From assembly GCF_004364245.1 (NCBI RefSeq), contig NZ_SOAV01000004.1, forward strand, positions 186,001 to 250,000: a stretch of 64,000 nucleotides of DNA, given 5' to 3'. Shown here in pieces: positions 1 through 64,000 of the stretch. The notes under the pieces were generated by a model, which had not been told where the DNA came from, made no database searches, and saw nothing but the letters and a program-made list of their open reading frames with translations. How positions within the stretch are numbered: position 1 is the first letter of the stretch; the number at the start of each line of letters is the position of its first letter. The translations under genes were made by a program, and so were the position numbers. This stretch comes from Streptomyces sp. BK208 (lineage in GTDB: Bacteria > Actinomycetota > Actinomycetes > Streptomycetales > Streptomycetaceae).

Positions 1-1
1 C

Positions 2-256
2 TCCGGCACCGAGCCCTGGGCCGAGGACGGCTGGTCGCGCGTCGCCGTGGGGGAGGTCGTCCTGCGGGTCGCCAAGCCGTGCGGACGGTGCGTCGTGACG
101 ACCACCGACCAGGGCACCGCGGCCCGGGGCGCCGAGCCTCTGCACAGCCTCGCCCGGCACCGGCGCATCGACGGCAAGCTGGTCTTCGGGCAGAACCTGG
201 TCCCGCTCGGCCGCGGCACGGTCCGGGTCGGCGACCCGGTGCGGATCATCGGGTGA
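2..256 (+). CDS. MOSC domain protein, C-terminal part (5' end outside window)
   Basis: About 84 residues run in frame from base 2 to a TGA at 254-256. The fragment ends in the pattern of a MOSC (molybdenum cofactor sulfurase C-terminal) domain of the YcbX/MARC type: a conserved cysteine sits in KPCGRCV, followed by TTTDQGT and a terminal strand VRVGDPVRI. In this family the cysteine is thought to act in sulfur or molybdenum-cofactor chemistry, often as part of a reductase of N-hydroxylated compounds. The start and any N-terminal beta-barrel domain lie upstream of the window, so length and partner domains cannot be judged. A GC-rich hairpin at 380-410 follows the gene. Confidence 0.8.
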   Translation, partial: SGTEPWAEDGWSRVAVGEVVLRVAKPCGRCVVTTTDQGTAARGAEPLHSLARHRRIDGKLVFGQNLVPLGRGTVRVGDPVRIIG

Positions 257-379
257 CGTACGGGCGTTGCCCCGGACGGGTTCCTCGTTCCGGACAAACG
301 GCCCGGTAACGGGAACCCGGTACGGGGTCCGCGCGTTGGGCCGCGTGAGAGCTTCATGAGAACTCGGCCGGCAGGTCCA

Positions 380-410
380 CCGGCCGCGGGCGGCACGCTC
401 CCGCGGCCGG
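380..410. terminator. GC-rich hairpin, candidate terminator after the MOSC gene
   Basis: Perfect 11 bp inverted repeat CCGGCCGCGGG / CCCGCGGCCGG with a 9-nt loop, between the MOSC gene and the next start. There is no T-tract, which is normal for Streptomyces terminators. Confidence 0.45.
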
Positions 411-465
411 CCCGGCCGCGGCCCGGGTGACCTGCTCGACGGGGGGAGCGGAAGGGGGTGCGCGC

Positions 466-1071
466 GTGCGAGTGATCAGTGGTCTGTGGCGCTGGCGAGG
501 CAATCCGCTGTGCCGCGCGAGCGATCTGGCCGAGGCCTGGGTGGCCCTGACGGCGCTGCTGCTGATCGTGTCCGTGGCGCCCCTGATCGGCGTCCTCGTG
601 GGCGGCGCGGCGCAGGGCACCCTGCAGCGGTCGGTGCGCGAACAGCACGAGTCCCGGCACCGGGTGACGGCCACCGTGGTCCGGGCCCTGGAGCGTTCAC
701 CCCTGGCCGTCGACCCGGAGGGCGCCTCGGGCGAGGACGTGCGCCGCCGTGTCCTCGCCGCCTGGACCGGGCCGGACGGCTCGCGGCACGAGGCCGCCGT
801 CCTGGTGGCGGTCGACGATCCGGACGGCGGCGACCGGTTCGCGCTGTGGACGGACGCGCGGGGCCGGGCGGTGGCCCGCCCGCTGGACTCCGCGACCGCG
901 ACCACCCACGCGGTGCTCGCCGGGACGGGCACCGCGGTGGCGGCCGCGGCCTCGGTGGAGGTCGCCCGGCGGATCGTGGTCTGGCGCCTGGTCCGCCGGC
1001 GGTACGCCCGCCTGGAGCGGGAATGGGAGCGGGCGGGACCGGACTGGGGCCGGACCGGCGCGGGCAGTTGA
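466..1071 (+). CDS. Rv1733c-family two-pass membrane protein
   Basis: 201 residues from a GTG at 466, chosen because AGGGGG lies 7 nt upstream. The layout matches the actinobacterial Rv1733c family: a short basic N-terminus (WRWRGNPLCRASD), a first membrane segment around residues 27-50 (ALTALLLIVSVAPLIGVLVG), an extracytoplasmic region of about 90 residues with RTARGTV-like polar and charged sequence, then a second hydrophobic segment around residues 148-170 and a basic C-terminus. The family has no defined biochemical function; M. tuberculosis Rv1733c is a dormancy-regulon antigen. The next gene starts 110 bp downstream on the same strand. Whether they are co-transcribed is not clear. Confidence 0.8.
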   Translation: MRVISGLWRWRGNPLCRASDLAEAWVALTALLLIVSVAPLIGVLVGGAAQGTLQRSVREQHESRHRVTATVVRALERSPLAVDPEGASGEDVRRRVLAAWTGPDGSRHEAAVLVAVDDPDGGDRFALWTDARGRAVARPLDSATATTHAVLAGTGTAVAAAASVEVARRIVVWRLVRRRYARLEREWERAGPDWGRTGAGS

Positions 1072-1180
1072 CGGGCTTGCGCCTCCGGTCAACCCACCAC
1101 CTGCGCGCACGCTACGGTGGACCGGGCCGAACGGATTCGGTGACGACCCGCGTACGACGAGGTGGGGGCACAGCAACGCC

Positions 1181-3619
1181 ATGGCACAGGGCACGGTCCA
1201 GGTGACGCACACCGGCACCTCGCGGTGGCGGCGCCGCACGGGTGAGTACGCATCGCTCGCCGCCGCCCTGGAGGCCGCGGCCGACGGTGACGTCCTCACC
1301 ATCGCCCCCGGGACCTACCGGGAGAATCTCGTCGTCCAGCGGGCGGTGACCCTGCGCGGGCCCGAGGGCGGTCAGGGGTCGGTGCGCATCGCGCCCGCCG
1401 ACGGCGTCCCGCTGACCGTGCGCGCCTCGGCGGTGGTCCAGGACCTGCACGTCGAGGGGCAGGACGCGGCGGCGCCCGCCGTGCTCGTCGAGGACGGCAC
1501 ACCCGAGCTGCTGGGTCTGCGGGTCGTCGCGCGTTCCGCCTCCGGGATAGAGGTGCGCGGCAGCGCGCGTCCCACGGTGCGGCGCTGCACCGTCGACAAT
1601 CCGGCCGGTGTCGGCATCGCCGTCCTGGACGGCGGGGGCGGCGTGTTCGAGGAGTGCGAGGTCGTCGCGGCCGGCCAGGCGGGCGTCGCGGTGCGCTCCG
1701 GCGCCCACCCCCGGCTGGAGCGCTGCCGGGTGCACCACGCCGCGGGCAGCGGACTGACGGCGACCGGCGAGGGCTCCGCCCTGGAGGCCGTGGGCTGCGA
1801 GGTCTACGAGGTCCGGGGCAGCGGCGTGCAGGTGACCGGCCGGGCCACGGCCCACCTGACCGACTGCGACGTGCACCGGACCACCGGAGACGGCGTCACC
1901 CTGGACACGGACGCGGTGCTCACCCTGGCCGACTGCCGCATCCACGACATCCCGGAGAACGCGGTCGACCTCAGGTCCCGCTCGGTCCTCACCCTGACCC
2001 GCACCACCGTGCGGCAGTTCGGGCGCAACGGCCTGTCGGTGTGGGACCCGGGCACGCGTGTGGACGCCAACCAGTGCGAGATCTTCGACAGCACCGGCGA
2101 CTACCCGGCGGTCTGGGTCAGTGACGGCGCCACCGCGGTGCTCGACTCCTGCCGGGTGCACGACGTGCCGGACGCGCTGTTCGTCCTGGACCGCGGTTCG
2201 CGCGCGGACGTCGTCGACAGCGACCTCTCCCAGGTGCGCAACACCGCCGTGTCGGTGAGCGACGGCGCCACCGCGCAGCTCGACGACTGCCGCATCCGGG
2301 ACGCCGCGACCGGCGCCTGGTTCCGCGACCACGGCAGCGGTGGCACCCTCAACAACTGCACCCTGGACGGCAATCGCACCGGTGTGATCGTCACCAAGGG
2401 CGCCGACCCCACCATCGAGCGCTGCACCGTCGACTCCCCTTCCGAGGCGGGTGTCTACGTGTCCGCCGGAGGCCGCGGCAGCTTCCTGGGCTGCCGGGTC
2501 ACCGGCAGCGCGGGCTACGGCTTCCACGTGATCGACGGCTGCCGCACGACGCTGCGGAAGTGCCGCACGGAGCGGTGCGCGCGCGGCGGGTACGAGTTCG
2601 CGGAGGGCGGCCCCGACACGGCGTACGACTCCGGTCCGCTCGTCGAGGACTGCACCAGCGACGAGAGCACCGGCCTGGCGGCGTCCGCGGCGCCGGAGCC
2701 GGTGGTGCAGACGGCGGCCCAGTCCCCCGGGCTGCTGGGCTCGATCCCCGGTCAGCGCACCATGGAGCAGGAGCCGCTGATCGCCGCCGCGGCCCCGTCG
2801 GAGCCTGCCCGCACCTCGCAGGCCGTCCTGGGAGAACTGGACGCCCTGGTCGGCCTGGACAGCGTCAAGCGCGAGGTGCGTGCGCTGACCGACATGATCG
2901 AGGTGGGCCGGCGCCGCCGGCGGGCGGGCCTGAAGGCAGCGTCGGTCAAGCGCCACCTGGTCTTCACCGGCTCTCCCGGCACCGGAAAGACGACGGTCGC
3001 CCGGCTGTACGGCGAGATCCTCGCCTCCCTCGGGGTGCTGGACAAGGGGCACCTGGTCGAGGTGTCCCGGGTGGACCTGGTGGGCGAGCACATCGGGTCG
3101 ACGGCCATCCGCACCCAGGAGGCGTTCCAGCGGGCGCACGGGGGCGTGCTGTTCATCGACGAGGCGTACGCGCTCTCGCCCGAGGACGCGGGCCGGGACT
3201 TCGGCAAGGAGGCCATCGACACCCTGGTCAAGCTGATGGAGGACCAGCGGGAGGCCGTCGTCGTGATCGTCGCGGGGTACACGGCGGAGATGGAGCGCTT
3301 CCTGTCCGTCAACCCCGGTGTGGCGTCCCGGTTCTCACGCACCATCACCTTCGGCGACTACGGCCCCGGGGAGCTGCTGCGGATCGTGGAGCAGCAGGCC
3401 GACGAGCACGAGTACCGGCTGGGGCCGGGCACTCCCGAGGCGCTGACGGCGTACTTCACGAAGATCCCCAAGGGTCCGGCGTTCGGCAACGGCCGCACCG
3501 CCCGCCAGACCTTCGAGGCGATGGTGGAGCGCCACGCGAGCCGGGTCGCCCAGCTGTCCGACCCGAGCACCGACGACCTGACCCTGCTCTACCCCGAGGA
3601 CCTGCCCGAACTGCCGTAG
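1181..3619 (+). CDS. Right-handed beta-helix repeat protein fused to a CbxX/EccA-type AAA+ ATPase
   Basis: 812 residues from the ATG at 1181 (GAGGTGGGGG upstream); the frame is open further upstream but that part overlaps the previous gene and looks non-coding. Residues about 15-490 are a pectate-lyase-like parallel beta-helix: an entry motif (SLAAALEAAADGDVLTIAPG) is followed by many ~23-residue coils, each with a Cys or Asp turn such as DCRIHD or RCRVHH. A short linker leads to an AAA+ domain with Walker A GSPGTGKT (597-604) and Walker B VLFIDEAY (656-663), plus the LDSVKREV lead-in seen in CbxX/CfxQ and the type VII secretion ATPase EccA. There is no signal peptide, so a cytosolic remodelling ATPase with a beta-helix recognition domain is inferred. 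The substrate is unknown. Confidence 0.85.
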   Translation: MAQGTVQVTHTGTSRWRRRTGEYASLAAALEAAADGDVLTIAPGTYRENLVVQRAVTLRGPEGGQGSVRIAPADGVPLTVRASAVVQDLHVEGQDAAAPAVLVEDGTPELLGLRVVARSASGIEVRGSARPTVRRCTVDNPAGVGIAVLDGGGGVFEECEVVAAGQAGVAVRSGAHPRLERCRVHHAAGSGLTATGEGSALEAVGCEVYEVRGSGVQVTGRATAHLTDCDVHRTTGDGVTLDTDAVLTLADCRIHDIPENAVDLRSRSVLTLTRTTVRQFGRNGLSVWDPGTRVDANQCEIFDSTGDYPAVWVSDGATAVLDSCRVHDVPDALFVLDRGSRADVVDSDLSQVRNTAVSVSDGATAQLDDCRIRDAATGAWFRDHGSGGTLNNCTLDGNRTGVIVTKGADPTIERCTVDSPSEAGVYVSAGGRGSFLGCRVTGSAGYGFHVIDGCRTTLRKCRTERCARGGYEFAEGGPDTAYDSGPLVEDCTSDESTGLAASAAPEPVVQTAAQSPGLLGSIPGQRTMEQEPLIAAAAPSEPARTSQAVLGELDALVGLDSVKREVRALTDMIEVGRRRRRAGLKAASVKRHLVFTGSPGTGKTTVARLYGEILASLGVLDKGHLVEVSRVDLVGEHIGSTAIRTQEAFQRAHGGVLFIDEAYALSPEDAGRDFGKEAIDTLVKLMEDQREAVVVIVAGYTAEMERFLSVNPGVASRFSRTITFGDYGPGELLRIVEQQADEHEYRLGPGTPEALTAYFTKIPKGPAFGNGRTARQTFEAMVERHASRVAQLSDPSTDDLTLLYPEDLPELP

Positions 3620-3646
3620 GGGAACCGCGGCCGGCCGGGGCGGGCC

Positions 3647-6004
3647 TCAGCAGGTTTCCGTCGCGTCGTCCGCCGCCGGGAGGGGCGGGGCCGCGCCGCC
3701 GGTGTGGCGCGGCGCCGGCACCTCCGGTCGCAGCCGGGCCAGCAGCCGCCGTCGTTCCTCGACGAAGGCCGGGTCGGCCTGGTAGTCGGAGTGGCCGAGG
3801 ATCGGCGCGGGCAGCGGGTGCGTCTCGGTCCGGCCGTACGTCAGCGGGTCCTTGAGGGGGGCGCGGTCCACGGCGGGGCCCGCGTCGCCCGGCAGCCGCA
3901 CCGGGCCGCCGATGGGGTCGGTGCGCCGGTACAGGTTGCGCCAGCAGTCGACCTCCTCGTGCAGCGAGGCGAGCGCGTCGGGACCGAAGTGGGCCGGGAA
4001 CCAGCGGCCGTACAGCCGCTCCAGCGGGGAGCCGTAGGTGAGCAGCGCGACACGGCTGCGGGCGGACGGCTCAAGCTGCCAGGACGCGGCGGCGGCCAGG
4101 ACACTGCCCTGCGAGTGGCCGGAGATGACGAGCCGCCCGCCGGTGGCGCGGGTCCAGGTCGCCATCCGCCAGGTGAGGTCGGGCACCGCGCGCTCGGCGT
4201 AGCAGGGGGGCGCGAAGGGATGCGCGGCGCGCGGCCAGAAGGTGCCGACGTCCCACAGGATGCCGATGGTGCGCCGCGCGGAGGCGTCCTTGTAGGCGCG
4301 CCTGCCCCAGGTGACGAACAGTATGAAGCCGAGGCCGATCAGCCAGGAGCCCAGCTCCTGCGCGGTCTGGGCGGCCCCCTGGACGACGGCGTACGTCCCG
4401 CGCGCGGCCTCGCCGGGCACCTTCCCGGTCGTCAGGGCACCCACCAGGGCCCCGGCGCCGAGCAGCAGGGTGGCTGCGGAGGTGACGGCGACGAGGACGG
4501 GAGCCAGGTCGGTGAGCGTGGCCGTGGCGCGGGTGAGGGCGATGCGCCGGGTGCGCCCCGGGTCTCCGCTCTCCCCCGGGTGATCGCGTTCCACGGCGTC
4601 CCGTTCCGCGCGGGCCAGCCGCAGGGTGTGCCGGGCGAGCACGGCGCACATCAGCAGGACGACGACGAGCAGCGGCGGGATGACGGACGCCTGCCAGGTG
4701 AGCAGGACGGGCGGGCCGTCGAGGAAGGTGCCGGTGCCGTCCATCCAGTCGGAGACGCGCTGGGAGACGCCGCCGGACATGACACCGCCCAGCGCGCAGG
4801 CCAGCATGGCGACGGCGGGACCGCCGAGGCCCCCGATCGCGGCGCGGGCGTCGGGGCGGGCGCGGTGGAGCAGGCGGGCGACCACGGCCAGCGCGATCAC
4901 CAGCAGGCCCTGCACCAGGGCGATGCCGCCGAAGGCCGCGTCCCCGGACAGCCGCCCGTCCGACGTCCACCCGGGACGGGCCCAGCCGCCGTACAGCAGG
5001 GCGAGGACGAACAGGAGGAGAGCGGCGAGCGGCAGGAGGCGTACGAGGTGCTCGTCGAGCCGCCGGTCCACGTACCGCTCGCTGCGGCCCCGGCGGCACA
5101 CCACCGCGACCACGCCGACCGCCGCCGCGGCCAGCGCCCCCGCCAGCGCCCATCCCAGCGCGTCGAGCGACGCGGGCCCGCCGGGGCGCCGGTCGAAGCG
5201 GGCCGCGGGCAGGACGACCGCCACGGCGACCGTCAGCAGCCCTGCGGCGGTGTGCGCGGCACGCAGCCGGGCCACCAGGCGGCGCCCGTACCAGAACCCG
5301 GGGCGGCCGAGCGCGGCGCGGCGGGAGTGCTCCTCGGGGTCGGGCTCGCGGTCCATCGGCTGCTGGGACTCGTAGGCCCGCCAGGTGCGCAGCGACAGGT
5401 ACCACAGCAGCCCGGTCAGCGCGGCGGGCACCGCTGCCGCGAGGGCGAGCCTGCGGCCGGGCAGGGTCCACCAGCCGCCGTCCGAGGTCGCCGGTGACAA
5501 GAAGCCGAGCCAGGAGTGCCGCTCGGCGCACGCGCGCGTGCCCGCGCACTGCCAGGCGACGAGGTCGAGCGCGACCTCGCAGGCGGCGGCGACGAGGAGC
5601 ACGGTGAGGGTGAGGCCGGCGAGCCGCACCAGCAGCCCGTAGAGGCGGACCGTGCGGACCCGGCCGTCGGCGGCTGGCCGCATCCAGTGGGCGATGTTGA
5701 CGACCATGAAGGGCAGGAGCAGCAGCCACAGGGCGCGGGTGCCGTTGCCGGAGGTGAGGTTGCACCAGACGTAGGCCTCGGGCACCGGGCGGCCCCGGTA
5801 GTCGGCGGGCCGGGACTCGGCGTCGGCGTCCTCGGCGCGCCGGAACACGGCCGCGACGTGGTCGCCGGTGATCCGGACGGTCCGCGGATCGTCCAGCATC
5901 TCGGCGGGCGACGTACCGCCCACTCCGTGCACCAGGAGTTCCAGAGCGGTGCCGCTTCTCGCGTCCGTCCCCGCGCTCCCGGGTCCTTGCTGCGTCTGTT
6001 CCAC
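3647..6004 (-). CDS. Large polytopic membrane protein with C-terminal lipase-like alpha/beta-hydrolase domain
   Basis: 785 residues from a GTG at 6004 with GGAG 8 nt upstream. The N-terminus (ELLVHGVGGTSPAEMLDDP) resembles the oxyanion-side strand of an alpha/beta-hydrolase. A long central region follows with about ten hydrophobic segments separated by charged loops. The C-terminal part carries the nucleophile elbow GHSQGS, with the candidate catalytic serine at residue 631, and later an Asp/His-rich region (TETHPLPAPILGHSDYQAD) that could supply the rest of the triad. Many Streptomyces genomes encode similar proteins without assigned function. The split arrangement, with a hydrolase start before and the elbow after a membrane block, is the odd point. 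Substrate unknown; a lipid or polyketide ester is only a guess. Confidence 0.7.
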   Translation of the reverse strand: MEQTQQGPGSAGTDARSGTALELLVHGVGGTSPAEMLDDPRTVRITGDHVAAVFRRAEDADAESRPADYRGRPVPEAYVWCNLTSGNGTRALWLLLLPFMVVNIAHWMRPAADGRVRTVRLYGLLVRLAGLTLTVLLVAAACEVALDLVAWQCAGTRACAERHSWLGFLSPATSDGGWWTLPGRRLALAAAVPAALTGLLWYLSLRTWRAYESQQPMDREPDPEEHSRRAALGRPGFWYGRRLVARLRAAHTAAGLLTVAVAVVLPAARFDRRPGGPASLDALGWALAGALAAAAVGVVAVVCRRGRSERYVDRRLDEHLVRLLPLAALLLFVLALLYGGWARPGWTSDGRLSGDAAFGGIALVQGLLVIALAVVARLLHRARPDARAAIGGLGGPAVAMLACALGGVMSGGVSQRVSDWMDGTGTFLDGPPVLLTWQASVIPPLLVVVLLMCAVLARHTLRLARAERDAVERDHPGESGDPGRTRRIALTRATATLTDLAPVLVAVTSAATLLLGAGALVGALTTGKVPGEAARGTYAVVQGAAQTAQELGSWLIGLGFILFVTWGRRAYKDASARRTIGILWDVGTFWPRAAHPFAPPCYAERAVPDLTWRMATWTRATGGRLVISGHSQGSVLAAAASWQLEPSARSRVALLTYGSPLERLYGRWFPAHFGPDALASLHEEVDCWRNLYRRTDPIGGPVRLPGDAGPAVDRAPLKDPLTYGRTETHPLPAPILGHSDYQADPAFVEERRRLLARLRPEVPAPRHTGGAAPPLPAADDATETC

Positions 6005-6260
6005 TGTCCGCACTCCCGCGTGACGCGCCGTCGGCCGTGTCCGTGCGGGCACCAGGATCTCCGTTCCGGGGGCGTCCCGCACCCCTCGGCACGGAATCTC
6101 CCCGATCCGTGTGACCGGCGCCGCCGTGCCGGGCGGTGGCGCGGGCCGCGATGGGGCGTGCGAGGATGGGACGTCCGCGCACAGGTGCGGGGAGAAGTCC
6201 TCATCGGAGCGAGTGCGTCGGCGTGTCGGGCGGTTGTGCGGCGAAAGGACCGAAGCGTAC

Positions 6261-7085
6261 GTGAGCGAGAATCCGAACCTCCTCGCGGAGCAGCGGCGCG
6301 CCCTGATCCTGGACGAGGTGCGCCGCCGGGGCGGGGTCCGGGTCAACGAGCTGACCCGCAAGCTGGGCGTGTCGGACATGACGGTCCGCCGCGACCTCGA
6401 CGCGCTGTCCCGGCAGGGTGTGCTGGAGAAGGTGCACGGGGGCGCGGTCCCTGTGGCCGAGGCGAGCACCCACGAGCCGGGGTTCGAGGCCAAGTCTGGT
6501 CTGGAGCCGACCGCCAAGGAGGACATCGCGCGGGCCGCCGCGGAGCTGGTCGCGCCGGGCGCCGCGATCGCCCTGTCGGGCGGGACGACGACGTACGCGC
6601 TGGCGCACCGGCTGGTGGACGTGCCGGACCTGACGGTGGTCACCAACTCGGTGCGGGTGGCCGACGTGTTCCACGTCGCGCAGCGCACCTCCGGGGCGCG
6701 GCAGGGCGCGGCGACGGTGGTGCTCACCGGCGGTGTGCGCACGCCGTCCGACTCGTTGGTTGGCCCGGTGGCCGACCAGGCGATCGCGACGCTCCACTTC
6801 GACGTGCTGTTCCTGGGTGTGCACGGGATATCGGCGGAGGCCGGTCTGTCCACGCCGAACCTCGCGGAGGCGGAGACGAACCGGCGCCTCGTGCAGTCGG
6901 CACGGCGTGTCGTGGTGGTCGCGGATCACACCAAGTGGGGCGTCGTGGGCCTGAGTTCGTTCGCGGCGCTGGATCAGGTGGACACGCTGGTGACCGATTC
7001 CGGTCTGTCCGGCCAGGCGCGCACGGAGGTGGCCGAGCACCTCGGGCTGGTCGTCGCGGGCGAGCCGGAGCCGTCGGCCGACTGA
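6261..7085 (+). CDS. DeoR/GlpR-family transcriptional regulator
   Basis: 274 residues from a GTG at 6261, with AAGGA about 12 nt upstream. The N-terminal winged HTH of the DeoR family is intact (RVNELTRKLGVSDMTVRRDL, then GVLEKVHGGAV). The C-terminal DeoRC sensor domain carries the sugar-phosphate binding loop LSGGTTTYALA and the DVLFLGVHGIS and DHTKWG motifs. Such regulators usually repress sugar catabolic genes and are released by phosphorylated sugars. No sugar gene adjoins it; its neighbours are a divergent lipase-like gene and an SRPBCC gene, so the regulon cannot be read from context. It is distinct from the second DeoR regulator at 26505. Confidence 0.9.
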   Translation: MSENPNLLAEQRRALILDEVRRRGGVRVNELTRKLGVSDMTVRRDLDALSRQGVLEKVHGGAVPVAEASTHEPGFEAKSGLEPTAKEDIARAAAELVAPGAAIALSGGTTTYALAHRLVDVPDLTVVTNSVRVADVFHVAQRTSGARQGAATVVLTGGVRTPSDSLVGPVADQAIATLHFDVLFLGVHGISAEAGLSTPNLAEAETNRRLVQSARRVVVVADHTKWGVVGLSSFAALDQVDTLVTDSGLSGQARTEVAEHLGLVVAGEPEPSAD

Positions 7086-7230
7086 CGCCCGCCGGCCGGC
7101 GCGAAGAACCAGGCGTACGGGCCGCTGCCGTGCTTCGCTCGCCCCGCTGACACCCGGCGCGCCCCGGGTTATCGTGGCGCCACTCGGCCGGTCGTCCGCG
7201 TGCGCCGTTGCTCACCAGGGGGGTGTGCCC

Positions 7231-7704
7231 ATGGTCCGCCGTCTGCGTCCAGTGGGTCTCGGTTTCGCCGGGACGGCGCAGGTACGCCTGGTCTTCGCCC
7301 GGGAGATCCGCGCCGCGCCGGACGCCGTCTTCCGTGCCCTGGCCGAGGACGTGCCCGGCTGGACGGCGTGGTTCTCGGCGGTGACGTTCGCCCGGCCCAT
7401 CGGTGAGGGCGCGGGGCGCGAGATCCGGCTCAGGGGCGGTGCGCGCTTCGTGGAGACGGTACTGGCGGCCGAGCGCCCCGAGGTGTACGCCTATCGCGTC
7501 GACGTCACCAACGCGCCGGGTGCCCGGGCGATGCTGGAGGAGTGGCGGCTGACACCCGCCGGCACCGGGACGCGGGTGCGGTGGACGTTCGCGGCGGACG
7601 GTACGGCGCCGTTCCGCTTCGTGCTCGCCCGGGCGCGTCCGGGGCTGGGGCGGGCCTTCGGTGGCGCGGTCACCTCGCTGGACCGGCGGCTGCGGCGCGC
7701 GTAG
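7231..7704 (+). CDS. SRPBCC (START/Bet v1-like) family protein
   Basis: 157 residues from the ATG at 7231 with AGGGGG 7 nt upstream. After a basic N-terminus the sequence follows a polyketide cyclase/dehydratase-type SRPBCC fold: VRLVFAREIRAAPDAVFRAL at the start, DVPGWTAWFSAV, a charged strand region ending VYAYRVDV, EEWRLTPAGTGTRVRWTF, and a C-terminal helix LDRRLRRA. These small proteins bind hydrophobic ligands in a deep cavity; the ligand is not predictable here. The gene converges on the cysteine desulfhydrase gene with only a 13 bp gap. Confidence 0.85.
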   Translation: MVRRLRPVGLGFAGTAQVRLVFAREIRAAPDAVFRALAEDVPGWTAWFSAVTFARPIGEGAGREIRLRGGARFVETVLAAERPEVYAYRVDVTNAPGARAMLEEWRLTPAGTGTRVRWTFAADGTAPFRFVLARARPGLGRAFGGAVTSLDRRLRRA

Positions 7705-7717
7705 CCCGCGGCCGGTG

Positions 7718-8842
7718 TCAGCAGGGCCAGGTGCCCGTCCGCAGCAGCGACTCGATCGCCGCCGTGTACGGCGCGATGTCGAGCCCCTGTTCGACGAGCC
7801 AGGCGTCGGAGTAGTACTTGTCGAGGTACCGGTCCCCCGGATCGCACAGCAGCGTCACGACGCTGCCCCGGTCCCCCGCGGAGACCATCTCGGCGACGAT
7901 CTTCAGCGCGCTCCACAGCCCGGTGCCCGTCGAGCCGCCCGCCTTGCGGCCCACGACCTGCTCCAGGGCGCGTACGGCCGCGACACTCGCCGCGTCCGGC
8001 ACCTTCATCATGCGGTCGATCGCGCCGGGCACGAAGCTCGGTTCCATGCGGGGCCGGCCGATCCCCTCGATCCGGGAGCCCCGGTCGCAGGCCACGTCGG
8101 GGTCGCCGGTGGTCCAGCCCTCGAAGAAGCAGGAGTTCTCCGGGTCGGCGACGCAGACGCGGGTGTCGTACTGCATGTAGTGGACGTAGCGGGCGAGGGT
8201 CGCCGAGGTGCCGCCGGTGCCGGCCGTGGCGACGATCCAGGAAGGCTCCGGGTACCGCTCCAGCCTCAGCTGCCGGAAGATCGACTCGGCGATGTTGTTG
8301 TTGCCGCGCCAGTCGGTGGCGCGTTCGGCGTAGGTGAACTGGTCCATGTAATGGCCGCCGGTCTCCGCCGCGAGGCGGGCGGACTCCTCGTACATCCGCC
8401 GGGAGTCGTCCACGAAGTGGCACCGCCCGCCGTGGAACTCGATCAGGCGGATCTTCTCCGTGCTCGTCGTGCGGGGCATGACGGCGATGAACGGCACGCC
8501 GATCAGGCTCGCGAAGTACGCCTCGGAGACGGCCGTCGAACCGCTGGACGCCTCGATGACCGGCCGGTCCGGCCGGATCCAGCCGTTGCACAGGCCGTAG
8601 AGGAACAGGGAGCGGGCGAGGCGGTGCTTGAGGCTGCCGGTGGGGTGGGTCGACTCGTCCTTCAGGTACAGGTCGATGCCCCAGTGCTCGGGGAGCGGGA
8701 ACAGGAGGAGATGGGTGTCGGCCGAGCGGTTGGCGTCGGCCTGGACCTTGCGGACGGCCTCTTTCAGCCAGGTGCGGTAGGCGGCGTCGCTGTGGTCGAC
8801 GTCGAGGGTGGCGCCGGTGCCGGGCTGCCGGTCAGTGCTCAC
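7718..8842 (-). CDS. cds1: PLP-dependent cysteine synthase-family enzyme, Cds1-like L-cysteine desulfhydrase
   Basis: 374 residues from a GTG at 8842. It is a fold-type II PLP enzyme: the Schiff-base lysine is K72 in PTGSLKHR, the substrate-loop SSGSTAV follows, and the phosphate-binding loop [10 protein letters not shown] is present. The N-terminal extension, the [24 protein letters not shown] segment type and overall length fit the actinobacterial Cds1 group (M. tuberculosis Rv3684), which converts L-cysteine to sulfide, pyruvate and ammonia, rather than CysK or CysM. The start codon overlaps the stop of a 30-codon upstream ORF in a GTGA overlap, implying translational coupling. Function within the family is inferred; the PLP-enzyme call is firm. 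Confidence 0.8.
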
Positions 8843-8931
8843 TTCGGGGGCTCCTTACGCTGCGCGCCGACGGCGGACAGCGCGGCCGACAGCCCGATCA
8901 TAAACACCTTCCACACGCTTCTCACCTGCAT
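8839..8931 (-). CDS. 30-residue leader ORF coupled to the cysteine desulfhydrase gene
   Basis: A short frame from ATG 8931 to TGA 8839, preceded by AAGGGG 5-6 nt upstream. It encodes a basic start (MQVRSVWK), a hydrophobic run [14 protein letters not shown] long enough for a single short membrane helix, and a charged tail QRKEPPK. The stop overlaps the next start as GTGA. It contains no cysteine, so it is not a classical cysteine attenuator peptide. The ribosome site lies in the loop of a small hairpin (CACCC-N4-GGGTG at 8936-8949), which could modulate initiation. I do not recognise a named family; it may be a small membrane protein or a leader. Confidence 0.55.
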
Positions 8932-9201
8932 AAACACCCCTTTGGGTGCCTCAAAGCCACTCCTGGGGAGCCGAGGTGGGCGTGGTACGGGCGCGACGGG
9001 GGGCGCATTCGCGCGAGTGCTCCGGTCGCCTCCGGAAAGGGGCAGCGCGTACTGGTGCTCGGCGCGCGGTGCGGGCAGACTGCCTGCGGCGGGAACGGAT
9101 TCCCGTCGCGGACGTACACGGGAGCACGACACGAGCCGGTACCGGGAGCACCGCGGTCGCTGCACGGTCCGGCAACCGACGCGCACGAGGGGGCGACGGC
9201 C

Positions 9202-9525
9202 ATGGCGGAGCCGGAGTTCAGGGCCACGGGGGTGCGGATCGGCAAGCGGCTGCGTTCCCTCACCCGGGCCGGGACGGTCCGGATCAGCGGTGGCAGGGTC
9301 GAGTTGCTCACCAGCTACGGCAGCGAGATAGACAGCGCGCCGGTGCAGGCGGTGCGGGCCTCCCGTCCGTGGTTCGCCCCGCACGACCGGGCACTGGCCG
9401 ACCTCGACGGCAAGCGGTACCTGCTGACGCTCGGCGAGCGCGACCCCGCCCCCGGCGAGCCGGGCCCACCGGCGGCCGGCCGCTTCATCGAAGCGGTGCG
9501 CAGGGCGGCCGGACGCCGCGCCTGA
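9202..9525 (+). CDS. Conserved small actinobacterial protein of unknown function
   Basis: 107 residues from the ATG at 9202 (CGAGGGGG upstream; further upstream codons in this frame look non-coding). Visible features: a basic N-terminal half (RIGKRLRSLTRAGTVRISGG), a strand-rich middle (VELLTSYGSEIDSAPVQAVRAS), a DLDGKRYLLTLGER segment and a C-terminal helix FIEAVRRAAGRR. The strand pattern and the RVELLTSYGSEIDSAP segment recall a small PH-like domain, but this is only an impression. No signal peptide or membrane segment. It stands alone between the desulfhydrase promoter region and an HATPase gene. Confidence 0.65.
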   Translation: MAEPEFRATGVRIGKRLRSLTRAGTVRISGGRVELLTSYGSEIDSAPVQAVRASRPWFAPHDRALADLDGKRYLLTLGERDPAPGEPGPPAAGRFIEAVRRAAGRRA

Positions 9526-9710
9526 GAGATGGCCGTAAGTTGCGGTGCCTCACCCCTTGCGTCACGCTGGTCTCACGTCACTCTGGGTTTACCGGCGATA
9601 ACGCTGCGAACCAGCCCGCCGGCCACGACAGCGGGCGGCGTGTGCCACGTGCGCCCCGCTGGATCCGAACTCCGTGTTCTTCCGGACCTCTATGTCGGGG
9701 AGTCGCAGCC

Positions 9711-10247
9711 GTGATCACTCACCCAAGCAGACACTGCACGGTGGAGCTCCAAGCCCTGCCGTCGCGGATCGGCCAGGTCCGCAGAATCGTATCTGCGCAA
9801 TTGCGCTACTGGCATATGGACCTCCTGATCGACCGGGCCGTGCTCGGCGTGACGGAGTTGCTGACCAACGTCCACCTGCATGCGCGGCCGGACAAGACCT
9901 GCACCGTGGAGATGGAACTGCTCCTGGACCGGCTCACGGTCTCGGTGCGCGACCAGGATCCGAGCCTGCCCGTCGTGGACGACGCCGGGCCCCTCGCGAC
10001 CCGTGGGCGTGGGCTCGCCATGGTGGCCGCGATGAGCGAGAGCTGGGGCGCACGGCCGGACGGTGAGTCGGGCAAGGTCGTCTGGTTCACGCTTCCGACG
10101 GCGGTCGGCACCGTACCGCCCGTGTCGACGCGCCCGCCGCGCCGGCTGGTCGAGGACGTACCGGTCGCCGCGTTCGCCGAGGTCGAGCACGCGGTCGACC
10201 TCGGCAGCCCCCAACCCGCTCCCGCCCGGCCGGCCGTTGTCGGCTGA
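9711..10247 (+). CDS. ATP-binding protein of the RsbW-like HATPase family
   Basis: 178 residues from a GTG at 9711 with GGGGA 9 nt upstream. The GHKL fold is clear: N-box ELLTNVHLHAR (about residues 45-55), G1-like box VRDQDPSLP, and G2-like glycine motif TRGRGLAMVAAM (about residues 97-108). Streptomyces encode dozens of such single-domain HATPases with a degenerate G1 box; some act as anti-sigma-factor kinases or phosphotransfer modules, many are orphans. No STAS anti-anti-sigma factor or sigma factor gene is adjacent, so its partner is unknown. A Pro/Ala-rich C-terminal tail of about 45 residues is probably disordered. Confidence 0.85.
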   Translation: MITHPSRHCTVELQALPSRIGQVRRIVSAQLRYWHMDLLIDRAVLGVTELLTNVHLHARPDKTCTVEMELLLDRLTVSVRDQDPSLPVVDDAGPLATRGRGLAMVAAMSESWGARPDGESGKVVWFTLPTAVGTVPPVSTRPPRRLVEDVPVAAFAEVEHAVDLGSPQPAPARPAVVG

Positions 10248-10925
10248 CCGGGCGGTGACCCTCCACCGGCGTGGACCGTGCCACGGCGTTGCGGCCTGCG
10301 GCCGGGACGAGTTGCCGTGCATGGCGCGGCCGGCGGCGCGCCGCGGACCGAGGTCACGGGGCGGGCGGTGCTGCGGCCAAGGGCAGCGGGCGAGCGGCGG
10401 CCGGCGGGCACCCCGCGGGCGGTGGACGGGCTCACCGGGACGGTCCCGGCCGGAGGTTGCGGGCCCGGATGGCGGGCCTGCCGCCGTCTTGCCGGGCGCG
10501 TGGGCGGTCGGCGTCCGGTGTCCGGCGTGGCCCGCTGCGACGGGCCGGGCCACGACTTCGCCGTACCGGCCGACGTCCTGAGGCCCGGCAGGCGACGTCC
10601 GTCCTGGCGGCCGGCTGGGCGGACGACCTGGCACCGGGACGAACCGACGCCTGACGCCGGGCTGAGCGGCCCGGCGCGGACGGGTTTCGTGCGAACGGGT
10701 TCCGCGCACTCCCTCGCCCGCGCACCGGCACCGGCACCGGCGGACCCGGTCCCGCCGCTGCCGGTGCCCTCTCCAGGAGGCCGCTCACCAACTCCCCGCC
10801 GCGGTGCCCGGCGTGGGCGCCGGGCACCGGCGGCCGGCCCGCCGTCCTCGCCGTGCGACGGCGGGGACGGTGCAGGACGGCAAGCCGACCGGGATCGACG
10901 CCCGGCGCCGCGCCGTGGGACCCGA
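10248..10925. other. 678 bp gene-free interval
   Basis: Open frames in this stretch have the Arg/Pro/Gly-rich composition of non-coding high-GC DNA, and none has a plausible start site or family match. It holds a short GCACCG repeat near 10722-10742 and the strong hairpin at 10802-10829. I see no tRNA or riboswitch. It separates the HATPase gene from the convergent ABC transporter operon. Confidence 0.6.
10802..10829. terminator. Perfect 12 bp stem hairpin downstream of the FtsX operon
   Basis: Inverted repeat CGGTGCCCGGCG / CGCCGGGCACCG with a TGGG loop, 97 bp beyond the stop of the minus-strand permease gene. Being palindromic it could also stop transcription from the plus strand. Confidence 0.6.
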
Positions 10926-13487
10926 CTACTCCGTGGCGACCGCGTGCAGGACGTCCAGGCGGGCGGCCCGCCGGGCAGGTCGCAGGCCCGCCAAGGCCCC
11001 GGCGGCGAGGCCCACCAGAGCCACCACGGCGAGCCGTACGGGCGGCAGCGCGAAGACGAAGGCGGAGTCCGAGGCACCGTCGGAGGCCGCCACGAGGACC
11101 CAGCCGAGGAAGGCGCCGAGACCGAGCCCGCCGGCCGTGCCGAAGGCGGCGACCAGGACGGACTCCCAGCGGACCATGGCCCGCAGCTGCGCCCGGGTCT
11201 GCCCGACGGCCCTCAGCAGCCCCAGTTCGCGGGTGCGCTCGTGGACCGCCAGGGTCAGGGTGTTGGCGATGCCCAGGAGTGCGATGAGCACCGCGAGGGC
11301 GAGCAGCGCGTAGACGAGGGTCAGCATCATGTCGATCCCGCCCGCCGAGGACCGCGCGTACGCGTCGCGGGTCTGCACCTCGGGGTTGCCGTACCGGTCG
11401 GCGACCTTCTCGACCGCGGCCCTGCCCTCGTCCGGGTCCACGCCGTCCGCGAAGTCGACCGCGATCAGGGTGTCGGAGTCCTGGGTGCGGTGCGGGGCCC
11501 AGGCGGTGCGGGTGATGACGTAGTCGCCGACGAGTTCCGACTGCCCGTAGACCGCGCGGACGGTGAAGGTGGCGCTGCGTCCGTCGGTGAAGGTGAGGCG
11601 GGTGGTGTCCCCGGTGGTCAGCCCCTGCTTCTCCGCCTCGCTCTCGGTGATGGCGAGGCCGTCGGCGCCCAGGTCGTCCAGGGAACCGTGGACGGTGCCC
11701 AGGTCGAAGGCGCGGTCCAGGGCGTCCGGATCGGTGACGGTCAACGCCCGTCCCCTGCCGTCGACTTCCGCCACCCCGCGGCCCAGTCCGACGGCGGTGT
11801 CCACCTGGGGCAGCTCCTGGACCGCACCGGCCAGGCGGGGACTGAGGCCGCTGCCGCCCGCGCCGAAGGACGGCGCGCTGACGGCTACGTCGCCGGCGAA
11901 GGACCGGGAGACGGTCTGGTCCATGGTCGCCTTGAGCGAGGCGCCGAACACCGTGAACAGCGACACGACCGCCACGCCGATCATCAGCGCCCCGGCGGTC
12001 GCCGCCGTCCGCTTGGGACTGCGCAGCGCGTTGCGCCGGGCGAGGACCCCGGTGACGCCGCGCATCCGGTCCAGCGGGGCACCGAGGACGCGTACGGCGG
12101 CGGTGGCGGCGACCGGGCCGAGGACGACGAAGGAGGCCAGGGCCAGGACGGCGCCCGCTCCCGCCTGCCACACCGACGGGGAGACCAGGACCCCGGCGAG
12201 CGTCAGGGCGAGGGCGAGCCCGAGCAGCGCCGTGCCGGTGACCGCCCGCGCGCGGGAGGCGCCGGAGGTGTCGACGGCCGTCTCGCGCAGCGCGGCGAGC
12301 GGTGCCGTGCGCCCGGCACGGACGGCGGGCAGCAGGGCGGAGCCGAGGCAGACCACGACGCCGACGGCGAGCGGGAGCAGCAGCGACGGCGCGCCGATCA
12401 CCAGGGCGCCGTCGGGGAACGGGAAACCGATCGCGGGGAACAGGGCCTGGAGCCCGGCCGCGATGCCGATGCCGCCCGCGAGTCCGGCGGCGGACGCGGT
12501 CACGGCCACGACGGCCGCCTCGACGAGAGTGGCGGCGGTGACCTGGTGCCGGGAGGCGCCGATGGCGCGCAGCAGGGCGTTCTCGCGGGTGCGCTGGGCG
12601 ACCACGATGGCGAAGGTGTTGTGGATCGAGAAGGTCGCGACCAGCAGGGCGATGCCGGAGAAGACGAGCAGGAAGGTCGTGAACAGCGTCAGGAACCGGC
12701 TGGAGATCATGTCGGTGTTCTCCGCGGCCGACTCCTGCCCGGTGATGGCCTCGACGCCCCCGGGCAGCACGCGGGTGAGCCGCTCCACGAGTTCCCGCTG
12801 GCCGACGCCCGGCCCGGCCCGCACCTGGATGCTCGCCGCCTCGCCCGGCCGCGCGCTGAGGTGTTTCTCGGCGTCGGCCTGGGTCATGCCGGTGAAGGTC
12901 ACCTGGGCCATGCCGTCCGCACCGCCGAAGGTGGCGAGGCCGACGATGGTGACCTCGACGGGGTCGGGGGTGCGCAGGACGGTGGTGTCGCCGATCGCCA
13001 GGCCGCCCTTCTCGGCGGCGCCGCGGTTGACGACGACCTCGCCGGACCTGTGCGGGGCACGGCCCTCGGCGAGGCGGTACGGGTTCAGCTCCGGGTCGGT
13101 GATCCAGTTGCCGGCCAGCGTGGGCGGGCCCTGACCGCCGATCGGGTCGCCGTCCGCACCGACGAGCTGGCCCGCGCCCTGGATGCTGGGAGCGGCGGCC
13201 GCGACACCGGGCACCCGCTCGACGGTTCGCACCAGGCCGGTGCCGACCGGCTGCCGCACGCCCTGGCTCTCGCCCGGCGCGGTGATCGCGTCGGCGCTGC
13301 GCACCACGGCGTCGGTGCCGCCGGCGGCGTCGCCGAACATCGTGTCGAAGCTCGCGCGGAGCGTGTCGCCCATGACGAGGGTGCCGGCCAGGAAGGCGAC
13401 GCCCAAGGCCACGGCGAGGAACGTACCGGCGAAGCGTCGCTTGTGGGCCCTGAGCGAGGACGCGCTCAGGCGGACGGAGGCGTTCAT
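10926..13487 (-). CDS. ABC transporter permease with two FtsX/MacB-type domains
   Basis: 853 residues from the ATG at 13487, which overlaps the stop of the ATPase gene as ATGA. A cytoplasmic basic start (SLRAHKRRFAGTFLAVALG) leads to the first membrane helix. A long extracytoplasmic MacB_PCD-like domain follows, then an FtsX core of three helices near residues 265-410 (FSIHNTFAIVVAQRTRENALLRAIGASRHQV), a second membrane block, another periplasmic-type domain, and a second FtsX core at the C-terminus (TLTLAVHERTRELGLLRAVGQTRAQL). This is the usual Streptomyces two-FtsX permease working with one ATPase. Substrates include peptides, lipoproteins or drugs in relatives; here unknown. Confidence 0.92.
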   Translation of the reverse strand: MNASVRLSASSLRAHKRRFAGTFLAVALGVAFLAGTLVMGDTLRASFDTMFGDAAGGTDAVVRSADAITAPGESQGVRQPVGTGLVRTVERVPGVAAAAPSIQGAGQLVGADGDPIGGQGPPTLAGNWITDPELNPYRLAEGRAPHRSGEVVVNRGAAEKGGLAIGDTTVLRTPDPVEVTIVGLATFGGADGMAQVTFTGMTQADAEKHLSARPGEAASIQVRAGPGVGQRELVERLTRVLPGGVEAITGQESAAENTDMISSRFLTLFTTFLLVFSGIALLVATFSIHNTFAIVVAQRTRENALLRAIGASRHQVTAATLVEAAVVAVTASAAGLAGGIGIAAGLQALFPAIGFPFPDGALVIGAPSLLLPLAVGVVVCLGSALLPAVRAGRTAPLAALRETAVDTSGASRARAVTGTALLGLALALTLAGVLVSPSVWQAGAGAVLALASFVVLGPVAATAAVRVLGAPLDRMRGVTGVLARRNALRSPKRTAATAGALMIGVAVVSLFTVFGASLKATMDQTVSRSFAGDVAVSAPSFGAGGSGLSPRLAGAVQELPQVDTAVGLGRGVAEVDGRGRALTVTDPDALDRAFDLGTVHGSLDDLGADGLAITESEAEKQGLTTGDTTRLTFTDGRSATFTVRAVYGQSELVGDYVITRTAWAPHRTQDSDTLIAVDFADGVDPDEGRAAVEKVADRYGNPEVQTRDAYARSSAGGIDMMLTLVYALLALAVLIALLGIANTLTLAVHERTRELGLLRAVGQTRAQLRAMVRWESVLVAAFGTAGGLGLGAFLGWVLVAASDGASDSAFVFALPPVRLAVVALVGLAAGALAGLRPARRAARLDVLHAVATE

Positions 13488-14233
13488 GACGGCACCTCGA
13501 AGGCTTTCATCCGGTCGAGGACCGTGTCGGCGGTGGGCGCGTCCATACGGTCGACGAGGCGTCCGTCGGCGAGGAAGACGACCTCGTCCGCGTGGGCGGC
13601 GGCGACCGGGTCGTGGGTGACCATGACGACGGTGCGGCCGGTCTGCCGGACGGTGCGGCCGAGCAGGCCCAGCACCTCGCCGCCGGAGCGGGAGTCGAGG
13701 TTGCCGGTGGGCTCGTCGGCGAAGACCACGTCCGGCCGGCCCGCGAAGGCGCGGGCCACGGCGACGCGTTGCTGCTGACCGCCGGAGAGTTCGGCGGGCC
13801 GGTGGTGGAGGCGGTCGCGCAGTCCGACGACGTCGATCAGGGCGTCGACCCACTCGGTGTCACCGGGCCCTCCGGCGAGGTCGAGGGGGAGGGTGATGTT
13901 CTCGGCGACGGTCAGGGTCGGCACCAGGTTGAACGCCTGGAACACAAAGCCGACGCGGTCGCGGCGCAGCAGGGTGAGCCGGCGGTCGTCCAGGGTGCCG
14001 AGGTCGGTGTCGCCGATGTGGGCGCTGCCCGAGGTGAGCGTGTCCAGGCCGGCGGCGCAGTGCATCAGGGTGGACTTGCCGGAGCCGGAGGGCCCCATGA
14101 TGGCGGTGAAGCGGCCGGCCGGAAAGTCGACGCTCACGCCGTCGAGGGCGTGTACGGCGGTGTCGCCACCGCCGTACACCTTCACGGCGTCCACGACCCG
14201 GGCGGCGGCCCGGGTGACGGTCGTCGTGGTCAT
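13484..14233 (-). CDS. ABC transporter ATP-binding protein (LolD/MacB type)
   Basis: 249 residues from the ATG at 14233. Walker A GPSGSGKST, Q-loop region VFQAFNLVPTLTVAENI, signature LSGGQQQRVAVARA, Walker B VVFADEPTGNLD and the switch histidine in VMVTHDP are all present, so it should hydrolyse ATP. The VFQxFNL and DEPTGNLD forms are those of the MacB/LolD family that drives FtsX-type permeases by mechanotransmission rather than substrate passage. Its start overlaps the stop of the upstream SHOCT gene, and its stop overlaps the permease start, so all three are likely translated in a coupled way from one transcript. Confidence 0.95.
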   Translation of the reverse strand: MTTTTVTRAAARVVDAVKVYGGGDTAVHALDGVSVDFPAGRFTAIMGPSGSGKSTLMHCAAGLDTLTSGSAHIGDTDLGTLDDRRLTLLRRDRVGFVFQAFNLVPTLTVAENITLPLDLAGGPGDTEWVDALIDVVGLRDRLHHRPAELSGGQQQRVAVARAFAGRPDVVFADEPTGNLDSRSGGEVLGLLGRTVRQTGRTVVMVTHDPVAAAHADEVVFLADGRLVDRMDAPTADTVLDRMKAFEVPS

Positions 14234-14514
14234 GCCGCGCCGCCCTTTCCGCTCCTGCCGAACTGCTCGTCCAGCACGGACAGGCGGCGCCAGTACTCGT
14301 CCTCGTCGATCTCGCCGGAGGCGAAGCGGTGGCCGAGCACCGTGATGGGCGAGTTGTCCTCGGCGCTCCCCGGCCGCCCGGGGCCGCGGCGCCCGCGCCA
14401 CACCGTGCGGCGCAGCAGGGTGATGCCGCCGCCGATGACCAGCACCCAGATCACCGGGAAGAGCAGGATCCACGGGCCGGGCCCGCCGTCGCCGAACTGT
14501 GCCAGGGTCTCCAT
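14230..14514 (-). CDS. Small membrane protein with SHOCT domain, first gene of the ABC operon
   Basis: 94 residues. The ATG at 14514 is preferred over the in-frame TTG at 14523 because GAGGAG lies 9 nt before it. A single membrane helix (WILLFPVIWVLVIGGGITLL) is followed by a basic stretch and a C-terminal SHOCT-type motif, PITVLGHRFASGEIDEDEYWRRL, in which short oligomerising helices are expected. SHOCT proteins of this kind often sit beside transporters and probably tether or oligomerise partners. Its stop overlaps the ATPase start (ATGA). Confidence 0.8.
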   Translation of the reverse strand: METLAQFGDGGPGPWILLFPVIWVLVIGGGITLLRRTVWRGRRGPGRPGSAEDNSPITVLGHRFASGEIDEDEYWRRLSVLDEQFGRSGKGGAA

Positions 14515-14714
14515 GTCGTCCAACTCCTCGGTCGCGATGTCCCTCGTGTCGCTTCCGAGCCTCGCTCCGGGAGGGGGCCCCGGTCGTCGTACGGCCAGCG
14601 GCAGTGTGCGTACGCCGCCGGGAGTACTCCGGCGGCGCGCGTCTGCTTCCCCCCTCCCGCTGCGCCCTCCCGCTTCCCCCTCGCACGCCGCGCTTCCCCG
14701 ATCACTCGACTTCT

Positions 14715-14732
14715 GTAACTACTAGTATGTAC
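14715..14732. promoter_or_regulatory. Dyad operator candidate for the adjacent TetR regulator
   Basis: An 18 bp imperfect palindrome, GTAAC-TACTAGTA-TGTAC, centred on the 8 bp perfect core TACTAGTA. It contains a -10-like TAGTAT (14723-14728) and ends 9 bp before the TetR start codon. Size and position fit autoregulation; the AT-rich core stands out sharply from its surroundings. Confidence 0.6.
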
Positions 14733-14741
14733 AGTGCGTGC

Positions 14742-15314
14742 ATGAGCACCTCGGAACGACTGATCGAGTCCACCCGCGAGCTGTTGTGGGAGCGGGGATA
14801 CGTGGGCACCAGCCCCAAGGCGATCCTCGAACGGGCCGGCGCCGGGCAGGGCAGCATGTATCACCACTTCAAGGGCAAGCCCGATCTCGCGCTCGCCGCG
14901 ATCCGGCGGACGGCCCAGGAGATGCGGGTCACCGCCGCCGCCCTGCTCGACGGCCCGGGGACGCCGTACGAGCGGATCGAGGCGTATCTGCTGCGCGAGC
15001 GCGACGTGTTGCGGGGGTGCCCGGTCGGCCGTCTGACCATGGACCCGGACGTGATCGCCGACGACGCCCTGCGCGCCCCAGTGGACGAGACCCTCGACTG
15101 GCTGCGCGAGCGGATCGCCGGGTTGGTCGAGGAGGGCCGGGAGCAGGGCGAGTTCGCGCCCTCGCTGGACGGGGCGGAGGTCGCGGCGGCGGTCGTCGCG
15201 ACCGTCCAGGGCGGCTACGTGCTGGCCCGCGCGTCCGGCTCCCCCACCGCCTTCGAGGCGGCCGTCCGAGGGCTGCTCTCGCTGCTCGCCACTCACAGGA
15301 ACACCACCGCGTAG
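14742..15314 (+). CDS. TetR/AcrR-family transcriptional regulator
   Basis: 190 residues from the ATG at 14742; an earlier in-frame ATG at 14727 lies inside the operator and is unlikely. The N-terminal HTH is typical: TRELLWERGYVGTSPKAILERAGAGQGSMYHHFKGK in pieces, with the recognition helix around GQGSMYHHF. The C-terminal half (residues about 75-190) looks like the TetR_C domain of the LmrA/YxaF type, with GCPVGRLTMDP. It is followed 16 bp later by a cupin gene and a run of small enzyme genes on the same strand, so it probably controls that cassette as well as itself. Confidence 0.9.
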   Translation: MSTSERLIESTRELLWERGYVGTSPKAILERAGAGQGSMYHHFKGKPDLALAAIRRTAQEMRVTAAALLDGPGTPYERIEAYLLRERDVLRGCPVGRLTMDPDVIADDALRAPVDETLDWLRERIAGLVEEGREQGEFAPSLDGAEVAAAVVATVQGGYVLARASGSPTAFEAAVRGLLSLLATHRNTTA

Positions 15315-15330
15315 AGGAGTCCGAGGACCA

Positions 15331-15726
15331 GTGCACATCACCCGACAGCGCCCCGCGACCGAGCAGGGCCCGGCCGAGAACTTCACCGGCGCGGTCTGGC
15401 TGGACGAGATCGCCGTGCCCCCGGCGCCCTCCCGGCTCCGCATGTTCAACGTCCACTTCGCACCGGGCGCGCACACCGCCTGGCACCACCACCCGCACGG
15501 CCAGGTCCTGCACATCCTGGAGGGCGAGGGCCGGGTGCAGCGCAGGGGCGGCGCGGTCGAGCACGTCCGCGCGGGCGACACCGTGTGGATCGCACCGGGC
15601 GAGTGGCACTGGCACGGCGCCGGGCCGCGCACCTTCATGACCCACCTCGCGGTCGTCGAGGCCGCCGGGGACGGCACGACCACCGAGTGGGGCGCGCACG
15701 TCGCCGACGAGGACCAGCACGCCTGA
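15331..15726 (+). CDS. Cupin-domain protein
   Basis: 131 residues from a GTG at 15331, in the run GAGGAGTCCGAGGACCA after the TetR stop. A single cupin barrel with motif 1 HFAPGAHTAWHHHPHGQVLHILEGEG, whose histidines and Glu form a metal site, and motif 2 region VRAGDTVWIAPGEWHWHGAG. The arrangement is that of small cupins annotated as (R)-mandelonitrile lyase-like or quercetin-dioxygenase-like; the reaction cannot be fixed from sequence. Place in a cassette with a phosphotriesterase-like protein, a tautomerase and a VOC protein suggests a role in degrading or modifying a small aromatic or lactone compound. Confidence 0.88.
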   Translation: MHITRQRPATEQGPAENFTGAVWLDEIAVPPAPSRLRMFNVHFAPGAHTAWHHHPHGQVLHILEGEGRVQRRGGAVEHVRAGDTVWIAPGEWHWHGAGPRTFMTHLAVVEAAGDGTTTEWGAHVADEDQHA

Positions 15727-15736
15727 GGGGGCATCC

Positions 15737-16324
15737 ATGCACGCCATGCAGTACTCGTTCACCCTGCCCGCCGACTACCCGATGGACGTCATCAGGGACC
15801 GCGTGGCCGGCACCGGGCACCTGCTGGACGACTGGCCCGGCCTCGGACTCAAGGCCTACCTGGTGCGCGAGCGCGGGCGGGACGGGTCACCGGTCAACCA
15901 GTACGCACCGTTCTACCTGTGGCGGAGCGTGGAGGGCATGAACGCCTTCCTCTGGGAGGGCGCCTTCCAGCGGCCCACCGACGACTTCGGCCGGCCCGCG
16001 GTCCGGCAGTGGACGGGCCTCGCGTACGAGGAGGGCGGCGCCGCCGGCTCCCCCGCGCGGGTGGCCGTCCTGCGGAGGCAGCCGGTCCCGGAAGGCGGGG
16101 CGCTGTCGGAGGTGGCGCAGCGGGCCGTGCGGGAGGCCGGACGGCTGGCGGCCGCGGACGGGACGCTGCTCGCCGCGGCGGTCGTGGACACCGCCCGCTG
16201 GGAGCTGGCGCACTTCTCGCTCCACGCGGGCGAGGCGCCGGACGGGGCGGAGGGCGAGGTCTTCCACGTGCTGCACCTCTCCGAGCCGGGGCGGGGCCTG
16301 CTGGCGAGGGGGCGGCAGTGGTGA
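15737..16324 (+). CDS. DUF4865 family protein
   Basis: 195 residues from the ATG at 15737, 10 bp after the cupin stop (GAGGGGGC before it). It matches the DUF4865 pattern: MQYSFTLPADYPMDVIRDRV at the start, then PGLGLKAYLVRERG, NQYAPFYLWRSVEGMNAFLW and FGRPAVRQWTGLA. The family is about this length, has no proven activity, and probably adopts a dimeric alpha/beta-barrel (EthD/monooxygenase-like) fold. Its stop overlaps the following start (GTGA), so it is tightly coupled to the phosphotriesterase gene. Confidence 0.85.
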   Translation: MHAMQYSFTLPADYPMDVIRDRVAGTGHLLDDWPGLGLKAYLVRERGRDGSPVNQYAPFYLWRSVEGMNAFLWEGAFQRPTDDFGRPAVRQWTGLAYEEGGAAGSPARVAVLRRQPVPEGGALSEVAQRAVREAGRLAAADGTLLAAAVVDTARWELAHFSLHAGEAPDGAEGEVFHVLHLSEPGRGLLARGRQW

Positions 16325-17229
16325 GCGCCGTCCGCACCGTGCTCGGGGACGTGCCCGGTGGGGAGTTGGGCGTGTGCGACGCGCACGACCACTTGTTCTT
16401 CGCCTCTCCCCGGCTGCCCGGCGAGGAGCTGGACGACGCGGCGGCTGCACGTGCCGAGCTGACCGCGTTCCGGGAGCGGGGCGGCGGCGCCGTGATGCAG
16501 TGGACGCCGTACGGGCTGGGACGGCGGGCCGCCGATCTGCCGGGACTGTCCCGGGAGACCGGAGTGCACGTGGTGGCCGCGACGGGGCTGCACCAGGAGG
16601 TCCACTACGCAGAGGAGACCCTCGCCGCGCTGCGGGGCCGGCTCGCCGAGGTCTTCGTCGGCGAGCTGACGCGGGGCATCGGGACGTCGGGCGTGCGCGC
16701 CGGACTGATCAAGGTGGCCGGGGGTTTCCACGCGCTCGACGCGCACGCGCGGTGGACCATGTCGGCGGCGGCCGAGGCGCACCACGCGACGGGCGCGCCC
16801 ATCGCCGTCCACCTGGAGCTGGGCACCGGCGCCCTGGACGTACTGGACCTGCTGTGCGGCGAGTTGGAGGTACCGCCGGACCACCTGATCCTCGGGCACC
16901 TCAACCGCGCCCCCGACGCCGTGACGCACCGGCTCGCCGCCCGCTCGGGGTGCTGGCTGGCCTTCGACGGGCCGTCGCGGGGCAACCACGCCACCGACTG
17001 GCGGATGCCGGACGCGGTGCGGGACCTCGCCGACGCGGGGTTCGGCGACCGGCTGCTGCTCGGCGGCGACACGACCACCGCGTCCGCCCGGTCGGTCGAC
17101 GGCGGGCCGGGGATGCCGTACCTGCTGCGCCGCGTGGCGCCCCGGCTGGCGCTCGCCGTGGGGGACGACCTGGTGCGGCGCATCCTCACCGACAATCCCG
17201 CGCGGGCGTTCGCCGTCGCCTGGCACTGA
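16321..17229 (+). CDS. Phosphotriesterase-family amidohydrolase (possible lactonase)
   Basis: 302 residues from a GTG at 16321 overlapping the preceding stop. The metal-site pattern of the phosphotriesterase family is present: HxH at residues 22 and 24 (DAHDH), the candidate carboxylated lysine in GLIKVAGG, His in IAVHLELG, His in ILGHLNRAP, and the catalytic Asp in LLLGGDTTT. Members hydrolyse lactones, phosphotriesters or related esters. The sequence is slightly shorter than typical PTE lactonases (about 320-330), mostly before the first metal motif. Coupling to DUF4865 suggests a dedicated substrate. Confidence 0.87.
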   Translation: MSAVRTVLGDVPGGELGVCDAHDHLFFASPRLPGEELDDAAAARAELTAFRERGGGAVMQWTPYGLGRRAADLPGLSRETGVHVVAATGLHQEVHYAEETLAALRGRLAEVFVGELTRGIGTSGVRAGLIKVAGGFHALDAHARWTMSAAAEAHHATGAPIAVHLELGTGALDVLDLLCGELEVPPDHLILGHLNRAPDAVTHRLAARSGCWLAFDGPSRGNHATDWRMPDAVRDLADAGFGDRLLLGGDTTTASARSVDGGPGMPYLLRRVAPRLALAVGDDLVRRILTDNPARAFAVAWH

Positions 17230-17270
17230 CGTCCGGGCCACCCGCCGCGGGCTGCCGGACCCGGGTCCGG

Positions 17271-17300
17271 GCACCGGCACCGGCACCGGCACCGGCACCG
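17271..17300. repeat. GCACCG hexanucleotide repeat
   Basis: Five tandem copies of GCACCG in the 118 bp gap before the tautomerase gene. It is a short GC-rich simple repeat with no spacer structure; slippage-prone at most. Confidence 0.7.
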
Positions 17301-17347
17301 ACCGGCACCGGATGCGGATGCGGCCTACCACTCGACAGGGGAACCCC

Positions 17348-17749
17348 ATGCCTTTCGTACGCATAGACGCCTACGGCACCGACTCCCGCCCGGACCGGCT
17401 CGACGCGCTCGGCCGGGCCGTCCACGACGCCCTCGTGGAGACGCTCGGCATCCCGCCCGACGACCGCTTCCAGGTGCTGACGGCGCACGACGCCGCCCGC
17501 GGCACCCTGCCCCACGACGACTACCTCGGCGTGCACCGGGACGAGGGCATCGTCTTCGTGGCGATCACCCTGCGGGCAGGGCGGACGACCTGGCAGAAGG
17601 AGGCGCTGTACCACCGGATCGCCGAACTCGCCGAGGAGTACGCGGGGACGGCCCCCCGCAACGTCCTCGTCACCCTGAGCGAGAACACCTCCGCCGACTG
17701 GTCGCTGGGCGACGGGCTCGCACAGTACGTAGGGTCGCGATCATGCTGA
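17348..17749 (+). CDS. Tautomerase-family protein
   Basis: 133 residues starting MPFVRIDAYG, from the ATG at 17348. The residue after the initiator methionine is proline, the catalytic base of the 4-oxalocrotonate tautomerase/MIF superfamily. The length is about twice that of 4-OT and fits the longer tautomerase_3-like members such as cis-CaaD/MSAD relatives; GIPPDDRFQVLTAHD and ENTSADWSLGDG are typical of this subgroup. It sits in the same-strand run downstream of the phosphotriesterase-like gene and its last 7 bp overlap the VOC gene. Confidence 0.88.
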   Translation: MPFVRIDAYGTDSRPDRLDALGRAVHDALVETLGIPPDDRFQVLTAHDAARGTLPHDDYLGVHRDEGIVFVAITLRAGRTTWQKEALYHRIAELAEEYAGTAPRNVLVTLSENTSADWSLGDGLAQYVGSRSC

Positions 17750-18141
17750 GACTCGGAATTCCCGTCATCGGTGTCACCGACATCCCCCGTGCGGTGGCGT
17801 TCTGGACCCAGGCGCTGCCGCTGGTCACCACGGAGGAACGGCAGAGCGAGACGTGGCGCACCCTGTACCACGCGGACGGCTCCGGCCGCGCTCTCGGACT
17901 GATGCGCAGCGACTCGCCGGTGGAGCCGCGCCCCCGTCTGCACCTCGACCTGTTCACCGACTCAGCCGAGGAGCAGGAGGCGGAGGTGCGGCGGCTGATC
18001 GCCCTGGGGGCGCGGGCCGTCGAGTGGGACCGATACCCGCCCGACCCGGACTTCGTCGTCCTGGCCGACCCGGACGGCAACGTCTTCTGCGTCATCGACC
18101 TCGGCCACGCGCCGAGCGGCGGCGACGGGCCCGCGACCTGA
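17743..18141 (+). CDS. VOC (glyoxalase/dioxygenase) superfamily protein
   Basis: 132 residues from the ATG at 17743, overlapping the tautomerase gene by 7 bp. Two beta-alpha-beta-beta-beta modules are recognisable: LGIPVIGVTDIPRAVAFWTQAL and later RPRLHLDLFTDSAEEQEAEV, ending DPDFVVLADPDGNVFCVIDL, the usual VOC C-terminal strand. Candidate metal or ligand residues are H in RLHLDL and E or D near the end. Enzymes of this fold cleave C-C or C-S bonds or simply sequester small molecules. This is the last gene of the TetR cassette. Confidence 0.88.
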   Translation: MLRLGIPVIGVTDIPRAVAFWTQALPLVTTEERQSETWRTLYHADGSGRALGLMRSDSPVEPRPRLHLDLFTDSAEEQEAEVRRLIALGARAVEWDRYPPDPDFVVLADPDGNVFCVIDLGHAPSGGDGPAT

Positions 18142-18157
18142 GGCGTCCTCCGGCTGC

Positions 18158-19396
18158 CTACGCCGGTACGCCCAGCGGGTCGTCCAGGACCGGCTGCCAG
18201 GCCAACTCGGCCGCACCGACGAGGCTGTTGTGGTCCAGGCCGCAGGGCAGGATCGGCACGCCGCCGCTCTGGCCCCACAGGCTGCGCCCGGCGACGACCG
18301 CGCGCAGCCGCTCCGGGTCGGCGTCGAGAAGCGCCCGGTGCAGTCCGCCGAGGACGATGCGGTCGGGGTTGAGGATGTTCACCAGGCCGGCGAGGCCCAG
18401 GCCGAGGCGGTCGATGAGGGTCTCGGTGGCGGTGCGGACGGCCGGGTCGGCGTAGTGGTCGCGGATCAGGTCGTAGGACCGCTGGAGCAGTGAGACGTCG
18501 GGGCCCGGCTCGCGTCCGGCGGCCGTGAGGAAGGCCAGCGGGTCGGTCTCCACGTCCAGGCAGCCGCGGCTCCCACAGTGGCAGGGGCGCCCCTCGGGAT
18601 TGACGGCGAGGTGGCCGACCTCCAGGGCGAGACCGGAACTGCCGGTGTGCAGGCGGCCGTCGAGGACCAGCGCACCGCCGACCCCGCGGTGGCCGGTGGC
18701 CACGCACAGCAGGTCGCGCGCGCCGCGTCCGGCGCCGTGGCGGTGCTCGGCGAGGGCCGCGAGGTTGACGTCGTTGGCGGCGAAGGCGGGCCCCTCGATC
18801 CCGGCGGCCCGCACCTGCCGGGCGAAGATCTCCCGCACCGGGGCACCCGCCGGCCAGGCCAGGTGCAGCGGGTTCAGGGCCAGGCCCTCCGGTTCCGCGA
18901 CGGCCGACGGCACGGCGAGCCCCGCGCCGACGCAGCGGCGCCCGGTCCGGCTCAGGAGTTCCGCGCCCGCCTCGACGACGGAGCCCAGCACCTTCGCCGG
19001 GTCGGCGTCGACGACCTCGCAGCCGGGTGCGGTGGCGACGATCCGGCCGCCTAGACCGACCAGGGCCGCGCGGAAACCGTCGGCGTGGATCTGGGCGGCG
19101 AGGGCGACGGGCCCGTCCTCGGCGACCGAGAGACGGTGCGAGGGGCGGCCCTGGGAGCCGGCCGCCGCGCCGGGCCGGGCGTCCACCCGGATCAGGCCGA
19201 GCGCCTCCAGTTCCGCGGCCACCGCGCCCGCCGTGGCGCGGGTCACCCCCAGTTCCGCGGTGAGGACGGCCCGGGTGGGGGCGCGGCCGGTGTGCACCAG
19301 CTCCAACGCGGGTCCGAGCGCACCGCGTCCCCGGTCCAGCCGCGTCCTCGAGGTGGTCCCTTCCCCCGCCGCCCGGGGGTCCGCCTTGCCGCTCAT
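18158..19396 (-). CDS. ROK-family transcriptional regulator
   Basis: 412 residues from the ATG at 19396. An N-terminal winged HTH (RAVLTAELGVTRATAGAVAAEL, then LIRVDARPG) precedes a ROK sugar-kinase-like domain with the zinc-type motif CHCGSRGCLDVE preceded by LALEVGHL. Such proteins (NagC, XylR, Mlc relatives) bind sugars in the kinase fold and repress transport genes. The kinase ATP site looks degenerate: no DIGGTK sequence is visible near its start. It stands alone, converging with the VOC gene, so its targets are not evident; the short dyad GGGAGTCTCCC lies next to its start and could be an own operator. Confidence 0.88.
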   Translation of the reverse strand: MSGKADPRAAGEGTTSRTRLDRGRGALGPALELVHTGRAPTRAVLTAELGVTRATAGAVAAELEALGLIRVDARPGAAAGSQGRPSHRLSVAEDGPVALAAQIHADGFRAALVGLGGRIVATAPGCEVVDADPAKVLGSVVEAGAELLSRTGRRCVGAGLAVPSAVAEPEGLALNPLHLAWPAGAPVREIFARQVRAAGIEGPAFAANDVNLAALAEHRHGAGRGARDLLCVATGHRGVGGALVLDGRLHTGSSGLALEVGHLAVNPEGRPCHCGSRGCLDVETDPLAFLTAAGREPGPDVSLLQRSYDLIRDHYADPAVRTATETLIDRLGLGLAGLVNILNPDRIVLGGLHRALLDADPERLRAVVAGRSLWGQSGGVPILPCGLDHNSLVGAAELAWQPVLDDPLGVPA

Positions 19397-19586
19397 GAGG
19401 GGGAGTCTCCCATGATCCGTCCGTGTCGCCGCCCGGGACGCCTCTTCCGATCTCGGTCCGGGCGACCCAGCACGACGACCCGGCTGGCCTGGCCCCGCAG
19501 GAAGTCCGTCCCACGATCACTTGCCTGGTCCTGGGGAGGCACACTGACCCGAGTGGGAGGCGGAGGTGCTCACGACCGGGCTGCGT

Positions 19587-20564
19587 CTACGCCGCGAGAG
19601 TGTCCAGGACGTCGGTGACGGGAGCGGGGTCCAGCGGGCCCACGTGGGACGCCTCCGGGAAGTCGTGTACGCGGAAAGGGTTGCCGGGGGTGAGCGCGTC
19701 GGCTTCCGCGACCATCCTGTCCTGGAGAGCGGTGGCTATCGTCCGGTCCTCACCGAAGCGCAGGTAGGTGCGGCGAATGCGTCCCCAGCTCTCGGCGCGG
19801 CCGACGGCTCGACCCGCGTAGGCGGCGACGGGCTCGTCGGTCTGCATGCCGGCCAGTACCCGGCGGAAGTCGGCTTCCGGGTAATCGGCGCAGATCATCT
19901 CCTTGAGAAGGGCGAGTTCACGACGCTCACCTGTCCGGAAGTTCAGCCGCAGCACTCCGAGGCGGTCCGGGTCGCCCACCGTCAGCTCGACCGGACTGAC
20001 GGCGTCGGCGTTCTCGGGTGCCGCCGTGCAGGCGTCCGCTGTGGGCAGGGCACGGCTGGGGCAGAAGGCGGCCATGTAGCAGAGGTGGTGAAGCAGGTGC
20101 GGGACGGCGTTGCCGACGCGGCTGACCGACACGCCGCCCAGACTGTGCCCGACCAGCACCACCGGGCCGTTCCTCGCCGCGCGCCGCACGGCACCCGTGA
20201 CGCGTGCCTCGTAGTCGTCCAGTCCGAGGCCCGACAGCGGGGAGGGCTCGGACGCCATCGCTTCGAGGTCCTGCCGCTGGTAGGACTCCGGGAGGAAGGC
20301 CTCCGTGCCGTGCCGCGGCTGGTCCACCATGACGACGCGGTGGCCCCGGAGCGTCAACTCCCGCGCGATCGGCGTCCAGAACGCGCCGGCGCTGTGGGTG
20401 CCGTGCACCAGCACGTAGGTGGTGGACCCGCGACGAGGCTCAGCCGCTGCTCGCGACGCTCCGGCCCCGCCGGACAGGGCGGTGGCACCCACCGCGAGCC
20501 CCAGACCGCGCAGCGCCGTCCGCCTGGTGGTACCCGATCGCTGATCGTTCGTGGAATCCGTCAT
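19587..20564 (-). CDS. Tat-exported alpha/beta-hydrolase
   Basis: 325 residues. The N-terminus has a twin-arginine signal (TTRRTALRGLGLAVGATAL, cleavage after about residue 40 near ASRAAAEP), so export in folded form is expected. The mature part is an alpha/beta-hydrolase: YVLVHGTHSAGAFW supplies the oxyanion region, GHSLGG the nucleophile elbow, and HDFPEASHVGPLDP the likely catalytic histidine near the end. The family is the esterase/lipase EstC or salicylate-esterase-like group. It is separated from the ROK gene upstream on the same strand by 190 bp in which I see no gene. Confidence 0.85.
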   Translation of the reverse strand: MTDSTNDQRSGTTRRTALRGLGLAVGATALSGGAGASRAAAEPRRGSTTYVLVHGTHSAGAFWTPIARELTLRGHRVVMVDQPRHGTEAFLPESYQRQDLEAMASEPSPLSGLGLDDYEARVTGAVRRAARNGPVVLVGHSLGGVSVSRVGNAVPHLLHHLCYMAAFCPSRALPTADACTAAPENADAVSPVELTVGDPDRLGVLRLNFRTGERRELALLKEMICADYPEADFRRVLAGMQTDEPVAAYAGRAVGRAESWGRIRRTYLRFGEDRTIATALQDRMVAEADALTPGNPFRVHDFPEASHVGPLDPAPVTDVLDTLAA

Positions 20565-20742
20565 GCCCCGACGCTATGAGCGTCACGCCGAGCCCACCAG
20601 CGGCTCAGCACCCCTGCCGGGGTGGACCTGGCAACACCTCTGGGCGGGGCGCCGGTCGCCCGAGGCTCCGCCGTACCCGCAGCGAGGGCCTCGTTCTCCG
20701 TCCTGCCGTGGGCAAGCGAACTCCGCGTGCGATCCTGCACGG

Positions 20743-21138
20743 ATGAACGATCTCGGCGATGCGAAACTTCGTGACTGGTCGCTGCGTTGCATGGTCCTCT
20801 TCGCGGCCGACTCCCCTGATCAGCTTGCCTGGCTGGGCGAGCGGGACGTGGAGACGAAGGACGTCGTCGAGGAGGTGGAACTCATCTGCTCCATCGCTGA
20901 AGGACTCACGGAGCGCGGGGCGTTCGGGCCCGGGGACCTGCGCGGCTTCCGGGCGATCGGCCGACGCGTCGGCGAGATCGATGCCGGATGCCGCGTCGGC
21001 CTCTGGGCCGACGCCCTGCTCGCGGATCCGGCGTGGGACGAAGTACGTCTCCTCGCCCGCCGGCTCCTTGTGACGGCCCTGGGCGACTGGCGTCAGCCAC
21101 TGCCCCGGCCCTCGGGCTCGCACACCAAAGGCCGTTGA
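20743..21138 (+). CDS. Hypothetical protein, helical, 131 residues
   Basis: From the ATG at 20743; the same frame is open upstream but that region has non-coding composition. The protein is rich in Asp, Glu, Leu and Ala with predicted helices (DQLAWLGERDVETKDVVEEVELICSIAEGL in pieces) and a basic C-terminus. It has no signal peptide, membrane segment or catalytic motif that I recognise. The ribosome site is weak (GCACGG). It converges with the cupin gene. Confidence 0.6.
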   Translation: MNDLGDAKLRDWSLRCMVLFAADSPDQLAWLGERDVETKDVVEEVELICSIAEGLTERGAFGPGDLRGFRAIGRRVGEIDAGCRVGLWADALLADPAWDEVRLLARRLLVTALGDWRQPLPRPSGSHTKGR

Positions 21139-21198
21139 ACCCGTCCAGGCCCGCCGGGCAGGCTCGCCGCGGGGTGTCGGCCACCGCAGCCGTCCACG

Positions 21199-21570
21199 TC
21201 AGCCGAGGACCTCGGCCGCCTTGGTCATCGGTCCGCCCGCGTCGCCGGTGTTGATCGTTCCCTTCGGTTCGAACAGCAGAATCGCGGTCTCCTCGTCCGC
21301 CACGGGGCAGTGTTCGACCCCACGGGGAACCACGAACAACTCGCCGGGCTCCAGCACCACATCGGCGTCCCTGAGCTGGATTCTGAGCCGCCCGGCGATG
21401 ACCAGGAACAGTTCGTCGGTGTCCTCGTGGGTGTGCCAGACGAACTCCCCCTTCAGTTTTGCCACCTTGACCTCGTAGTCGTTGACCACAGCCACCCGCT
21501 TCTGCGACCACAGCTCGCTGAACTGCGCCAGCTTGTCGACGAGGTTGACGGGCACAACAGACCTGGACAT
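21199..21570 (-). CDS. Cupin-domain protein
   Basis: 123 residues from the ATG at 21570 with GAAGGA 6 nt upstream. A complete small cupin: motif 1 GEFVWHTHEDTDELFLVIAG provides two histidines and a glutamate for a metal, and motif 2 LEPGELFVVPRGVEHCPVAD supplies the third histidine. This form, ending FEPKGTINTGD, belongs to the mannose-6-phosphate isomerase-like cupins of unknown activity. It is divergent from an AraC regulator across 109 bp, which suggests the regulator controls it. Confidence 0.88.
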   Translation of the reverse strand: MSRSVVPVNLVDKLAQFSELWSQKRVAVVNDYEVKVAKLKGEFVWHTHEDTDELFLVIAGRLRIQLRDADVVLEPGELFVVPRGVEHCPVADEETAILLFEPKGTINTGDAGGPMTKAAEVLG

Positions 21571-21679
21571 ACGGCATCCTTCCGCAAGGCCGGTCAACCG
21601 GGGCACCTCCTCGGGCACCCTTCGGCCGGCTTCATCAGCCTGCCGCCCCCGGACCGTGCCGGTCTTGTACGTTCCTGGC

Positions 21680-22549
21680 ATGACTGGACACCGACCCCGC
21701 GCCTCCGTCAGCGCATGGCGGCCCGAGGTCCCGGGCATCTCCGAGGTTTTCCACGCGCACTTCACCGAGCACGCGTACCCGGCCCACACCCACGGCACGT
21801 GGGACCTGATGATCCTCGATGACGGGGCGGTCGACTTCGCACTCGACCGCCGCCGTCACGGGGCGACCGGCAACTCCTGCGTCCTCCTGTTGCCGCCTGG
21901 CGTCTCCCACGACGGCCGGACCGTCACCGCGTCCGGATTCCGCAAGCGCAACCTCTACCTCGACGACTCCGTACTCCCCCAACGGCTGGCCGGCCGCGCC
22001 GTGGACACCCCGGTCATCGACGACCGGCTGCTTCGCCACCGGATCCACCGGCTGCACGCCGCACTTGCCCGTACGGGGGGCGAACTGGAGGCCGAGTCCC
22101 GCCTCTCGTTCATCCAGGAACGGCTCGGCTTCCACCTCACCGGTCTCCACCCTCGCGTACCGGGACGTGAGGCGAACCGGCTCGCCACCGCATTGCGGGA
22201 TCTACTGGACTCCCGGACACGCGCCGGCATATCCCTGCGCGAAGCCGCCGCCATCCTGCACGCCCACCCCACCCACCTGATCCGCTGCTTCAAGCTGACG
22301 TACGGCCTGCCGCCCCACGCCTATCTCACCGGCAAGCGCATCGACCAGGCACGACAGCTGCTCCTCGACGGCCACCGGCCCGCCGATGTCGCCACGACTG
22401 TGGGGTTCCACGACCAGGCCCACCTGAACCGGCACTTCATGCGCCACGTCGGCACCACACCCGCGCGTTACGCACGCACCCACAGCGGTTCGGCCGCCCC
22501 TCCCCTCCCCCACCACGGACCCGGCGTACCCACGCCGTCGGAGCACTAG
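21680..22549 (+). CDS. AraC-family transcriptional regulator
   Basis: 289 residues from the ATG at 21680. The N-terminal sensor is a cupin-like AraC_binding domain (HAHFTEHAYPAHTHGTWDL, then GNSCVLLLPPGVSHDG). The C-terminal double HTH is intact: ISLREAAAILHAHPTHLIRCF for the first and PADVATTVGFHDQAHLNRHF for the second, ending in the family PARYAR. Divergence from the cupin gene suggests local control. Its TAG stop shares a CTAG tetranucleotide with the TAG stop of the convergent AlkB gene. Confidence 0.92.
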   Translation: MTGHRPRASVSAWRPEVPGISEVFHAHFTEHAYPAHTHGTWDLMILDDGAVDFALDRRRHGATGNSCVLLLPPGVSHDGRTVTASGFRKRNLYLDDSVLPQRLAGRAVDTPVIDDRLLRHRIHRLHAALARTGGELEAESRLSFIQERLGFHLTGLHPRVPGREANRLATALRDLLDSRTRAGISLREAAAILHAHPTHLIRCFKLTYGLPPHAYLTGKRIDQARQLLLDGHRPADVATTVGFHDQAHLNRHFMRHVGTTPARYARTHSGSAAPPLPHHGPGVPTPSEH

Positions 22550-23196
22550 AGCCCACTGACCCTGAGCGTGATGTTCAGCCGTCCGGTGAGTCCCGACTCG
22601 GGCGGTGCGGTGCCCGGGTGCACCCTCGGGACGCCGTGGTAGGCGAGCCGGGAGGGGCCGCCGAAGACGAACAGGTCGCCGCTGCGCAGCTCGATGTCGG
22701 TGTAGGGGCGGGTGCGGGTCTCCGGGTTGCCGAAGCGGAAGACGCAGGTGTCACCGAGGCTCAGGGAGACCACGGGGGCGTCGGACCGCTCGTCCGCGTC
22801 GCGGTGCATGCCCATGCGCGCGTCGGCGTCGTAGAAATCCACCAGCGCGATGTCGTACGGCGCCGGTGCCACCGCCTCGGTGCCCAGCGCGTCGGTCACC
22901 GCACGGCGGGCGAGGTCGTCGAGCCACGCGGGGAAGGGCTTGACCGGGGCGCCGTCGCCGTCGACCGCGGTGGAGGCGTAGCCGTACGGGTACCAGTGCC
23001 GGCCGAGGCAGACCTGCCGGGCGGTCATGGTGCCGCCGCCCGGGGTGCGCACCGTGCGCAGTCCCGCCGGGGGGCGGGCCCAGTCCCGGCAGGCGTCCAG
23101 CAGCTCGCGCTGCGCGTCCGCGTCCAGCCAGTCCGGTACGTGGACGGCAGCGGGCGCGATCACGGTCGGGGTCCTGGGGAACAGCTCGGCGTCCAT
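22546..23196 (-). CDS. alkB: AlkB-type alpha-ketoglutarate-dependent dioxygenase
   Basis: 216 residues from the ATG at 23196, matching AlkB in length. The iron ligands HxD (MHRDAD) and the distal His (LAYHGV) are present, as are the 2-oxoglutarate arginines in GRLNITLR and the nucleotide-lid region GRHWYPYGY. AlkB demethylates 1-methyladenine and 3-methylcytosine in DNA and RNA by oxidative repair. The C-terminus converges on the AraC gene with stop codons overlapping by four bases, and the start diverges from the methyltransferase gene across 77 bp. Confidence 0.92.
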   Translation of the reverse strand: MDAELFPRTPTVIAPAAVHVPDWLDADAQRELLDACRDWARPPAGLRTVRTPGGGTMTARQVCLGRHWYPYGYASTAVDGDGAPVKPFPAWLDDLARRAVTDALGTEAVAPAPYDIALVDFYDADARMGMHRDADERSDAPVVSLSLGDTCVFRFGNPETRTRPYTDIELRSGDLFVFGGPSRLAYHGVPRVHPGTAPPESGLTGRLNITLRVSGL

Positions 23197-23273
23197 GCCC
23201 CCATCGTGCCTCCGCGTCCCGCCTCACCGCCGCGACCGGCGCTGAGCTGCGGCTCGGCTAGCCTGGGCACACG

Positions 23274-24527
23274 ATGAACGACCGCAGCACGAACCACCGC
23301 AGCACGAACACCCCCGGCCCCGACGAACGCGGCGCGGACGACCGCGGTGCGCACGACCGCGGTGCGCACGACCGCAGCGACCGTGACGGCCGTATGGCCA
23401 CGCCGTGGGGCGAGCACGTGCTGTCCCGCTACCCGGAGGACCCGCGGGACCGGCTGCGTGCCTGGGACGCGTCCGACGAGTACCTGCTGGGGCACCTCGC
23501 CGAGCGGGAGGTGCCGCTCGACGGCACGGTCGTGGTCGTCGGCGACCGCTGGGGAGCGCTGGTGACGGCGCTCGCGGCGCACCGGCCGGTGCAGATCACC
23601 GACTCGCACCTCGCCCGGGAGGCGACGCGGGCCAACCTGGAGCGGGCCGGCGCCGCACCGGGTGCGGTGCGCCTGCTCACCACGCAGGACCCGCCGCCGG
23701 ACCGCGTCGACGTACTGCTGGTGCGGGTGCCGAAGAGCCTGGCGCTGCTGGAGGACCAGCTGCTGCGGCTGGCGCCCGCGCTGCACGAGGGCACGGTCGT
23801 GGTGGGCACCGGGATGGTGAAGGAGATCCACACCTCGACGCTCCGGCTGTTCGAGCGGATCGTCGGGCCGACCCGGACCTCGCTGGCGGTGAGGAAGGCC
23901 CGGCTGATCTTCTCGGAGCCCGACCCCGCGCTGGAGCGGCCGGCCAACCCCTGGCCGCTCGGCTACCGGCTCCCCGACGACGTGGGACCGCTCTCCGGCC
24001 GCCCCGTCGTCAGCCACGCGGGCGTCTTCTGCGCCGACCGGCTCGACATCGGCACCCGCTTCTTCCTCCGGCACCTGCCGGACCCCGGGGCCTTCCGGCG
24101 GGTCGTGGACCTCGGCTGCGGCAACGGTGTGGTCGGTACGGCGGTGGCGCTGGCCGATCCGGACGCCGAGGTGCTGTTCACCGACGAGTCGTTCCAGGCC
24201 GTGGCCTCGGCCGAGGCGACGTACCGGGCGAACGGCTCCCCGGGCCGGGCGGAGTTCCGCCTCGGCGACGGGCTGGCCGGGGTGCCGGACGGAAATGTCG
24301 ACCTGGTGCTCAACAATCCGCCGTTCCACTCCCATCAGGCGACGACGGACGCGACGGCCCACCGGATGTTCACCGGGGCGCGGCGGGCGCTGCGCCCCGG
24401 CGGCGAACTGTGGGTGGTCGGCAACCGGCACCTGGGGTACCACGTCACGCTGCGTCGCCTGTTCGGCAACAGCCGGCTGGTCGCGGGCGACCGGAAGTTC
24501 GTGGTGCTGAGGGCGGTCAAGCAGTAG
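23274..24527 (+). CDS. RlmG/RsmC-type class I SAM-dependent methyltransferase
   Basis: 417 residues if started at ATG 23274; ATG 23394 (MATPWGEHVLSRYP) would give 377 and is a fair alternative. The N-terminal half is a degenerate methyltransferase-like domain (VVVVGDRWGALVTALAAHRP). The C-terminal half is active: SAM motif VVDLGCGNGVVGTAVA and the base-methylating motif NNPPFHSH. This two-domain plan is that of the rRNA guanine-N2 methyltransferases RlmG and RsmC. The extra 40 residues are a DDRGAHDRGAHDR-like repeat with low complexity. Its last 11 bp overlap the convergent aldolase gene. Confidence 0.85.
   Translation: MNDRSTNHRSTNTPGPDERGADDRGAHDRGAHDRSDRDGRMATPWGEHVLSRYPEDPRDRLRAWDASDEYLLGHLAEREVPLDGTVVVVGDRWGALVTALAAHRPVQITDSHLAREATRANLERAGAAPGAVRLLTTQDPPPDRVDVLLVRVPKSLALLEDQLLRLAPALHEGTVVVGTGMVKEIHTSTLRLFERIVGPTRTSLAVRKARLIFSEPDPALERPANPWPLGYRLPDDVGPLSGRPVVSHAGVFCADRLDIGTRFFLRHLPDPGAFRRVVDLGCGNGVVGTAVALADPDAEVLFTDESFQAVASAEATYRANGSPGRAEFRLGDGLAGVPDGNVDLVLNNPPFHSHQATTDATAHRMFTGARRALRPGGELWVVGNRHLGYHVTLRRLFGNSRLVAGDRKFVVLRAVKQ
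23335..23380. repeat. Tandem repeat in the methyltransferase N-terminal codons
   Basis: Units close to GCGCACGACCGCGGT recur about three times (DDRGAHDRGAHDRS), following two copies of CCGCAGCACGAAC. This is a coding simple repeat in the stretch between the two possible starts. Confidence 0.6.
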
Positions 24528-25407
24528 CGGCCGGAGCGGCCGCGGGAGGGGGCGCGGTCCGGGCGACCACCTGGATGAGCGCCGTCACCGTACGGGCCAT
24601 GGCCTCCCTCCCCGCGGTGAGGTAGTCGCGCGAGTCCACCGCGTCGGGCCGGGCGGCCAGGTGCTCCCTGATCGCGCCGGTCATGGCGATGTTGAGGGCG
24701 GTGCCGACGTTGACCTTGGCGATGCCGCCCGCGACGGCCGCGGCGAGCTCGTCGTCCGGGACGCCGGAGGAGCCGTGCAGGACGAGGGGCACGTCCAGGG
24801 TGCCGGACAGCGCCTTGAGCAGGTCGTGGTCGAGGGCCGCGGTGCGCGTCGTCATGGCGTGGGAGCTGCCGACGGCGACGGCCAGGGCGTCGACGCCGGA
24901 GTCGGCCACGAAGGCGCGGGCCTCGGCGGGGTCGGTGCGGGCACCGGGGGCGTGGGCGTCGAGCGGCGGTGCGCCGTTCTTCCCGCCGACCTCCCCCAAC
25001 TCGGCCTCGATCCAAAGCCCCTGGGCGTGGGCCCAGTCGGCGGCGGCCCGGGTCGCCGCGAGGTTGTCCGCGTACGGCAGCCGGGCGGCGTCGTACATCA
25101 CGGAGCTGAACCCGGCGTCCGGGGCCTGCCGCAGCAGGCCGTCGCCCTGGACGTGGTCGAGGTGCAGGGCGACGGGCACGGCGGCGCCCTCGGCGGCGGC
25201 GACGGCCGCGCGGGCCAGGGGCAGCAGGCGGCCGTAGCGGTACTTGACGGCGTTCTCGCTGACCTGGAGGACGACGGGCATCCGCGCGGACTCGGCGCCC
25301 GCGACGACGGCCTCGATGTGCTCCAGGGTGATGACGTTGAAGGCGGCGACCGCGGAGCGCGCGGCGGTGGCACGGCCGACCAGGTCGCCGGTGGTGGCGA
25401 GGGGCAC
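24517..25407 (-). CDS. Class II fructose/tagatose-bisphosphate aldolase family protein
   Basis: 296 residues from the ATG at 25407. It has the class II aldolase TIM-barrel signatures: AFNVITLEHIEAVV near the start, the first zinc-ligand motif ALHLDHVQGD, a second metal segment EAELGEVGGK, and the substrate-phosphate region LVLHGSSGVPDDEL, followed by KVNVGTAL. The family includes GatY/KbaY (tagatose-1,6-bisphosphate) and FbaA; the short length and the neighbouring SIS protein favour a GatY-like amino-sugar or polyol role. It lies 88 bp downstream of the SIS gene on the same strand and is probably in its operon. Confidence 0.87.
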   Translation of the reverse strand: MPLATTGDLVGRATAARSAVAAFNVITLEHIEAVVAGAESARMPVVLQVSENAVKYRYGRLLPLARAAVAAAEGAAVPVALHLDHVQGDGLLRQAPDAGFSSVMYDAARLPYADNLAATRAAADWAHAQGLWIEAELGEVGGKNGAPPLDAHAPGARTDPAEARAFVADSGVDALAVAVGSSHAMTTRTAALDHDLLKALSGTLDVPLVLHGSSGVPDDELAAAVAGGIAKVNVGTALNIAMTGAIREHLAARPDAVDSRDYLTAGREAMARTVTALIQVVARTAPPPAAAPAATA

Positions 25408-25495
25408 GGTCTGTCCTATCCGGGCGTAGGGGGGCGGGCTTCGGCAGCGGGCTCCGGGGAGCGAGCCCGGGGGCTTCGGGGGGCTTCAGGAGGCT

Positions 25496-26377
25496 TCAGG
25501 GGGCGAGGATCACCGAGCGGGTCAGATGGCGCGGGCGGTCCGGGTCGAGGCCGCGGGCGGCGGCGACGGCCACGGCCAGCCGCTGGGCGCGGACCAGTTC
25601 GGCCAGCGGGTCCAGCTCGCCGGGCACCCACATCGCGCCGGTCTCCCGGACCTGATCGGCCAGCCCCTCGGGCGCCTCGCCGAACATCCAGGTGGCCGTG
25701 CCCGCGGTGCTGATGCTGATGGGGCCGTGCCGGTACTCCATCGCCGGGTAGGCCTCGGTCCACGACAGGGAGGCCTCGCGCATCTTCAGGCCGGCCTCGT
25801 TGGCCAGTCCGACGGTCCAGCCCCGGCCGAGGAAGGTGAACTGGGTGCGCTCGACGAGCCCCTCGGGCAGTTCGGCGGCGAGCGCGGTGCGGGCGTCGGC
25901 GACGACGGCGTCGGTGTGCAGGCCCAGGTGGGCGCGGAGCAGGGTGAGCGCGGTGGTCGCGAACCGCGTCTGCACGACGGACCGCTCGTCGGCGAAGTCG
26001 AGGACGACCAGGTCGTCGGCGGCGGTCATGACCGGCGTCCCCGGGTCGGCGGTGAGCGCGACGGTCCGCGTGCGGCCCTTCAACTCCGCGAGCAGCGCCA
26101 GCACTTCGGTGGTGGTGCCGGACCGGGTGAGGGCGACGACCCGGTCGTACGCGCGGCCTCGCGGGAACTCGGAGGCGGCGAACGCGTCCGTCTCCCCCAG
26201 GCCCGCGTCCTCGCGCAGGGCCGCCGCCGCCTGCGCCATGAAGTACGAGGTGCCGCATCCGACGATCGCCACCCGCTCCCCCGCCGCCGGCAGCGCCGGT
26301 GTGTGGTCCGCCGCCTGGGCCGCGGCGCGTGCCCAGCACTCGGGCTGGCTGTTGAGCTCGTCCTCGACGTACGTCAT
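25496..26377 (-). CDS. SIS-domain sugar isomerase/deaminase (AgaS-like)
   Basis: 293 residues from the ATG at 26377 with GGGAGA 7 nt upstream. Two SIS domains are visible: RVAIVGCGTSYFMAQAA and VALTRSGTTTEVLALL in the first, and FLGRGWTVGLANEAGLK in the second, with the AMEYRHGP motif shared with GlmS and AgaS. These proteins act on phosphorylated amino sugars as isomerases or deaminases, without the glutaminase domain. The upstream promoter and dyad at 26402-26443 separate it from a DeoR regulator. With the aldolase downstream, the pair can be read as deamination or isomerisation followed by cleavage to trioses; this pathway is inferred. Confidence 0.88.
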   Translation of the reverse strand: MTYVEDELNSQPECWARAAAQAADHTPALPAAGERVAIVGCGTSYFMAQAAAALREDAGLGETDAFAASEFPRGRAYDRVVALTRSGTTTEVLALLAELKGRTRTVALTADPGTPVMTAADDLVVLDFADERSVVQTRFATTALTLLRAHLGLHTDAVVADARTALAAELPEGLVERTQFTFLGRGWTVGLANEAGLKMREASLSWTEAYPAMEYRHGPISISTAGTATWMFGEAPEGLADQVRETGAMWVPGELDPLAELVRAQRLAVAVAAARGLDPDRPRHLTRSVILAP

Positions 26378-26401
26378 GTCGCACTCTCCCCGCACACAGG
26401 C

Positions 26402-26443
26402 TGATTGTTCCTGCAAGATATAGCGAGCTTTCGAGCACAATCA
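26402..26443. promoter_or_regulatory. Divergent control region: SIS promoter and DeoR operator candidate
   Basis: An AT-rich island. TGATTGT (26402-26408) and ACAATCA (26437-26443) form a 7 bp inverted repeat 28 nt apart. On the minus strand a -35-like TTGATT (26444-26439) and -10-like TATATC (26422-26417) are 16 nt apart and point to the SIS gene. Confidence 0.55.
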
Positions 26444-26504
26444 AGCAATAGGACGAACTGTGCGGTGCGCTAGGGTCGGCGGGGGTCGAGGAACGGAGGC
26501 GCGG

Positions 26505-27284
26505 ATGTCGCGCGACGCCCGCTGGAAGGCGCTGCTGGAGCTGCTCGTCGAGCGCGGCCGGCTGGACGTCGAGGAGGCGGCGACCGAACTGGAGGTCTCG
26601 GCCGCGACGATCCGCCGCGACTTCGACCGGCTCGCCGAACAGCAGATGCTGGTGCGCACGCGCGGTGGCGCGGTCGTGCACGGGGTGTCGTACGAACTGC
26701 CGCTGCGTTACAAGACGGCCCGTCGGGCGTCGGAGAAGCAGCGCGTCGCCCAGGCGGTCGCGGCGCTGGTGGCGCCCGGCGAGGCGGTGGGACTGACCGG
26801 GGGCACGACCACCACGGAAGTGGCGCGCGCCCTGGCCGTGCGCGCCGACCTGGCCTCCGGCACCCCCGCGCTGACCGTGGTCACCAACGCCCTCAACATC
26901 GCCAACGAGCTGGCCGTGCGGCCGCAGTTCAAGATCGTGGTGACCGGAGGTGTGGCCCGGGCGCAGTCGTACGAGCTGATCGGTCCGCTCGCGGACGGGG
27001 TGCTGGGTCAGGTGACGCTCGACGTGGCCGTACTGGGCGTCGTCGCCTTCGACGTCGCGCACGGCGCCGCCGCCCACGACGAGGCGGAGGCCGCGATCAA
27101 CCGGCTGCTGTGCGAGCGCGCCGAGCGGGTGGTCGTGGCCGCCGACTCCAGCAAGCTGGGCCGACGGGCGTTCGCCCGGATCTGCGCGACCGAGTCGGTG
27201 GACACCCTGGTGACGGACGGCGCGGCCGACCCGGAGCTGGTGCGCCGGTTCGAGGAGGCGGGCGTCCGGGTCGTCACGGCCTGA
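26505..27284 (+). CDS. DeoR-family transcriptional regulator of the SIS/aldolase module
   Basis: 259 residues from the ATG at 26505 with GGAGG 6 nt upstream. The HTH (LDVEEAATELEVSAATIRRDFD, then MLVRTRGGAVVHG) and the DeoRC sugar-phosphate domain (GLTGGTTTTEVARAL, VVTGGVAR, VVVAADSSKLGRRAF) are complete. It resembles AgaR-type repressors of amino-sugar operons. Divergence from the SIS gene across 127 bp that contain a dyad strongly suggests it regulates that gene and itself. Confidence 0.92.
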   Translation: MSRDARWKALLELLVERGRLDVEEAATELEVSAATIRRDFDRLAEQQMLVRTRGGAVVHGVSYELPLRYKTARRASEKQRVAQAVAALVAPGEAVGLTGGTTTTEVARALAVRADLASGTPALTVVTNALNIANELAVRPQFKIVVTGGVARAQSYELIGPLADGVLGQVTLDVAVLGVVAFDVAHGAAAHDEAEAAINRLLCERAERVVVAADSSKLGRRAFARICATESVDTLVTDGAADPELVRRFEEAGVRVVTA

Positions 27285-27307
27285 GGGGCCGCCGGCGACG
27301 GTGCGGT

Positions 27308-28294
27308 TCAGTGGCCGTGGCCGCCGGAGTGCTCCGGCGTGCCGGCCGGGGCGGGTTCGGCCGCGCCCGGCACCGACCCGGCGCGCACGGTGAACGCCGC
27401 GGTGCGGACCTCGCCGCGGTGCCGGAAGTCGAGGAAGAGACGGTAGGTGCCGCTACTGGGTGCGGTGGCCGTGAAGGAGATCCCCGGGCCGGGTTCCGTG
27501 GTGCCGTCGCAGGGTTCGCCGTTCGGGTGGACGTGCAGGTACGCGAGGTCGCCTGAGCGCAGGGCGACGAGGTGGCCGTAGGCGCCGAGGTAGGGCTGGA
27601 GGTCGTTGACGGGTTCGCCGTCGCGGGACACCGTCAGTTTCAGCTCGCTCGCCTTGCCCGGGCGCAGGGAACCCGCGAGTGCCACCTGGTAGCCGTCGAC
27701 CCGGGCGGTGCTGTTCGGGGCGGGCAGCCGCGCCGGCTCGTAACGGCCTGAGGCGGCCAGGTCGGCGCCGAGGGTGAGGTTCTTCGCGCCCTTGCCCGCC
27801 GGGGTGAAGTCGGCGAAAACGCGGTAACCGCCCGCCGCGGGCAGGTCGACGGGGGTGCTCCAGGTGCCGTCGGCGGCGCGGGTGGGGTGCAGGTGGCGGT
27901 AGGTGACCAGGTCGCGTGAGGCCAGGATGAGGTGGAGCTCCTTGTCGTGCTCCCGCTGGTACGCGGTGACCGCCGCGCCGCTCGCGTCCCGGACCGTGAA
28001 GCGCAGTTCGCTGCGCTGTCCGGCGGTGACGCGCGGGGTGGCGAGGTCGAGGGTGTAACCGTCCTCGGAGATCTGCAGGCCGCCGGCCGGGGTGTCCTGG
28101 TGTCCTCCGTGTCCGCCGCCCTCGTCCGGCCGCGGCGCCTCCTCACTGGCGCCGTCCCGTTCGCCGTGCCCGCCGTGGGGCGCGGGTGCGCCGTTCGCGA
28201 CGATCGGGTCCACTCCCGCGCCGACGCCGTAGGCGGTGCCGAAGGCCGCGGCCAGGGCGGCGGCGAACGCGGTGATCCTCAGTCCGGTGTGCAT
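27308..28294 (-). CDS. Secreted protein divergent from copZ-copA
   Basis: 328 residues from the ATG at 28294 (GAGGAG 9 nt upstream). A signal peptide (LRITAFAAALAAAFGTAYGVG) is followed by a His/Gly-rich stretch (HGGHGERDG, GGGHGGHQD) likely able to bind metal, then two Ig-like beta domains (SEDGYTLDLATPRVTAGQRSEL and VDGYQVALAGSLRPGKASEL) containing HxH-type pairs such as YRHLHP and YLHVHP, and a terminal HSGGHGH. Proteins of this type neighbour copper ATPases in actinomycetes. Periplasm-side copper binding or delivery is inferred from histidines and from its own CsoR-like operator. Confidence 0.8.
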   Translation of the reverse strand: MHTGLRITAFAAALAAAFGTAYGVGAGVDPIVANGAPAPHGGHGERDGASEEAPRPDEGGGHGGHQDTPAGGLQISEDGYTLDLATPRVTAGQRSELRFTVRDASGAAVTAYQREHDKELHLILASRDLVTYRHLHPTRAADGTWSTPVDLPAAGGYRVFADFTPAGKGAKNLTLGADLAASGRYEPARLPAPNSTARVDGYQVALAGSLRPGKASELKLTVSRDGEPVNDLQPYLGAYGHLVALRSGDLAYLHVHPNGEPCDGTTEPGPGISFTATAPSSGTYRLFLDFRHRGEVRTAAFTVRAGSVPGAAEPAPAGTPEHSGGHGH

Positions 28295-28351
28295 GACGGT
28301 CGTCTCCTCGATCACGGGTCTCCGGGGCACTCGAAGACCCTCCCTGCACCT

Positions 28352-28380
28352 CACGATACCCCCAGGGGGTACCTAGTCAA
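28352..28380 (-). promoter_or_regulatory. Copper-responsive promoter of the secreted protein, with CsoR-like operator
   Basis: The palindrome TACCCCC-A-GGGGGTA (28357-28371) lies between a minus-strand -35 TTGACT (28380-28375) and -10 TATCGT (28358-28353) spaced 16 nt. It matches the known CsoR operator type (G/C tract flanked by TA), which is released by Cu(I). Confidence 0.75.
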
Positions 28381-28393
28381 GCGACGGGAACAC

Positions 28394-28423
28394 TTGCTTC
28401 ACATACCCCCTAGGGGTAAACAT
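28394..28423 (+). promoter_or_regulatory. Copper-responsive promoter of copZ-copA, with CsoR-like operator
   Basis: The palindrome TACCCCCTAGGGGTA (28404-28418) lies between -35 TTGCTT (28394-28399) and a -10-like AAACAT (28418-28423), 18 nt apart. It has the same design as the divergent promoter 24 bp away, so one repressor, encoded elsewhere, probably governs both. Confidence 0.75.
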
Positions 28424-28485
28424 GAGCTCGCGAGGCGGATACCCCCGCCCCGTATCGCACCTTTCGCTCGCTCCCGGAGGAAGCC

Positions 28486-28728
28486 ATGCCCTCGAACCTC
28501 ACCGCCGCCGTGTCCCCCGCGTCCACCACCTACGCCGTCTCCGGCATGAGCTGCGGTCACTGCGGCGCGACGCTCACGCGGGCGATCGGCGAACTGGACG
28601 GTGTCACCCGGGTGGACGTCGAACTCGGCACCGGACGGGTGACCGTCACGGCCACCGCGGCGCCGGACGACACCGTGATCGCCCGGGTGGTCCACGAAGC
28701 GGGCTACGAGCTGACCGGTCGTGTCTGA
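28486..28728 (+). CDS. copZ: Copper chaperone CopZ (heavy-metal-associated domain)
   Basis: 80 residues from the ATG at 28486 with GGAGG 7 nt upstream. One ferredoxin-like HMA domain with the copper site GMSCGHC (Cys23 and Cys26), then [19 protein letters not shown] and the closing AGYEL. It should carry Cu(I) in the cytosol and pass it to the ATPase encoded next. The operon gap to the ATPase start is 67 bp. Confidence 0.95.
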
Positions 28729-28795
28729 CCGACCCGACACCCCCGCCGCACACCGGGACCCGCGCCCCGGCCGACGCCCCCCATCAGGAGCAGCC

Positions 28796-31057
28796 ATGAC
28801 CCCCGGTACGACCAGCGCACCAGCCGAGGTGGAGCTCGCCATCGGCGGCATGACCTGTGCCTCGTGCGCCGCCCGGATCGAGAAGAAGCTCAACCGGCTC
28901 GACGGAGTGACCGCCACCGTCAACTACGCGACGGAGAAGGCGAGGATCTTCCATACCGGTGACGTGTCCGTCCCGGAGTTGATCGCCATGGTCGAGGCGA
29001 CCGGGTACACGGCCCGCCCACCGGAGCCGGCCCGGGCCGAGCCCGCGAGCGGCGCGGAGGACGCCGGGCCGGACGACGCACTGCGGCCGCTCCGGCAGCG
29101 GCTGGTGACCGCCGTGGTGCTGGCGGTCCCCGTGATCGCGATGGCGATGGTGCCGGCCTTGCAGTTCACCTACTGGCAGTGGCTGTCGCTGACCTTGGCG
29201 GCCCCCGTGGTGACGTACGCGGCCTGGCCCTTCCACAAGGCCGCGTTCACCAACGCCCGCCACGGCGCGGCCACCATGGACACCCTGGTCTCGGTCGGCA
29301 CGTCGGCGGCGTTCCTGTGGTCGCTGTGGGCCCTGTTCCTCGGCACCGCGGGCGCTCCCGGCATGACCCACCCCTTCGAACTCACCATCGCCCGCGGCGA
29401 CGGCTCCGCGAACATCTACCTGGAGGCCGCGGCCGGGGTGACCGCCTTCCTCCTCGCCGGGCGCTACTTCGAGGCCCGTTCCCGGCGCAAGGCCGGTGCC
29501 GCGCTCAGGGCCCTGCTGGAACTGGGCGCCAAGGACGTCACCGTGCTCCGGGAAGGCCGTGAGGAGGAGATTCCCGTCGGGGAGCTGAAGGCCGGCGACC
29601 GTTTCCTGGTCCGCCCGGGGGAGAAGATCGCCACCGACGGCACGGTCGTCGAGGGCGCCTCGGCCGTCGACGCGTCGATGCTCACCGGCGAGTCCGTCCC
29701 GGTCGAGGTCGGCGTCGGCGACGGCGTCACCGGAGCGACCATGAACGTGGGCGGCCGGCTGGTGGTCGAGGCGGTCCGGGTCGGCGCGGACACGCAGCTG
29801 GCGCGGATGGCGAAGCTGGTCGAGGACGCCCAGAACGGCAAGGCGGCCGTCCAGCGGCTCGCCGACCGCGTCTCCGGTGTCTTCGTCCCCGTCGTCATCG
29901 CCCTCGCTCTGGCCACCCTCGGCTTCTGGATCGGCAACGGCTCAGGACCGACGGCCGCGTTCACCGCCGCCGTCGCCGTCCTGATCATCGCCTGCCCCTG
30001 CGCCCTGGGGCTCGCCACCCCGACCGCGCTGCTGGTCGGCACCGGGCGCGGCGCCCAGCTCGGCATCCTCATCAAGGGCCCCGAGGTCCTGGAGTCCACC
30101 CGCAGGGTCGACACCGTCGTCCTCGACAAGACCGGCACCGTCACCACCGGCCGCATGACCCTGCTCGCCGTGCACACCGCGACAGATGTCGAGGAGACCG
30201 AAGTCCTGCGGCTGGCCGGGGCGTTGGAGCACGCCTCGGAGCACCCGATCGCCCGGGCGGTGGCCGCGGGCGCCGCCGAGCGGGTCGGCACGCTGCCCGT
30301 CCCCGAGGACTTCACCGGCGTCCCGGGTCTCGGTGTCCAGGGCGTCGTCGACGGGCACGCGGTCCTGGTCGGCCGCGAGAAGCTGCTCGCCGATCGGGCC
30401 GTGGAACTGCCCGCCCGGCTGGCCGGGGCCAAGGCCGAGGCGGAGCGGGCCGGGCGCACCGCGATCGCCGTCGCCTGGGACGGCGAGGCCCGCGCGGTCC
30501 TGGAGGTCGCCGACGCGGTCAAGGACACCAGCCCCGAGGCGATCGCCCGGCTGCGCGCCCTCGGCCTGACGCCGATGCTGCTGACCGGCGACAACGAGGC
30601 GGTGGCCGCCTCCGTGGCGCGCGAGGTGGGCATCGACGCCGAGCACGTCGTCGCCGAGGTCCTGCCGCAGGACAAGGTGGCCGTCGTCGAACGCCTCCAG
30701 AACGAGGGCCGCTCGGTGGCCATGGTCGGCGACGGTGTCAACGACGCCGCCGCGCTCGCCCGGGCCGACCTGGGGCTCGCCATGGGCACCGGCACGGATG
30801 CCGCCATCGAGGCGGGCGACCTCACCCTGGTCCGCGGTGACCTGCGCACCGCCGCCGACGCCATCCGGCTGGCCCGCAGGACGCTCGGCACCATCAGGTC
30901 CAACCTGTTCTGGGCCTTCGCCTACAACCTCGCCGCCCTGCCGCTCGCCGCGGCGGGACTGCTCAATCCGATGATCGCCGGGGCGGCCATGGCCTTCTCC
31001 TCCGTCTTCGTCGTGGGCAACAGCCTGCGGCTGAGGGGCTTCAAGGCCACGGCCTGA
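28796..31057 (+). CDS. copA: Cu(I)-exporting P1B-type ATPase CopA
   Basis: 753 residues from the ATG at 28796 with AGGAG 5 nt upstream; the frame is open to 28721 but overlaps copZ. One N-terminal HMA domain (MTCASC, Cys21/Cys24), an eight-helix core with the Cu site CPC at residues 400-402, the actuator motif LTGESVP, the phosphorylation motif DKTGT at Asp444, the HP locus in SEHPIA, and the [11 protein letters not shown] hinge. A second membrane metal motif, [15 protein letters not shown] and then [15 protein letters not shown], matches the Cu(I) subgroup (P1B-1). It exports cytoplasmic copper and sits downstream of a CsoR-type operator. Confidence 0.96.
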
Positions 31058-31248
31058 CCCACACCCGCCACCGGGCCGCCGCGCCGCCGCCACCCGCGAA
31101 GGGCAGCCGCCCGGGGAGCAGACCGGTCCGGCGGCTCGGTGCCTGCCGCCCGCGCCGCGCCGTCCCCCGGACGGGTCCGCCCGCGCGCCGCCCGGGCCCG
31201 GGGCGAGCAGGATGGTTCGGGTCCCGTCTCCCCACGGAGCAGGAGCCC

Positions 31249-31893
31249 ATGACCGGACCGACCAACGCCGACGGCGACCCGCGCGGCCCGCTCGGCCCGG
31301 CCGCGGGCCGGATGCCGGAGCGCGGGCGGGCCCTCCGCGCCGTGCTCGCCGAACTGCGGGCCGTGGACGGCGCCCTGTACGCGGCGGTGGCCGCCACGTC
31401 CACGCCCGCCCTCGACCGGGCACTGCGGCGCCTGTCCCACGCCGCCGACCATTCGAAGGTCTCCCTCGGGATCGCCGCCGCGCTCTCGCTGAGCGGAGCG
31501 CGGGCGCGGCGGGCGGCCCTCGTCGGCGTGGCGGCGGTCGCCGTGGCGTCGGCCTCGACGAACCTGCTCGGCAAGCACCTGGTGCACCGGGCGCGACCGG
31601 ACCGGGAGGCGGCGCGGGTGACCACGGACCGGTACGTGCCCATGCCCGCGTCGGCGTCGTTCCCGTCAGGGCACACGGCCGCGGCGGTCGCGTTCGCCAC
31701 GGCCGTCGGCGTGGTCCTGCCCGAGGCCGCCGTGCCGCTCGGCGCGCTGGCTAGCGCCGTGGGCTACTCCCGGGTCCACACCGGCGTGCACTATCCCGGT
31801 GACGTGGCCGCGGGCGCCGTACTGGGCATCGCCAGCGCTGCCGCGGCGCTCGCGGCGGCGTCCCGTCAGCCGAACACCTTCACCGCCTGGTAG
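31249..31893 (+). CDS. PAP2-superfamily membrane phosphatase
   Basis: 214 residues from the ATG at 31249. The three motifs of type-2 phosphatidic acid phosphatases are in order: K-x6-RP (KHLVHRARP), PSGH (FPSGHTAA) and SR-x5-H-x3-D (SRVHTGVHYPGD). Hydrophobic segments around residues 80-105 and 140-210 would place the active site at the outer membrane face. It may act on phosphatidate, undecaprenyl diphosphate or similar lipids. The last 28 bp overlap the 3' end of the convergent phospholipase A2 gene. Confidence 0.9.
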   Translation: MTGPTNADGDPRGPLGPAAGRMPERGRALRAVLAELRAVDGALYAAVAATSTPALDRALRRLSHAADHSKVSLGIAAALSLSGARARRAALVGVAAVAVASASTNLLGKHLVHRARPDREAARVTTDRYVPMPASASFPSGHTAAAVAFATAVGVVLPEAAVPLGALASAVGYSRVHTGVHYPGDVAAGAVLGIASAAAALAAASRQPNTFTAW

Positions 31894-32318
31894 TACGTCC
31901 ACGCGGTGCTGTTGCAGGCGGTCTTGGTGGCGCCGCCGTAACCGGCGCAGACGCGCTTGAGGTCCTCGTAGAAGGCGCTGTCGATCCGGGACTTGTTGGC
32001 GTCGAAGGTGCCCGCGGCCTTGTAGTTGCGGTAGCCGAAGTCGTGCCGTGCGCAGGAGGTGCTGAAGGGAAAGCCGAACGGGTTGTCCGGCGAGGTGGAG
32101 CAGTAGTCGGTGGTCCAGTCGAATCCGTAGGCGGACCAGGCGGACTTGTCGGCGCGCGCGGCGTTCCAGGCGTTGTAGCTGGACGCGCTGGTCTGCGTCC
32201 AGCTCGCGAGTACCTGTGACTTGTCGGAGGGAACGGCGTCGGCGGTCGCGGCGGTGGCGACGACGGTGGTCACGGCCAGCGCGGCGGCACTGAGTCCGGT
32301 GGCGAGTCTGCGGTGCAT
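31866..32318 (-). CDS. Secreted Streptomyces-type phospholipase A2
   Basis: 150 residues from the ATG at 32318 with GGAGG 6 nt upstream. A signal peptide of about 28 residues (cleavage after ATADA) precedes a mature protein of about 122 residues with the prokaryotic PLA2 core: catalytic His/Asp pair in CARHDFGYRNY and a second Asp in DSAFYEDLKRVC, with four cysteines that can form two disulfides. This group, first described from S. violaceoruber, cleaves the sn-2 acyl chain with calcium. The 5' leader carries a 9 bp hairpin. The 3' end overlaps the PAP2 gene. Confidence 0.93.
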   Translation of the reverse strand: MHRRLATGLSAAALAVTTVVATAATADAVPSDKSQVLASWTQTSASSYNAWNAARADKSAWSAYGFDWTTDYCSTSPDNPFGFPFSTSCARHDFGYRNYKAAGTFDANKSRIDSAFYEDLKRVCAGYGGATKTACNSTAWTYYQAVKVFG

Positions 32319-32335
32319 CCCACACCTCCATGAGG

Positions 32336-32360
32336 CTGCGGCCCGCCACTCGGGCCGCAG
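32336..32360 (-). promoter_or_regulatory. Hairpin in the phospholipase A2 5' leader
   Basis: Perfect 9 bp inverted repeat CTGCGGCCC / GGGCCGCAG with a 7-nt loop, ending a few nucleotides before the ribosome site on the minus-strand transcript. A TTGACA lies just upstream at 32371-32366 but has no good -10, so the promoter itself is uncertain. The hairpin may protect the mRNA 5' end. Confidence 0.5.
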
Positions 32361-32445
32361 GTTCATGTCAAGATGATGCGCACCTGGACCACCCGTTCAC
32401 ACCTCCGGAGGCCCAACTCGTCGTGAACACCGCATTCTTGTGACG

Positions 32446-33582
32446 CTACGCGCGTCCCCCTGGCGCCCAGTCCGGATCCCCGCCGTGCATGGCGAGGTGG
32501 AACGGATCGCCGGGAGCGATCTCGCCCGCACGGACCGGCCGTCCGGTGAACGCCGCCTTGTACAGGGCCGCGGCGAACTCCAGCGTGGCGCGCGCCTGCG
32601 GGCCGCTGCCGGGCGGGCGGACCCCGGCGTCCCAGGCGTCCAGCACGGCGCCGAGCTGCGCCGTGTGGGAGCTGGGCACGTCGGCGGGAGGCGTACGCCA
32701 GGCGGCGGCACGCTCGGGGGCGACGTGCCGGGCCGGGGTGTAGGTCCAGTCGTCGTTGCGGTGTCCGTACAGGTGGGTCAACTCGACCGTCGCGTCGGCG
32801 CAGTCGACGCGTATCCGGCTCGTCTCGTCCGGGGACAGCACACTGTTGACCACGGTGGCGAGAGCGCCGCTCTCGAAGCGCACCAGGGCGGTGGAGACGT
32901 CCTCGCTCTCGGTGTCGTGGACCAGGCGCGCGGCCATGGCCCGGATCTCCGCCCAGGGACCCAGCAGGTGCAGCAGCAGGTCGTACTGGTGGATGCCGTG
33001 GCCCATGGTCGGGCCGCCGCCCTCGGTGGACCAGCGTCCGCGCCAGGGCACCGCGTAGTAGGCGGCGTCGCGGTGCCAGGTGGTCTGGCAGTGGGCGACG
33101 AGCGGGGCGCCCAGCTCGCCGCCGGCGATCAGCTCACGGGCGTGCGCGGCCCCGGAGCCGTACCGGTGCTGGAAGACCACGGACGCGTACGCGCCGGACG
33201 CCTCCTCGGCCGCCGCGATGTCGTCGTACTCGGCGAGGGAGAGGCACAGCGGCTTCTCGCACAGCACCCAGGCGCCGGACTTCAGCGCGGCCACCGTCTG
33301 CTCCCGGTGCAGGGACGGCGGCGTGCCGACGAGGACGAGGTCGGGGCGTACGTCGTCCAGCATGGCCTCCGTCGACGCGTACCCGGCGACGTCGCCCGGC
33401 GCCTGCGCGCGGAACGCGTCGAGCCGTGAGGGGTCCACGTCGACGGCGGCGACCAGTTCGGTGCGGTCGGCGTGGGCGGCGAGGGCCGGCAGGTGGCCGC
33501 CGGTGACGATGGCGCCGGTGCCGACCACGGCGACCCTGCGGCGGACGGGGCCCGGCGGCGTGCGGTCCTCCCCTGCGGACAT
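32446..33582 (-). CDS. Gfo/Idh/MocA-family oxidoreductase
   Basis: 378 residues from the ATG at 33582 with GAGGAGG 6 nt upstream. A Rossmann nucleotide site (VAVVGTGAIVTGGHLPAL), the EKP motif with catalytic lysine (CEKPLCLS), and the C-terminal alpha/beta domain with GGGPTMGHGIHQYDLLLHLLG, where the histidine is a usual active-site residue. It should oxidise or reduce a sugar or cyclitol with NAD(P). A perfect GAAAGCGCTTTC palindrome lies 48 bp upstream of its start, so a LacI-type repressor probably controls it. No transporter is adjacent. Confidence 0.9.
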   Translation of the reverse strand: MSAGEDRTPPGPVRRRVAVVGTGAIVTGGHLPALAAHADRTELVAAVDVDPSRLDAFRAQAPGDVAGYASTEAMLDDVRPDLVLVGTPPSLHREQTVAALKSGAWVLCEKPLCLSLAEYDDIAAAEEASGAYASVVFQHRYGSGAAHARELIAGGELGAPLVAHCQTTWHRDAAYYAVPWRGRWSTEGGGPTMGHGIHQYDLLLHLLGPWAEIRAMAARLVHDTESEDVSTALVRFESGALATVVNSVLSPDETSRIRVDCADATVELTHLYGHRNDDWTYTPARHVAPERAAAWRTPPADVPSSHTAQLGAVLDAWDAGVRPPGSGPQARATLEFAAALYKAAFTGRPVRAGEIAPGDPFHLAMHGGDPDWAPGGRA

Positions 33583-33630
33583 GCGGTCCTCCTCGGACGG
33601 GCGGCGCACGGGACACGGACACCACCGGTA

Positions 33631-33642
33631 GAAAGCGCTTTC
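33631..33642. promoter_or_regulatory. LacI-family operator palindrome before the Gfo/Idh/MocA gene
   Basis: Perfect palindrome GAAAGCGCTTTC with the central CG typical of LacI/GalR operators. It lies 48 bp upstream of the minus-strand start, near a -35-like TTGTCT (33656-33651). No LacI gene is adjacent; the only one in the window is at 56754. Confidence 0.65.
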
Positions 33643-33792
33643 AACAGCGCAGACAATAGGCGGGGAGCCATAGCCCGGACAACCCCCACCGTTTGCGGGC
33701 CGGGCGTGCGGCTGGTCGACTGGCGCGGGGGGAAACGGGGCCGGCGGTGACACACCGGCCCGTCTCCAGTCGTCTCCAGAAGGAGTCCAGGC

Positions 33793-34395
33793 GTGAGTTC
33801 CCCGAAGCCGAATCCCTCGTCGCCCGCGGAACACCGGTCGGACGGCAGCCAGCCCTGGCTGCACCAGAGGGGCCGGACCATTCAGGAGTACGGCACCGTC
33901 AAGCAGTTCCCCGTGGCCCTGACCATGGAGACCCGCCTCTACTCCTGCCAGCGGCTCAACAAGGTCCTCGCGGACACCCGGATCCTGCACGACCTGTACA
34001 AGAAGTACCACTGGCTGATGCGCGGGGCGACGTTCTACCAACTGCACCTGCTCCTCGACAAGCACGCCGGTGAGCAGCTCGAACTGATCGACACCGTCGC
34101 CGAGCGCGTCCAGACGCTGGGCGGCGTCGCGGTGGGCGATCCCCGGCACGTCGCCGAGATCACCACCGTGCCGCGTCCGCCGGACGGGGTCGAGGAGGTG
34201 CCGTCGATGCTGTCGCGGCTGCTGGAGGCGCACGAGCTGATCCTGACCGAGTGTCACGACGCGGCGGCCCGCACCCAGGAGTACGGGGACGACGGCACCA
34301 ACGACCTCCTGGTCTCCGAGGTGCTGCGCACCAACGAACTCCAGGCGTGGTTCGTGGCGGAGCACCTCGTGGACACTCCGCTGGTCCACGCCTGA
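33793..34395 (+). CDS. dps: Dps-like ferritin family protein with N-terminal extension
   Basis: 200 residues from a GTG at 33793 (AGAAGGAG upstream). After a polar 45-residue tail the Dps four-helix core begins: YSCQRLNKVLADTRILHDLYKKYHWLMRGATFYQLHLLLDKHAGEQ in pieces, where the H in KKYHW, D in LLDKHAGEQ and E/H are the inter-subunit ferroxidase residues of Dps. Helix C-D follows with HELILTECHDAAAR. It differs from the main Streptomyces DpsA by its longer tail, which may bind DNA. Dps proteins store iron and protect DNA in stress. Confidence 0.87.
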   Translation: MSSPKPNPSSPAEHRSDGSQPWLHQRGRTIQEYGTVKQFPVALTMETRLYSCQRLNKVLADTRILHDLYKKYHWLMRGATFYQLHLLLDKHAGEQLELIDTVAERVQTLGGVAVGDPRHVAEITTVPRPPDGVEEVPSMLSRLLEAHELILTECHDAAARTQEYGDDGTNDLLVSEVLRTNELQAWFVAEHLVDTPLVHA

Positions 34396-34407
34396 CCCCG
34401 CCCGGAC

Positions 34408-35481
34408 ATGGCGCACACGTCCCAGGACACCGAAGGCGGTCCCCCGGCGCGCGGCCGGTGGTCCGCCTTCCGGCAGTCGCCGTTCTGGCCGGCCACCGTG
34501 CTGGTGCTGATCCTCGCGGCCGCGGCGGGTCTCTTCGCGGGCTCGTACACCTACTCGATGGCGAACCCGACACCGCGCCTGATCCCCACGGCCGTGGTCG
34601 GTTCCTACGAGAGGGCGGGCGGGCAGGCCTATCTGCTCGGCCTGGAGAAGGCGCTCGACACCTCGGTGAAGGTGCATCCGTACCGGACCCGTGCCGCGGC
34701 CCACGAGGCGATCGAGCAGCAGGAGGTGTTCGCGGTCTTCGAACTGCGCGAGGACGGGCGGCGGGCCGTTCTCGACGTGTCCGGCGCGTCCGGCTCGTCG
34801 GTCGCCGAACTGCTCGCGCAGACGGCACCGGCCGTGGGCGAGAAGCTCGGCGTCCAGGTCACCGTCCGGGACGTCAACCCCCTCCAGGAGGGCGACCCGC
34901 GCGGCCTGGCCATCTTCTACATCTCACTGGCCGCCGTGATCATCGGTTTCGTCGGGGCGATCCAGCTGAGCGTGCACGCGCGCTCGCTCACCCCGGTCGA
35001 GCGCATCCTGTTCACGGTGGCCTACGCGCTGCTGGGCGGGTTCGCCATCGCCGCCACGGTGGACTGGCTGCTGGGCGCGCTGGACCTGCCGTTCGCCGAG
35101 TCGTGGCTGATCCTGGCGCTCACGATGTTCGTGTCCGGCATGGTCTTCACCATGTTCAACACCCTGTTCGGCCGCTGGGCGATGCTGCCCACGTGGGGCC
35201 TGATGGTGATCATCGGCAACCCCTCCTCGGGCGGCGCGGTGTCCTGGCCGCTGCTGCCGTCACCGCTGGGACTGATCGGCCGGTGGCTGCCGCCCGGGGC
35301 CTCGGTCAACGCGCAGCACACGGCGGTGTACTTCCAGGGCCATCAGCACGCCTTCCCCTTCCTGGTGCTGGCCGGGTGGGCGCTGCTGTCCTGCGCGGTC
35401 TTCTGGGTCTGGCGGCACCGGCATCCCGGCGGACGGGAGAAGGACCCGTCGGAAGCCGGGACGGAGGCCACCGGCTCCTGA
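34408..35481 (+). CDS. ABC-2/YhgE-Pip-like membrane protein
   Basis: 357 residues from the ATG at 34408, 12 bp after the Dps stop. It has an N-terminal helix (WPATVLVLILAAAAGLFAGSYTYSMANPTPRLIPTAVV in pieces), an extracytoplasmic domain of about 130 residues, and then five or six membrane helices (IFYISLAAVIIGFVGAIQL, SWLILALTMFVSGMVFTMFN) with the conserved motif NPSSGGAVSWPLLP. This plan is that of the DUF3533/SNG1 and YhgE/Pip membrane proteins, which are ABC-2-like permeases without an obvious ATPase. Export of a toxic compound is a common guess. Close spacing with dps may mean co-transcription. Confidence 0.7.
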   Translation: MAHTSQDTEGGPPARGRWSAFRQSPFWPATVLVLILAAAAGLFAGSYTYSMANPTPRLIPTAVVGSYERAGGQAYLLGLEKALDTSVKVHPYRTRAAAHEAIEQQEVFAVFELREDGRRAVLDVSGASGSSVAELLAQTAPAVGEKLGVQVTVRDVNPLQEGDPRGLAIFYISLAAVIIGFVGAIQLSVHARSLTPVERILFTVAYALLGGFAIAATVDWLLGALDLPFAESWLILALTMFVSGMVFTMFNTLFGRWAMLPTWGLMVIIGNPSSGGAVSWPLLPSPLGLIGRWLPPGASVNAQHTAVYFQGHQHAFPFLVLAGWALLSCAVFWVWRHRHPGGREKDPSEAGTEATGS

Positions 35482-36041
35482 CGCCGCGTCGTGCCCACGG
35501 GGAGGTGAGGGCACGACAGGCCATCCGGAGGGCGAGCCGGCCGCCGGGGTCGTCCGGCGGAGCACCGAGCCGTTCGCGGACCTGGCGCAGCCGGGCGACG
35601 ACGGAGTCGCGGTGCAGGCCGAGGACGCGGGCGGCGGCGGTGGCGGCCCGCCGCCCTCCAGGAACGCCTCGCGGCCGAAGGCCGCTTCGTCCCTGTCGTC
35701 GGCCCCACCGGGGCTGCGATCATGTGGCTGGAGCCGCGGGTGCGGCTCGGGGCGCGACCCAGGGGGTGTCGTTTGGATCTTGCCGCGGACGCGCGGGGCC
35801 CGGCAGGCACATCCGCGGCGTTGTCGTCGGTTGCCGGGCATGTGCCCTGGCGCCCCCTCCGCTTGCAGCCGCACGCCCCGGACCCCGCTCGGGCCGGCAC
35901 CGGGGCACCGTCGCCCGGAACCGGCCCGGACCGAACGACACCCCCGGTCCGCACCACCTGCCTGCCACCGCGGCCGAAGCACCGCATCACCCGACAACCG
36001 CCCGGTCCGTCCGTCCGGACCCACGACCCTGGAGTTGCCCC
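35482..36041. other. 560 bp gene-poor interval holding the PucR remnant
   Basis: Besides the PucR fragment this stretch has no credible gene. At 35765-35781 the phrase GGTGTCGTTTGGATCTT resembles a motif I associate with the ends of Streptomyces IS5-type elements, but no transposase or clear terminal repeat is present. The 3' part up to the aminotransferase start holds no recognisable site apart from a weak ribosome site. Confidence 0.5.
35490..35700 (-). pseudogene. Decayed PucR-family regulator, C-terminal HTH fragment
   Basis: On the minus strand, residues ARVLGLHRDSVVARLRQVRE, then RLGAPPDDPGGRLALRMACR, match the C-terminal HTH_30 domain of PucR/CdaR-like regulators (about 35500-35635). 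The upstream half (EAAFGREAFLEGG) continues the likely family helix but in another frame; the shift falls in the run of G/C codons near 35638-35650. There is no start and no stop at the right place, and the N-terminal GAF/ggdef-like part is missing. It is a truncated, frameshifted remnant. Confidence 0.65.
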
Positions 36042-37244
36042 ATGGCCCTCGACGTCGCCGCGATCCGCGCACATGTGCCCGCCCTCAAGTCCGGTACCGC
36101 GCGGTTCGACGCGCCGGGCGGTACGCAGACCCCGCAGCCGGTGATCGACGCGATCGCCGCGGCGCTGACCGCCCCGCTCGCCAACCGGGGCCGCAACACC
36201 GAGGGCGAGCGCAACGCCGACCGGATCGTGGCCGAGGCCCGGTCCGCGCTCGCCGACCTCCTCGCCGCCACGCCGCAGACGGTCGCCTTCGGACGCAGCG
36301 CAACCCAGCTCACCTACGACCTGTCCCGGACCCTGGGCAAGGACTGGGCGCCGGGCGACGAGGTGGTGGTCACCCGGCTCGACCACGACTCGAACATCCG
36401 GCCGTGGGTGCAGGCGGCCGAGGCGGCGGGGGCCCGCGTGCGGTGGGCGGACTTCGACCCCGCGACGGGCGAGCTGCGGCCCGAGCACGTCGCGGCGGTA
36501 CTGAGCCCGCGTACCAGGCTGGTCGCGGTCACCGCCGCGTCGAACCTGATCGGGACGATGCCGGACCTGCCGGCGCTGGCGTCCCTCGTCCACGCGCACG
36601 GGGCGCACTTCCACGTCGACGCGGTGCACTACGCCTCGCACGCCGTGGTGGACCTGGCGGAGACGGGCGCGGACACGCTGGTGTGCTCGCCGTACAAGTT
36701 CCTCGGACCGCACCTGGGCGTGCTGACCGGCCGGGCCGAGGTGCTGGAGTCGCTGCGCCCGGACAAGCTGCTGCCGTCCGCCGACACCGTGCCCGAGCGG
36801 TTCGAACTGGGCACGCTGCCCTACGAGTTGCTGGCCGGGGCGAGCGCGGCGGTGGATTTCCTGGCAGGGCTCGCCCCGGAGGCCCGGGGCTCGCGCCGGG
36901 ACCGGCTGGTCGCCTCGTTCGCCGCGCTGGAGAGCCACGAGGACGTGCTGCGCGAGCGGATCGAGGAGGGGCTGGCCGCGCTGGACGGCGTCACCGTGTA
37001 CTCGCGGGCCGCACGGCGCACGCCGACCCTGCTGTTCACCGTGGCGGGCCTGCGGCCGGCCGAGGTGTACCGGCAGCTGGCCGAGCGGGGCGTCGACGCG
37101 CCCGCCGGGTCCTTCTACGCCCTGGAGGCCTCGCGCCGCCTGGGCCTGGGCGACGAGGGCGCCGTCCGCGTCGGACTGGCGCCCTACACCGGCGCGGACG
37201 ACGTGGAGCGTCTCCTGACCGCGCTGGCCGGCCTCGACCGCTGA
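36042..37244 (+). CDS. Class V aminotransferase (cysteine desulfurase-like)
   Basis: 400 residues from the ATG at 36042 (GGAGTTGCCCC before it). A fold-type I PLP enzyme of the NifS/CsdA class: GGTQTPQPVIDAI and NRGRNTEGERNADRIV at the start, the LDHDSNIRPWVQAAE motif, the HVDAVHYASH pyridoxal-contact stretch, and the Schiff-base lysine in VCSPYKFLGPHLG. The usual catalytic-cysteine loop of cysteine desulfurases is not evident near the C-terminus, so it may be a kynureninase-like, isopenicillin-epimerase-like or selenocysteine-lyase-like member. It is a stand-alone gene converging with the alpha-xylosidase gene (13 bp gap). Confidence 0.85.
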   Translation: MALDVAAIRAHVPALKSGTARFDAPGGTQTPQPVIDAIAAALTAPLANRGRNTEGERNADRIVAEARSALADLLAATPQTVAFGRSATQLTYDLSRTLGKDWAPGDEVVVTRLDHDSNIRPWVQAAEAAGARVRWADFDPATGELRPEHVAAVLSPRTRLVAVTAASNLIGTMPDLPALASLVHAHGAHFHVDAVHYASHAVVDLAETGADTLVCSPYKFLGPHLGVLTGRAEVLESLRPDKLLPSADTVPERFELGTLPYELLAGASAAVDFLAGLAPEARGSRRDRLVASFAALESHEDVLRERIEEGLAALDGVTVYSRAARRTPTLLFTVAGLRPAEVYRQLAERGVDAPAGSFYALEASRRLGLGDEGAVRVGLAPYTGADDVERLLTALAGLDR

Positions 37245-37257
37245 CCGCGTCCCGGCG

Positions 37258-39528
37258 TCACGACAGCGGCACGGTCACCTCCCCTTCGCCCTCCGCGCTC
37301 CCGCCGCCCGCGACCCGGACGGTGAACGGGCGGTCGGTGCCGTTCGCGGTGACGCGCAGGGCGTCCCCCTCGCGCCGCACGCGGAAGGCCGCGGCCGGTG
37401 TGCCCAGGAGGTCGGGCACGCGGGCCTCGGCCGTGTAGTCGGCGTCGGCGGTCGGATGGACCAGCAGGGTCGGGGCGTCCAGCCAGTCGCCGTCGGGGCG
37501 CGTGTCGTCGGCGGCGAGCGGCAGGACGGCGCCCTCCCTGACGTACAGGGGCAGACTGTCGTAGCCGTGCCGTTCGGTGCGCCAGGCCGGGCCGGTGACG
37601 CGCTCGCCGGTCAGCAGGTGGGTCCAGGTGCCCGCGGGAAGGTAGACCTCGACCTCGCCGTCCTCGGTGAAGACCGGGGCGACGAGGAGGTCGGGGCCGA
37701 GCATGTACTGGCGGTCCAGCGGGCGGCAGGCCGGGTCGTGCGGGTACTCCAGGACCATCGGCCGCATCATCGGCACGCCGGTGCGGTGGGCCTCGGCGGC
37801 GACGCCGTACAGGTAGGGCATGAGGCGGTGCTTGAGGAGGGTGAAGCTGCGGGCGACGTCTACCGCCTCCTCGCCGAACTCCCACGGCACCCGGTAGGAC
37901 GAGGAGCCGTGCAGCCGGCTGTGCGAGGAGAGCAGGCCGAAGGCGAGCCAGCGCTTGAAGACCGCCGGGTCGGGCGTGCCCTCGAAGCCGCCGATGTCGT
38001 GGCTCCAGAAGCCGAAGCCGCTCAGGGACAGGGAGAGGCCGCCCCGCAGTGACTCGGCCATCGCCTCGAAGGACGACCAGCAGTCGCCGCCCCAGTGGAC
38101 GGGGTACTGCTGGCCCCCCGCGGTCGCCGAACGGGCGAAGAGGACGGCCTCGCCCTGACCGCGCTCCTTCTCGAGGAGTTCGAAGACGGTGCGGTTGAAC
38201 AGGTGCGTGTAGTAGTTGTGCATGCGCTGCGGGTCGGAGCCGTCGTGCCAGACCACGTCGGTGGGGATGCGCTCGCCGAAGTCGGTCTTGAAGCAGTCCA
38301 CGCCCTGGTCGAGCAGCGGCTTGAGCTTCCCGGCGAACCAGTCGCGGGCGGCCGGGCTGGTGAAGTCGACCAGGCCCATGCCCGCCTGCCACAGGTCCCA
38401 CTGCCAGATGTCGCCGTCGGGCCTGCGCACCAGGTGCCCCAGGGCGGCGGCCTCGTCGAAGAGCGGGGACTTCTGCGCGATGTAGGGGTTGATCCAGGCG
38501 CTGACCCTCAGCCCCTTGGCCTTGAGCCGGGCGAGCATGCCGTCCGGGTCCGGGAAGACGTCCGGGTCCCACTGGAAGTCGCACCACTGGTACTCGCGCA
38601 TCCAGAAGCAGTCGAAGTGGAAGACGGAGAGCGGGATGCCGCGCCGGGCCATGCCGTCCACGAACTTCGTCACGGTCCCCTCGTCGTACGAGGTGGTGAA
38701 GGACGTGGTGAGCCAGAGTCCGAAGGACCAGGCCGGCGGCAGGGCGGGGCGGCCGGTGAGGGCGGTGTAGCGGGTGAGGACGTCCTTGGGCGTGGGCCCG
38801 GCGACGACGTAGTACTCCAGCGTCTGGTCCTCGACGCTGAACTGCACCTGGCCCACCGACTCGGAGCCGACCTCGAAGGAGACCGCGCCGGGGTGGTTGA
38901 CGAAGACGCCGTAGCCGCGCGAGGACAGGTAGAACGGGACGTTCTTGTAGGCCTGTTCGCTGCTCGTGCCGCCGTCCGCCTGCCACATGTCGACGACCTG
39001 GCCGTTCTTGACGAACGGGGTGAAGCGTTCGCCGAGGCCGTAGATCTGCTCGCCCACGCCGAGGGCGAGGCGGCCGAGCATGTGGTGCGCGCCGTCGCCG
39101 GTGGTGGCGAAGGCGGTGCCCTTGGCGTCGGCGCGGGTCAGCTCGCGCCCGTCGGCGTCGTGGAAGGTGAGGCCCCAGGGGCCCTCGCGGTCCAGGCGGA
39201 GGGTGAGCGGACCGCTGGTCAGCTCGGTGAGGCCGCCGTCCTGGCGCACCTCGCCGGCGCCGTCCGGCGCGCCGGCGAGGGCGAAGTCGGGGCCGGGCCG
39301 GCGCTTCCCGGCGTGGTGGGTGACGCGGACGCCGATGACGCCCTCGGCGGGAGAGAAGCATTCGACCGTGAGGAGCGGCGCGTTGAGCGTGTCCCCCCTC
39401 CGCGTCACCTTCTTCACGGCGGCATGGGCGGTGAAGCGCTTCGATTCAGGGCGCACATCGCGTACCTCGGTGGCGTACGAGAGTTGCACACCCTCACGGA
39501 TGAGCCAGAAGCCGTCGGTGAACTTCAT
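37258..39528 (-). CDS. GH31 alpha-xylosidase (YicI-like)
   Basis: 756 residues from the ATG at 39528 with GAGGAAG 6 nt upstream. The N-terminal beta-domain, the (beta/alpha)8 core and two C-terminal beta-domains are all represented. The catalytic nucleophile is Asp416 in FKTDFGER and the acid/base Asp482 in HWGGDCWS; these numbers coincide with those of E. coli YicI. The MREYQWCDFQWDP stretch and GHLVRRPDG are also YicI-like. It removes terminal alpha-xylose from isoprimeverose or xyloglucan oligosaccharides. It faces an ABC sugar importer across 284 bp and is likely co-regulated with it. Confidence 0.93.
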   Translation of the reverse strand: MKFTDGFWLIREGVQLSYATEVRDVRPESKRFTAHAAVKKVTRRGDTLNAPLLTVECFSPAEGVIGVRVTHHAGKRRPGPDFALAGAPDGAGEVRQDGGLTELTSGPLTLRLDREGPWGLTFHDADGRELTRADAKGTAFATTGDGAHHMLGRLALGVGEQIYGLGERFTPFVKNGQVVDMWQADGGTSSEQAYKNVPFYLSSRGYGVFVNHPGAVSFEVGSESVGQVQFSVEDQTLEYYVVAGPTPKDVLTRYTALTGRPALPPAWSFGLWLTTSFTTSYDEGTVTKFVDGMARRGIPLSVFHFDCFWMREYQWCDFQWDPDVFPDPDGMLARLKAKGLRVSAWINPYIAQKSPLFDEAAALGHLVRRPDGDIWQWDLWQAGMGLVDFTSPAARDWFAGKLKPLLDQGVDCFKTDFGERIPTDVVWHDGSDPQRMHNYYTHLFNRTVFELLEKERGQGEAVLFARSATAGGQQYPVHWGGDCWSSFEAMAESLRGGLSLSLSGFGFWSHDIGGFEGTPDPAVFKRWLAFGLLSSHSRLHGSSSYRVPWEFGEEAVDVARSFTLLKHRLMPYLYGVAAEAHRTGVPMMRPMVLEYPHDPACRPLDRQYMLGPDLLVAPVFTEDGEVEVYLPAGTWTHLLTGERVTGPAWRTERHGYDSLPLYVREGAVLPLAADDTRPDGDWLDAPTLLVHPTADADYTAEARVPDLLGTPAAAFRVRREGDALRVTANGTDRPFTVRVAGGGSAEGEGEVTVPLS

Positions 39529-39587
39529 GATCTTCCTCGGGTGGGGCGGGAGCTGTCGGGTGGGGAGCACGGGGGCCGTCTCACAGC

Positions 39588-39607
39588 GTTTTGATCGTAC
39601 ACAAAAC
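39588..39607. promoter_or_regulatory. GTTTTG-N8-CAAAAC dyad before the alpha-xylosidase gene
   Basis: A perfect 6 bp inverted repeat in an AT-rich patch 60 bp upstream of the GH31 start. It has the TTTTG...CAAAA shape of ROK-family (Mlc/NagC/XylR) operators. A related AAACAAAAC stands at 39760-39768 before the binding-protein gene. Confidence 0.55.
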
Positions 39608-39812
39608 AAATCCGTCCGCCGAGACGTTCGCCACCATTCCACCGCGCTGAACTGGGAGTATTACCCAAGGGAACACATCACTCACCGCACGGAGCCGGGA
39701 GACCGGGGCCACTTTCCTCTAGCGCGGGAGCGGGTCCGTGACGTATTAGTCATCACATCAAACAAAACAGTCCGGCGACGGAGCCGGACAGTACGACAGC
39801 AAGGGCCGCACC

Positions 39813-41099
39813 ATGTCGAAGCGCTTCACCTCGCTCGCCTTGACAGCACACCCTCCGGCTGCCACGCGCCGCGGGCGAGGACGCTCACGCCGAGTCGTCG
39901 CCCCGTTCACCGCCGTGTCCGTACTGGTCGCCGGGGCGGCACTGGCCGGCTGCGGACAGCAGCGGGACGCCGACACGTACACCGTGATGAACTCGTCGAC
40001 CGACGAGTCGTACCACCGCTGGGACGCGGAGGCGATGGCCCGCTGCGGCGAGCAGCTGGGTGTCACGATCGAGCAGCAGAGCGTCCCGGCGGCGCAGGTG
40101 ATGACGAAGGCCCTGCGCATGGCCTCGTCCAAGTCGCTGCCCGACGTCGTGCAGTTCGACGCGTCCGAGATGCCGACCTTCGCGGACGCGGGGGGTCTCG
40201 TCGACCTGCGGACGATCGGACTGAGCACCGACGGCATCCCCGACGGCATCGTCGACTTCGGCTCCTACAAGGGCACGTACTACGGCGCGGCCCGCTCCGT
40301 GAACACCCTGGCCCTCTTCTACAACAAGGACGTCCTCGACGAGGCGGGCGTGAAGGTCCCGGCCACCTGGGCGGAGCTGCGCCGGACGGCGCAGGAGCTC
40401 ACACGGGGCAAGCGGTACGGCCTGGCGCTCAGCGCGGGCGGCGCGGAGGACGGCGTCTTCCAGTTCACGCCGTTCATGTGGTCCAACGGCGGTGACGAGA
40501 CCGACCTGGACGGCCCGAAGGTCGTGGAGGCTCTGGACTACTGGAAGAGCCTGCTCAAGGACCGTTCGCTGTCGAAGTCGACGGTCAACTGGACCCAGGC
40601 GGACGTCAACGACCAGTTCATGGCCGGCAACGCGGCGATGATGATCAACGGGCCGTGGCAGGTGGAGACCCTCAACAGCGACACGTCGCTGCACTGGGGC
40701 ATCGCGCCGATCCCGGTGCCCGCGGCGGGCGACGACTCGGTGGGTCCCCTCGGCGGCGCCGTCCTGACCGTGCCCAACACCGGTGACGAGGCCCGGGAGA
40801 AGACGGCCGGGAAGATCGTCGCGTGTCTGGCGAGCGAGAAGGAGCAGCTGACCTACGCGCTCAACAGCTGGATGGTCCCGGCCAACGCGAAGGCAGCCGC
40901 CGAATGGCGCGAGAAGGTGCCCGAGCTGGACTCGCTCGCCGACCAGGTGGCCGTCGCCCGGTCCCGGACGGCGAAGCTCGGCGCCGGCTGGTCGAGCGTG
41001 TCGCTCGCCCTGCAGAGCGCCTTCCAGTCGGCCCTGACCGGCCAGTCCAGTGAGACCGCCCTGAAGCGCGCCCAGCAGCGGGCCACGAGCGGGAACTGA
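39813..41099 (+). CDS. Extracellular sugar-binding lipoprotein of an ABC importer
   Basis: 428 residues from the ATG at 39813. The signal is of the lipoprotein type: basic N-terminus with RRGRGRSRR, then VAPFTAVSVLVAGAALAGCG, lipidation at the cysteine of LAGC. The mature part is a solute-binding family 1 protein (MalE-like): LPDVVQFDASEMPTFADAGGLVDL, NTLALFYNKDVLDEAGV and GNAAMMINGPW. It delivers oligosaccharides to the two permeases encoded next. No ATPase gene is in this cluster, as usual in Streptomyces, where MsiK serves many importers. Confidence 0.93.
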   Translation: MSKRFTSLALTAHPPAATRRGRGRSRRVVAPFTAVSVLVAGAALAGCGQQRDADTYTVMNSSTDESYHRWDAEAMARCGEQLGVTIEQQSVPAAQVMTKALRMASSKSLPDVVQFDASEMPTFADAGGLVDLRTIGLSTDGIPDGIVDFGSYKGTYYGAARSVNTLALFYNKDVLDEAGVKVPATWAELRRTAQELTRGKRYGLALSAGGAEDGVFQFTPFMWSNGGDETDLDGPKVVEALDYWKSLLKDRSLSKSTVNWTQADVNDQFMAGNAAMMINGPWQVETLNSDTSLHWGIAPIPVPAAGDDSVGPLGGAVLTVPNTGDEAREKTAGKIVACLASEKEQLTYALNSWMVPANAKAAAEWREKVPELDSLADQVAVARSRTAKLGAGWSSVSLALQSAFQSALTGQSSETALKRAQQRATSGN

Positions 41100-41110
41100 G
41101 GTACGCCCCC

Positions 41111-42076
41111 ATGACCACGCCCACGCCCACGTCGTCCGTCTCCGCGCGGACACCCGCGAAGCCGTCCACGTCGCCCGCCCCTTCCGACCCCGGCCGCATC
41201 GCGCGCCGGCGCAGGCTCACCCGGTGGGGCTTCGTCGCCCCCGCCGTCGTCTTCATGCTGCTGTTCTTCGGCTACCCGCTCGTGCGCAACGTCGTGATGA
41301 GCTTCCAGGACTACACGCCGAAGACCTTCTTCACCGGTGAGGCGCCCTTCAACGGCACCGACAACTGGTCCAACGTCTTCCAGGACGCCCTGTTCGGCAA
41401 GGCCCTGTGGCACACGCTCGTCTTCACGGCGGGCTCGCTGCTCGGGCAGTTCTGCATCGGACTGGCGCTGGCGGTCTTCTTCAGCCGCCGCTTCCCGCTG
41501 AACGGGGTGCTGCGCTCGCTGATCCTGCTGCCCTGGCTGGTGCCCATGGTGGTGTCCGGCATCGTGTGGCGGCGCATCCTCGACCAGGACACGGGTGTGC
41601 TCAACTCGTTCCTGGACACCCTCGGTCTCGGCGGCCACACGCCGTGGCTGACCAGCCCCGAGATGGCCCTGCTGTCGGTGATCCTGGTCAACATCTGGAT
41701 CGGCATCCCGTTCAACATGGTCATCCTGTACGGCGGTCTCCAGGAGATCCCGAAGGAGCTGCACGAGGCGGCCGCCCTCGACGGCGCCTCGGCCTGGCGT
41801 ACCTTCCGCTCGGTCACCCTGCCGATGCTCAAGCCCGTCGTCACCGTCGTCCTGGTGCTCGGCTTCATGTCGACGGTCAAGATCCTCGACCTGATCCTGG
41901 CCCTGACCGACGGCGGCCCGGCCGACGCCACGCAGACGCTGGGCACCCTGACGTACCAGAACTCCTTCGTCCAGCTGGACTTCGGCGCGGGCGCCGTCGT
42001 CGGCAACGTACTCATCCTGATCTCCGCCGTGTTCGCGGTGTTCTACCTGCGGGCCAACCGCACCGAGGGGAAGTGA
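41111..42076 (+). CDS. ABC sugar permease (MalF type)
   Basis: 321 residues from the ATG at 41111. After a polar tail it has six membrane helices, with GFVAPAVVFMLLFFGYPLVRNVVMSFQDY as the first, and the cytoplasmic EAA loop EIPKELHEAAALDGASAWRTF, which docks on the ATPase. It lies 11 bp after the binding-protein stop and is 5 bp from the second permease, forming one operon. Confidence 0.95.
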   Translation: MTTPTPTSSVSARTPAKPSTSPAPSDPGRIARRRRLTRWGFVAPAVVFMLLFFGYPLVRNVVMSFQDYTPKTFFTGEAPFNGTDNWSNVFQDALFGKALWHTLVFTAGSLLGQFCIGLALAVFFSRRFPLNGVLRSLILLPWLVPMVVSGIVWRRILDQDTGVLNSFLDTLGLGGHTPWLTSPEMALLSVILVNIWIGIPFNMVILYGGLQEIPKELHEAAALDGASAWRTFRSVTLPMLKPVVTVVLVLGFMSTVKILDLILALTDGGPADATQTLGTLTYQNSFVQLDFGAGAVVGNVLILISAVFAVFYLRANRTEGK

Positions 42077-42081
42077 CGTCC

Positions 42082-42909
42082 ATGGCCTCCCACACGCCCA
42101 CCGCCTCCCGGCGCCGCTGGGGCTCCACCGTCGCCGGCGTTCTGATCCTGTGCGTGATGCTGTTCCCGCTGTACTGGATGCTCAACACCGCGCTGCAGCC
42201 CGACGCGGGACTGCTCCAGGTCGACCCGGTGCCGGGCAGCCTGGACCTGTCCGGCTTCTCCAAGGCGATCAGCGACCAGGGCGGGCACCTGCTGACCTCG
42301 CTGGCGGTCTCGCTGGGCGCGGTCGCCATCTGCCTGGTGATCTCGGCGCCGGCCGCCTACGGGCTCGCGCGGTTCGGGCTGCGCGGCTCGCGCACGATCG
42401 TCTTCGGCACGCTGATCACCCAGATGGTGCCGGGCATCGTCATCGCCAACGCGCTCTACAACTCCTACGTCGACCTCGGCCTGGTCAACTCCTACTTCGG
42501 CCTGATGCTGGCGGACGCCTCGCTGGGCATCCCGTTCTCCATCGTGCTGATGCGCTCGTTCATGGTGTCGATCCCGGGCGAGGTGATCGAGGCCGCGCAG
42601 ATCGACGGGGCCGGGCCGCTGCGGACGTTCGTGCGGGTGGTGCTGCCGATGAGCCGCAACTCGCTGATCACGTCGGGGCTGTTCGCGTTCCTGTTCTCGT
42701 GGAGCGACTTCATGTTCGCCCTCACCCTGAACACCACCGACGACGTCAAGCCCATCACCCTGGGCATCTACCAGTACATCGGCGCACACGTCGGCGACTG
42801 GGGCTCGGTGATGGCCGCCTCCGTGCTGTCCGCGGTGCCGGCGGCGATCCTCCTCGTCCTCGCCCAGAAGTACATCGCCGCCGGAATCTCCGGCGGTTCC
42901 GTCAAGTGA
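42082..42909 (+). CDS. ABC sugar permease (MalG type)
   Basis: 275 residues from the ATG at 42082 with GAGGGG 8-10 nt upstream. Six membrane helices begin at VAGVLILCVMLFPLYWMLNTAL; the EAA loop is SIPGEVIEAAQIDGAGPLRTF and the C-terminus ends AAGISGGSVK as in the family. It pairs with the preceding permease. Confidence 0.95.
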   Translation: MASHTPTASRRRWGSTVAGVLILCVMLFPLYWMLNTALQPDAGLLQVDPVPGSLDLSGFSKAISDQGGHLLTSLAVSLGAVAICLVISAPAAYGLARFGLRGSRTIVFGTLITQMVPGIVIANALYNSYVDLGLVNSYFGLMLADASLGIPFSIVLMRSFMVSIPGEVIEAAQIDGAGPLRTFVRVVLPMSRNSLITSGLFAFLFSWSDFMFALTLNTTDDVKPITLGIYQYIGAHVGDWGSVMAASVLSAVPAAILLVLAQKYIAAGISGGSVK

Positions 42910-42961
42910 ACCGACCACCGCACCCCGCACGTCACGCAAGCACGGAGATGAGCACCACAGC

Positions 42962-44365
42962 ATGAGCGACTACCCCGGTTTCCCGCCCGGTTTCGTCTTC
43001 GGCGCCGCGACCGCCTCGTACCAGATCGAGGGCGCGGCGACGGAGGACGGCCGCGGTCCGTCGATCTGGGACACCTACAGCCGCACCCCGGGGCTGGTGG
43101 TGAACGGCGACACCGGTGACGTGGCCTGCGACCACTACCACCGCTACCCCGAGGACGTGGCCCTGCTGCGCGACCTGGGTGTGGACTCCTACCGCTTCTC
43201 GATCGCCTGGCCGCGCATCGTGCCGGACGGCTCGGGCGCGGTGAACCCCAAGGGGCTCGACTTCTACTCCCGGCTGGTGGACGAGCTGCTCGCGGCGGGC
43301 ATCGAGCCGGCCGCCACCCTCTACCACTGGGACCTGCCGCAGGCCCTGGAGACTCCGTCCGGCAGCGGCTCCGCCACGCAGGGCGGCTGGCGGGTGCGGG
43401 AGACGGCGGAGCGGTTCGCCGAGTACACGGCGGTGGTCGCGGAGCACCTGGGCGACCGGGTGCCGCGCTGGATCACTCTCAACGAGCCGTGGTGCAGCTC
43501 CTTCCTCGGCTACTCCATCGGCCGGCACGCGCCCGGCGCCAAGGAGGGCCGGGGTGCGCTGGCCGCCGCCCACCACCTGCTGGTCGCCCACGGGCTGGCC
43601 GTGCAGGCGCTGCGCGCGGCCGGGGTGCGCGAGGTGGGCATCACGCTCAACCTGGACCGCAACCTGCCCGCCACCGACTCCCCCGCCGACCGGGCGGCGG
43701 TGGTCCGCGCGGACACCCAGCACAACCTGGTGTGGACCGACCCGATCCTCGCGGGCCGCTACCCGGCGACCGAGGAGGAGACCTGGGGCGAGCTGATCAC
43801 CGGCCAGGACTTCCGCCGGGACGGCGACCTGGAGCTGATCTCCCAGCCGCTGGACTTCCTCGGAATCAACTACTACCGGCCGATCGTGGTCGCCGACGCC
43901 CCCCACCGCGAGAGCGACCCGGCGCGGCGGGTGGCCACGGACAACCGGTACGAGGAGGTGCGGCTGCCCGGCGTGCGGCACACGGCGATGAACTGGCCGG
44001 TCGTGCCGGACAGCTTCACCGACCTGCTGGTGGAGCTGAAGAAGCGGTACGGCGACGCCCTGCCGCCGGTCCACATCACCGAGAACGGCTCGGCGGAGGA
44101 CGACACGGCGGCCGCCGACGGCACGGTGCACGACACCGACCGGGTCGCCTATCTGCGCGACCACCTCACCGCTCTGCGGGCGGCGATGGACGCGGGCGTG
44201 GACGTGCGCGGGTACTACGTGTGGTCCCTGCTGGACAACTTCGAGTGGGCGTACGGCTACGACAAGCGCTTCGGCATCGTGCGGGTCGACTACGGCACAC
44301 AGCGGCGCACGCCGAAGGACAGCTACCACTGGTACCGGGAGATGATCGCCGCGAACCGCGGGTGA
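42962..44365 (+). CDS. GH1 beta-glucosidase
   Basis: 467 residues from the ATG at 42962, 52 bp after the permease stop. Family 1 signatures: FVFGAATASYQIEGA at the start, acid/base Glu175 in TLNEPW, and nucleophile Glu374 in ITENGS; VRGYYVWSLLDNFEWAYGY precedes the C-terminus. There is no signal peptide, so it works in the cytosol on beta-glucosides brought in by the ABC importer. With the GH31 alpha-xylosidase this suits stepwise disassembly of xyloglucan oligosaccharides. Confidence 0.95.
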   Translation: MSDYPGFPPGFVFGAATASYQIEGAATEDGRGPSIWDTYSRTPGLVVNGDTGDVACDHYHRYPEDVALLRDLGVDSYRFSIAWPRIVPDGSGAVNPKGLDFYSRLVDELLAAGIEPAATLYHWDLPQALETPSGSGSATQGGWRVRETAERFAEYTAVVAEHLGDRVPRWITLNEPWCSSFLGYSIGRHAPGAKEGRGALAAAHHLLVAHGLAVQALRAAGVREVGITLNLDRNLPATDSPADRAAVVRADTQHNLVWTDPILAGRYPATEEETWGELITGQDFRRDGDLELISQPLDFLGINYYRPIVVADAPHRESDPARRVATDNRYEEVRLPGVRHTAMNWPVVPDSFTDLLVELKKRYGDALPPVHITENGSAEDDTAAADGTVHDTDRVAYLRDHLTALRAAMDAGVDVRGYYVWSLLDNFEWAYGYDKRFGIVRVDYGTQRRTPKDSYHWYREMIAANRG

Positions 44366-44441
44366 CGCCGGGGGCGGGGGCGCCGGACGGCCTCGCCCGG
44401 CCCCGCACGGCCCGGATGGACCGCCATGCGGATTCCGCGGC

Positions 44442-44463
44442 CGGCGCCACGGGAACGGCGCCG
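44442..44463. terminator. Hairpin between GH1 and the ROK gene
   Basis: Perfect 7 bp inverted repeat CGGCGCC / GGCGCCG with an 8-nt loop, in the 137 bp between convergent genes. It could serve both strands. Confidence 0.45.
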
Positions 44464-44502
44464 TCACGGGCCGCCGCGAGCGGCGGGCGGGCCGCCCCCG
44501 CG

Positions 44503-45744
44503 TCAGCCCGGGGCGCGTTCCGCGTACGCCGCCGGGTCGGCCAGCACCTCGCGGACGATCACGCCGGCCGCGCCCCGCGCCGCGTCGCCGAGCGAGGACG
44601 CGGCGCGCAGCCGCTCGCCGCCCTCGCTCCACAGCCCGGAGACCACGCGCCGGGCGAGTTCCCGGTCGACGGCGGGGGCGAGCCAGTCCATCAGCTCGCG
44701 GTAGACACCGCCGAGCATGACGGCGCCGGGGTCGAAGAGGTTCACCGCGCCCGAGACGACGACCCCCAGCTGCCGTCCGGCCCGTTCGATCGCCGACAGC
44801 GCGGCCGGGTCGCCCCGCCGGGCGCGGCGCTCCAGTTCGGCGACGCCCTGCACGCCCGCGTCCGCGTCGATTCCCGCGGCGGCGAGCAGCGCGGCCTGAC
44901 CGGCGTACTGCTCCAGGCAGCCGTGGGCACCGCAGCGGCAGCGCGGGCCGTCGGGGTCGACGACCATGTGGCCGATCTCCCCGGCGAAGCCGTGCGCGCC
45001 GCGCAGCAGCTCGCCGTCCAGCACCAGGGCACCGCCGACGCCGATCTCGCCGGTCAGGTACAGGAAGCTGCGCACGCCCTCGGTGCCCGCGCCGAACCAC
45101 AGCTCGGCGAGGGCGGCGGTGTTGGCCTCGTTGTCGGAGCTGACCGGCAGCGGGCGGTGGGCGGGACGCAGGGCGAGAAGCGCCTGGGCGAACAGGCCCT
45201 CGATGGCGACCCGTTGCCACCCCAGGTTGGGAGCCTGGCGCACGCTGCCGCCGGTGACCAGGCCCGGCAGGGCGACGTGGGCACCGGTCGGGACGAGTTC
45301 CTGCTCGGCCGCCGAGCCGATGGCGCGCGCCGCCAGCCGGGCCGCGCGCGTGACGACCTCGCCGGCCTGGACCCCGCGGTTGTCGGAGTGCTCCACCAGG
45401 CGCACCCGGTCGGTGCCGGCGAGGTCGACGACGCACACGGCGATGTAGTCGATGTTGATCTCGACGCCGAGGCCCGCGGGGCCCGACCTGGACACCTTCA
45501 GGACGGTGCCGGGCCGCCCCGCCTGGCCACTGCTGGTCTTGCCCCATTCGGAGACGAAGCCGTATTCGAGGAGCTGTTCCACCAGGGACGACACCGCGGC
45601 GCGGGTCAGACCGACATGTGTGGCGACGCCGGCCCTGGTCGCCTCCCCCGCGTCGTGCACGGCCCTCAGGACCAGGCTGAGGTTGTGCCGTCTGACCGTG
45701 GCCTTGTCGGCCTTCGGTTCCAGGGGGGTGAGGTTGTTCATCAT
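44503..45744 (-). CDS. ROK-family repressor of the glycoside module
   Basis: 413 residues from the first of two adjacent ATGs at 45744. The N-terminal HTH (DKATVRRHNLSLVLRAV, then HVGLTRAAVSSLVEQLLEYG) resembles XylR/NagC, and the ROK domain keeps GEIGVGGALVLDGELL and the zinc motif CRCGAHGCLEQYAG. It is the only local regulator next to the GH31, ABC and GH1 genes, and is divergent from an MFS gene. AT-rich AACAAAAC motifs before the GH31, binding-protein and MFS genes are reasonable targets. An ATP-binding loop like those of true kinases is not seen. Confidence 0.9.
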   Translation of the reverse strand: MMNNLTPLEPKADKATVRRHNLSLVLRAVHDAGEATRAGVATHVGLTRAAVSSLVEQLLEYGFVSEWGKTSSGQAGRPGTVLKVSRSGPAGLGVEINIDYIAVCVVDLAGTDRVRLVEHSDNRGVQAGEVVTRAARLAARAIGSAAEQELVPTGAHVALPGLVTGGSVRQAPNLGWQRVAIEGLFAQALLALRPAHRPLPVSSDNEANTAALAELWFGAGTEGVRSFLYLTGEIGVGGALVLDGELLRGAHGFAGEIGHMVVDPDGPRCRCGAHGCLEQYAGQAALLAAAGIDADAGVQGVAELERRARRGDPAALSAIERAGRQLGVVVSGAVNLFDPGAVMLGGVYRELMDWLAPAVDRELARRVVSGLWSEGGERLRAASSLGDAARGAAGVIVREVLADPAAYAERAPG

Positions 45745-45966
45745 CGTGCTGTCGAGCGTATGCGACACCCGGGGCGCCGGTTCCCGGGTGCTCCGCCCGC
45801 CGCGGCCGGGGTGTCCGTCCGGGAGTGCGGCCGGCCGGGGCGCGGGGCGTGCTCCCCCCTTCGCCCTCGCCTCCTCCCTCCTCCCGGTCCCGCCCGCTCG
45901 CCCTCCCCCTCCGCGCGCCCTCGCGGCACCCTTGCCGCCATCCCGCCCGACCCCTAGCCTGACTTT

Positions 45967-47184
45967 GTGCCGCAAATAAACAAAACCCGATCGCACAGTG
46001 TCGTGCCGGGTCCCCGCCGCGATCTCACCCGTCTCCGCATCGCCCTGACCGTCTTCTTCGCCCTCGACGGCTTCGTCTTCGCCGGCTGGGTGGTGCGCAT
46101 CCCCGCCATCAAGGAGCAGACCGGCGCCTCCGCCAGCGCCCTGGGCCTCGCCCTGCTCGGCGTCTCGGCGGGTGCCGTCGTCACCATGACGCTCACCGGG
46201 CGGCTGGTCCGGCGCTACGGCAGCCACCCCGTCACCGTCGCCTGCGCGGTCCTGCTCTGCCTCAGCATCGCCCTGCCCCCGCTGACCCGTTCGGCCCTCG
46301 CCCTGGGTGTCGTGCTCCTGGTCTTCGGCAGTGCCTACGGCGGGATCAACGTCGCCTTCAACAGCGCCGCCGTCGACCTGGTGGCCGTCCTCGAGCGCCC
46401 GATCATGCCCAGCTTCCACGCGGCGTTCAGCCTCGGCGGCATGGTCGGGGCGGGGCTCGGCGGGCTGGTCGCCGGGGCGCTGTCGCCGACGCGGCATCTG
46501 CTCGCCCTCACCGTGACCGGTCTGCTGGTCACGCTGTTCGCCGGCCGGGCCCTGCTGCGCTGCGAGCCCGCCGCGCCACCGGACCGCACGGACCGCACGC
46601 CCGGGAAGGACGGTGCCCCGCACCACCGGGACCGCCGCACCCGCCGCCTGGTGGTCACCTTCGGTCTGATCGCCCTGTGCACGGCCTACGGCGAGGGTGC
46701 CATGGCCGACTGGGGCGCCCTGCACCTGGAGCAGGACCTCGACGCCTCGCCGGGCATGGCTGCCGCGGGGTACTCGTGCTTCGCCCTGGCCATGACCGTC
46801 GGCCGGCTGACCGGGACGACCCTGCTCGAACGCCTGGGGCGGACGGCCACGGTGGTGGCCGGCGGCACCACCGCCGTGGCCGGCATGCTGCTCGGCTCGC
46901 TCGCCCCGTCCCTGTGGGCGGCGCTGTTCGGCTTCGCGATCACCGGTCTCGGACTCGCCAACATCTTTCCGGTCGCGGTCGAGCGGGCCGGTGCGCTGGG
47001 CGGTCCCAGCGGGGTCGCGACCGCGTCCACGCTGGGCTACGGCGGCATGCTGCTCGGGCCGCCCGCGATCGGCTTCATGGCCGACTGGTTCTCCCTGTCC
47101 GCCGCCCTCACCAGCGTGGCGGCGCTCGCGGCAGTGGCGGTGCTGGTCGCGGTCGCGACGCGGCGGTCGGCGGTGCCCGGCTGA
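45967..47184 (+). CDS. MFS transporter (YbjJ/FucP-like)
   Basis: 405 residues from a GTG at 45967. Twelve membrane segments are expected, in two blocks around a polar linker near residues 195-225 (APPDRTDRTPGKDGAPHHRD). Typical sites are GRLVRRYGSHPVTVA between helices 2 and 3, and GINVAFNSAAVDLVAVLERPIMPSFHAAFSLGG in the middle (quoted in part), which matches the YbjJ family. Substrate unknown; sugar uptake or efflux would suit the neighbourhood. The first codons lie on an AAATAAACAAAAC patch shared with other promoters of the module. Confidence 0.88.
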   Translation: MPQINKTRSHSVVPGPRRDLTRLRIALTVFFALDGFVFAGWVVRIPAIKEQTGASASALGLALLGVSAGAVVTMTLTGRLVRRYGSHPVTVACAVLLCLSIALPPLTRSALALGVVLLVFGSAYGGINVAFNSAAVDLVAVLERPIMPSFHAAFSLGGMVGAGLGGLVAGALSPTRHLLALTVTGLLVTLFAGRALLRCEPAAPPDRTDRTPGKDGAPHHRDRRTRRLVVTFGLIALCTAYGEGAMADWGALHLEQDLDASPGMAAAGYSCFALAMTVGRLTGTTLLERLGRTATVVAGGTTAVAGMLLGSLAPSLWAALFGFAITGLGLANIFPVAVERAGALGGPSGVATASTLGYGGMLLGPPAIGFMADWFSLSAALTSVAALAAVAVLVAVATRRSAVPG

Positions 47185-47252
47185 GCCGGGCGGCCGTTCC
47201 CGGTGCGCGCGGACCTGCCGCCGCGCCCGGGCCCTGCGGCACACTCCCTGTC

Positions 47253-48002
47253 ATGAAGACTGCCGCTCACATCGAAGTCCTGGACCGCGAAGGCGTGTTG
47301 CTGGCGGCCGCCGCCGAGTCGGCGGGTACCGGCGCCCCGGTACCGACCTGCCCCAGCTGGCGGGTGCGGGACCTGCTGCGGCACACGGGAATGGTGCATC
47401 GCTGGGCGACCGCGTTCGTCGCCGAGGGGCACACCGGTCCCCGGCCCGCGGAAGACCTCACCGACCTCGACGGAGCCCCGCTCCTGACCTGGTTCCGAGA
47501 GGGACACGGGCGGCTCGTCGACACCCTCGCCGGCGCCGCGCCCGGCGTGTGGTGCTGGTCCTTCCTGCCGGCTCCCTCGCCCTTGGCCTTCTGGGCCCGG
47601 CGGCAGGCGCACGAGACGACCGTGCACCGGCTCGACGCCGAGTCGGCCCGGGGCGGTGAACCCACCGGCATCGGTGTGGAGTTCGCGGTGGACGGCGTCG
47701 ACGAACTGCTGTGCGCCTTCCACGCCCGGCCGAAGAGCGCCGTACGCACCGAGGAACCCCGCACGCTGCGGGTGCGGGCGACGGACGCGACGGACGCCGT
47801 GTGGACCGTCCGGCTGTCCGCGCAGCCGCCGGTGACCGTGCGGGAGGACGCCGAGGACGCGGAGGACGCCGACTGCGAGCTGTCCGGACCGGCCGCCCAG
47901 CTCTACCCGGCGCTGTGGAACCGCCGGCCGTTCCCGGAGGTGGCCGGCGACGCCTCGCTCGCCGCGTTGTGGCGGGAACGGTCGCGCGTCACGTGGGGAT
48001 GA
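47253..48002 (+). CDS. Maleylpyruvate isomerase-family mycothiol-dependent protein
   Basis: 249 residues from the ATG at 47253. The N-terminal DinB-like/MDMPI domain has CPSWRVRDLLRHTGMVHRW, with the histidine and later AHETTVHRLDAE supplying the usual metal residues, and the C-terminal SCP2-like MDMPI_C domain follows (TDAVWTVRLSAQPPV). The family uses mycothiol in isomerase or transferase reactions. The specific reaction is not evident, and the gene is monocistronic. The next 140 bp contain an 8 bp tandem repeat. Confidence 0.88.
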   Translation: MKTAAHIEVLDREGVLLAAAAESAGTGAPVPTCPSWRVRDLLRHTGMVHRWATAFVAEGHTGPRPAEDLTDLDGAPLLTWFREGHGRLVDTLAGAAPGVWCWSFLPAPSPLAFWARRQAHETTVHRLDAESARGGEPTGIGVEFAVDGVDELLCAFHARPKSAVRTEEPRTLRVRATDATDAVWTVRLSAQPPVTVREDAEDAEDADCELSGPAAQLYPALWNRRPFPEVAGDASLAALWRERSRVTWG

Positions 48003-48040
48003 GGCGCCCGGGGACGGCGGCGTCGGTCAGCCGGTCTCGC

Positions 48041-48092
48041 TCGGTCGCTCGGTCGCTCGGTCGCTCGGTCGCTCGGTCGCTCGGTCGCTCGG
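48041..48092. repeat. 8 bp tandem repeat (TCGGTCGC), 6.5 copies
   Basis: Six perfect copies of TCGGTCGC plus half a copy, starting 39 bp after the preceding stop and ending 47 bp before the next start. No spacers or palindromes. A length-variable simple repeat by its form. Confidence 0.9.
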
Positions 48093-48139
48093 CACCGTAC
48101 CCCCTGCCGGGCCGCCGTCGCTCTGGGAGACTTGCCGGC

Positions 48140-48424
48140 ATGGACACATACGGGGGACGGCGTACGCAGGGCGAGCGGGACGCCGTCACGGTCGAGATCG
48201 GTTACGCGCTGTGCAGTGCGGCGTTCGCGGCGGCCGTGCTGTTCGAGGCCGTGGCCGGACCGGCGTATCTCTTCGGCCTGCCGGGCCGGGTGCGCGGCGC
48301 GCTCGTCGGGGCGGGGACGGTGCTGGCCGTGGCCGTGTTCTTCGTCCGGGTGGTGAGCGTACTGGTCCGGTTCGGCCGCGGCGGTCAGCCGAGCCAGCCC
48401 GGCCGCACCAGCCCCGACTCGTAG
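48140..48424 (+). CDS. DUF6332-like two-helix membrane protein
   Basis: 94 residues from the ATG at 48140. A polar start GRRTQGERDAVTVEIGYAL leads into two hydrophobic segments, around residues 22-45 and 52-75 (ALVGAGTVLAVAVFFVRVVSVLVRF), and a short Gly/Pro/Ser tail. The start and the ERDAVTVEIGYAL phrase match small Streptomyces proteins grouped as DUF6332, unknown function. The last 40 bp overlap the convergent response-regulator gene. Confidence 0.7.
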   Translation: MDTYGGRRTQGERDAVTVEIGYALCSAAFAAAVLFEAVAGPAYLFGLPGRVRGALVGAGTVLAVAVFFVRVVSVLVRFGRGGQPSQPGRTSPDS

Positions 48425-49050
48425 GCGAGGACCACCAGTTGGGCCCGGTCGCGGGCGCCCAGCTTCACCATGGTGCGGCTGACGTGGGTCTTGGCGGTCA
48501 GCGGGCTGACGACGAGTCGGCGGGCGATCTCCTCGTTGGACAGTCCGATGCCGACCAGGGCCATCACCTCGCGCTCCCGCTCGGTCAGCCGGGCCATCTC
48601 ACCGGCCGCCGCGGGCTCCTTGGAGCGGGCCGCGAACTCGGCGATCAGCCGGCGCGTCACCCCCGGTGACAGCAGCGCGTCGCCGTCCACCACCGCCCGT
48701 ACGGCGCGCAGCAGTTCCTCGGGCTCGGTGTCCTTGACCAGGAAGCCGGAGGCTCCGGAGCGGATCGCCTCGAAGACGTACTCGTCGAGTTCGAAGGTGG
48801 TGAGCATGACCACCTTCACCTCGTGCAGCCCCGCGTCCTCGGTGACCCGGCGGGTCGCGGCGAGGCCGTCCAGCAGGGGCATGCGGATGTCCATGAGGAC
48901 GACGTCGGGCCGCAGTTCGCGGATCGCGCGCACGGCCTCCTCGCCGTCGGCCGCCTCCGCGACCACCTCGATGTCCGGCTGCGCGTCCAGCAGCGCCCGG
49001 AACCCGGCCCGTACCAACGACTGGTCGTCGGCGAGCAGTACGCGGATCAC
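48385..49050 (-). CDS. NarL/LuxR-family response regulator
   Basis: 221 residues from the ATG at 49050, overlapping the kinase stop as ATGA. The receiver has the acidic pair DDQS, the phospho-acceptor Asp in VVLMDIRMP, Thr in MLTTF and Lys in VKDTEP. The C-terminal LuxR HTH is LTEREREVMALVGIGLSNEEIARRLVVS followed by TAKTHVSRTMVKLGARDRAQ (quoted in part). It forms a pair with the adjacent kinase; targets unknown. Confidence 0.95.
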   Translation of the reverse strand: MIRVLLADDQSLVRAGFRALLDAQPDIEVVAEAADGEEAVRAIRELRPDVVLMDIRMPLLDGLAATRRVTEDAGLHEVKVVMLTTFELDEYVFEAIRSGASGFLVKDTEPEELLRAVRAVVDGDALLSPGVTRRLIAEFAARSKEPAAAGEMARLTEREREVMALVGIGLSNEEIARRLVVSPLTAKTHVSRTMVKLGARDRAQLVVLAYESGLVRPGWLG

Positions 49051-50312
49051 CGGTCGTCCCCTTTCGCCTGCGTCGTGTCCTTCGTCTGTGCCGTGTGCCC
49101 CACGTCGACCGGCAGGGCCGCCAGGACGCGGAAACCGCCGTCGGGACGCGGGCCCGCCTCGATGGTGCCACCGAGAGCCGCCGCCCGCTCCCGCATCCCG
49201 GCCAGCCCGTTGCCGCTGCCGCCCGCGTCGGCGCCCGTCGCGGGGCCGTCGTCGTCGACGCGCAGCCGCAGCGTGCTCCCGTCCCGGTCGAGTCGGACGC
49301 GCGCGTGCCGGGAACCCGAGTGCCGTACGACGTTGGTGAGCGCCTCCTGCACGATGCGGAACGCGGCCAGGTCGGTGCCGGGCGACAGACGCGGCGGCTT
49401 CCCCTCCACCTCGACGGTGAGTCCGGCGCTCGCCGCCTGTTCGACCAGTTCGGGGAGCCGGTCGAGGCCGGGGGCCGGAGCGCGCGGCGCGTCGCCCGGG
49501 GTGCGCAGGGTGTCGAGCACCTGCCGCACCTCGCCGAGCGCCTCCTTGCTCTGGTCCTTGATGGTGGTGAGCGCCGTGCGGGCCTGCTCCGGGTCCGTGT
49601 CCAGGAGGGCCAGCCCGACGCCGGCCTGCACGTTGATGACGGAGATGCTGTGCGCGAGGACGTCGTGCAGCTCACGGGCGATCCGCAGCCGCTCCTCGTC
49701 CGCACGCCGCCGGGCCGCCCGGGCCCGCTCCGCCCGCTCCCGCGCCCACTGCTCGCGGCGGGCCCGGGCCAGCTCCGACAGGGCCGCGACGGCCACGACC
49801 CAGGCGGCGATCCCGAGCTCCTGCCCCCAGGACGCGGCGGAGTCCCCGGCCGGTGGCAGCCAGCGGTAGAGCCAGTGGGCCATCAGGGCGTGCCCCGCCC
49901 ACAGGATCCCCATCGCCGCCCACGCGGCCTCGCGGTGCCCGGCGACGACGGCGCTGAAGCAGGCCACCGCCACGGCCAGGAAGACCGGGCCGTACGGGTA
50001 GCCGGCGCCCAGGTAGGCCAGGGTGGCGACCGCCGTGCCGAACACGACCGGCACCGGGTACCGCAGCCGCCACAGCAGGGCGGCCCCCGTCACGAACAGC
50101 AGCGCACGGGCGAAGGGGTCGAGTCCGGCCCGCTCCCCTTCCTGCACATGGGCGGCGAAGTTCGAGCCGACCAGCACGAACGCCGTGACGAGCGCGGTGG
50201 AGACCCACGGCCACCGGGGGCGGCGCTCCTCGTCGACCCGCCGGTTCCACCACGGGGGCCCGTGCCACCGCCACTGCGGTGCCCGGTCCCCGCGCTCGCG
50301 CTGTCCGTCCAT
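49047..50312 (-). CDS. NarL-type sensor histidine kinase
   Basis: 421 residues from ATG 50312; a GTG at 50321 is an alternative, and neither has a good ribosome site. The N-terminal third has about five membrane helices with little exposed loop (WVSTALVTAFVLVGSNFAAHV, LLFVTGAALLWRLRYPVPVVFGTAVATLAYLGAGYPYGP in part), the DUF7134-like sensor. HisKA_3 follows with phospho-acceptor in ARELHDVLAHSISVINVQ, then the HATPase with N-box EALTNVVRHS, VDDDGPA and GNGLAGMRERA. It phosphorylates the coupled NarL regulator; the signal is likely at the membrane. Confidence 0.93.
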   Translation of the reverse strand: MDGQRERGDRAPQWRWHGPPWWNRRVDEERRPRWPWVSTALVTAFVLVGSNFAAHVQEGERAGLDPFARALLFVTGAALLWRLRYPVPVVFGTAVATLAYLGAGYPYGPVFLAVAVACFSAVVAGHREAAWAAMGILWAGHALMAHWLYRWLPPAGDSAASWGQELGIAAWVVAVAALSELARARREQWARERAERARAARRRADEERLRIARELHDVLAHSISVINVQAGVGLALLDTDPEQARTALTTIKDQSKEALGEVRQVLDTLRTPGDAPRAPAPGLDRLPELVEQAASAGLTVEVEGKPPRLSPGTDLAAFRIVQEALTNVVRHSGSRHARVRLDRDGSTLRLRVDDDGPATGADAGGSGNGLAGMRERAAALGGTIEAGPRPDGGFRVLAALPVDVGHTAQTKDTTQAKGDDR

Positions 50313-50462
50313 GTCCGCCACGCTAGACGCCGGGCACCGCGGCCGGCGTCACCCGCGCGCGGTGCCCGCCCGTACTCCCGGGGAAGTACGCCCCCGCCCG
50401 CCCGGACCCGGTTCGGTCCCGGCCGCGACGGACGGTCAGGAGTGCGACGACCCGACCGCGGG

Positions 50463-51794
50463 TCAGGCGCCGGACTCCTCCCCCGAGGACGGCCCGGACG
50501 GCCCCGACGGCCCGGTCGACGCGGACGATCCGGTCGGTTCGGACGCCCCGGAGGGCTCGGGCGAGGAGGACGAGGCGGACGGCTCGGGACGCCGGTCCAT
50601 CGCCGCCAGCGCCCGCTGCGCCAGCGGATGACCACGCACCAGCTCGCCCAGCGAGGTCGAGCCCTGCGTGATGTCCCGGAACGCCTTCCAGGCCGGACGG
50701 AACCCCGTCAGGGCCGCGTGGAACAGCCCGGGCCGGCGCTCGAACACCGCCAGCATCCGCTTGCCGACGCTCATCTCCACGCCCAGCCCGGCCTTGATCG
50801 CGAACGCGTAGTTCAGGGCCTGCCTGCGCGCGTCCACCGCGTCGTGCGCCTCGGAGACGCGCACCGCCCACTCCCCCGCGAGCCGTCCCGAACGCAGCGC
50901 GAAGGAGATGCCCTCGCGGGTCCACGGCTCCAGCAGTCCGGCGGCGTCGCCGCACACCAGGACCCGGCCGCGCGACAGCGGCGAGTCGTCCGCACGGCAG
51001 CGCGTCAGATGGCCGGAGGAGATGCTCGGTTCGAAACCGGAGAGTCCGAGCCGGGCGACGAAGTCCTCCAGGTACCGCTTGGTCGCCGCGCCCTCGCCGC
51101 GCGCCGAGATCACCCCGACCGTCAGCGTGTCGCCCTTGGGGAAGACCCAGCCGTAACTGCCGGGGATCGGGCCCCAGTCGATGAGCACCCGGCCCTTCCA
51201 GTCCTCGGCGACCGTCTCGGGCACCGGGATCTCCGCCTCCAGGCCCAGGTCGACCTGGTCGAGCTTCACCCCGACGTGCGCGCCTATCCGGCTGGCGCTG
51301 CCGTCCGCGCCGACCACGGCGCGGGCCAGGACCGTCTCACCGCCCTGGAGGACGACGGCGACCGTGCGCCGGTCCGGCACCGCCGAACCGTGTTGCTCCA
51401 CCCGGGTCACCGTCGCCCCGGTCCGCAGCTCGGCACCGGCCTTCTGGGCGTGCTCGACGAGCTGCAGGTCGAACTCGGGCCGGTTGATCAGCCCGAACAG
51501 CATCTGCCGGGAGCGGCGGGTCCGGGTGAAGCGCCCGTTGTTCGAGAAGGTCACCGCGTGCACCCGGTCCTGGAGGGGCAGCTCGAAACCGGGTGGGAGG
51601 GTGTCGCGCGAGGGGCCGATGATGCCGCCGCCGCACGTTTTGTAGCGGGGCAGCTCCGCCTTCTCCAGCAACAGCACGCGCCGCCCCGCGACCGCCGCCG
51701 CGTAGGCGGCCGAGGCCCCTGCCGGTCCCGCGCCCACCACGACCACGTCCCAGACCTGACGCGCGTCGTCCGCCGAAGAGTTCTCGCTGCTCAC
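50463..51794 (-). CDS. Geranylgeranyl reductase-family FAD-dependent oxidoreductase
   Basis: 443 residues from a GTG at 51794. A Rossmann FAD site DVVVVGAGPAGASAAYAAA is followed by LPRYKTCGGGI, the CxGG-type motif of geranylgeranyl reductases, and the second FAD motif VLVCGDAAGLLEPWTREGISFAL. The family reduces isoprenoid double bonds, e.g. of menaquinone or archaeal-type chains; in Streptomyces members are often near respiratory genes, but this one stands alone. A Ser/Pro/Gly/Glu-rich tail of about 40 residues at the C-terminus (SSSSPEPSGASEPTG) looks disordered and unusual. Confidence 0.87.
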   Translation of the reverse strand: MSSENSSADDARQVWDVVVVGAGPAGASAAYAAAVAGRRVLLLEKAELPRYKTCGGGIIGPSRDTLPPGFELPLQDRVHAVTFSNNGRFTRTRRSRQMLFGLINRPEFDLQLVEHAQKAGAELRTGATVTRVEQHGSAVPDRRTVAVVLQGGETVLARAVVGADGSASRIGAHVGVKLDQVDLGLEAEIPVPETVAEDWKGRVLIDWGPIPGSYGWVFPKGDTLTVGVISARGEGAATKRYLEDFVARLGLSGFEPSISSGHLTRCRADDSPLSRGRVLVCGDAAGLLEPWTREGISFALRSGRLAGEWAVRVSEAHDAVDARRQALNYAFAIKAGLGVEMSVGKRMLAVFERRPGLFHAALTGFRPAWKAFRDITQGSTSLGELVRGHPLAQRALAAMDRRPEPSASSSSPEPSGASEPTGSSASTGPSGPSGPSSGEESGA

Positions 51795-51939
51795 GATGGT
51801 CTACTGCTCCGATCAAACCGCATGCCGCACCTGACCCCCGCATCCTACGGCGGGCATCGCCGCAGGCCACTGTGGGAGGATCGGCCCGATCATTCCAAGT
51901 ACTCCTTGGTACAACGTCGCACCCACAAGGAGCGTGCCC

Positions 51940-53295
51940 ATGTCGCCGAATCCGGTCGCCGAGACCGTCGCTTCGCTGATGCCCCGCGCGAAGGAGGAGC
52001 TCGCCGCGCTGGTGGCCTTCAGGTCGGTGGCCGACTTCGAACAGTTCCCGCGCAGCGAGAGCGAGGGGGCCGCCGACTGGATAGCGACGGCCCTGCGCGC
52101 CGAGGGCTTCCAGGACGTCGCCCTGCTGGACACGCCGGACGGCACGCAGTCGGTGTACGGGTACCTGCCCGGCCCCGAGGGCGCGAAGACGGTGCTGCTC
52201 TACGCCCACTACGACGTGCAGCCGCCGCTGGACGAGGCCGGCTGGGCCACTCCGCCGTTCGAGCTGACCGAGCGCGACGGCCGCTGGTACGGACGGGGCA
52301 CCGCGGACTGCAAGGGCGGCGTGCTGATGCACCTGCTCGCGCTGCGCGCCCTGAAGGCCAACGGCGGCGTGCCGGTGCACGTCAAGGTGATCGCCGAGGG
52401 TTCCGAGGAGCAGGGCACGGGCGGCCTGGAGCGGTACGCGGAGGCGCACCCCGAGCTGCTGGCCGCGGACACCGTCGTCATCGGCGACGCGGGCAACTTC
52501 CGCGTCGGCCTGCCGACGGTCACCTCCACGCTGCGCGGCATGACGATGCTGCGCGTGCAGGTCGACACGCTCGAAGGCAACCTGCACTCCGGCCAGTTCG
52601 GCGGTGCGGCACCCGACGCCCTCGGCGCCCTGATCCGCGTACTGGACTCGCTGCGCGCCGAGGACGGCTCGACGACCGTCGACGGGCTCGTGGCGGACAG
52701 CACCTGGGAGGGGCTGGTCTACGACGAGGAGCAGTTCCGCCGGGACGCACGGGTGCTGGACGGTGTGGAGCTGATCGGCAGCGGCTCCGTCGCCGACCGG
52801 ATCTGGGCGCGGCCGGCCGTCACGGTGCTCGGCATCGACTGCCCGCCGGTCGTCGGCGCCACCCCGTCGGTGCAGGCGGGTGCGCGGGCGCTGGTGAGCC
52901 TGCGGGTGCCGCCGGGCGTGGACGCGGCCGAGGCCACCAAGCTGCTTCGGGCCCACCTGGAGGCGCGGACGCCGTGGGGTGCCCGGGTCGCCGTCGAGCA
53001 GATCGGCCAGGGCCAGGCGTTCCGCGCCGACACCACGAGCCCCGCCTACCAGGCCATGGCGGACGCGATGGCGGTGGCGTACCCCGGCGAGGAGATGCAG
53101 TACGCCGGTCAGGGCGGCTCGATCCCGCTGTGCAACACCCTGGCGGCCCTCTACCCGGACGCGGAGATCCTGCTGATCGGCCTGAGCGAGCCCGAGGCCC
53201 AGATCCACGCCGTGAACGAGAGCGTGTCCCCGGAGGAGCTGGAGCGGCTGTCGGTGGCGGAGGCGCACTTCCTGCTCAACTACGCCGCGAGCTGA
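51940..53295 (+). CDS. M20-family dipeptidase
   Basis: 451 residues from the ATG at 51940, with AAGGAG 7 nt upstream; a GTG two codons earlier is less well placed. The dinuclear zinc ligands of M20 are in order: His in LLYAHYDVQP, the bridging Asp in GTADCKGG, Glu-Glu in EGSEEQGTGG, Asp in VIGDAG, and the final His in AQIHAVNESV; an LHSGQFGGAAPD lid region is present. It is in the ArgE/DapE/CPG2 group, probably a broad dipeptidase. The 146 bp upstream contain CCAAG-N5-CTTGG (51895-51909), a possible operator. Confidence 0.92.
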   Translation: MSPNPVAETVASLMPRAKEELAALVAFRSVADFEQFPRSESEGAADWIATALRAEGFQDVALLDTPDGTQSVYGYLPGPEGAKTVLLYAHYDVQPPLDEAGWATPPFELTERDGRWYGRGTADCKGGVLMHLLALRALKANGGVPVHVKVIAEGSEEQGTGGLERYAEAHPELLAADTVVIGDAGNFRVGLPTVTSTLRGMTMLRVQVDTLEGNLHSGQFGGAAPDALGALIRVLDSLRAEDGSTTVDGLVADSTWEGLVYDEEQFRRDARVLDGVELIGSGSVADRIWARPAVTVLGIDCPPVVGATPSVQAGARALVSLRVPPGVDAAEATKLLRAHLEARTPWGARVAVEQIGQGQAFRADTTSPAYQAMADAMAVAYPGEEMQYAGQGGSIPLCNTLAALYPDAEILLIGLSEPEAQIHAVNESVSPEELERLSVAEAHFLLNYAAS

Positions 53296-53369
53296 GCCGG
53301 GTCGCGTTTCGCGTTCTGCCGTCGGCAGAGGGCCTCGCCACCGGGCGGGGCCCTGTCTACGGTCGCCGT

Positions 53370-54074
53370 ATGGATGTCGTCGAACTCCTCCCGCGGCTGA
53401 GTCTGCTGCGCTTCCCGGTCGGTCAGGCCTACCTCTGGCGCGACGGTGACGAGGTGACGCTCATCGACGCGGGGCCTGCCGGGTACGGAGCGCGTGTCGT
53501 CGAGGCCGCGGAGGCAGCCGGCCGGCTGCGGCGTGTGGTGCTCACCCACTTCCACGAGGACCACGCGGGCGGGGCCCAGGAGGTCGCCGCGCTGACCGGG
53601 GCCGAAGTGGTCGCGCACACCGTCGAGGCGCCCTTCGTGCGGGGCGAGCTGCCCGGTCCGCCGCCCGTCTTCGAGGACTGGGAGCGTCCGTTGCACGCGG
53701 ACGCCGTGCGCCGGCTGCCGCGGGGTGGTTTCGCCCGGCCGGCCCGGGTGACGGAGGTGGTGGACGGTGACGTCCTGGACTTCGGCGGCGGGGCCCGGGT
53801 CGTGCACGCGCCGGGCCACACGGACGGGAGCATCGCGGTGCACCTCCCGTCCCACGGCGTGCTGTGCACGGGCGACGCGGTCGCCGTGTCGCCGGTCGAC
53901 GGCGGTGTGATGCTCGGTGTGTTCAACGTCGACCGGGACCTGGCCGTGGCCTCCTTCGGACGGCTGGCGGACCTGGACACGGAGGTCGCCTGCTTCGGTC
54001 ACGGGGATCCGGTGACCGTACGGGCCGGGGAGGCGCTGCGGGCCTCGGCGCGGACGTACCGGGCCGTCGGCTGA
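53370..54074 (+). CDS. Metallo-beta-lactamase-fold hydrolase
   Basis: 234 residues from the ATG at 53370. The MBL-fold metal motif THFHEDHAGG is intact, with the third-site His in HAPGHTDGSI, the bridging Asp in LCTGDAVAV and the last His in CFGHGDPV. A small single-domain member (glyoxalase II-like or quorum-lactonase-like in shape); substrate unknown. It converges with the fusion gene downstream across 2 bp. Confidence 0.92.
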   Translation: MDVVELLPRLSLLRFPVGQAYLWRDGDEVTLIDAGPAGYGARVVEAAEAAGRLRRVVLTHFHEDHAGGAQEVAALTGAEVVAHTVEAPFVRGELPGPPPVFEDWERPLHADAVRRLPRGGFARPARVTEVVDGDVLDFGGGARVVHAPGHTDGSIAVHLPSHGVLCTGDAVAVSPVDGGVMLGVFNVDRDLAVASFGRLADLDTEVACFGHGDPVTVRAGEALRASARTYRAVG

Positions 54075-54076
54075 CG

Positions 54077-55120
54077 TCAGCCGACCGGCGTGCCCGCCTC
54101 CAGGTAGTGCGCGGCGCCGCGTTCCCGGGCCCGCAGCGCCCAGCGCAGCCGTTCGTAGCGGACCGGGGGCAGCAGGGCGGCGGCCTCGTCCTCGGTGGCG
54201 AAGCACCAGGCGCGCAGCTCGGCGCCGGGCAGCAGGACCCGGTCCGCGTCCGCCGAGTCGAGCCGGCCACCGTCGAAGAGCAGCCGCAGACCGCCGTGGG
54301 CGGGGGGTGCCGGTGGTTCCCAGTCGACGACCAGCAGGGCCGGTACGTCGTCGAGGCTGAGCCCGGTCTCCTCGGTGACCTCGCGCATGCCGGCCCGGGC
54401 CGGGGCCTCGCCGGGTTCGACGACGCCGCCGGGGAACTCCCAGCCGGGCTTGTAGGTGGGGTCGACGAGCAGGACCCGGTCCCGCTCGTCGAAGAGCAGG
54501 ACGCCGGCCGCGACGGTCTCGCCGGTTGGTTCCGGTGTCTGTACGATCTCGCAGGCTGGCACGGCGCCACTGCCGAGGGCCTCGGCCACCCGGGCGGCGG
54601 CCTGGTACGGGGTGAGGGCGCCGGTGTCGACGGGGTGGGCGTCGGCGGTGAGCCAGGAGGCGAGGGCCGTGCGGTAGGGCTCGATGTGGTCGTAGCTCCA
54701 CCGCCGTACCCGTATCTCGCCGTCCGGCAGGTCGTCGGGTGTCTCACGGCGGGCTATGCGCTCTCGCAGGATCGTTTCCGCCGGGGCCAGCAGGATGTGG
54801 TGGACCTCGATCCTGCGGGCGGCGAGGCCGCCGAAGATCTCGTCCCGGTAGTCCTGGCGCAGTAGGGTCATCGGGACCACCAGCGTCCCGCCGAGGTCCG
54901 CGAGCAGCGCGGCCGCGGTGTCGGTCACCAGTCGGCGCCAGATCGGCAGGTCCTGGAAGTCGCCCACCTCCGCCAGGCGTTTGGGCGGCAGCAGGTGTGC
55001 GAGCGCCGCGCCGACGACTTCGGGGTCGAAGAGCGTGCTGTTCGGGATCAGTTCGATCAGTTCCCGTGCGGTGGTGGTCTTTCCCGCACCGAACGCGCCG
55101 TTGATCCAGACGACGGTCAC
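54077..55120 (-). CDS. TmrB-like P-loop protein fused to a Nudix hydrolase
   Basis: 347 residues from a GTG at 55120 with AGGGGGA 3-4 nt upstream. Residues 1-about 195 match the tunicamycin-resistance protein TmrB plan: VVWINGAFGAGKTTTARELI gives a Walker A, followed by LFDPEVVGAAL and DFQDLPIWRRLV, then a C-terminal helical lid ending TPYQAAARVAEAL. Residues about 205-347 are a Nudix domain with an unbroken box G-x5-E-x7-REVTEETGL. TmrB is normally stand-alone; a fusion to a Nudix hydrolase suggests a nucleotide-sugar or nucleoside-antibiotic substrate handled by both halves. This is inference. Confidence 0.85.
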   Translation of the reverse strand: MTVVWINGAFGAGKTTTARELIELIPNSTLFDPEVVGAALAHLLPPKRLAEVGDFQDLPIWRRLVTDTAAALLADLGGTLVVPMTLLRQDYRDEIFGGLAARRIEVHHILLAPAETILRERIARRETPDDLPDGEIRVRRWSYDHIEPYRTALASWLTADAHPVDTGALTPYQAAARVAEALGSGAVPACEIVQTPEPTGETVAAGVLLFDERDRVLLVDPTYKPGWEFPGGVVEPGEAPARAGMREVTEETGLSLDDVPALLVVDWEPPAPPAHGGLRLLFDGGRLDSADADRVLLPGAELRAWCFATEDEAAALLPPVRYERLRWALRARERGAAHYLEAGTPVG

Positions 55121-55217
55121 AGGTCCCCCTCTTCTGTTGGCCCCCTGTGGCTTGCCCGCTTCACCCTGCCACGAAAACCAGGCCCGGTCGGTGGACGGCG
55201 AAAAGGGCATATGACAA

Positions 55218-55250
55218 CGGCGCCGGCGCCCTTTCGGGGCACCGGCGCCG
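55218..55250. terminator. Strong hairpin downstream of the small secreted protein gene
   Basis: 14 bp stem CGGCGCCGGCGCCC / GGGCACCGGCGCCG with one wobble pair and a 5-nt TTTCG loop, 39 bp past the stop of the minus-strand gene at 55289. Confidence 0.7.
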
Positions 55251-55288
55251 CGTGGTCCGGCGGGGGCTGGACGGCCCTGCCGTGGGCG

Positions 55289-55483
55289 TCAGCCCAGCGA
55301 TCCCAGGGTGTCGCCGTCGAGGGACAGGCTCTCGGTGGCGACGGTGTCCTGCAGGGAGCTGACGGTGTCGTCCACGTCGAGGTGGAGCGGGAGGTCGCTC
55401 GGGGCGGCGTGGGACGGGCTGACGGCGGCGACGACGAACCCGGTGGCGAGGGTCGCGAGGGCGAGCATGCTGCGCTTCTTCAT
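55289..55483 (-). CDS. Small secreted peptide of unknown function
   Basis: 64 residues from the ATG at 55483. It has a typical signal peptide (MKKRSMLALATLATGFVVAA, cleavage near SPSHA-AP), leaving about 37 residues that are acidic and rich in Leu, Asp, Ser and Thr (DLPLHLDVDDTVSSLQDTV). No cysteine or known motif; not a chaplin or rodlin. A strong terminator follows, which supports it being a separate expressed unit. Confidence 0.6.
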   Translation of the reverse strand: MKKRSMLALATLATGFVVAAVSPSHAAPSDLPLHLDVDDTVSSLQDTVATESLSLDGDTLGSLG

Positions 55484-55573
55484 GCCCCGTCCAACTGCGC
55501 CGCGGCGCCGGAGTCACGGGCGCCGTCCCGGAAGTCCCGGAAGGCACCACTGCGTACCGGCGCCGCGCGGGGC

Positions 55574-56527
55574 TCAGACGTGCGCGGCGGTCACGCCCGC
55601 CGTCGTCGACAGGGCCGCCGCGGCCGCTCCGACCAGCCCGGCGTCCGTCCCCATCTGAGCGGGGACCACCGCGAGGCGCTGGACGAAGGACAGGGTCGCG
55701 TACGCGGTGAGTGCCTTGCGCAGCGGGGTGAAGAGGACGTCCCCCGCCTTGCCCACTCCCCCGCCGACCACGGCGATGTCGATCTCGACCAGGGTCGCGG
55801 TGGCGGCGATGCCGGCGGCCAGCGCCTGCGCGGCCCGCTCGAAGGAGGCGACGGCGACGGGGTCGCCCGCGCGGGCGGCGGCGGCGACCGCGGCGGCGGA
55901 GGTGTCGCCGTCCGGGCCGGGCCGCCAGCCCGCGTCCAGGGCGCGGCGGGCGATGTTGGGGCCGCTCGCTATGCGCTCCACGCAGCCGCGCGCGCCGCAC
56001 GGGCAGGGATCCCCGTCCAGGTCGACGCTGATGTGTCCGATGTGACCGGCGTTGCCGGTCGGTCCGGGATGCAGCCGGCCGCCCAGCACCAGGCCGCCGC
56101 CGACGCCGGTCGACACCACCATGCACAGCGCGTTGTCGTGCCCGCGGGCCGCGCCCTGCCAGTGCTCGGCGGCCGTGATGGCCACTCCGTCGCCGATCAG
56201 CTCCACGGGCAGCCCACCGGTGGCCGACCGCACCCGCCGGACCAGCGGATAGTCGCGCCAGCCCGGCACGTTCACCGGGCTGACCGTGCCCTCCGAGGCG
56301 TCCACCGGGCCCGCGCTGCCGATGCCGACGGCCGTGGCCCGGCCCCACAGGGGCGACGCGGCCAGGTCCGCGAGGACTGCCTCGACGGCCCCCATCACCG
56401 TGTCGCCGTCCTCCCGGGCCGGTGTCGCACGCTGCGCGCGCGCCTGGATGCGGCCGTGGCCGTCCACCAGCGCGCCGGCGATCTTGGTACCGCCGATGTC
56501 CAGCGCTGCCACGAGGTCGGTGTGCAT
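55574..56527 (-). CDS. ROK-family sugar kinase (glucokinase-like)
   Basis: 317 residues from the ATG at 56527, with GGGAGA about 10 nt upstream. The ATP loop LDIGGTKIAGALVD, the catalytic region IGDGVAITAAEHWQGAARG, the ROK signature STGVGGGLVLGGRL with NAGHIGHISVD, and the zinc motif CPCGARGCVERIASG are all present, so it should be an active kinase. The sugar (glucose, N-acetylmannosamine, fructose or other) is not decided. It is divergent from a LacI gene whose operator candidate lies between them. Confidence 0.92.
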   Translation of the reverse strand: MHTDLVAALDIGGTKIAGALVDGHGRIQARAQRATPAREDGDTVMGAVEAVLADLAASPLWGRATAVGIGSAGPVDASEGTVSPVNVPGWRDYPLVRRVRSATGGLPVELIGDGVAITAAEHWQGAARGHDNALCMVVSTGVGGGLVLGGRLHPGPTGNAGHIGHISVDLDGDPCPCGARGCVERIASGPNIARRALDAGWRPGPDGDTSAAAVAAAARAGDPVAVASFERAAQALAAGIAATATLVEIDIAVVGGGVGKAGDVLFTPLRKALTAYATLSFVQRLAVVPAQMGTDAGLVGAAAAALSTTAGVTAAHV

Positions 56528-56559
56528 CAGAGTCGGATCTCCCCGTCGGACCGAAAGCG

Positions 56560-56583
56560 AAAAAGCCGTACAAAAAAGCCGTA
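56560..56583. repeat. Two direct repeats of AAAAAGCCGTA before the ROK kinase gene
   Basis: AAAAAGCCGTA at 56560-56570 and 56573-56583, 13 bp apart, in an AT-rich patch 33 bp upstream of the kinase start. Direct repeats with this period can be a tandem activator site, or part of the promoter. Confidence 0.6.
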
Positions 56584-56658
56584 TACAAGAGCGCGCAGCG
56601 ACCGGCCCCGTGGTGGGGACGAGGGGCCGGAGAGTGCGATGGACAGTGTCTCCCGCAT

Positions 56659-56685
56659 CTGACAACGTTGTCCAGGCTCTATGCT
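56659..56685 (+). promoter_or_regulatory. LacI promoter with perfect GACAACGTTGTC operator
   Basis: Perfect palindrome GACAACGTTGTC (56661-56672) with the central CG of LacI-family operators, lying on a -35-like CTGACA (56659-56664). A -10-like TATGCT (56680-56685) follows at 15 nt. Autoregulation of the LacI gene is likely, and the divergent ROK kinase may share the site. Confidence 0.7.
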
Positions 56686-56753
56686 CGACGCCACATCCTC
56701 ATACAAGCCCATGACCGACACATCCCCCGGACAGCAGGAGCCGACGCATCCCC

Positions 56754-57830
56754 GTGGACGACAGGACAGGACACCGCACCGTGCCCGACGCGACCCGCCG
56801 CGCAGACCGCCTCTCCGGGAACCGCTACGGCAACCGCCCGACCATGAAGGACGTCGCCGCCCGGGCGGGTGTCGGCCTCAAGACCGTGTCCCGGGTGGTC
56901 AACGGGGAGCCCGGGGTCACCCCGGAGACCGAGCGCCGGGTCCAGGAGGCCATCGACGCGCTGGGCTTCCGCCGCAACGACAGCGCGCGGGTGCTGCGCA
57001 AGGGCCGCACCGCGAGCATCGGCCTGGTCCTGGAGGACCTGGCGGACCCGTTCTACGGGCCGCTCAGCCGCGCCGTCGAGGAGGTCGCCCGCGCCCACGG
57101 AGCGCTGCTGATCAACGGATCGAGCGCGGAGGACCCGGAGCGCGAGCAGGAGCTGGTGCTGGCGCTGTGCGCGCGGCGCGTGGACGGTCTCGTGGTGATT
57201 CCCGCCGGTGACGACCACCGGTACCTGGAGCCGGAGCTGAAGGCGGGCGTCGCCACGGTGTTCGTGGACCGTCCGGCGGGGCAGATCGACGCGGACGTGG
57301 TGGTGTCGGACAACTTCGGCGGTGCCCGGGACGGCGTGGCGCACCTGATCGCGCACGGGCACCGCAGGATCGGCTTCATCGGCGACATGCCCCGCATCCA
57401 CACCGCCGCCGAGCGGCTGCGCGGCTACCGGGCCGCCATGGAGGACGCCGGGATACCGGTCGAGGACTCCTGGATGTCCCTGGGCGTCACCGATCCGGTG
57501 CGGGTGCGCCGGGCGGCCGAGGAGATGCTCGCCGATCCGCACCCGGTCACCGCGATCTTCACGGGCAACAACCGGGTGACGGTCACCGTGATCCGGGTCC
57601 TGGCCGAGCACACCCGGGCCGTGGCCCTGGTCGGCTTCGACGACATCGAACTGGCCGACCTGCTCCGGCCGGGCGTCACCGTGGTCGCGCAGGACGCGGC
57701 GGCCCTCGGCCGCACCGCCGCCGAGCGGCTCTTCCGGCAGCTGGACGGCACCCTGCTCGCGCCCGACCGCATCGAACTGCCGACCAGACTGGTCACCCGG
57801 GGCTCGGGCGAGCTGCCGCCCTCGCACTGA
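56754..57830 (+). CDS. LacI-family transcriptional regulator
   Basis: 358 residues from the GTG at 56754; a second GTG at 56781 and ATG 56844 (MKDVAARAGV) are alternatives, and the last fits the family length best. The HTH DVAARAGVGLKTVSRVVNGE is typical, followed by the hinge LRKGRTASIGLVLEDLADPFYG and the periplasmic-binding-like sensor (VVSDNFGGARDGVAHLIAHGHRRIGFIG in part, AIFTGNNRVTV, ALVGFDDIELADLL). It should bind the adjacent palindrome and probably respond to a sugar linked to the divergent kinase. Confidence 0.93.
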   Translation: MDDRTGHRTVPDATRRADRLSGNRYGNRPTMKDVAARAGVGLKTVSRVVNGEPGVTPETERRVQEAIDALGFRRNDSARVLRKGRTASIGLVLEDLADPFYGPLSRAVEEVARAHGALLINGSSAEDPEREQELVLALCARRVDGLVVIPAGDDHRYLEPELKAGVATVFVDRPAGQIDADVVVSDNFGGARDGVAHLIAHGHRRIGFIGDMPRIHTAAERLRGYRAAMEDAGIPVEDSWMSLGVTDPVRVRRAAEEMLADPHPVTAIFTGNNRVTVTVIRVLAEHTRAVALVGFDDIELADLLRPGVTVVAQDAAALGRTAAERLFRQLDGTLLAPDRIELPTRLVTRGSGELPPSH

Positions 57831-57873
57831 CGGGCCGCCCGCCCCACGCACCGCCGCCGGGAGGAACCACACC

Positions 57874-58740
57874 GTGTCGCGACCACCGCACCAGGGCCGG
57901 GAGACCGCGCGGCCGCCCGGCGGGGACCGGACCCTGGCGGCGCTCGGGCTGGCCGGGGTGCCGCGCGAGGAGCCGCTGCTGTACCCGGGCGCCTGGCCCC
58001 GTGAGTCCGGGCTGCTGGACGGGGACCGGTTGCTGCCGCTGGAGCAGCCGGTGCCCGAGGACGCCGACCGCCGGGTCCCGGTGCTGGCGATCGGCTCCAA
58101 CGCGAGTCCGGGCCAGCTGCGGCACAAGATGGCCGAGTTCGGGATCGCCTCGCCGATCCCGATGGTGAGGTCGCGGGTCACCGGCCTGGACATCGGCGTC
58201 TCCGCGCACGTGAGCCGCATGGGCTACGTGTCCGCCTCGCCGGTGGCCGCCCCCGGCGTCGTACGGGAGCTGTTCGTCCTGTGGCTGGACGCCGAGCAGC
58301 TCACGGTGATCGACGCGAGCGAGGGCGTGCCGATGGCGGGCGGCAACTTCGACCGCGTCTGGCTGCCCGCGCCCGAGGTGCGCGTCGAGCCGGGTGACGG
58401 CTCGGTGCTGCGCGGCGCGTACGCGTACGTCAACCGTCACGGCGTGCTGCACGACGGCACCGGTGCGCCGCGGCGGCATCCGGGCGAGCAACGGCCGCTG
58501 ATCACCGAGCTGCTGGACGGTTCGGCCCGGCTGCGGGAGCTGTTCGGCCGGACGCCGGAGGAGTTCTGCGCCAGGGCTCGGGCGGACCGGCGGCTGTGCG
58601 ACCGGGGGACGCGCCTGTTCGCCGAGGAGCGGCGGGTGACGGCGTCCGGCCTGGAGCGGTACGCGGGCTCCGGGCCGGACGATCCCTTCGCCGGGACGCG
58701 GCCGCCGGCGGGGCCGGGGTCTACTGCGCCGATGCCGTGA
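57874..58740 (+). CDS. Gamma-glutamylcyclotransferase-like protein
   Basis: 288 residues from a GTG at 57874, with GGGAGGA 8 nt upstream. The central part has a GGCT-like start, VPVLAIGSNASPGQLRHKM, resembling the YGSNL...  loop that binds the gamma-glutamyl group, and ELFVLWLDAEQLTVIDASEG further on where GGCT proteins put their acidic catalytic residue. The N-terminal 70 residues and C-terminal 80 are extra. I do not recognise a named family beyond this resemblance, so the activity is unproven. The last 20 bp overlap the convergent aldolase/lyase gene. Confidence 0.6.
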   Translation: MSRPPHQGRETARPPGGDRTLAALGLAGVPREEPLLYPGAWPRESGLLDGDRLLPLEQPVPEDADRRVPVLAIGSNASPGQLRHKMAEFGIASPIPMVRSRVTGLDIGVSAHVSRMGYVSASPVAAPGVVRELFVLWLDAEQLTVIDASEGVPMAGGNFDRVWLPAPEVRVEPGDGSVLRGAYAYVNRHGVLHDGTGAPRRHPGEQRPLITELLDGSARLRELFGRTPEEFCARARADRRLCDRGTRLFAEERRVTASGLERYAGSGPDDPFAGTRPPAGPGSTAPMP

Positions 58741-60019
58741 GGTCGCCGCGCCGCGGGCCCGAGAAGCCCTCCAGGTCGGCGCGGGTCAGGCCGGTCAGCC
58801 GGGCGACCTCGCCGATGTCGAGGGCGCCGCAGTCCAGGCCGCGCAGCAGGTAGCCGCTGAGGGCCTTGGCGGTGGCGGGCTCGTCCATGACGTCGCCGCC
58901 GGTGCGGTTGGCGTAGCGGGCGAGGCGGGCGGCGGCCTGCTCGAAGCCCTCGCGGTAGAAGGCGAAGACGGCCGCGTACCGGGTGGGGATGTGGCCGGGG
59001 TGCATGTCCCAGCCCTGGTAGTAGGCGCGGGCCAGGGCACGGCGGGTGAGGCCGTAGTGCAGCCGCCAGGCGTCGTGGACCTGCGCGGTGGGGCCGACCG
59101 GCAGGACGTTGGTGGAGCCGTCCGAGACGCGGACGCCGGTGCCGGCCGCGGCGACCTGCATGACCGCCTTGGCGTGGTCGGCGGCCGGGTGGTCGCTGGC
59201 CTGGTGGGCGGCGGAGACGCCGAGGCAGGCGCTGTAGTCGAAGGTGCCGTAGTGCAGGCCGGTGGCGCGGCCCTCGGCGGCCTGGATCATGCGGGCGACG
59301 GTGGCCGTGCCGTCGGCGGCCAGGATGGACTGGCTGGTCTCGATCTGGATCTCGAAGCCGATCCGGCCCGGCGTGAGACCGCGCGCCTTCTCGAACGCCT
59401 CCAGGAGCCGCACCATGGCGGTGACCTGCTCGGGGTAGGTCACCTTGGGCAGGGTGAGGACCAGACCGTCGGGCAGGCCGCCGGCCTCCATCAGCCCGCT
59501 GAGGAAGACGTCGAGGGTGCGGATGCCCCGGGCGCGCACCGGCGCCTCCATGCACTTCATGCGGATACCCATGTACGGGGCCGCGGTGCCCTGTTCGTAC
59601 GCCTCGGCGACCAGCCGGGCCGCGCGGGCGGCCGCCTCGTCCTCCTCGGCGTCCGTACGGTTGCCGTAGCCGTCCTCGAAGTCGACGCGCAGGTCCTCGA
59701 CCGGCTCGCGCTCCAGCTTGGCGCGCACGCGCGCGTACACGGGCTCGGCGAGGTCGTCGGCGAGGCCGAGCACCGCGGCGAACGAGGCGGCGTCCGGGGC
59801 GTGCTCGTCGAGGGCCGCGAGGGCCCGGTCGCCCCAGGAGCGGATCGTGTCGGCGGCGAAGACGTCGCCGGGGACGTAGACGGTGTGGACGGGCTGGCGG
59901 GTGCCCGGGTCTCCGGGGTAGCGGCGCTCCAGCTCCGCGTCGACCGGTGCGAGGGAGGCACTGATCTCCTCGCCGACGGCGCCCGCGAGGCTCGTTGCCA
60001 CCTTCTCCTGCTGACCCAT
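58721..60019 (-). CDS. HpcH/HpaI aldolase or citrate-lyase-type protein (DUF6986)
   Basis: 432 residues from the ATG at 60019 with AGGAGGG 6 nt upstream. The barrel core has VDFEDGYGNRTDAEEDEAA, GIRMKCMEAPVRARGIRTLDVFL in part, LTLPKVTYPEQV, GFEIQIETSQSILAADG and LHYGTFDYSACLGV, which agree with the CitE/malate-synthase-like superfamily and its DUF6986 branch. In Streptomyces such genes neighbour allantoin or glyoxylate genes and are controlled by an IclR-type regulator in some species. Here it stands alone, but has an IclR-type dyad in its leader. Reaction unknown. Confidence 0.8.
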   Translation of the reverse strand: MGQQEKVATSLAGAVGEEISASLAPVDAELERRYPGDPGTRQPVHTVYVPGDVFAADTIRSWGDRALAALDEHAPDAASFAAVLGLADDLAEPVYARVRAKLEREPVEDLRVDFEDGYGNRTDAEEDEAAARAARLVAEAYEQGTAAPYMGIRMKCMEAPVRARGIRTLDVFLSGLMEAGGLPDGLVLTLPKVTYPEQVTAMVRLLEAFEKARGLTPGRIGFEIQIETSQSILAADGTATVARMIQAAEGRATGLHYGTFDYSACLGVSAAHQASDHPAADHAKAVMQVAAAGTGVRVSDGSTNVLPVGPTAQVHDAWRLHYGLTRRALARAYYQGWDMHPGHIPTRYAAVFAFYREGFEQAAARLARYANRTGGDVMDEPATAKALSGYLLRGLDCGALDIGEVARLTGLTRADLEGFSGPRRGDLTASAQ

Positions 60020-60043
60020 CCGACACCCTCCTGATGTTCGTTT

Positions 60044-60105
60044 TTCCGCTGAACGGAATCACTTATCCGTAGAGCGAAGTTATCTGTCGGTCTCCCGCCG
60101 GTCAA
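60044..60105 (-). promoter_or_regulatory. Promoter of the DUF6986 gene with IclR-like dyad
   Basis: Minus-strand -35 TTGACC (60105-60100) and -10 TAACTT (60082-60077) are exactly 17 nt apart. TTCCG-N5-CGGAA (60044-60058) lies just downstream, where a bound repressor would block elongation. IclR-family dyads of this shape control allantoin and glyoxylate genes in Streptomyces; the assignment is inferred. Confidence 0.6.
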
Positions 60106-60122
60106 CACCCATCCTGCGCACG

Positions 60123-60166
60123 TGCCGAGGCCCCCGCGACCACGGACGGTCGCGGGGGCCTCGGCA
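60123..60166. terminator. Strong 19 bp stem terminator after etfA
   Basis: A perfect 19 bp inverted repeat (60123-60141 with 60148-60166, starting TGCCGAGG) with a 6-nt loop ACGGAC, 20 bp past the etfA stop. It should end the etf transcript. Confidence 0.85.
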
Positions 60167-60185
60167 TGTGCTGCGGCCGGGAGGG

Positions 60186-61148
60186 TCAGCCCTTGCGGGA
60201 CTTGACCTCCTCGGTGAGCTGCGGGACGACGTCGAAGAGGTCGCCGACGACGCCGTAGTCGACCAGCTCGAAGATCGGGGCCTCGGCGTCCTTGTTGATC
60301 GCCACGATCGTCTTCGAGGTCTGCATGCCCGCGCGGTGCTGGATCGCGCCGGAGATGCCGGAGGCGATGTACAGCTGCGGCGAGACGGACTTGCCGGTCT
60401 GGCCGACCTGGTTGGTGTGCGGGTACCAGCCCGCGTCCACCGCGGCGCGCGAGGCACCGACGGCCGCACCGAGCGAGTCGGCCAGCGCCTCGATGATCGC
60501 GAAGTTCTCCGCGCCGTTGACACCGCGGCCGCCGGAGACCACGATCGCGGCCTCGGTCAGCTCCGGACGTCCGGTCGACTCGCGCGGGGTGCGCGCGGTG
60601 ACCTTGGTGCCGGTCGCGGCGTCGGAGAAGGTGACCGACAGGGCCTCGACGGTGCCGGCGGCCGGGGCGGGCTCCACGGCGGCCGAGTTCGGCTTGACCG
60701 TGATGACCGGAGTGCCCTTGGAGACACGGGACTTGGTGGTGAAGGCGGCGGCGAACACCGACTGGGTGGCCACCGGGCCCTCGTCGCCGGCCTCCAGGTC
60801 GACGGCGTCGGTGATGACGCCCGATCCGAGACGCAGCGCCAGGCGGGCGGCGATCTCCTTGCCCTCGGCGGAGGACGGGACCAGCACGGCGGCCGGGGAG
60901 ACCGCGGCGACGGCGGCCTGCAGGGCGTCCACCTTGGGTACGACCAGGTAGTCGGCGTACTCGGCGGCCTCGTGGGTGAGGACCTTGACCGCGCCGTGCT
61001 CGGCGAGGGCGGCGGCGGTGTCACCGGCACCGTTGCCCAGCGCGACGGCGACGGGCTCGCCCACGCGGCGGGCCAGCGTCAGCAGCTCCAGGGTCGGCTT
61101 GCGGACGGCGCCGTCCACGTGATCGACGTAGACGAGAACTTCAGCCAT
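60186..61148 (-). CDS. etfA: Electron transfer flavoprotein alpha subunit
   Basis: 320 residues from the ATG at 61148. Domain I ([22 protein letters not shown]) leads to the C-terminal FAD domain with [43 protein letters not shown] in part, and [17 protein letters not shown] and [22 protein letters not shown], all typical of EtfA. It binds FAD and, with EtfB, carries electrons from acyl-CoA and other dehydrogenases to the quinone pool. It is 52 bp downstream of etfB. Confidence 0.97.
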
Positions 61149-61200
61149 GGGACTTCTTCTCTCCTGCTTGCGAAAGATGAGGGGCGGTAAGGGGGCGGGC

Positions 61201-61989
61201 TCAGATGAACTTCTGGCCCACGAGGAACTCAGCGAGCTGCTTGCCGCCCTCGCCCTCGTCCTTGACGATCGTGCCCGCGCTGCGCGCCGGACGCTCGGCC
61301 GCCGACTCCACGACCGTGTACGCGTTCTCCAGGCCGACCTCGTCCTCGTCGATGTCGAGGTCGGACAGGTCCCAGGACTCCACCGGCTTCTTCTTGGCCG
61401 CCATGATGCCCTTGAAGGACGGGTAACGGGCCTCGCCCGACTGGTCGGTGACCGACACGACCGCCGGCAGCGACGCCTCCAGCTGCTCCGTGGCCGCGTC
61501 GCCGTCGCGACGGCCCTTGACCGTGGTGCCCTCGACCGAGACCTCGGACAGCAGCGTCACCTGCGGCACGCCCAGGCGCTCCGCGAGCAGGGCCGGGACG
61601 ACGCCCATGGTGCCGTCGGTGGAGGCCATGCCGGAGACGACCAGGTCGTAGCCGGCCTTCTCGATCGCCTTGGCCAGCACCAGGGAGGTGCCGATGGCGT
61701 CGGTGCCGTGCAGGTCGTCGTCCTCGACGTGGATCGCCTTGTCCGCACCCATGGACAGCGCCTTGCGCAGGGCGTCCTTGGCGTCCTCGGGGCCCACCGT
61801 CAGGACGGTGACCTCCACGTCGTCGTCCGAGTTCTCCGAGATCTGCAGCGCCTGCTCGACCGCGTACTCGTCCAGCTCGGAGAGCAGACCGTCCACGTCG
61901 TCCCGGTCGACGGTCAGGTCATCGGCGAAGTGCCGGTCGCCAGTGGCGTCGGGCACGTACTTCACAGTGACAACGATCCTCAAGCTCAC
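61201..61989 (-). CDS. etfB: Electron transfer flavoprotein beta subunit
   Basis: 262 residues from a GTG at 61989 with AGGAGA 6 nt upstream. EtfB features are complete: RIVVTVKYVPDATGDRHF at the start, LDEYAVEQALQI, the AMP-binding VTVLTVGPEDAKDALRKAL, and GMASTDGTMGVVPALLAERL. It forms the heterodimer with EtfA. The leader holds a TAATAT hexamer overlapping a TACT-N4-AGTA dyad. Confidence 0.97.
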   Translation of the reverse strand: MSLRIVVTVKYVPDATGDRHFADDLTVDRDDVDGLLSELDEYAVEQALQISENSDDDVEVTVLTVGPEDAKDALRKALSMGADKAIHVEDDDLHGTDAIGTSLVLAKAIEKAGYDLVVSGMASTDGTMGVVPALLAERLGVPQVTLLSEVSVEGTTVKGRRDGDAATEQLEASLPAVVSVTDQSGEARYPSFKGIMAAKKKPVESWDLSDLDIDEDEVGLENAYTVVESAAERPARSAGTIVKDEGEGGKQLAEFLVGQKFI

Positions 61990-62092
61990 GCCGGCTCTCC
62001 TACTGCGTCGACATTTCAGTGCTGCCTCTTGCAGGCAGCATAGGCGCCCCAAGCGGCCGATCCCGGTCGGGGCGACCCGCGCTCCGCCCGGA

Positions 62093-62108
62093 ATATTACT
62101 CGTCAGTA
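62093..62108 (-). promoter_or_regulatory. etfBA promoter with TetR-like dyad
   Basis: Minus-strand -10 TAATAT (62098-62093) overlaps TACT-CGTC-AGTA (62097-62108). Dyads of the TACTN4AGTA type are bound by TetR-family repressors of fatty-acid degradation in actinomycetes; this link is inferred. No clear -35 is seen. Confidence 0.45.
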
Positions 62109-62209
62109 CATCCAGTTCTTTCCCGCTAAGCAAGCGCTTTGAACTGTGACCTTCGCAACGCAGCGTAACCGGAACCCGACACCCCCGCAGAAGGCGCCCC
62201 GCGGGCCGG

Positions 62210-62719
62210 TCAGTCGCGCAGCCCCCGGTAGCGCCCCTGGTGGTACAGGAGTGGCCTGCCCTCTCCCGCCGGGTCGCCGAGGAGGACCTCCGCCAGCACG
62301 ATCCGGTGGTCCCCGGCGGGCACCCGGGCGACCGCACGGCACACCAGCCAGGCGAGCACACCGTCCAGTACGGGCACCCCCTTCGGCCCCTCCCGCCAGG
62401 CAGTGGGCGCCGCGAAGCGGTCGGCGCCGCTGCGGGCGAAGGTGGCCGCGAGCTCCTCCTGGTGCTCACCGAGCAGATGGACGCCGACGTGCTCGGCCTC
62501 GGACACCGCGGGCCAGCTCGACGAACCGGTGCCGATCCCGAAGGAGAGCAGCGGCGGGCGGGCGGAGACCGAGGTGAGGGACGTGGCCGTGAAACCGACC
62601 GGGCCGCCGGGACCGCGCGCGGTGATCACGGCGACGCCCGCCGCGTGCCGCCGGAAGACGGACCGCAGCAGGTCGTCAGTGGCGGGCCGCGGCGCGGCGA
62701 GGTCGGGGCCGACCGGCAT
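62210..62719 (-). CDS. Flavin reductase-like FMN-binding protein
   Basis: 169 residues from the ATG at 62719 with GGAGGG 6 nt upstream. The split-barrel flavin fold is clear: FRRHAAGVAVITARGPGGPVGFTATSLTSVSARPPLLSFGI in part, LLGEHQEELAATFA, and WLVCRAVARVPAGDHRIVLAEVL. Such proteins reduce flavin for monooxygenases or act as stand-alone oxidoreductases. It is 220 bp from etfB on the same strand and probably separately transcribed. Confidence 0.92.
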   Translation of the reverse strand: MPVGPDLAAPRPATDDLLRSVFRRHAAGVAVITARGPGGPVGFTATSLTSVSARPPLLSFGIGTGSSSWPAVSEAEHVGVHLLGEHQEELAATFARSGADRFAAPTAWREGPKGVPVLDGVLAWLVCRAVARVPAGDHRIVLAEVLLGDPAGEGRPLLYHQGRYRGLRD

Positions 62720-62865
62720 GCGGGTCCCTCCTTCCGCGTCGCGCCTCGGCCCCGGGAGCGGGGAACGGGACGCGGGGGCAGGCTGACGACGGGTGGTACA
62801 CACAGTCAATTACGTCCAGGGGTCTCGAAGCTGTGGAGAAGACCTCGCCACTGCCGTGTCGCTCG

Positions 62866-63213
62866 TCACACCGCCTCGCCCAACGCCGCGACGACGTCCG
62901 CCTTGCGCGGCAGGCCCACGGCACGGCGTACGACACGGCCGTCGGCGTCCAGCACCAGCACGGTGGGGGTCTTGACCACGTCGAGGGCGCGGACGAGCTC
63001 CAGGTGGCCCTCGGCGTCGATCTCGACGTGGGCCACGCCGGGGACCATACCGGCCACCTCGCCGAGGACCCTCCGGGTGGCCCGGCAGGGCGCGCAGAAG
63101 GCGCTGGAGAACTGCACCAGCGTCGCGCGCGGGCCGAGTTCCGCACCCAGGTCGGCCGCACCCAGCCGAGGGACGGCGGCCCCGGACCGCCTGCCGTCGT
63201 GCCGCTCGCGCAT
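62866..63213 (-). CDS. Thioredoxin-like protein
   Basis: 115 residues from ATG 63213 with GGGGG upstream; a GTG at 63246 would add 11 basic residues. The active site is CAPC (FSSAFCAPCRATRRVL) rather than CGPC, and the cis-proline loop is in VVKTPTVLVLDADG. The rest follows a thioredoxin fold of normal length. The altered dipeptide would change the redox potential. It acts in the cytosol on disulfides; no partner gene is adjacent. Confidence 0.9.
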   Translation of the reverse strand: MRERHDGRRSGAAVPRLGAADLGAELGPRATLVQFSSAFCAPCRATRRVLGEVAGMVPGVAHVEIDAEGHLELVRALDVVKTPTVLVLDADGRVVRRAVGLPRKADVVAALGEAV

Positions 63214-63444
63214 CGGCGCGCCCCCGTTCCGCCGCCGTCGCGGCACTCATCGGCACGCGTTCACCCGCGCGCCGCCGGTCCGTTCTCCGAAGGTGCAGCG
63301 CTCGCGGGGCGGCGGAGATTCCCGCTCACCATCGCTTTTCGGCCACACCGGGGCCGCGCGAGTGATGAGGATCTCGCCGCACCCGGGCACCAAGGCTGGT
63401 ACACCGGCCGTTCTTGGGGCACGATCTGCGACAAGCCGTAAACC

Positions 63445-63456
63445 TACGGCTGCGTA
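63445..63456. promoter_or_regulatory. TACG-N4-CGTA dyad before the acyltransferase gene
   Basis: TACG-GCTG-CGTA, embedded in a longer AT-containing stretch beginning with GCCGTA-N4-TACGGC (63435-63450). Two overlapping dyads 55 bp upstream of the start suggest a TetR-type lipid regulator site. Confidence 0.4.
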
Positions 63457-63510
63457 ACTTTCGACTGGGAGCCCCCTTCCCAGGCTGACAAGGAAGGGTT
63501 CGACCCGCCC

Positions 63511-64000
63511 ATGGCAGAACTCGTCTACCGCCCGGTGATCGGTCTCGCCCGCACCCTGTTCAAGGCGTGGGACCTCAAGATCGACTGCCAGGGATCGGAG
63601 AACATCCCGCGCTCGGGCGGCGCCGTGCTGGTGAGCAACCACATCAGCTACCTGGACTTCATCTTCGACGGTCTGGCCGCACTGCCGCAGAAGCGGCTGG
63701 TGCGCTTCATGGCGAAGGAGTCGGTCTTCCGGCACCGCGTCTCCGGTCCGCTGATGCGCGGGATGAAGCACATCCCGGTGGACCGCAAGCAGGGCGAGAC
63801 GGCCTACGCCCACGCCCTCGACTCGCTGAAGTCCGGGGAGATCGTCGGGGTCTTCCCGGAGGCGACGATCTCCGAGTCGTTCACCCTGAAGAGCTTCAAG
63901 TCGGGAGCCGCGCGGCTCGCGCAGGAGGCGGACGTCCCGCTGGTGCCGATGGCACTGTGGGGCACCCAGCGCCTGTGGACCAAGGGCCACCCGCGCAACT
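63511..64000 (+). CDS. Lysophospholipid acyltransferase (PlsC-type), 3' end outside window
   Basis: 163 codons run from the ATG at 63511 (AAGGAAGGG upstream) to the end of the window. The PlsC block I motif HX4D is in SNHISYLDF, block II in MKHIPVDRKQGE, block III in VFPEATISES (the family has FPEGT), and the block IV proline region in DVPLVPMALWGTQ. It transfers an acyl chain to a lysophospholipid at the membrane. The C-terminal third is missing. Confidence 0.92.
   Translation, partial: MAELVYRPVIGLARTLFKAWDLKIDCQGSENIPRSGGAVLVSNHISYLDFIFDGLAALPQKRLVRFMAKESVFRHRVSGPLMRGMKHIPVDRKQGETAYAHALDSLKSGEIVGVFPEATISESFTLKSFKSGAARLAQEADVPLVPMALWGTQRLWTKGHPRN

Follow-up and report, generated by a model that had tools for sequence, protein, structure and literature searches.

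The window analysed here, a stretch of 64,000 nucleotides of Streptomyces DNA taken at its full length, contains a TetR-family regulator gene followed by five enzyme genes, with an operator-like site directly upstream. The features of this cluster are as follows:

14714..14733, + strand: operator-like near-palindrome TGTAACTACTAGTATGTACA, ending 8 nt 5' of the tetR start
14742..15314, + strand: TetR-family regulator (Pfam TetR_N and TetR_C_13)
15331..15726, + strand: cupin of the GtHNL-like group (Pfam Cupin_2; NCBIfam NF049940)
15737..16324, + strand: DUF4865 protein (Pfam PF16157, 234.2 bits against a cut-off of 26.7)
16321..17229, + strand: PTE-like metal hydrolase, possible lactonase, with a GTG start (Pfam PTE, 128.8 bits against 22.4)
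17348..17749, + strand: MSAD-like Pro-1 tautomerase, start chosen to give an N-terminal Pro (Pfam Tautomerase_2)
17743..18141, + strand: VOC (glyoxalase-like) protein (Pfam Glyoxalase_6)

All six genes exceeded curated Pfam cut-offs in profile searches, and the same six were called by a custom codon-usage gene caller, which placed the PTE start 3 bases earlier. The head-to-tail order given in the earlier note, with gaps of 16, 10, -4, 118, and -7, is exact when read from the sequence, as is the overlap of the DUF4865 stop with the PTE start (16324 versus 16321, a gap of -4). Consensus scans returned no terminator-like or sigma-70-type promoter-like match in positions 14480-18300, and no Rfam match was obtained in 13000-20000. 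Searches of the PubMed Central open-licence literature returned no paper naming DUF4865, and no account of this gene set was apparent among the papers they listed.

The same note had proposed that the five enzymes form a single fixed cassette, a claim that did not survive a survey of DUF4865 neighbourhoods in 70 other Streptomyces loci (a further locus, L101, was left out because it holds a DUF4865 fragment). A full-length TetR gene lies beside DUF4865 in 65 of these loci, PTE in 38, cupin in 21, tautomerase in 8, and VOC in 2; adjacency of TetR and DUF4865 is thus more than chance. The exact window set of five enzymes behind TetR recurs in 0/70 loci, the nearest being L081 and L085, each of which lacks the cupin only. 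Given that the partners do not travel together physically, the fixed five-gene cassette was dropped, as was the VOC protein as a core member. The latter is lineage-specific, lying within the transcript by position without being a regular member, and has no solved relative at E 0.001. In VIA-align, unlisted rows are not informative on the absence of families.

What the Streptomyces loci do hold in common is the sequence upstream of tetR. Directly 5' of the gene, 65 of 67 loci carry the near-palindrome TGTAMCTACTRGTATGTACA, which is matched exactly in 54 of them, with one mismatch in 9, and with two in the remaining 2; the end of this 20-bp site usually falls 8 nt from the tetR start in the aligned loci, the flanks diverging between loci while the site stays. 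It occurs as a single copy in the window's genome, allowing up to 3 mismatches, and a reversed-pattern control gave 1 match across 150 Streptomyces genomes. In these 150 genomes, TetR and site were found together in 75, TetR alone in 2, the site alone in 1, and neither in 72, a co-occurrence that in part counts one locus twice.

Genes detached from tetR carry the site as well. Close copies of the tautomerase (52-100% identity) were identified in 29/150 genomes and are unlinked in 19; all 19 unlinked copies lie downstream of a site in matching orientation, which is 1-141 bp away in 17; in the other 2, a second TetR gene stands in between. Distant paralogues (39-47% identity, 4 genomes) have it in 0/4, with the boundary between close and distant drawn after inspecting the results. 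Every close tautomerase (29/29) resides in a genome with this TetR and none in the 73 genomes without it; the Fisher values for co-occurrence over the 150 genomes ignore relatedness. Among the other detached genes, three for DUF4865 and one for PTE have the site in front of them. Seven further detached PTEs (60-78% identity) lack it even at 5 mismatches; it is also absent from the vicinity of a partial second PTE copy in one genome (G090, 2 mismatches allowed) and from two DUF4865 loci without TetR (L050 and L099). Since 48 of the 77 TetR genomes have no close copy, the tautomerase is dispensable in some genomes, and in two of the 29 (G009 and G116) a stop lies inside the match.

Beyond Streptomyces, the best 80 of 539 proteobacterial DUF4865 loci, mostly Rhizobium, were compared. 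A tautomerase lies beside DUF4865 in 77 of these 80, the divergent regulator is of the LysR type, and the third gene often encodes either a cupin or a CMD protein; no locus has the two together. CMD takes the place of the cupin in 13/78 loci of this set, an exclusion that follows lineage and may reflect plain inheritance. Clustering of neighbouring ORFs in the same best 80 loci gave nine clusters that reach at least three genera, namely LysR, DUF4865, tautomerase, cupin, four that by position are overlapping or antisense frames, and one short-chain dehydrogenase. The dehydrogenase cluster, whose family was taken from one member, comprises 18 loci in 3 genera at a median of 3.8 kb upstream.

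Family assignments bear on what these genes may do. The solved structure nearest to the tautomerase is FG41 MSAD (3mjz), and Pro1, Asp38, Arg75, and Arg78 are invariant in 29/29 Streptomyces copies; the latter three residues of the window protein align with Asp37, Arg73, and Arg75 of P. pavonaceae MSAD, for which catalytic roles are described in PMC10606566. Among rows drawn from the best 80 of 539 proteobacterial loci, Pro1 is kept in 76/77 (the remaining row being a gap), and the first catalytic Arg is Gly in 71/77 copies. In the alignment of the PTE-like protein to 3pnz, the HxH, Lys, His, His, and Asp positions, which we take to be the PTE metal ligands, are kept. It falls below the NCBIfam equivalog cut-offs for phospho-furanose lactonase (105.7 versus 630) and organophosphate hydrolase (42.7 versus 500). 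The cupin is nearest to solved structures 4bif and 4uxa. DUF4865 has no sequence relative in the PDB (best E 0.85); its AlphaFold2 model (pLDDT 90.9) has its best structural match in 3mcs (Z 16.8, rmsd 3.2, 183 aligned), followed by 3f44 (Z 15.4), and the domain is predicted to be an ABM-like dimeric alpha+beta barrel. D13, Y14, R22, K39, N54, Y56, and W62 are invariant in the structure alignment, which comprised the window protein and 44 of the best 80 (of 539) proteobacterial loci.

We consider it likely that the cluster represents the clustered state of a TetR regulon that breaks down or detoxifies a small molecule, centred on DUF4865 and the MSAD-like tautomerase. The earlier suggestion of a small-molecule pathway with its own TetR is supported by the conserved site at tetR and at detached tautomerase, DUF4865, and PTE genes, and by the pairing of DUF4865 with tautomerase in Proteobacteria. 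Judging from sequence, the scattered site-marked genes and the cluster genes very probably serve one undescribed pathway, and the TetR protein is a probable autorepressor. It would bind the site and repress until the substrate or an intermediate binds TetR; because promoter and start codon would nearly coincide, the tetR transcript may be leaderless.

A fuller version of this reading, on which we are nearly evenly divided and lean slightly towards doubt, would make DUF4865 a novel enzyme (oxygenase, isomerase, or lyase) whose product goes to the MSAD-like tautomerase in an undescribed pathway, with cupin and CMD as alternative catalysts of one step, a PTE-like lactonase added in Streptomyces, and the TetR site as a genome-wide tag for pathway genes. 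The order of steps, DUF4865, then cupin or CMD, then the PTE-like enzyme, then the tautomerase, is offered tentatively and is rather more apt to be wrong than right. In this scheme, DUF4865 might, given its ABM-like fold, act by oxygenation, isomerisation, or a lyase reaction; the cupin (elsewhere a CMD) might remove or rearrange a small unit; the PTE-like enzyme might open a lactone where one arises; and the tautomerase might decarboxylate, hydrate, or ketonise the resulting beta-oxo or enol acid.

An electrophile or quinone stress regulon, in which Cys93 would let TetR sense a reactive electrophile, and quinones, enals, or their products would be removed by DUF4865, the tautomerase, and a cupin or CMD without assimilation of the carbon, is a serious alternative that we nevertheless regard as unlikely. 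Cys93, within a GCPxGRL motif, is invariant in 67/67 aligned TetR copies, NemR (4yze) is among the matched TetR structures (E 1.1e-8), and the predicted fold class of DUF4865 includes ABM-type oxygenases. However, the same Cys occurs in the best-matched structural-genomics TetRs, 3qbm and 3eup, and may be a subfamily trait; neither an MSAD-like tautomerase nor a PTE-like hydrolase is, to our knowledge, typical of quinone stress.

By analogy with the qsd operon of Rhodococcus, the PTE-like enzyme could instead cleave a gamma-butyrolactone or acyl-homoserine-lactone whose ring is sensed by TetR, i.e. signal turnover or quorum quenching. In the qsdR-qsdA-qsdC operon of Rhodococcus erythropolis, a PTE-family lactonase gene is controlled by TetR, according to PMC6262395, and PTE adjoins DUF4865 in 38/70 loci. 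We nonetheless judge this improbable: the regulon is kept without PTE in many genomes (27/77 TetR genomes have no PTE match), the acyl-CoA ligase QsdC is absent by Pfam among the six cluster genes, for which reason qsd membership was dropped, and the window TetR scores 66.6 against the NCBIfam cut-off of 150 for the ScbR gamma-butyrolactone receptor family. It also falls below the AcuR cut-off (46.5 versus 247), and the QsdR structure 4ZA6 does not occur among the 30 distinct TetR chains matched at E 1e-5, which is not a head-to-head comparison.

Cyanohydrin or nitrile metabolism, with the cupin as the leading hydroxynitrile lyase, would follow from the score of the cupin against NF049940, (R)-mandelonitrile lyase (154 bits, cut-off 140). 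This appears very improbable, and hydroxynitrile lyase as the main role was set aside: the cupin is optional in Streptomyces and replaced by CMD in some proteobacterial loci, the A. vitis cupin reaches 107.5 against the cut-off of 140, and the (R)-mandelonitrile lyase label is based on the activity of few enzymes. Finally, that the genes are neighbours without a common pathway would suit the variation of partners between species in the 70-locus survey and the fragments of PTE, cupin, and DUF4865 that point to decay, but is hardly credible, as proximity cannot explain a common site at detached genes nor the proteobacterial recurrence.

Under the favoured reading of a TetR regulon acting on a small molecule, a predicted fold, a constant partner, and a regulator can be assigned to a domain of unknown function, whose role can then be tested with a handful of candidate enzymes, a single repressor, and a 20-bp site. 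The regulon can be recognised after its genes have dispersed, and the site is usable for finding further members. The alternation of cupin and CMD suggests that the same chemical step may be catalysed by either of two unrelated proteins.

Several known systems resemble parts of this regulon. The window tautomerase matches the MSAD subgroup (FG41, P. pavonaceae) in length and in having Pro1, the catalytic Asp, and Arg at both positions, but its context differs: its partners are DUF4865, a regulator of the TetR or LysR type, and either a cupin or CMD, and known MSADs are part of 1,3-dichloropropene degradation. GtHNL-type cupins (4bif, 4uxa) show near full-length likeness to the window cupin, with metal-site residues kept in alignment; in the present regulon, the cupin is an optional member (21/70 loci). 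ABM-like barrels (3mcs, 3f44, PenE 9kdp, anthrone-oxidase-like 5f9p, and HmoB) are predicted to have their fold in common with the whole DUF4865 domain, at approximately 10-15% identity in structural alignments. In the qsd operon, too, a TetR gene accompanies a gene for a PTE-family lactonase, but the acyl-CoA ligase of that operon is absent among the six cluster genes, and the passages of PMC6262395 consulted name no DUF4865, tautomerase, or cupin. Two CMD proteins of the proteobacterial module score under the cut-off of 155.7 for PcaC of the beta-ketoadipate pathway (63.2 and 53.6). The lactone branch of that pathway employs a small ferredoxin-fold lactone isomerase, a CMD-family decarboxylase, and a lactonase, and is often LysR-controlled. 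The proposed pathway would resemble this branch in the logic of its steps without being identical to it, and, unlike that branch, the DUF4865 module has no ring-cleavage or CoA-step gene.

Reading of the sequence bore out the order, strand and gaps of the six window genes described in the earlier note (tetR, cupin, DUF4865, phosphotriesterase-like hydrolase (PTE), tautomerase and VOC, plus strand, 14742-18141), each of which passed its Pfam cut-off. The stop of DUF4865 and the start of PTE share 4 bases, the tautomerase and VOC genes overlap by 7, and the tautomerase, from its start at 17348, begins MPF..., giving the N-terminal Pro used by this family. The window has a GC content of 69-77% (2-kb steps) and belongs to a 7.7 Mb genome in 33 contigs. 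A reading of the genes as a physical cassette that travels together is refuted by the standard that the note had itself set, since the full set of five companions was absent from all 70 DUF4865 loci of a neighbourhood survey (0/70).

DUF4865 was present in 72 of 150 Streptomyces genomes and in 3 of 296 genomes drawn from the phylum, all three Streptomyces and the window's own among them. Seventy-one regions around matches were fetched and a fragment (L101) was left out; 2 of the resulting 70 loci carry a shortened DUF4865. Full-length, same-strand neighbours were TetR (65 loci), PTE (38, or 44 with fragments included), cupin (21, or 23), tautomerase (8) and VOC (2), the most frequent layouts being TetR with PTE (19), TetR alone (18), and TetR with cupin and PTE (15). 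Nearest to the window set were L081 and L085, with all companions except the cupin. As in the window, a divergent ABC-transporter gene lies upstream at 33 of the 70 loci and an opposite-strand ROK gene downstream at 53, with both flanks at 29; much of the family therefore occupies one position on the chromosome. Incomplete copies of PTE, cupin and DUF4865 indicate gene loss. In G009 (L224:3615-3794), a DUF4865 cut down to a 59-codon open frame, its two ends joined, is placed between intact TetR and PTE genes. The window's divergent minus-strand ABC-transporter operon (10926-14514) includes a SHOCT-type small protein and might also be affected by TetR.

The predicted TetR target (14714-14733) is a nearly palindromic block conserved upstream of tetR, TGTAMCTACTRGTATGTACA, the surrounding flanks of which vary among species. 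It was present at 65 of 67 tetR loci, the window counted (no mismatch in 54, one in 9, two in 2), and a simple pattern search placed the next ATG or GTG 8 nt past it in 57 of the 65. Both tetR loci without it, L100 (G007) and L056 (G093), have a damaged tetR start. The window's genome holds a single occurrence (up to 3 mismatches). Across the 150 genomes the site was found in 76 (up to 2 mismatches), against 1 match for a reversed-pattern control, and TetR (E 1e-30) in 77; the two occurred together in 75 and were both absent from 72, with TetR alone in G007 and G109 and the site alone in G102. This co-occurrence is largely one locus counted twice, and it is the site at detached genes that constitutes independent evidence for a regulon. 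Tandem copies of the predicted operator, 14 bases apart and the second with 2 mismatches, precede one tetR in G087 (contig 8, 34789-34842). On contig 1 of G093, tetR is split, its two parts lying approximately 76 kb apart:

L195:3044-4784, at about 814.1 kb: operator-bearing first part of tetR
L056 from about 6119, at about 889.9 kb: remainder of tetR

A resolvase-domain gene begins right after the first part, an arrangement that looks like insertion of an integrative element into tetR at the YHHF motif.

Matches to the window tautomerase (E 1e-15) came from 33 of the 150 genomes, the best being 52-100% identical in 29 (close) and 39-47% in 4 (distant). Ten close copies show linkage to the TetR locus and the other 19 none; we fetched the loci of all 19, plus one copy from each distant-match genome. 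The site lies upstream in the same orientation at 19/19 unlinked copies, ending 1-141 bp upstream of the tautomerase start in 17 and followed by a second-site TetR gene and then the tautomerase in two (G055, G096). It was not found at up to 3 mismatches within the stretches fetched around the four distant paralogues. All 29 close tautomerases, two of them with a stop inside the match (G009, G116), are in genomes with this TetR, and none in the 73 genomes without it. At L210, L218 and L220 the detached tautomerase and operator adjoin a divergent NADH:flavin oxidoreductase gene (~671 aa); the site also stands beside such a gene (~671 aa) at L199 and L201, where the tautomerase is a weak remnant.

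Five DUF4865 loci have no adjoining TetR (L045, L050, L073, L078, L099). Three of these (in G045, G055 and G096) carry the site, with 2 mismatches each and ending 58-76 bp upstream, and in these genomes TetR is located elsewhere behind its own site. In G086, TetR-DUF4865, PTE and tautomerase occupy three separate places, with the site at every one. The site also precedes TetR-PTE pairs that lack DUF4865 (L196, L197, L200) or retain a remnant of it (L204, L224), a TetR paralogue with an MFS gene behind it (L194:2519-3114), and an MFS gene ahead of a GtHNL-type cupin (L198:3002-4914); these MFS genes are possible transporters of the regulon.

Several findings argue that the regulon is not a tight one. 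Even at 5 mismatches no site was found at seven PTE genes away from TetR (60-78% identity; L231-L237) or at two distant ones (42-43%; L238, L239), nor was one found near a partial second PTE in G090 at 2 mismatches; this type of PTE therefore works outside the regulon too. Four of the seven (L232, L233, L235, L236) lie behind, and overlap or adjoin, a gene for a carboxymuconolactone decarboxylase-type protein (CMD), with a divergent ABATE/CGNR-type regulator, and are a second context joining PTE and CMD; L231 has such a regulator with no CMD called. A close tautomerase is missing from 48 of the 77 TetR genomes and a PTE match from 27, and cupins of 44-53% identity occur commonly at other places in the genus. 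Our confidence that the regulon exists is high, and that its genes serve a shared pathway, good.

DUF4865 recurs beside a tautomerase in Proteobacteria. A plasmid protein search returned it in 92 records, 77 from Pantoea. Of nine neighbourhoods opened, four (Pantoea agglomerans, Pantoea sp. MT58, Vibrio, Pseudoalteromonas) have LysR divergent from CMD-tautomerase-DUF4865, Agrobacterium vitis has tautomerase-cupin-DUF4865 with divergent LysR, and P. ananatis tautomerase-DUF4865; no such partner adjoins DUF4865 in Cutibacterium acnes or Streptomyces lavendulae, and the Burkholderia arboris neighbourhood carries no annotation. On the linear C. acnes plasmid pTP-CU411 (L104), DUF4865 lies near one end, and its annotated neighbours include neither tautomerase nor cupin nor PTE. 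A species-genome scan, from which the best 80 of 539 relatives were kept, gave mostly Rhizobium, a bias due to the query chosen. Tautomerase was present at 77 of these 80 loci (all but L113, L178 and L187). It adjoins DUF4865 at 75 of the 78 standard-layout loci, cupin at 42 and CMD at 13, cupin and CMD never together (0/78), with divergent LysR at 77; tautomerase and cupin are present as well at the remaining two loci, which lie close to contig ends. The exclusion of cupin and CMD may be a matter of inheritance, since in this set it follows class, the cupin loci being Alphaproteobacteria and the CMD loci Beta- and Gammaproteobacteria.

Among solved structures, FG41 malonate semialdehyde decarboxylase (MSAD) is nearest to the tautomerase, with the P. 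pavonaceae enzyme second. PMC10606566 describes the roles of Asp37, Arg73 and Arg75 (P. pavonaceae numbering). Pro1, Asp38, Arg75 and Arg78 are invariant in the alignment of 29 Streptomyces tautomerases; among 77 proteobacterial rows, Pro1 and Asp are kept in 76 (one gap), the second Arg is kept throughout (77), and Gly takes the place of the first Arg in 71. The cupin scored above the NCBIfam (R)-mandelonitrile lyase cut-off, with 4bif and 4uxa as nearest structures. The PTE retains the metal-ligand positions in alignment to 3pnz and reached no specific NCBIfam subfamily cut-off. No sequence relative of DUF4865 was found in the PDB. An AlphaFold2 model, with the window protein and 44 of the 80 loci as alignment (pLDDT 90.9, pTM 0.86), matched 3mcs (Z 16.8), 3f44 (15.4), 2pgc (12.7), sulfur oxygenase reductases (about 12), PenE (11.9), HmoB (11.7) and the anthrone-oxidase-like 5f9p (11.5), by which DUF4865 is modelled as a dimeric alpha+beta barrel, an assignment that speaks to fold and not to reaction.

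Given the position and conservation of the site, TetR bound at 14714-14733 would act at the promoter to repress tetR itself and the genes that follow, and a ligand, probably substrate or intermediate, would release it, inducing the enzymes, a detached tautomerase included. The chemistry thought likeliest is degradation of a small lactone or enol acid, or of an electrophile related to these, in which DUF4865 might oxygenate or isomerise, the cupin or CMD remove or rearrange a small unit, PTE open a ring where needed, and Pro-1 catalysis perform a final decarboxylation, hydration or ketonisation; that the steps run in the order DUF4865, cupin/CMD, PTE, tautomerase is a tentative and rather doubtful proposal.

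A search of open-licence PubMed Central literature did not find DUF4865 by name, and the available part of a tautomerase superfamily survey (PMC5818174) makes no mention of operon, genomic context, genome neighborhood or DUF. The nearest described arrangement found (PMC6262395) is qsdR-qsdA-qsdC of Rhodococcus; the acyl-CoA ligase of that qsd operon is absent from the window gene set. The system is best read as a TetR catabolic or detoxification regulon in which known protein families are arranged around one uncharacterised family, DUF4865.
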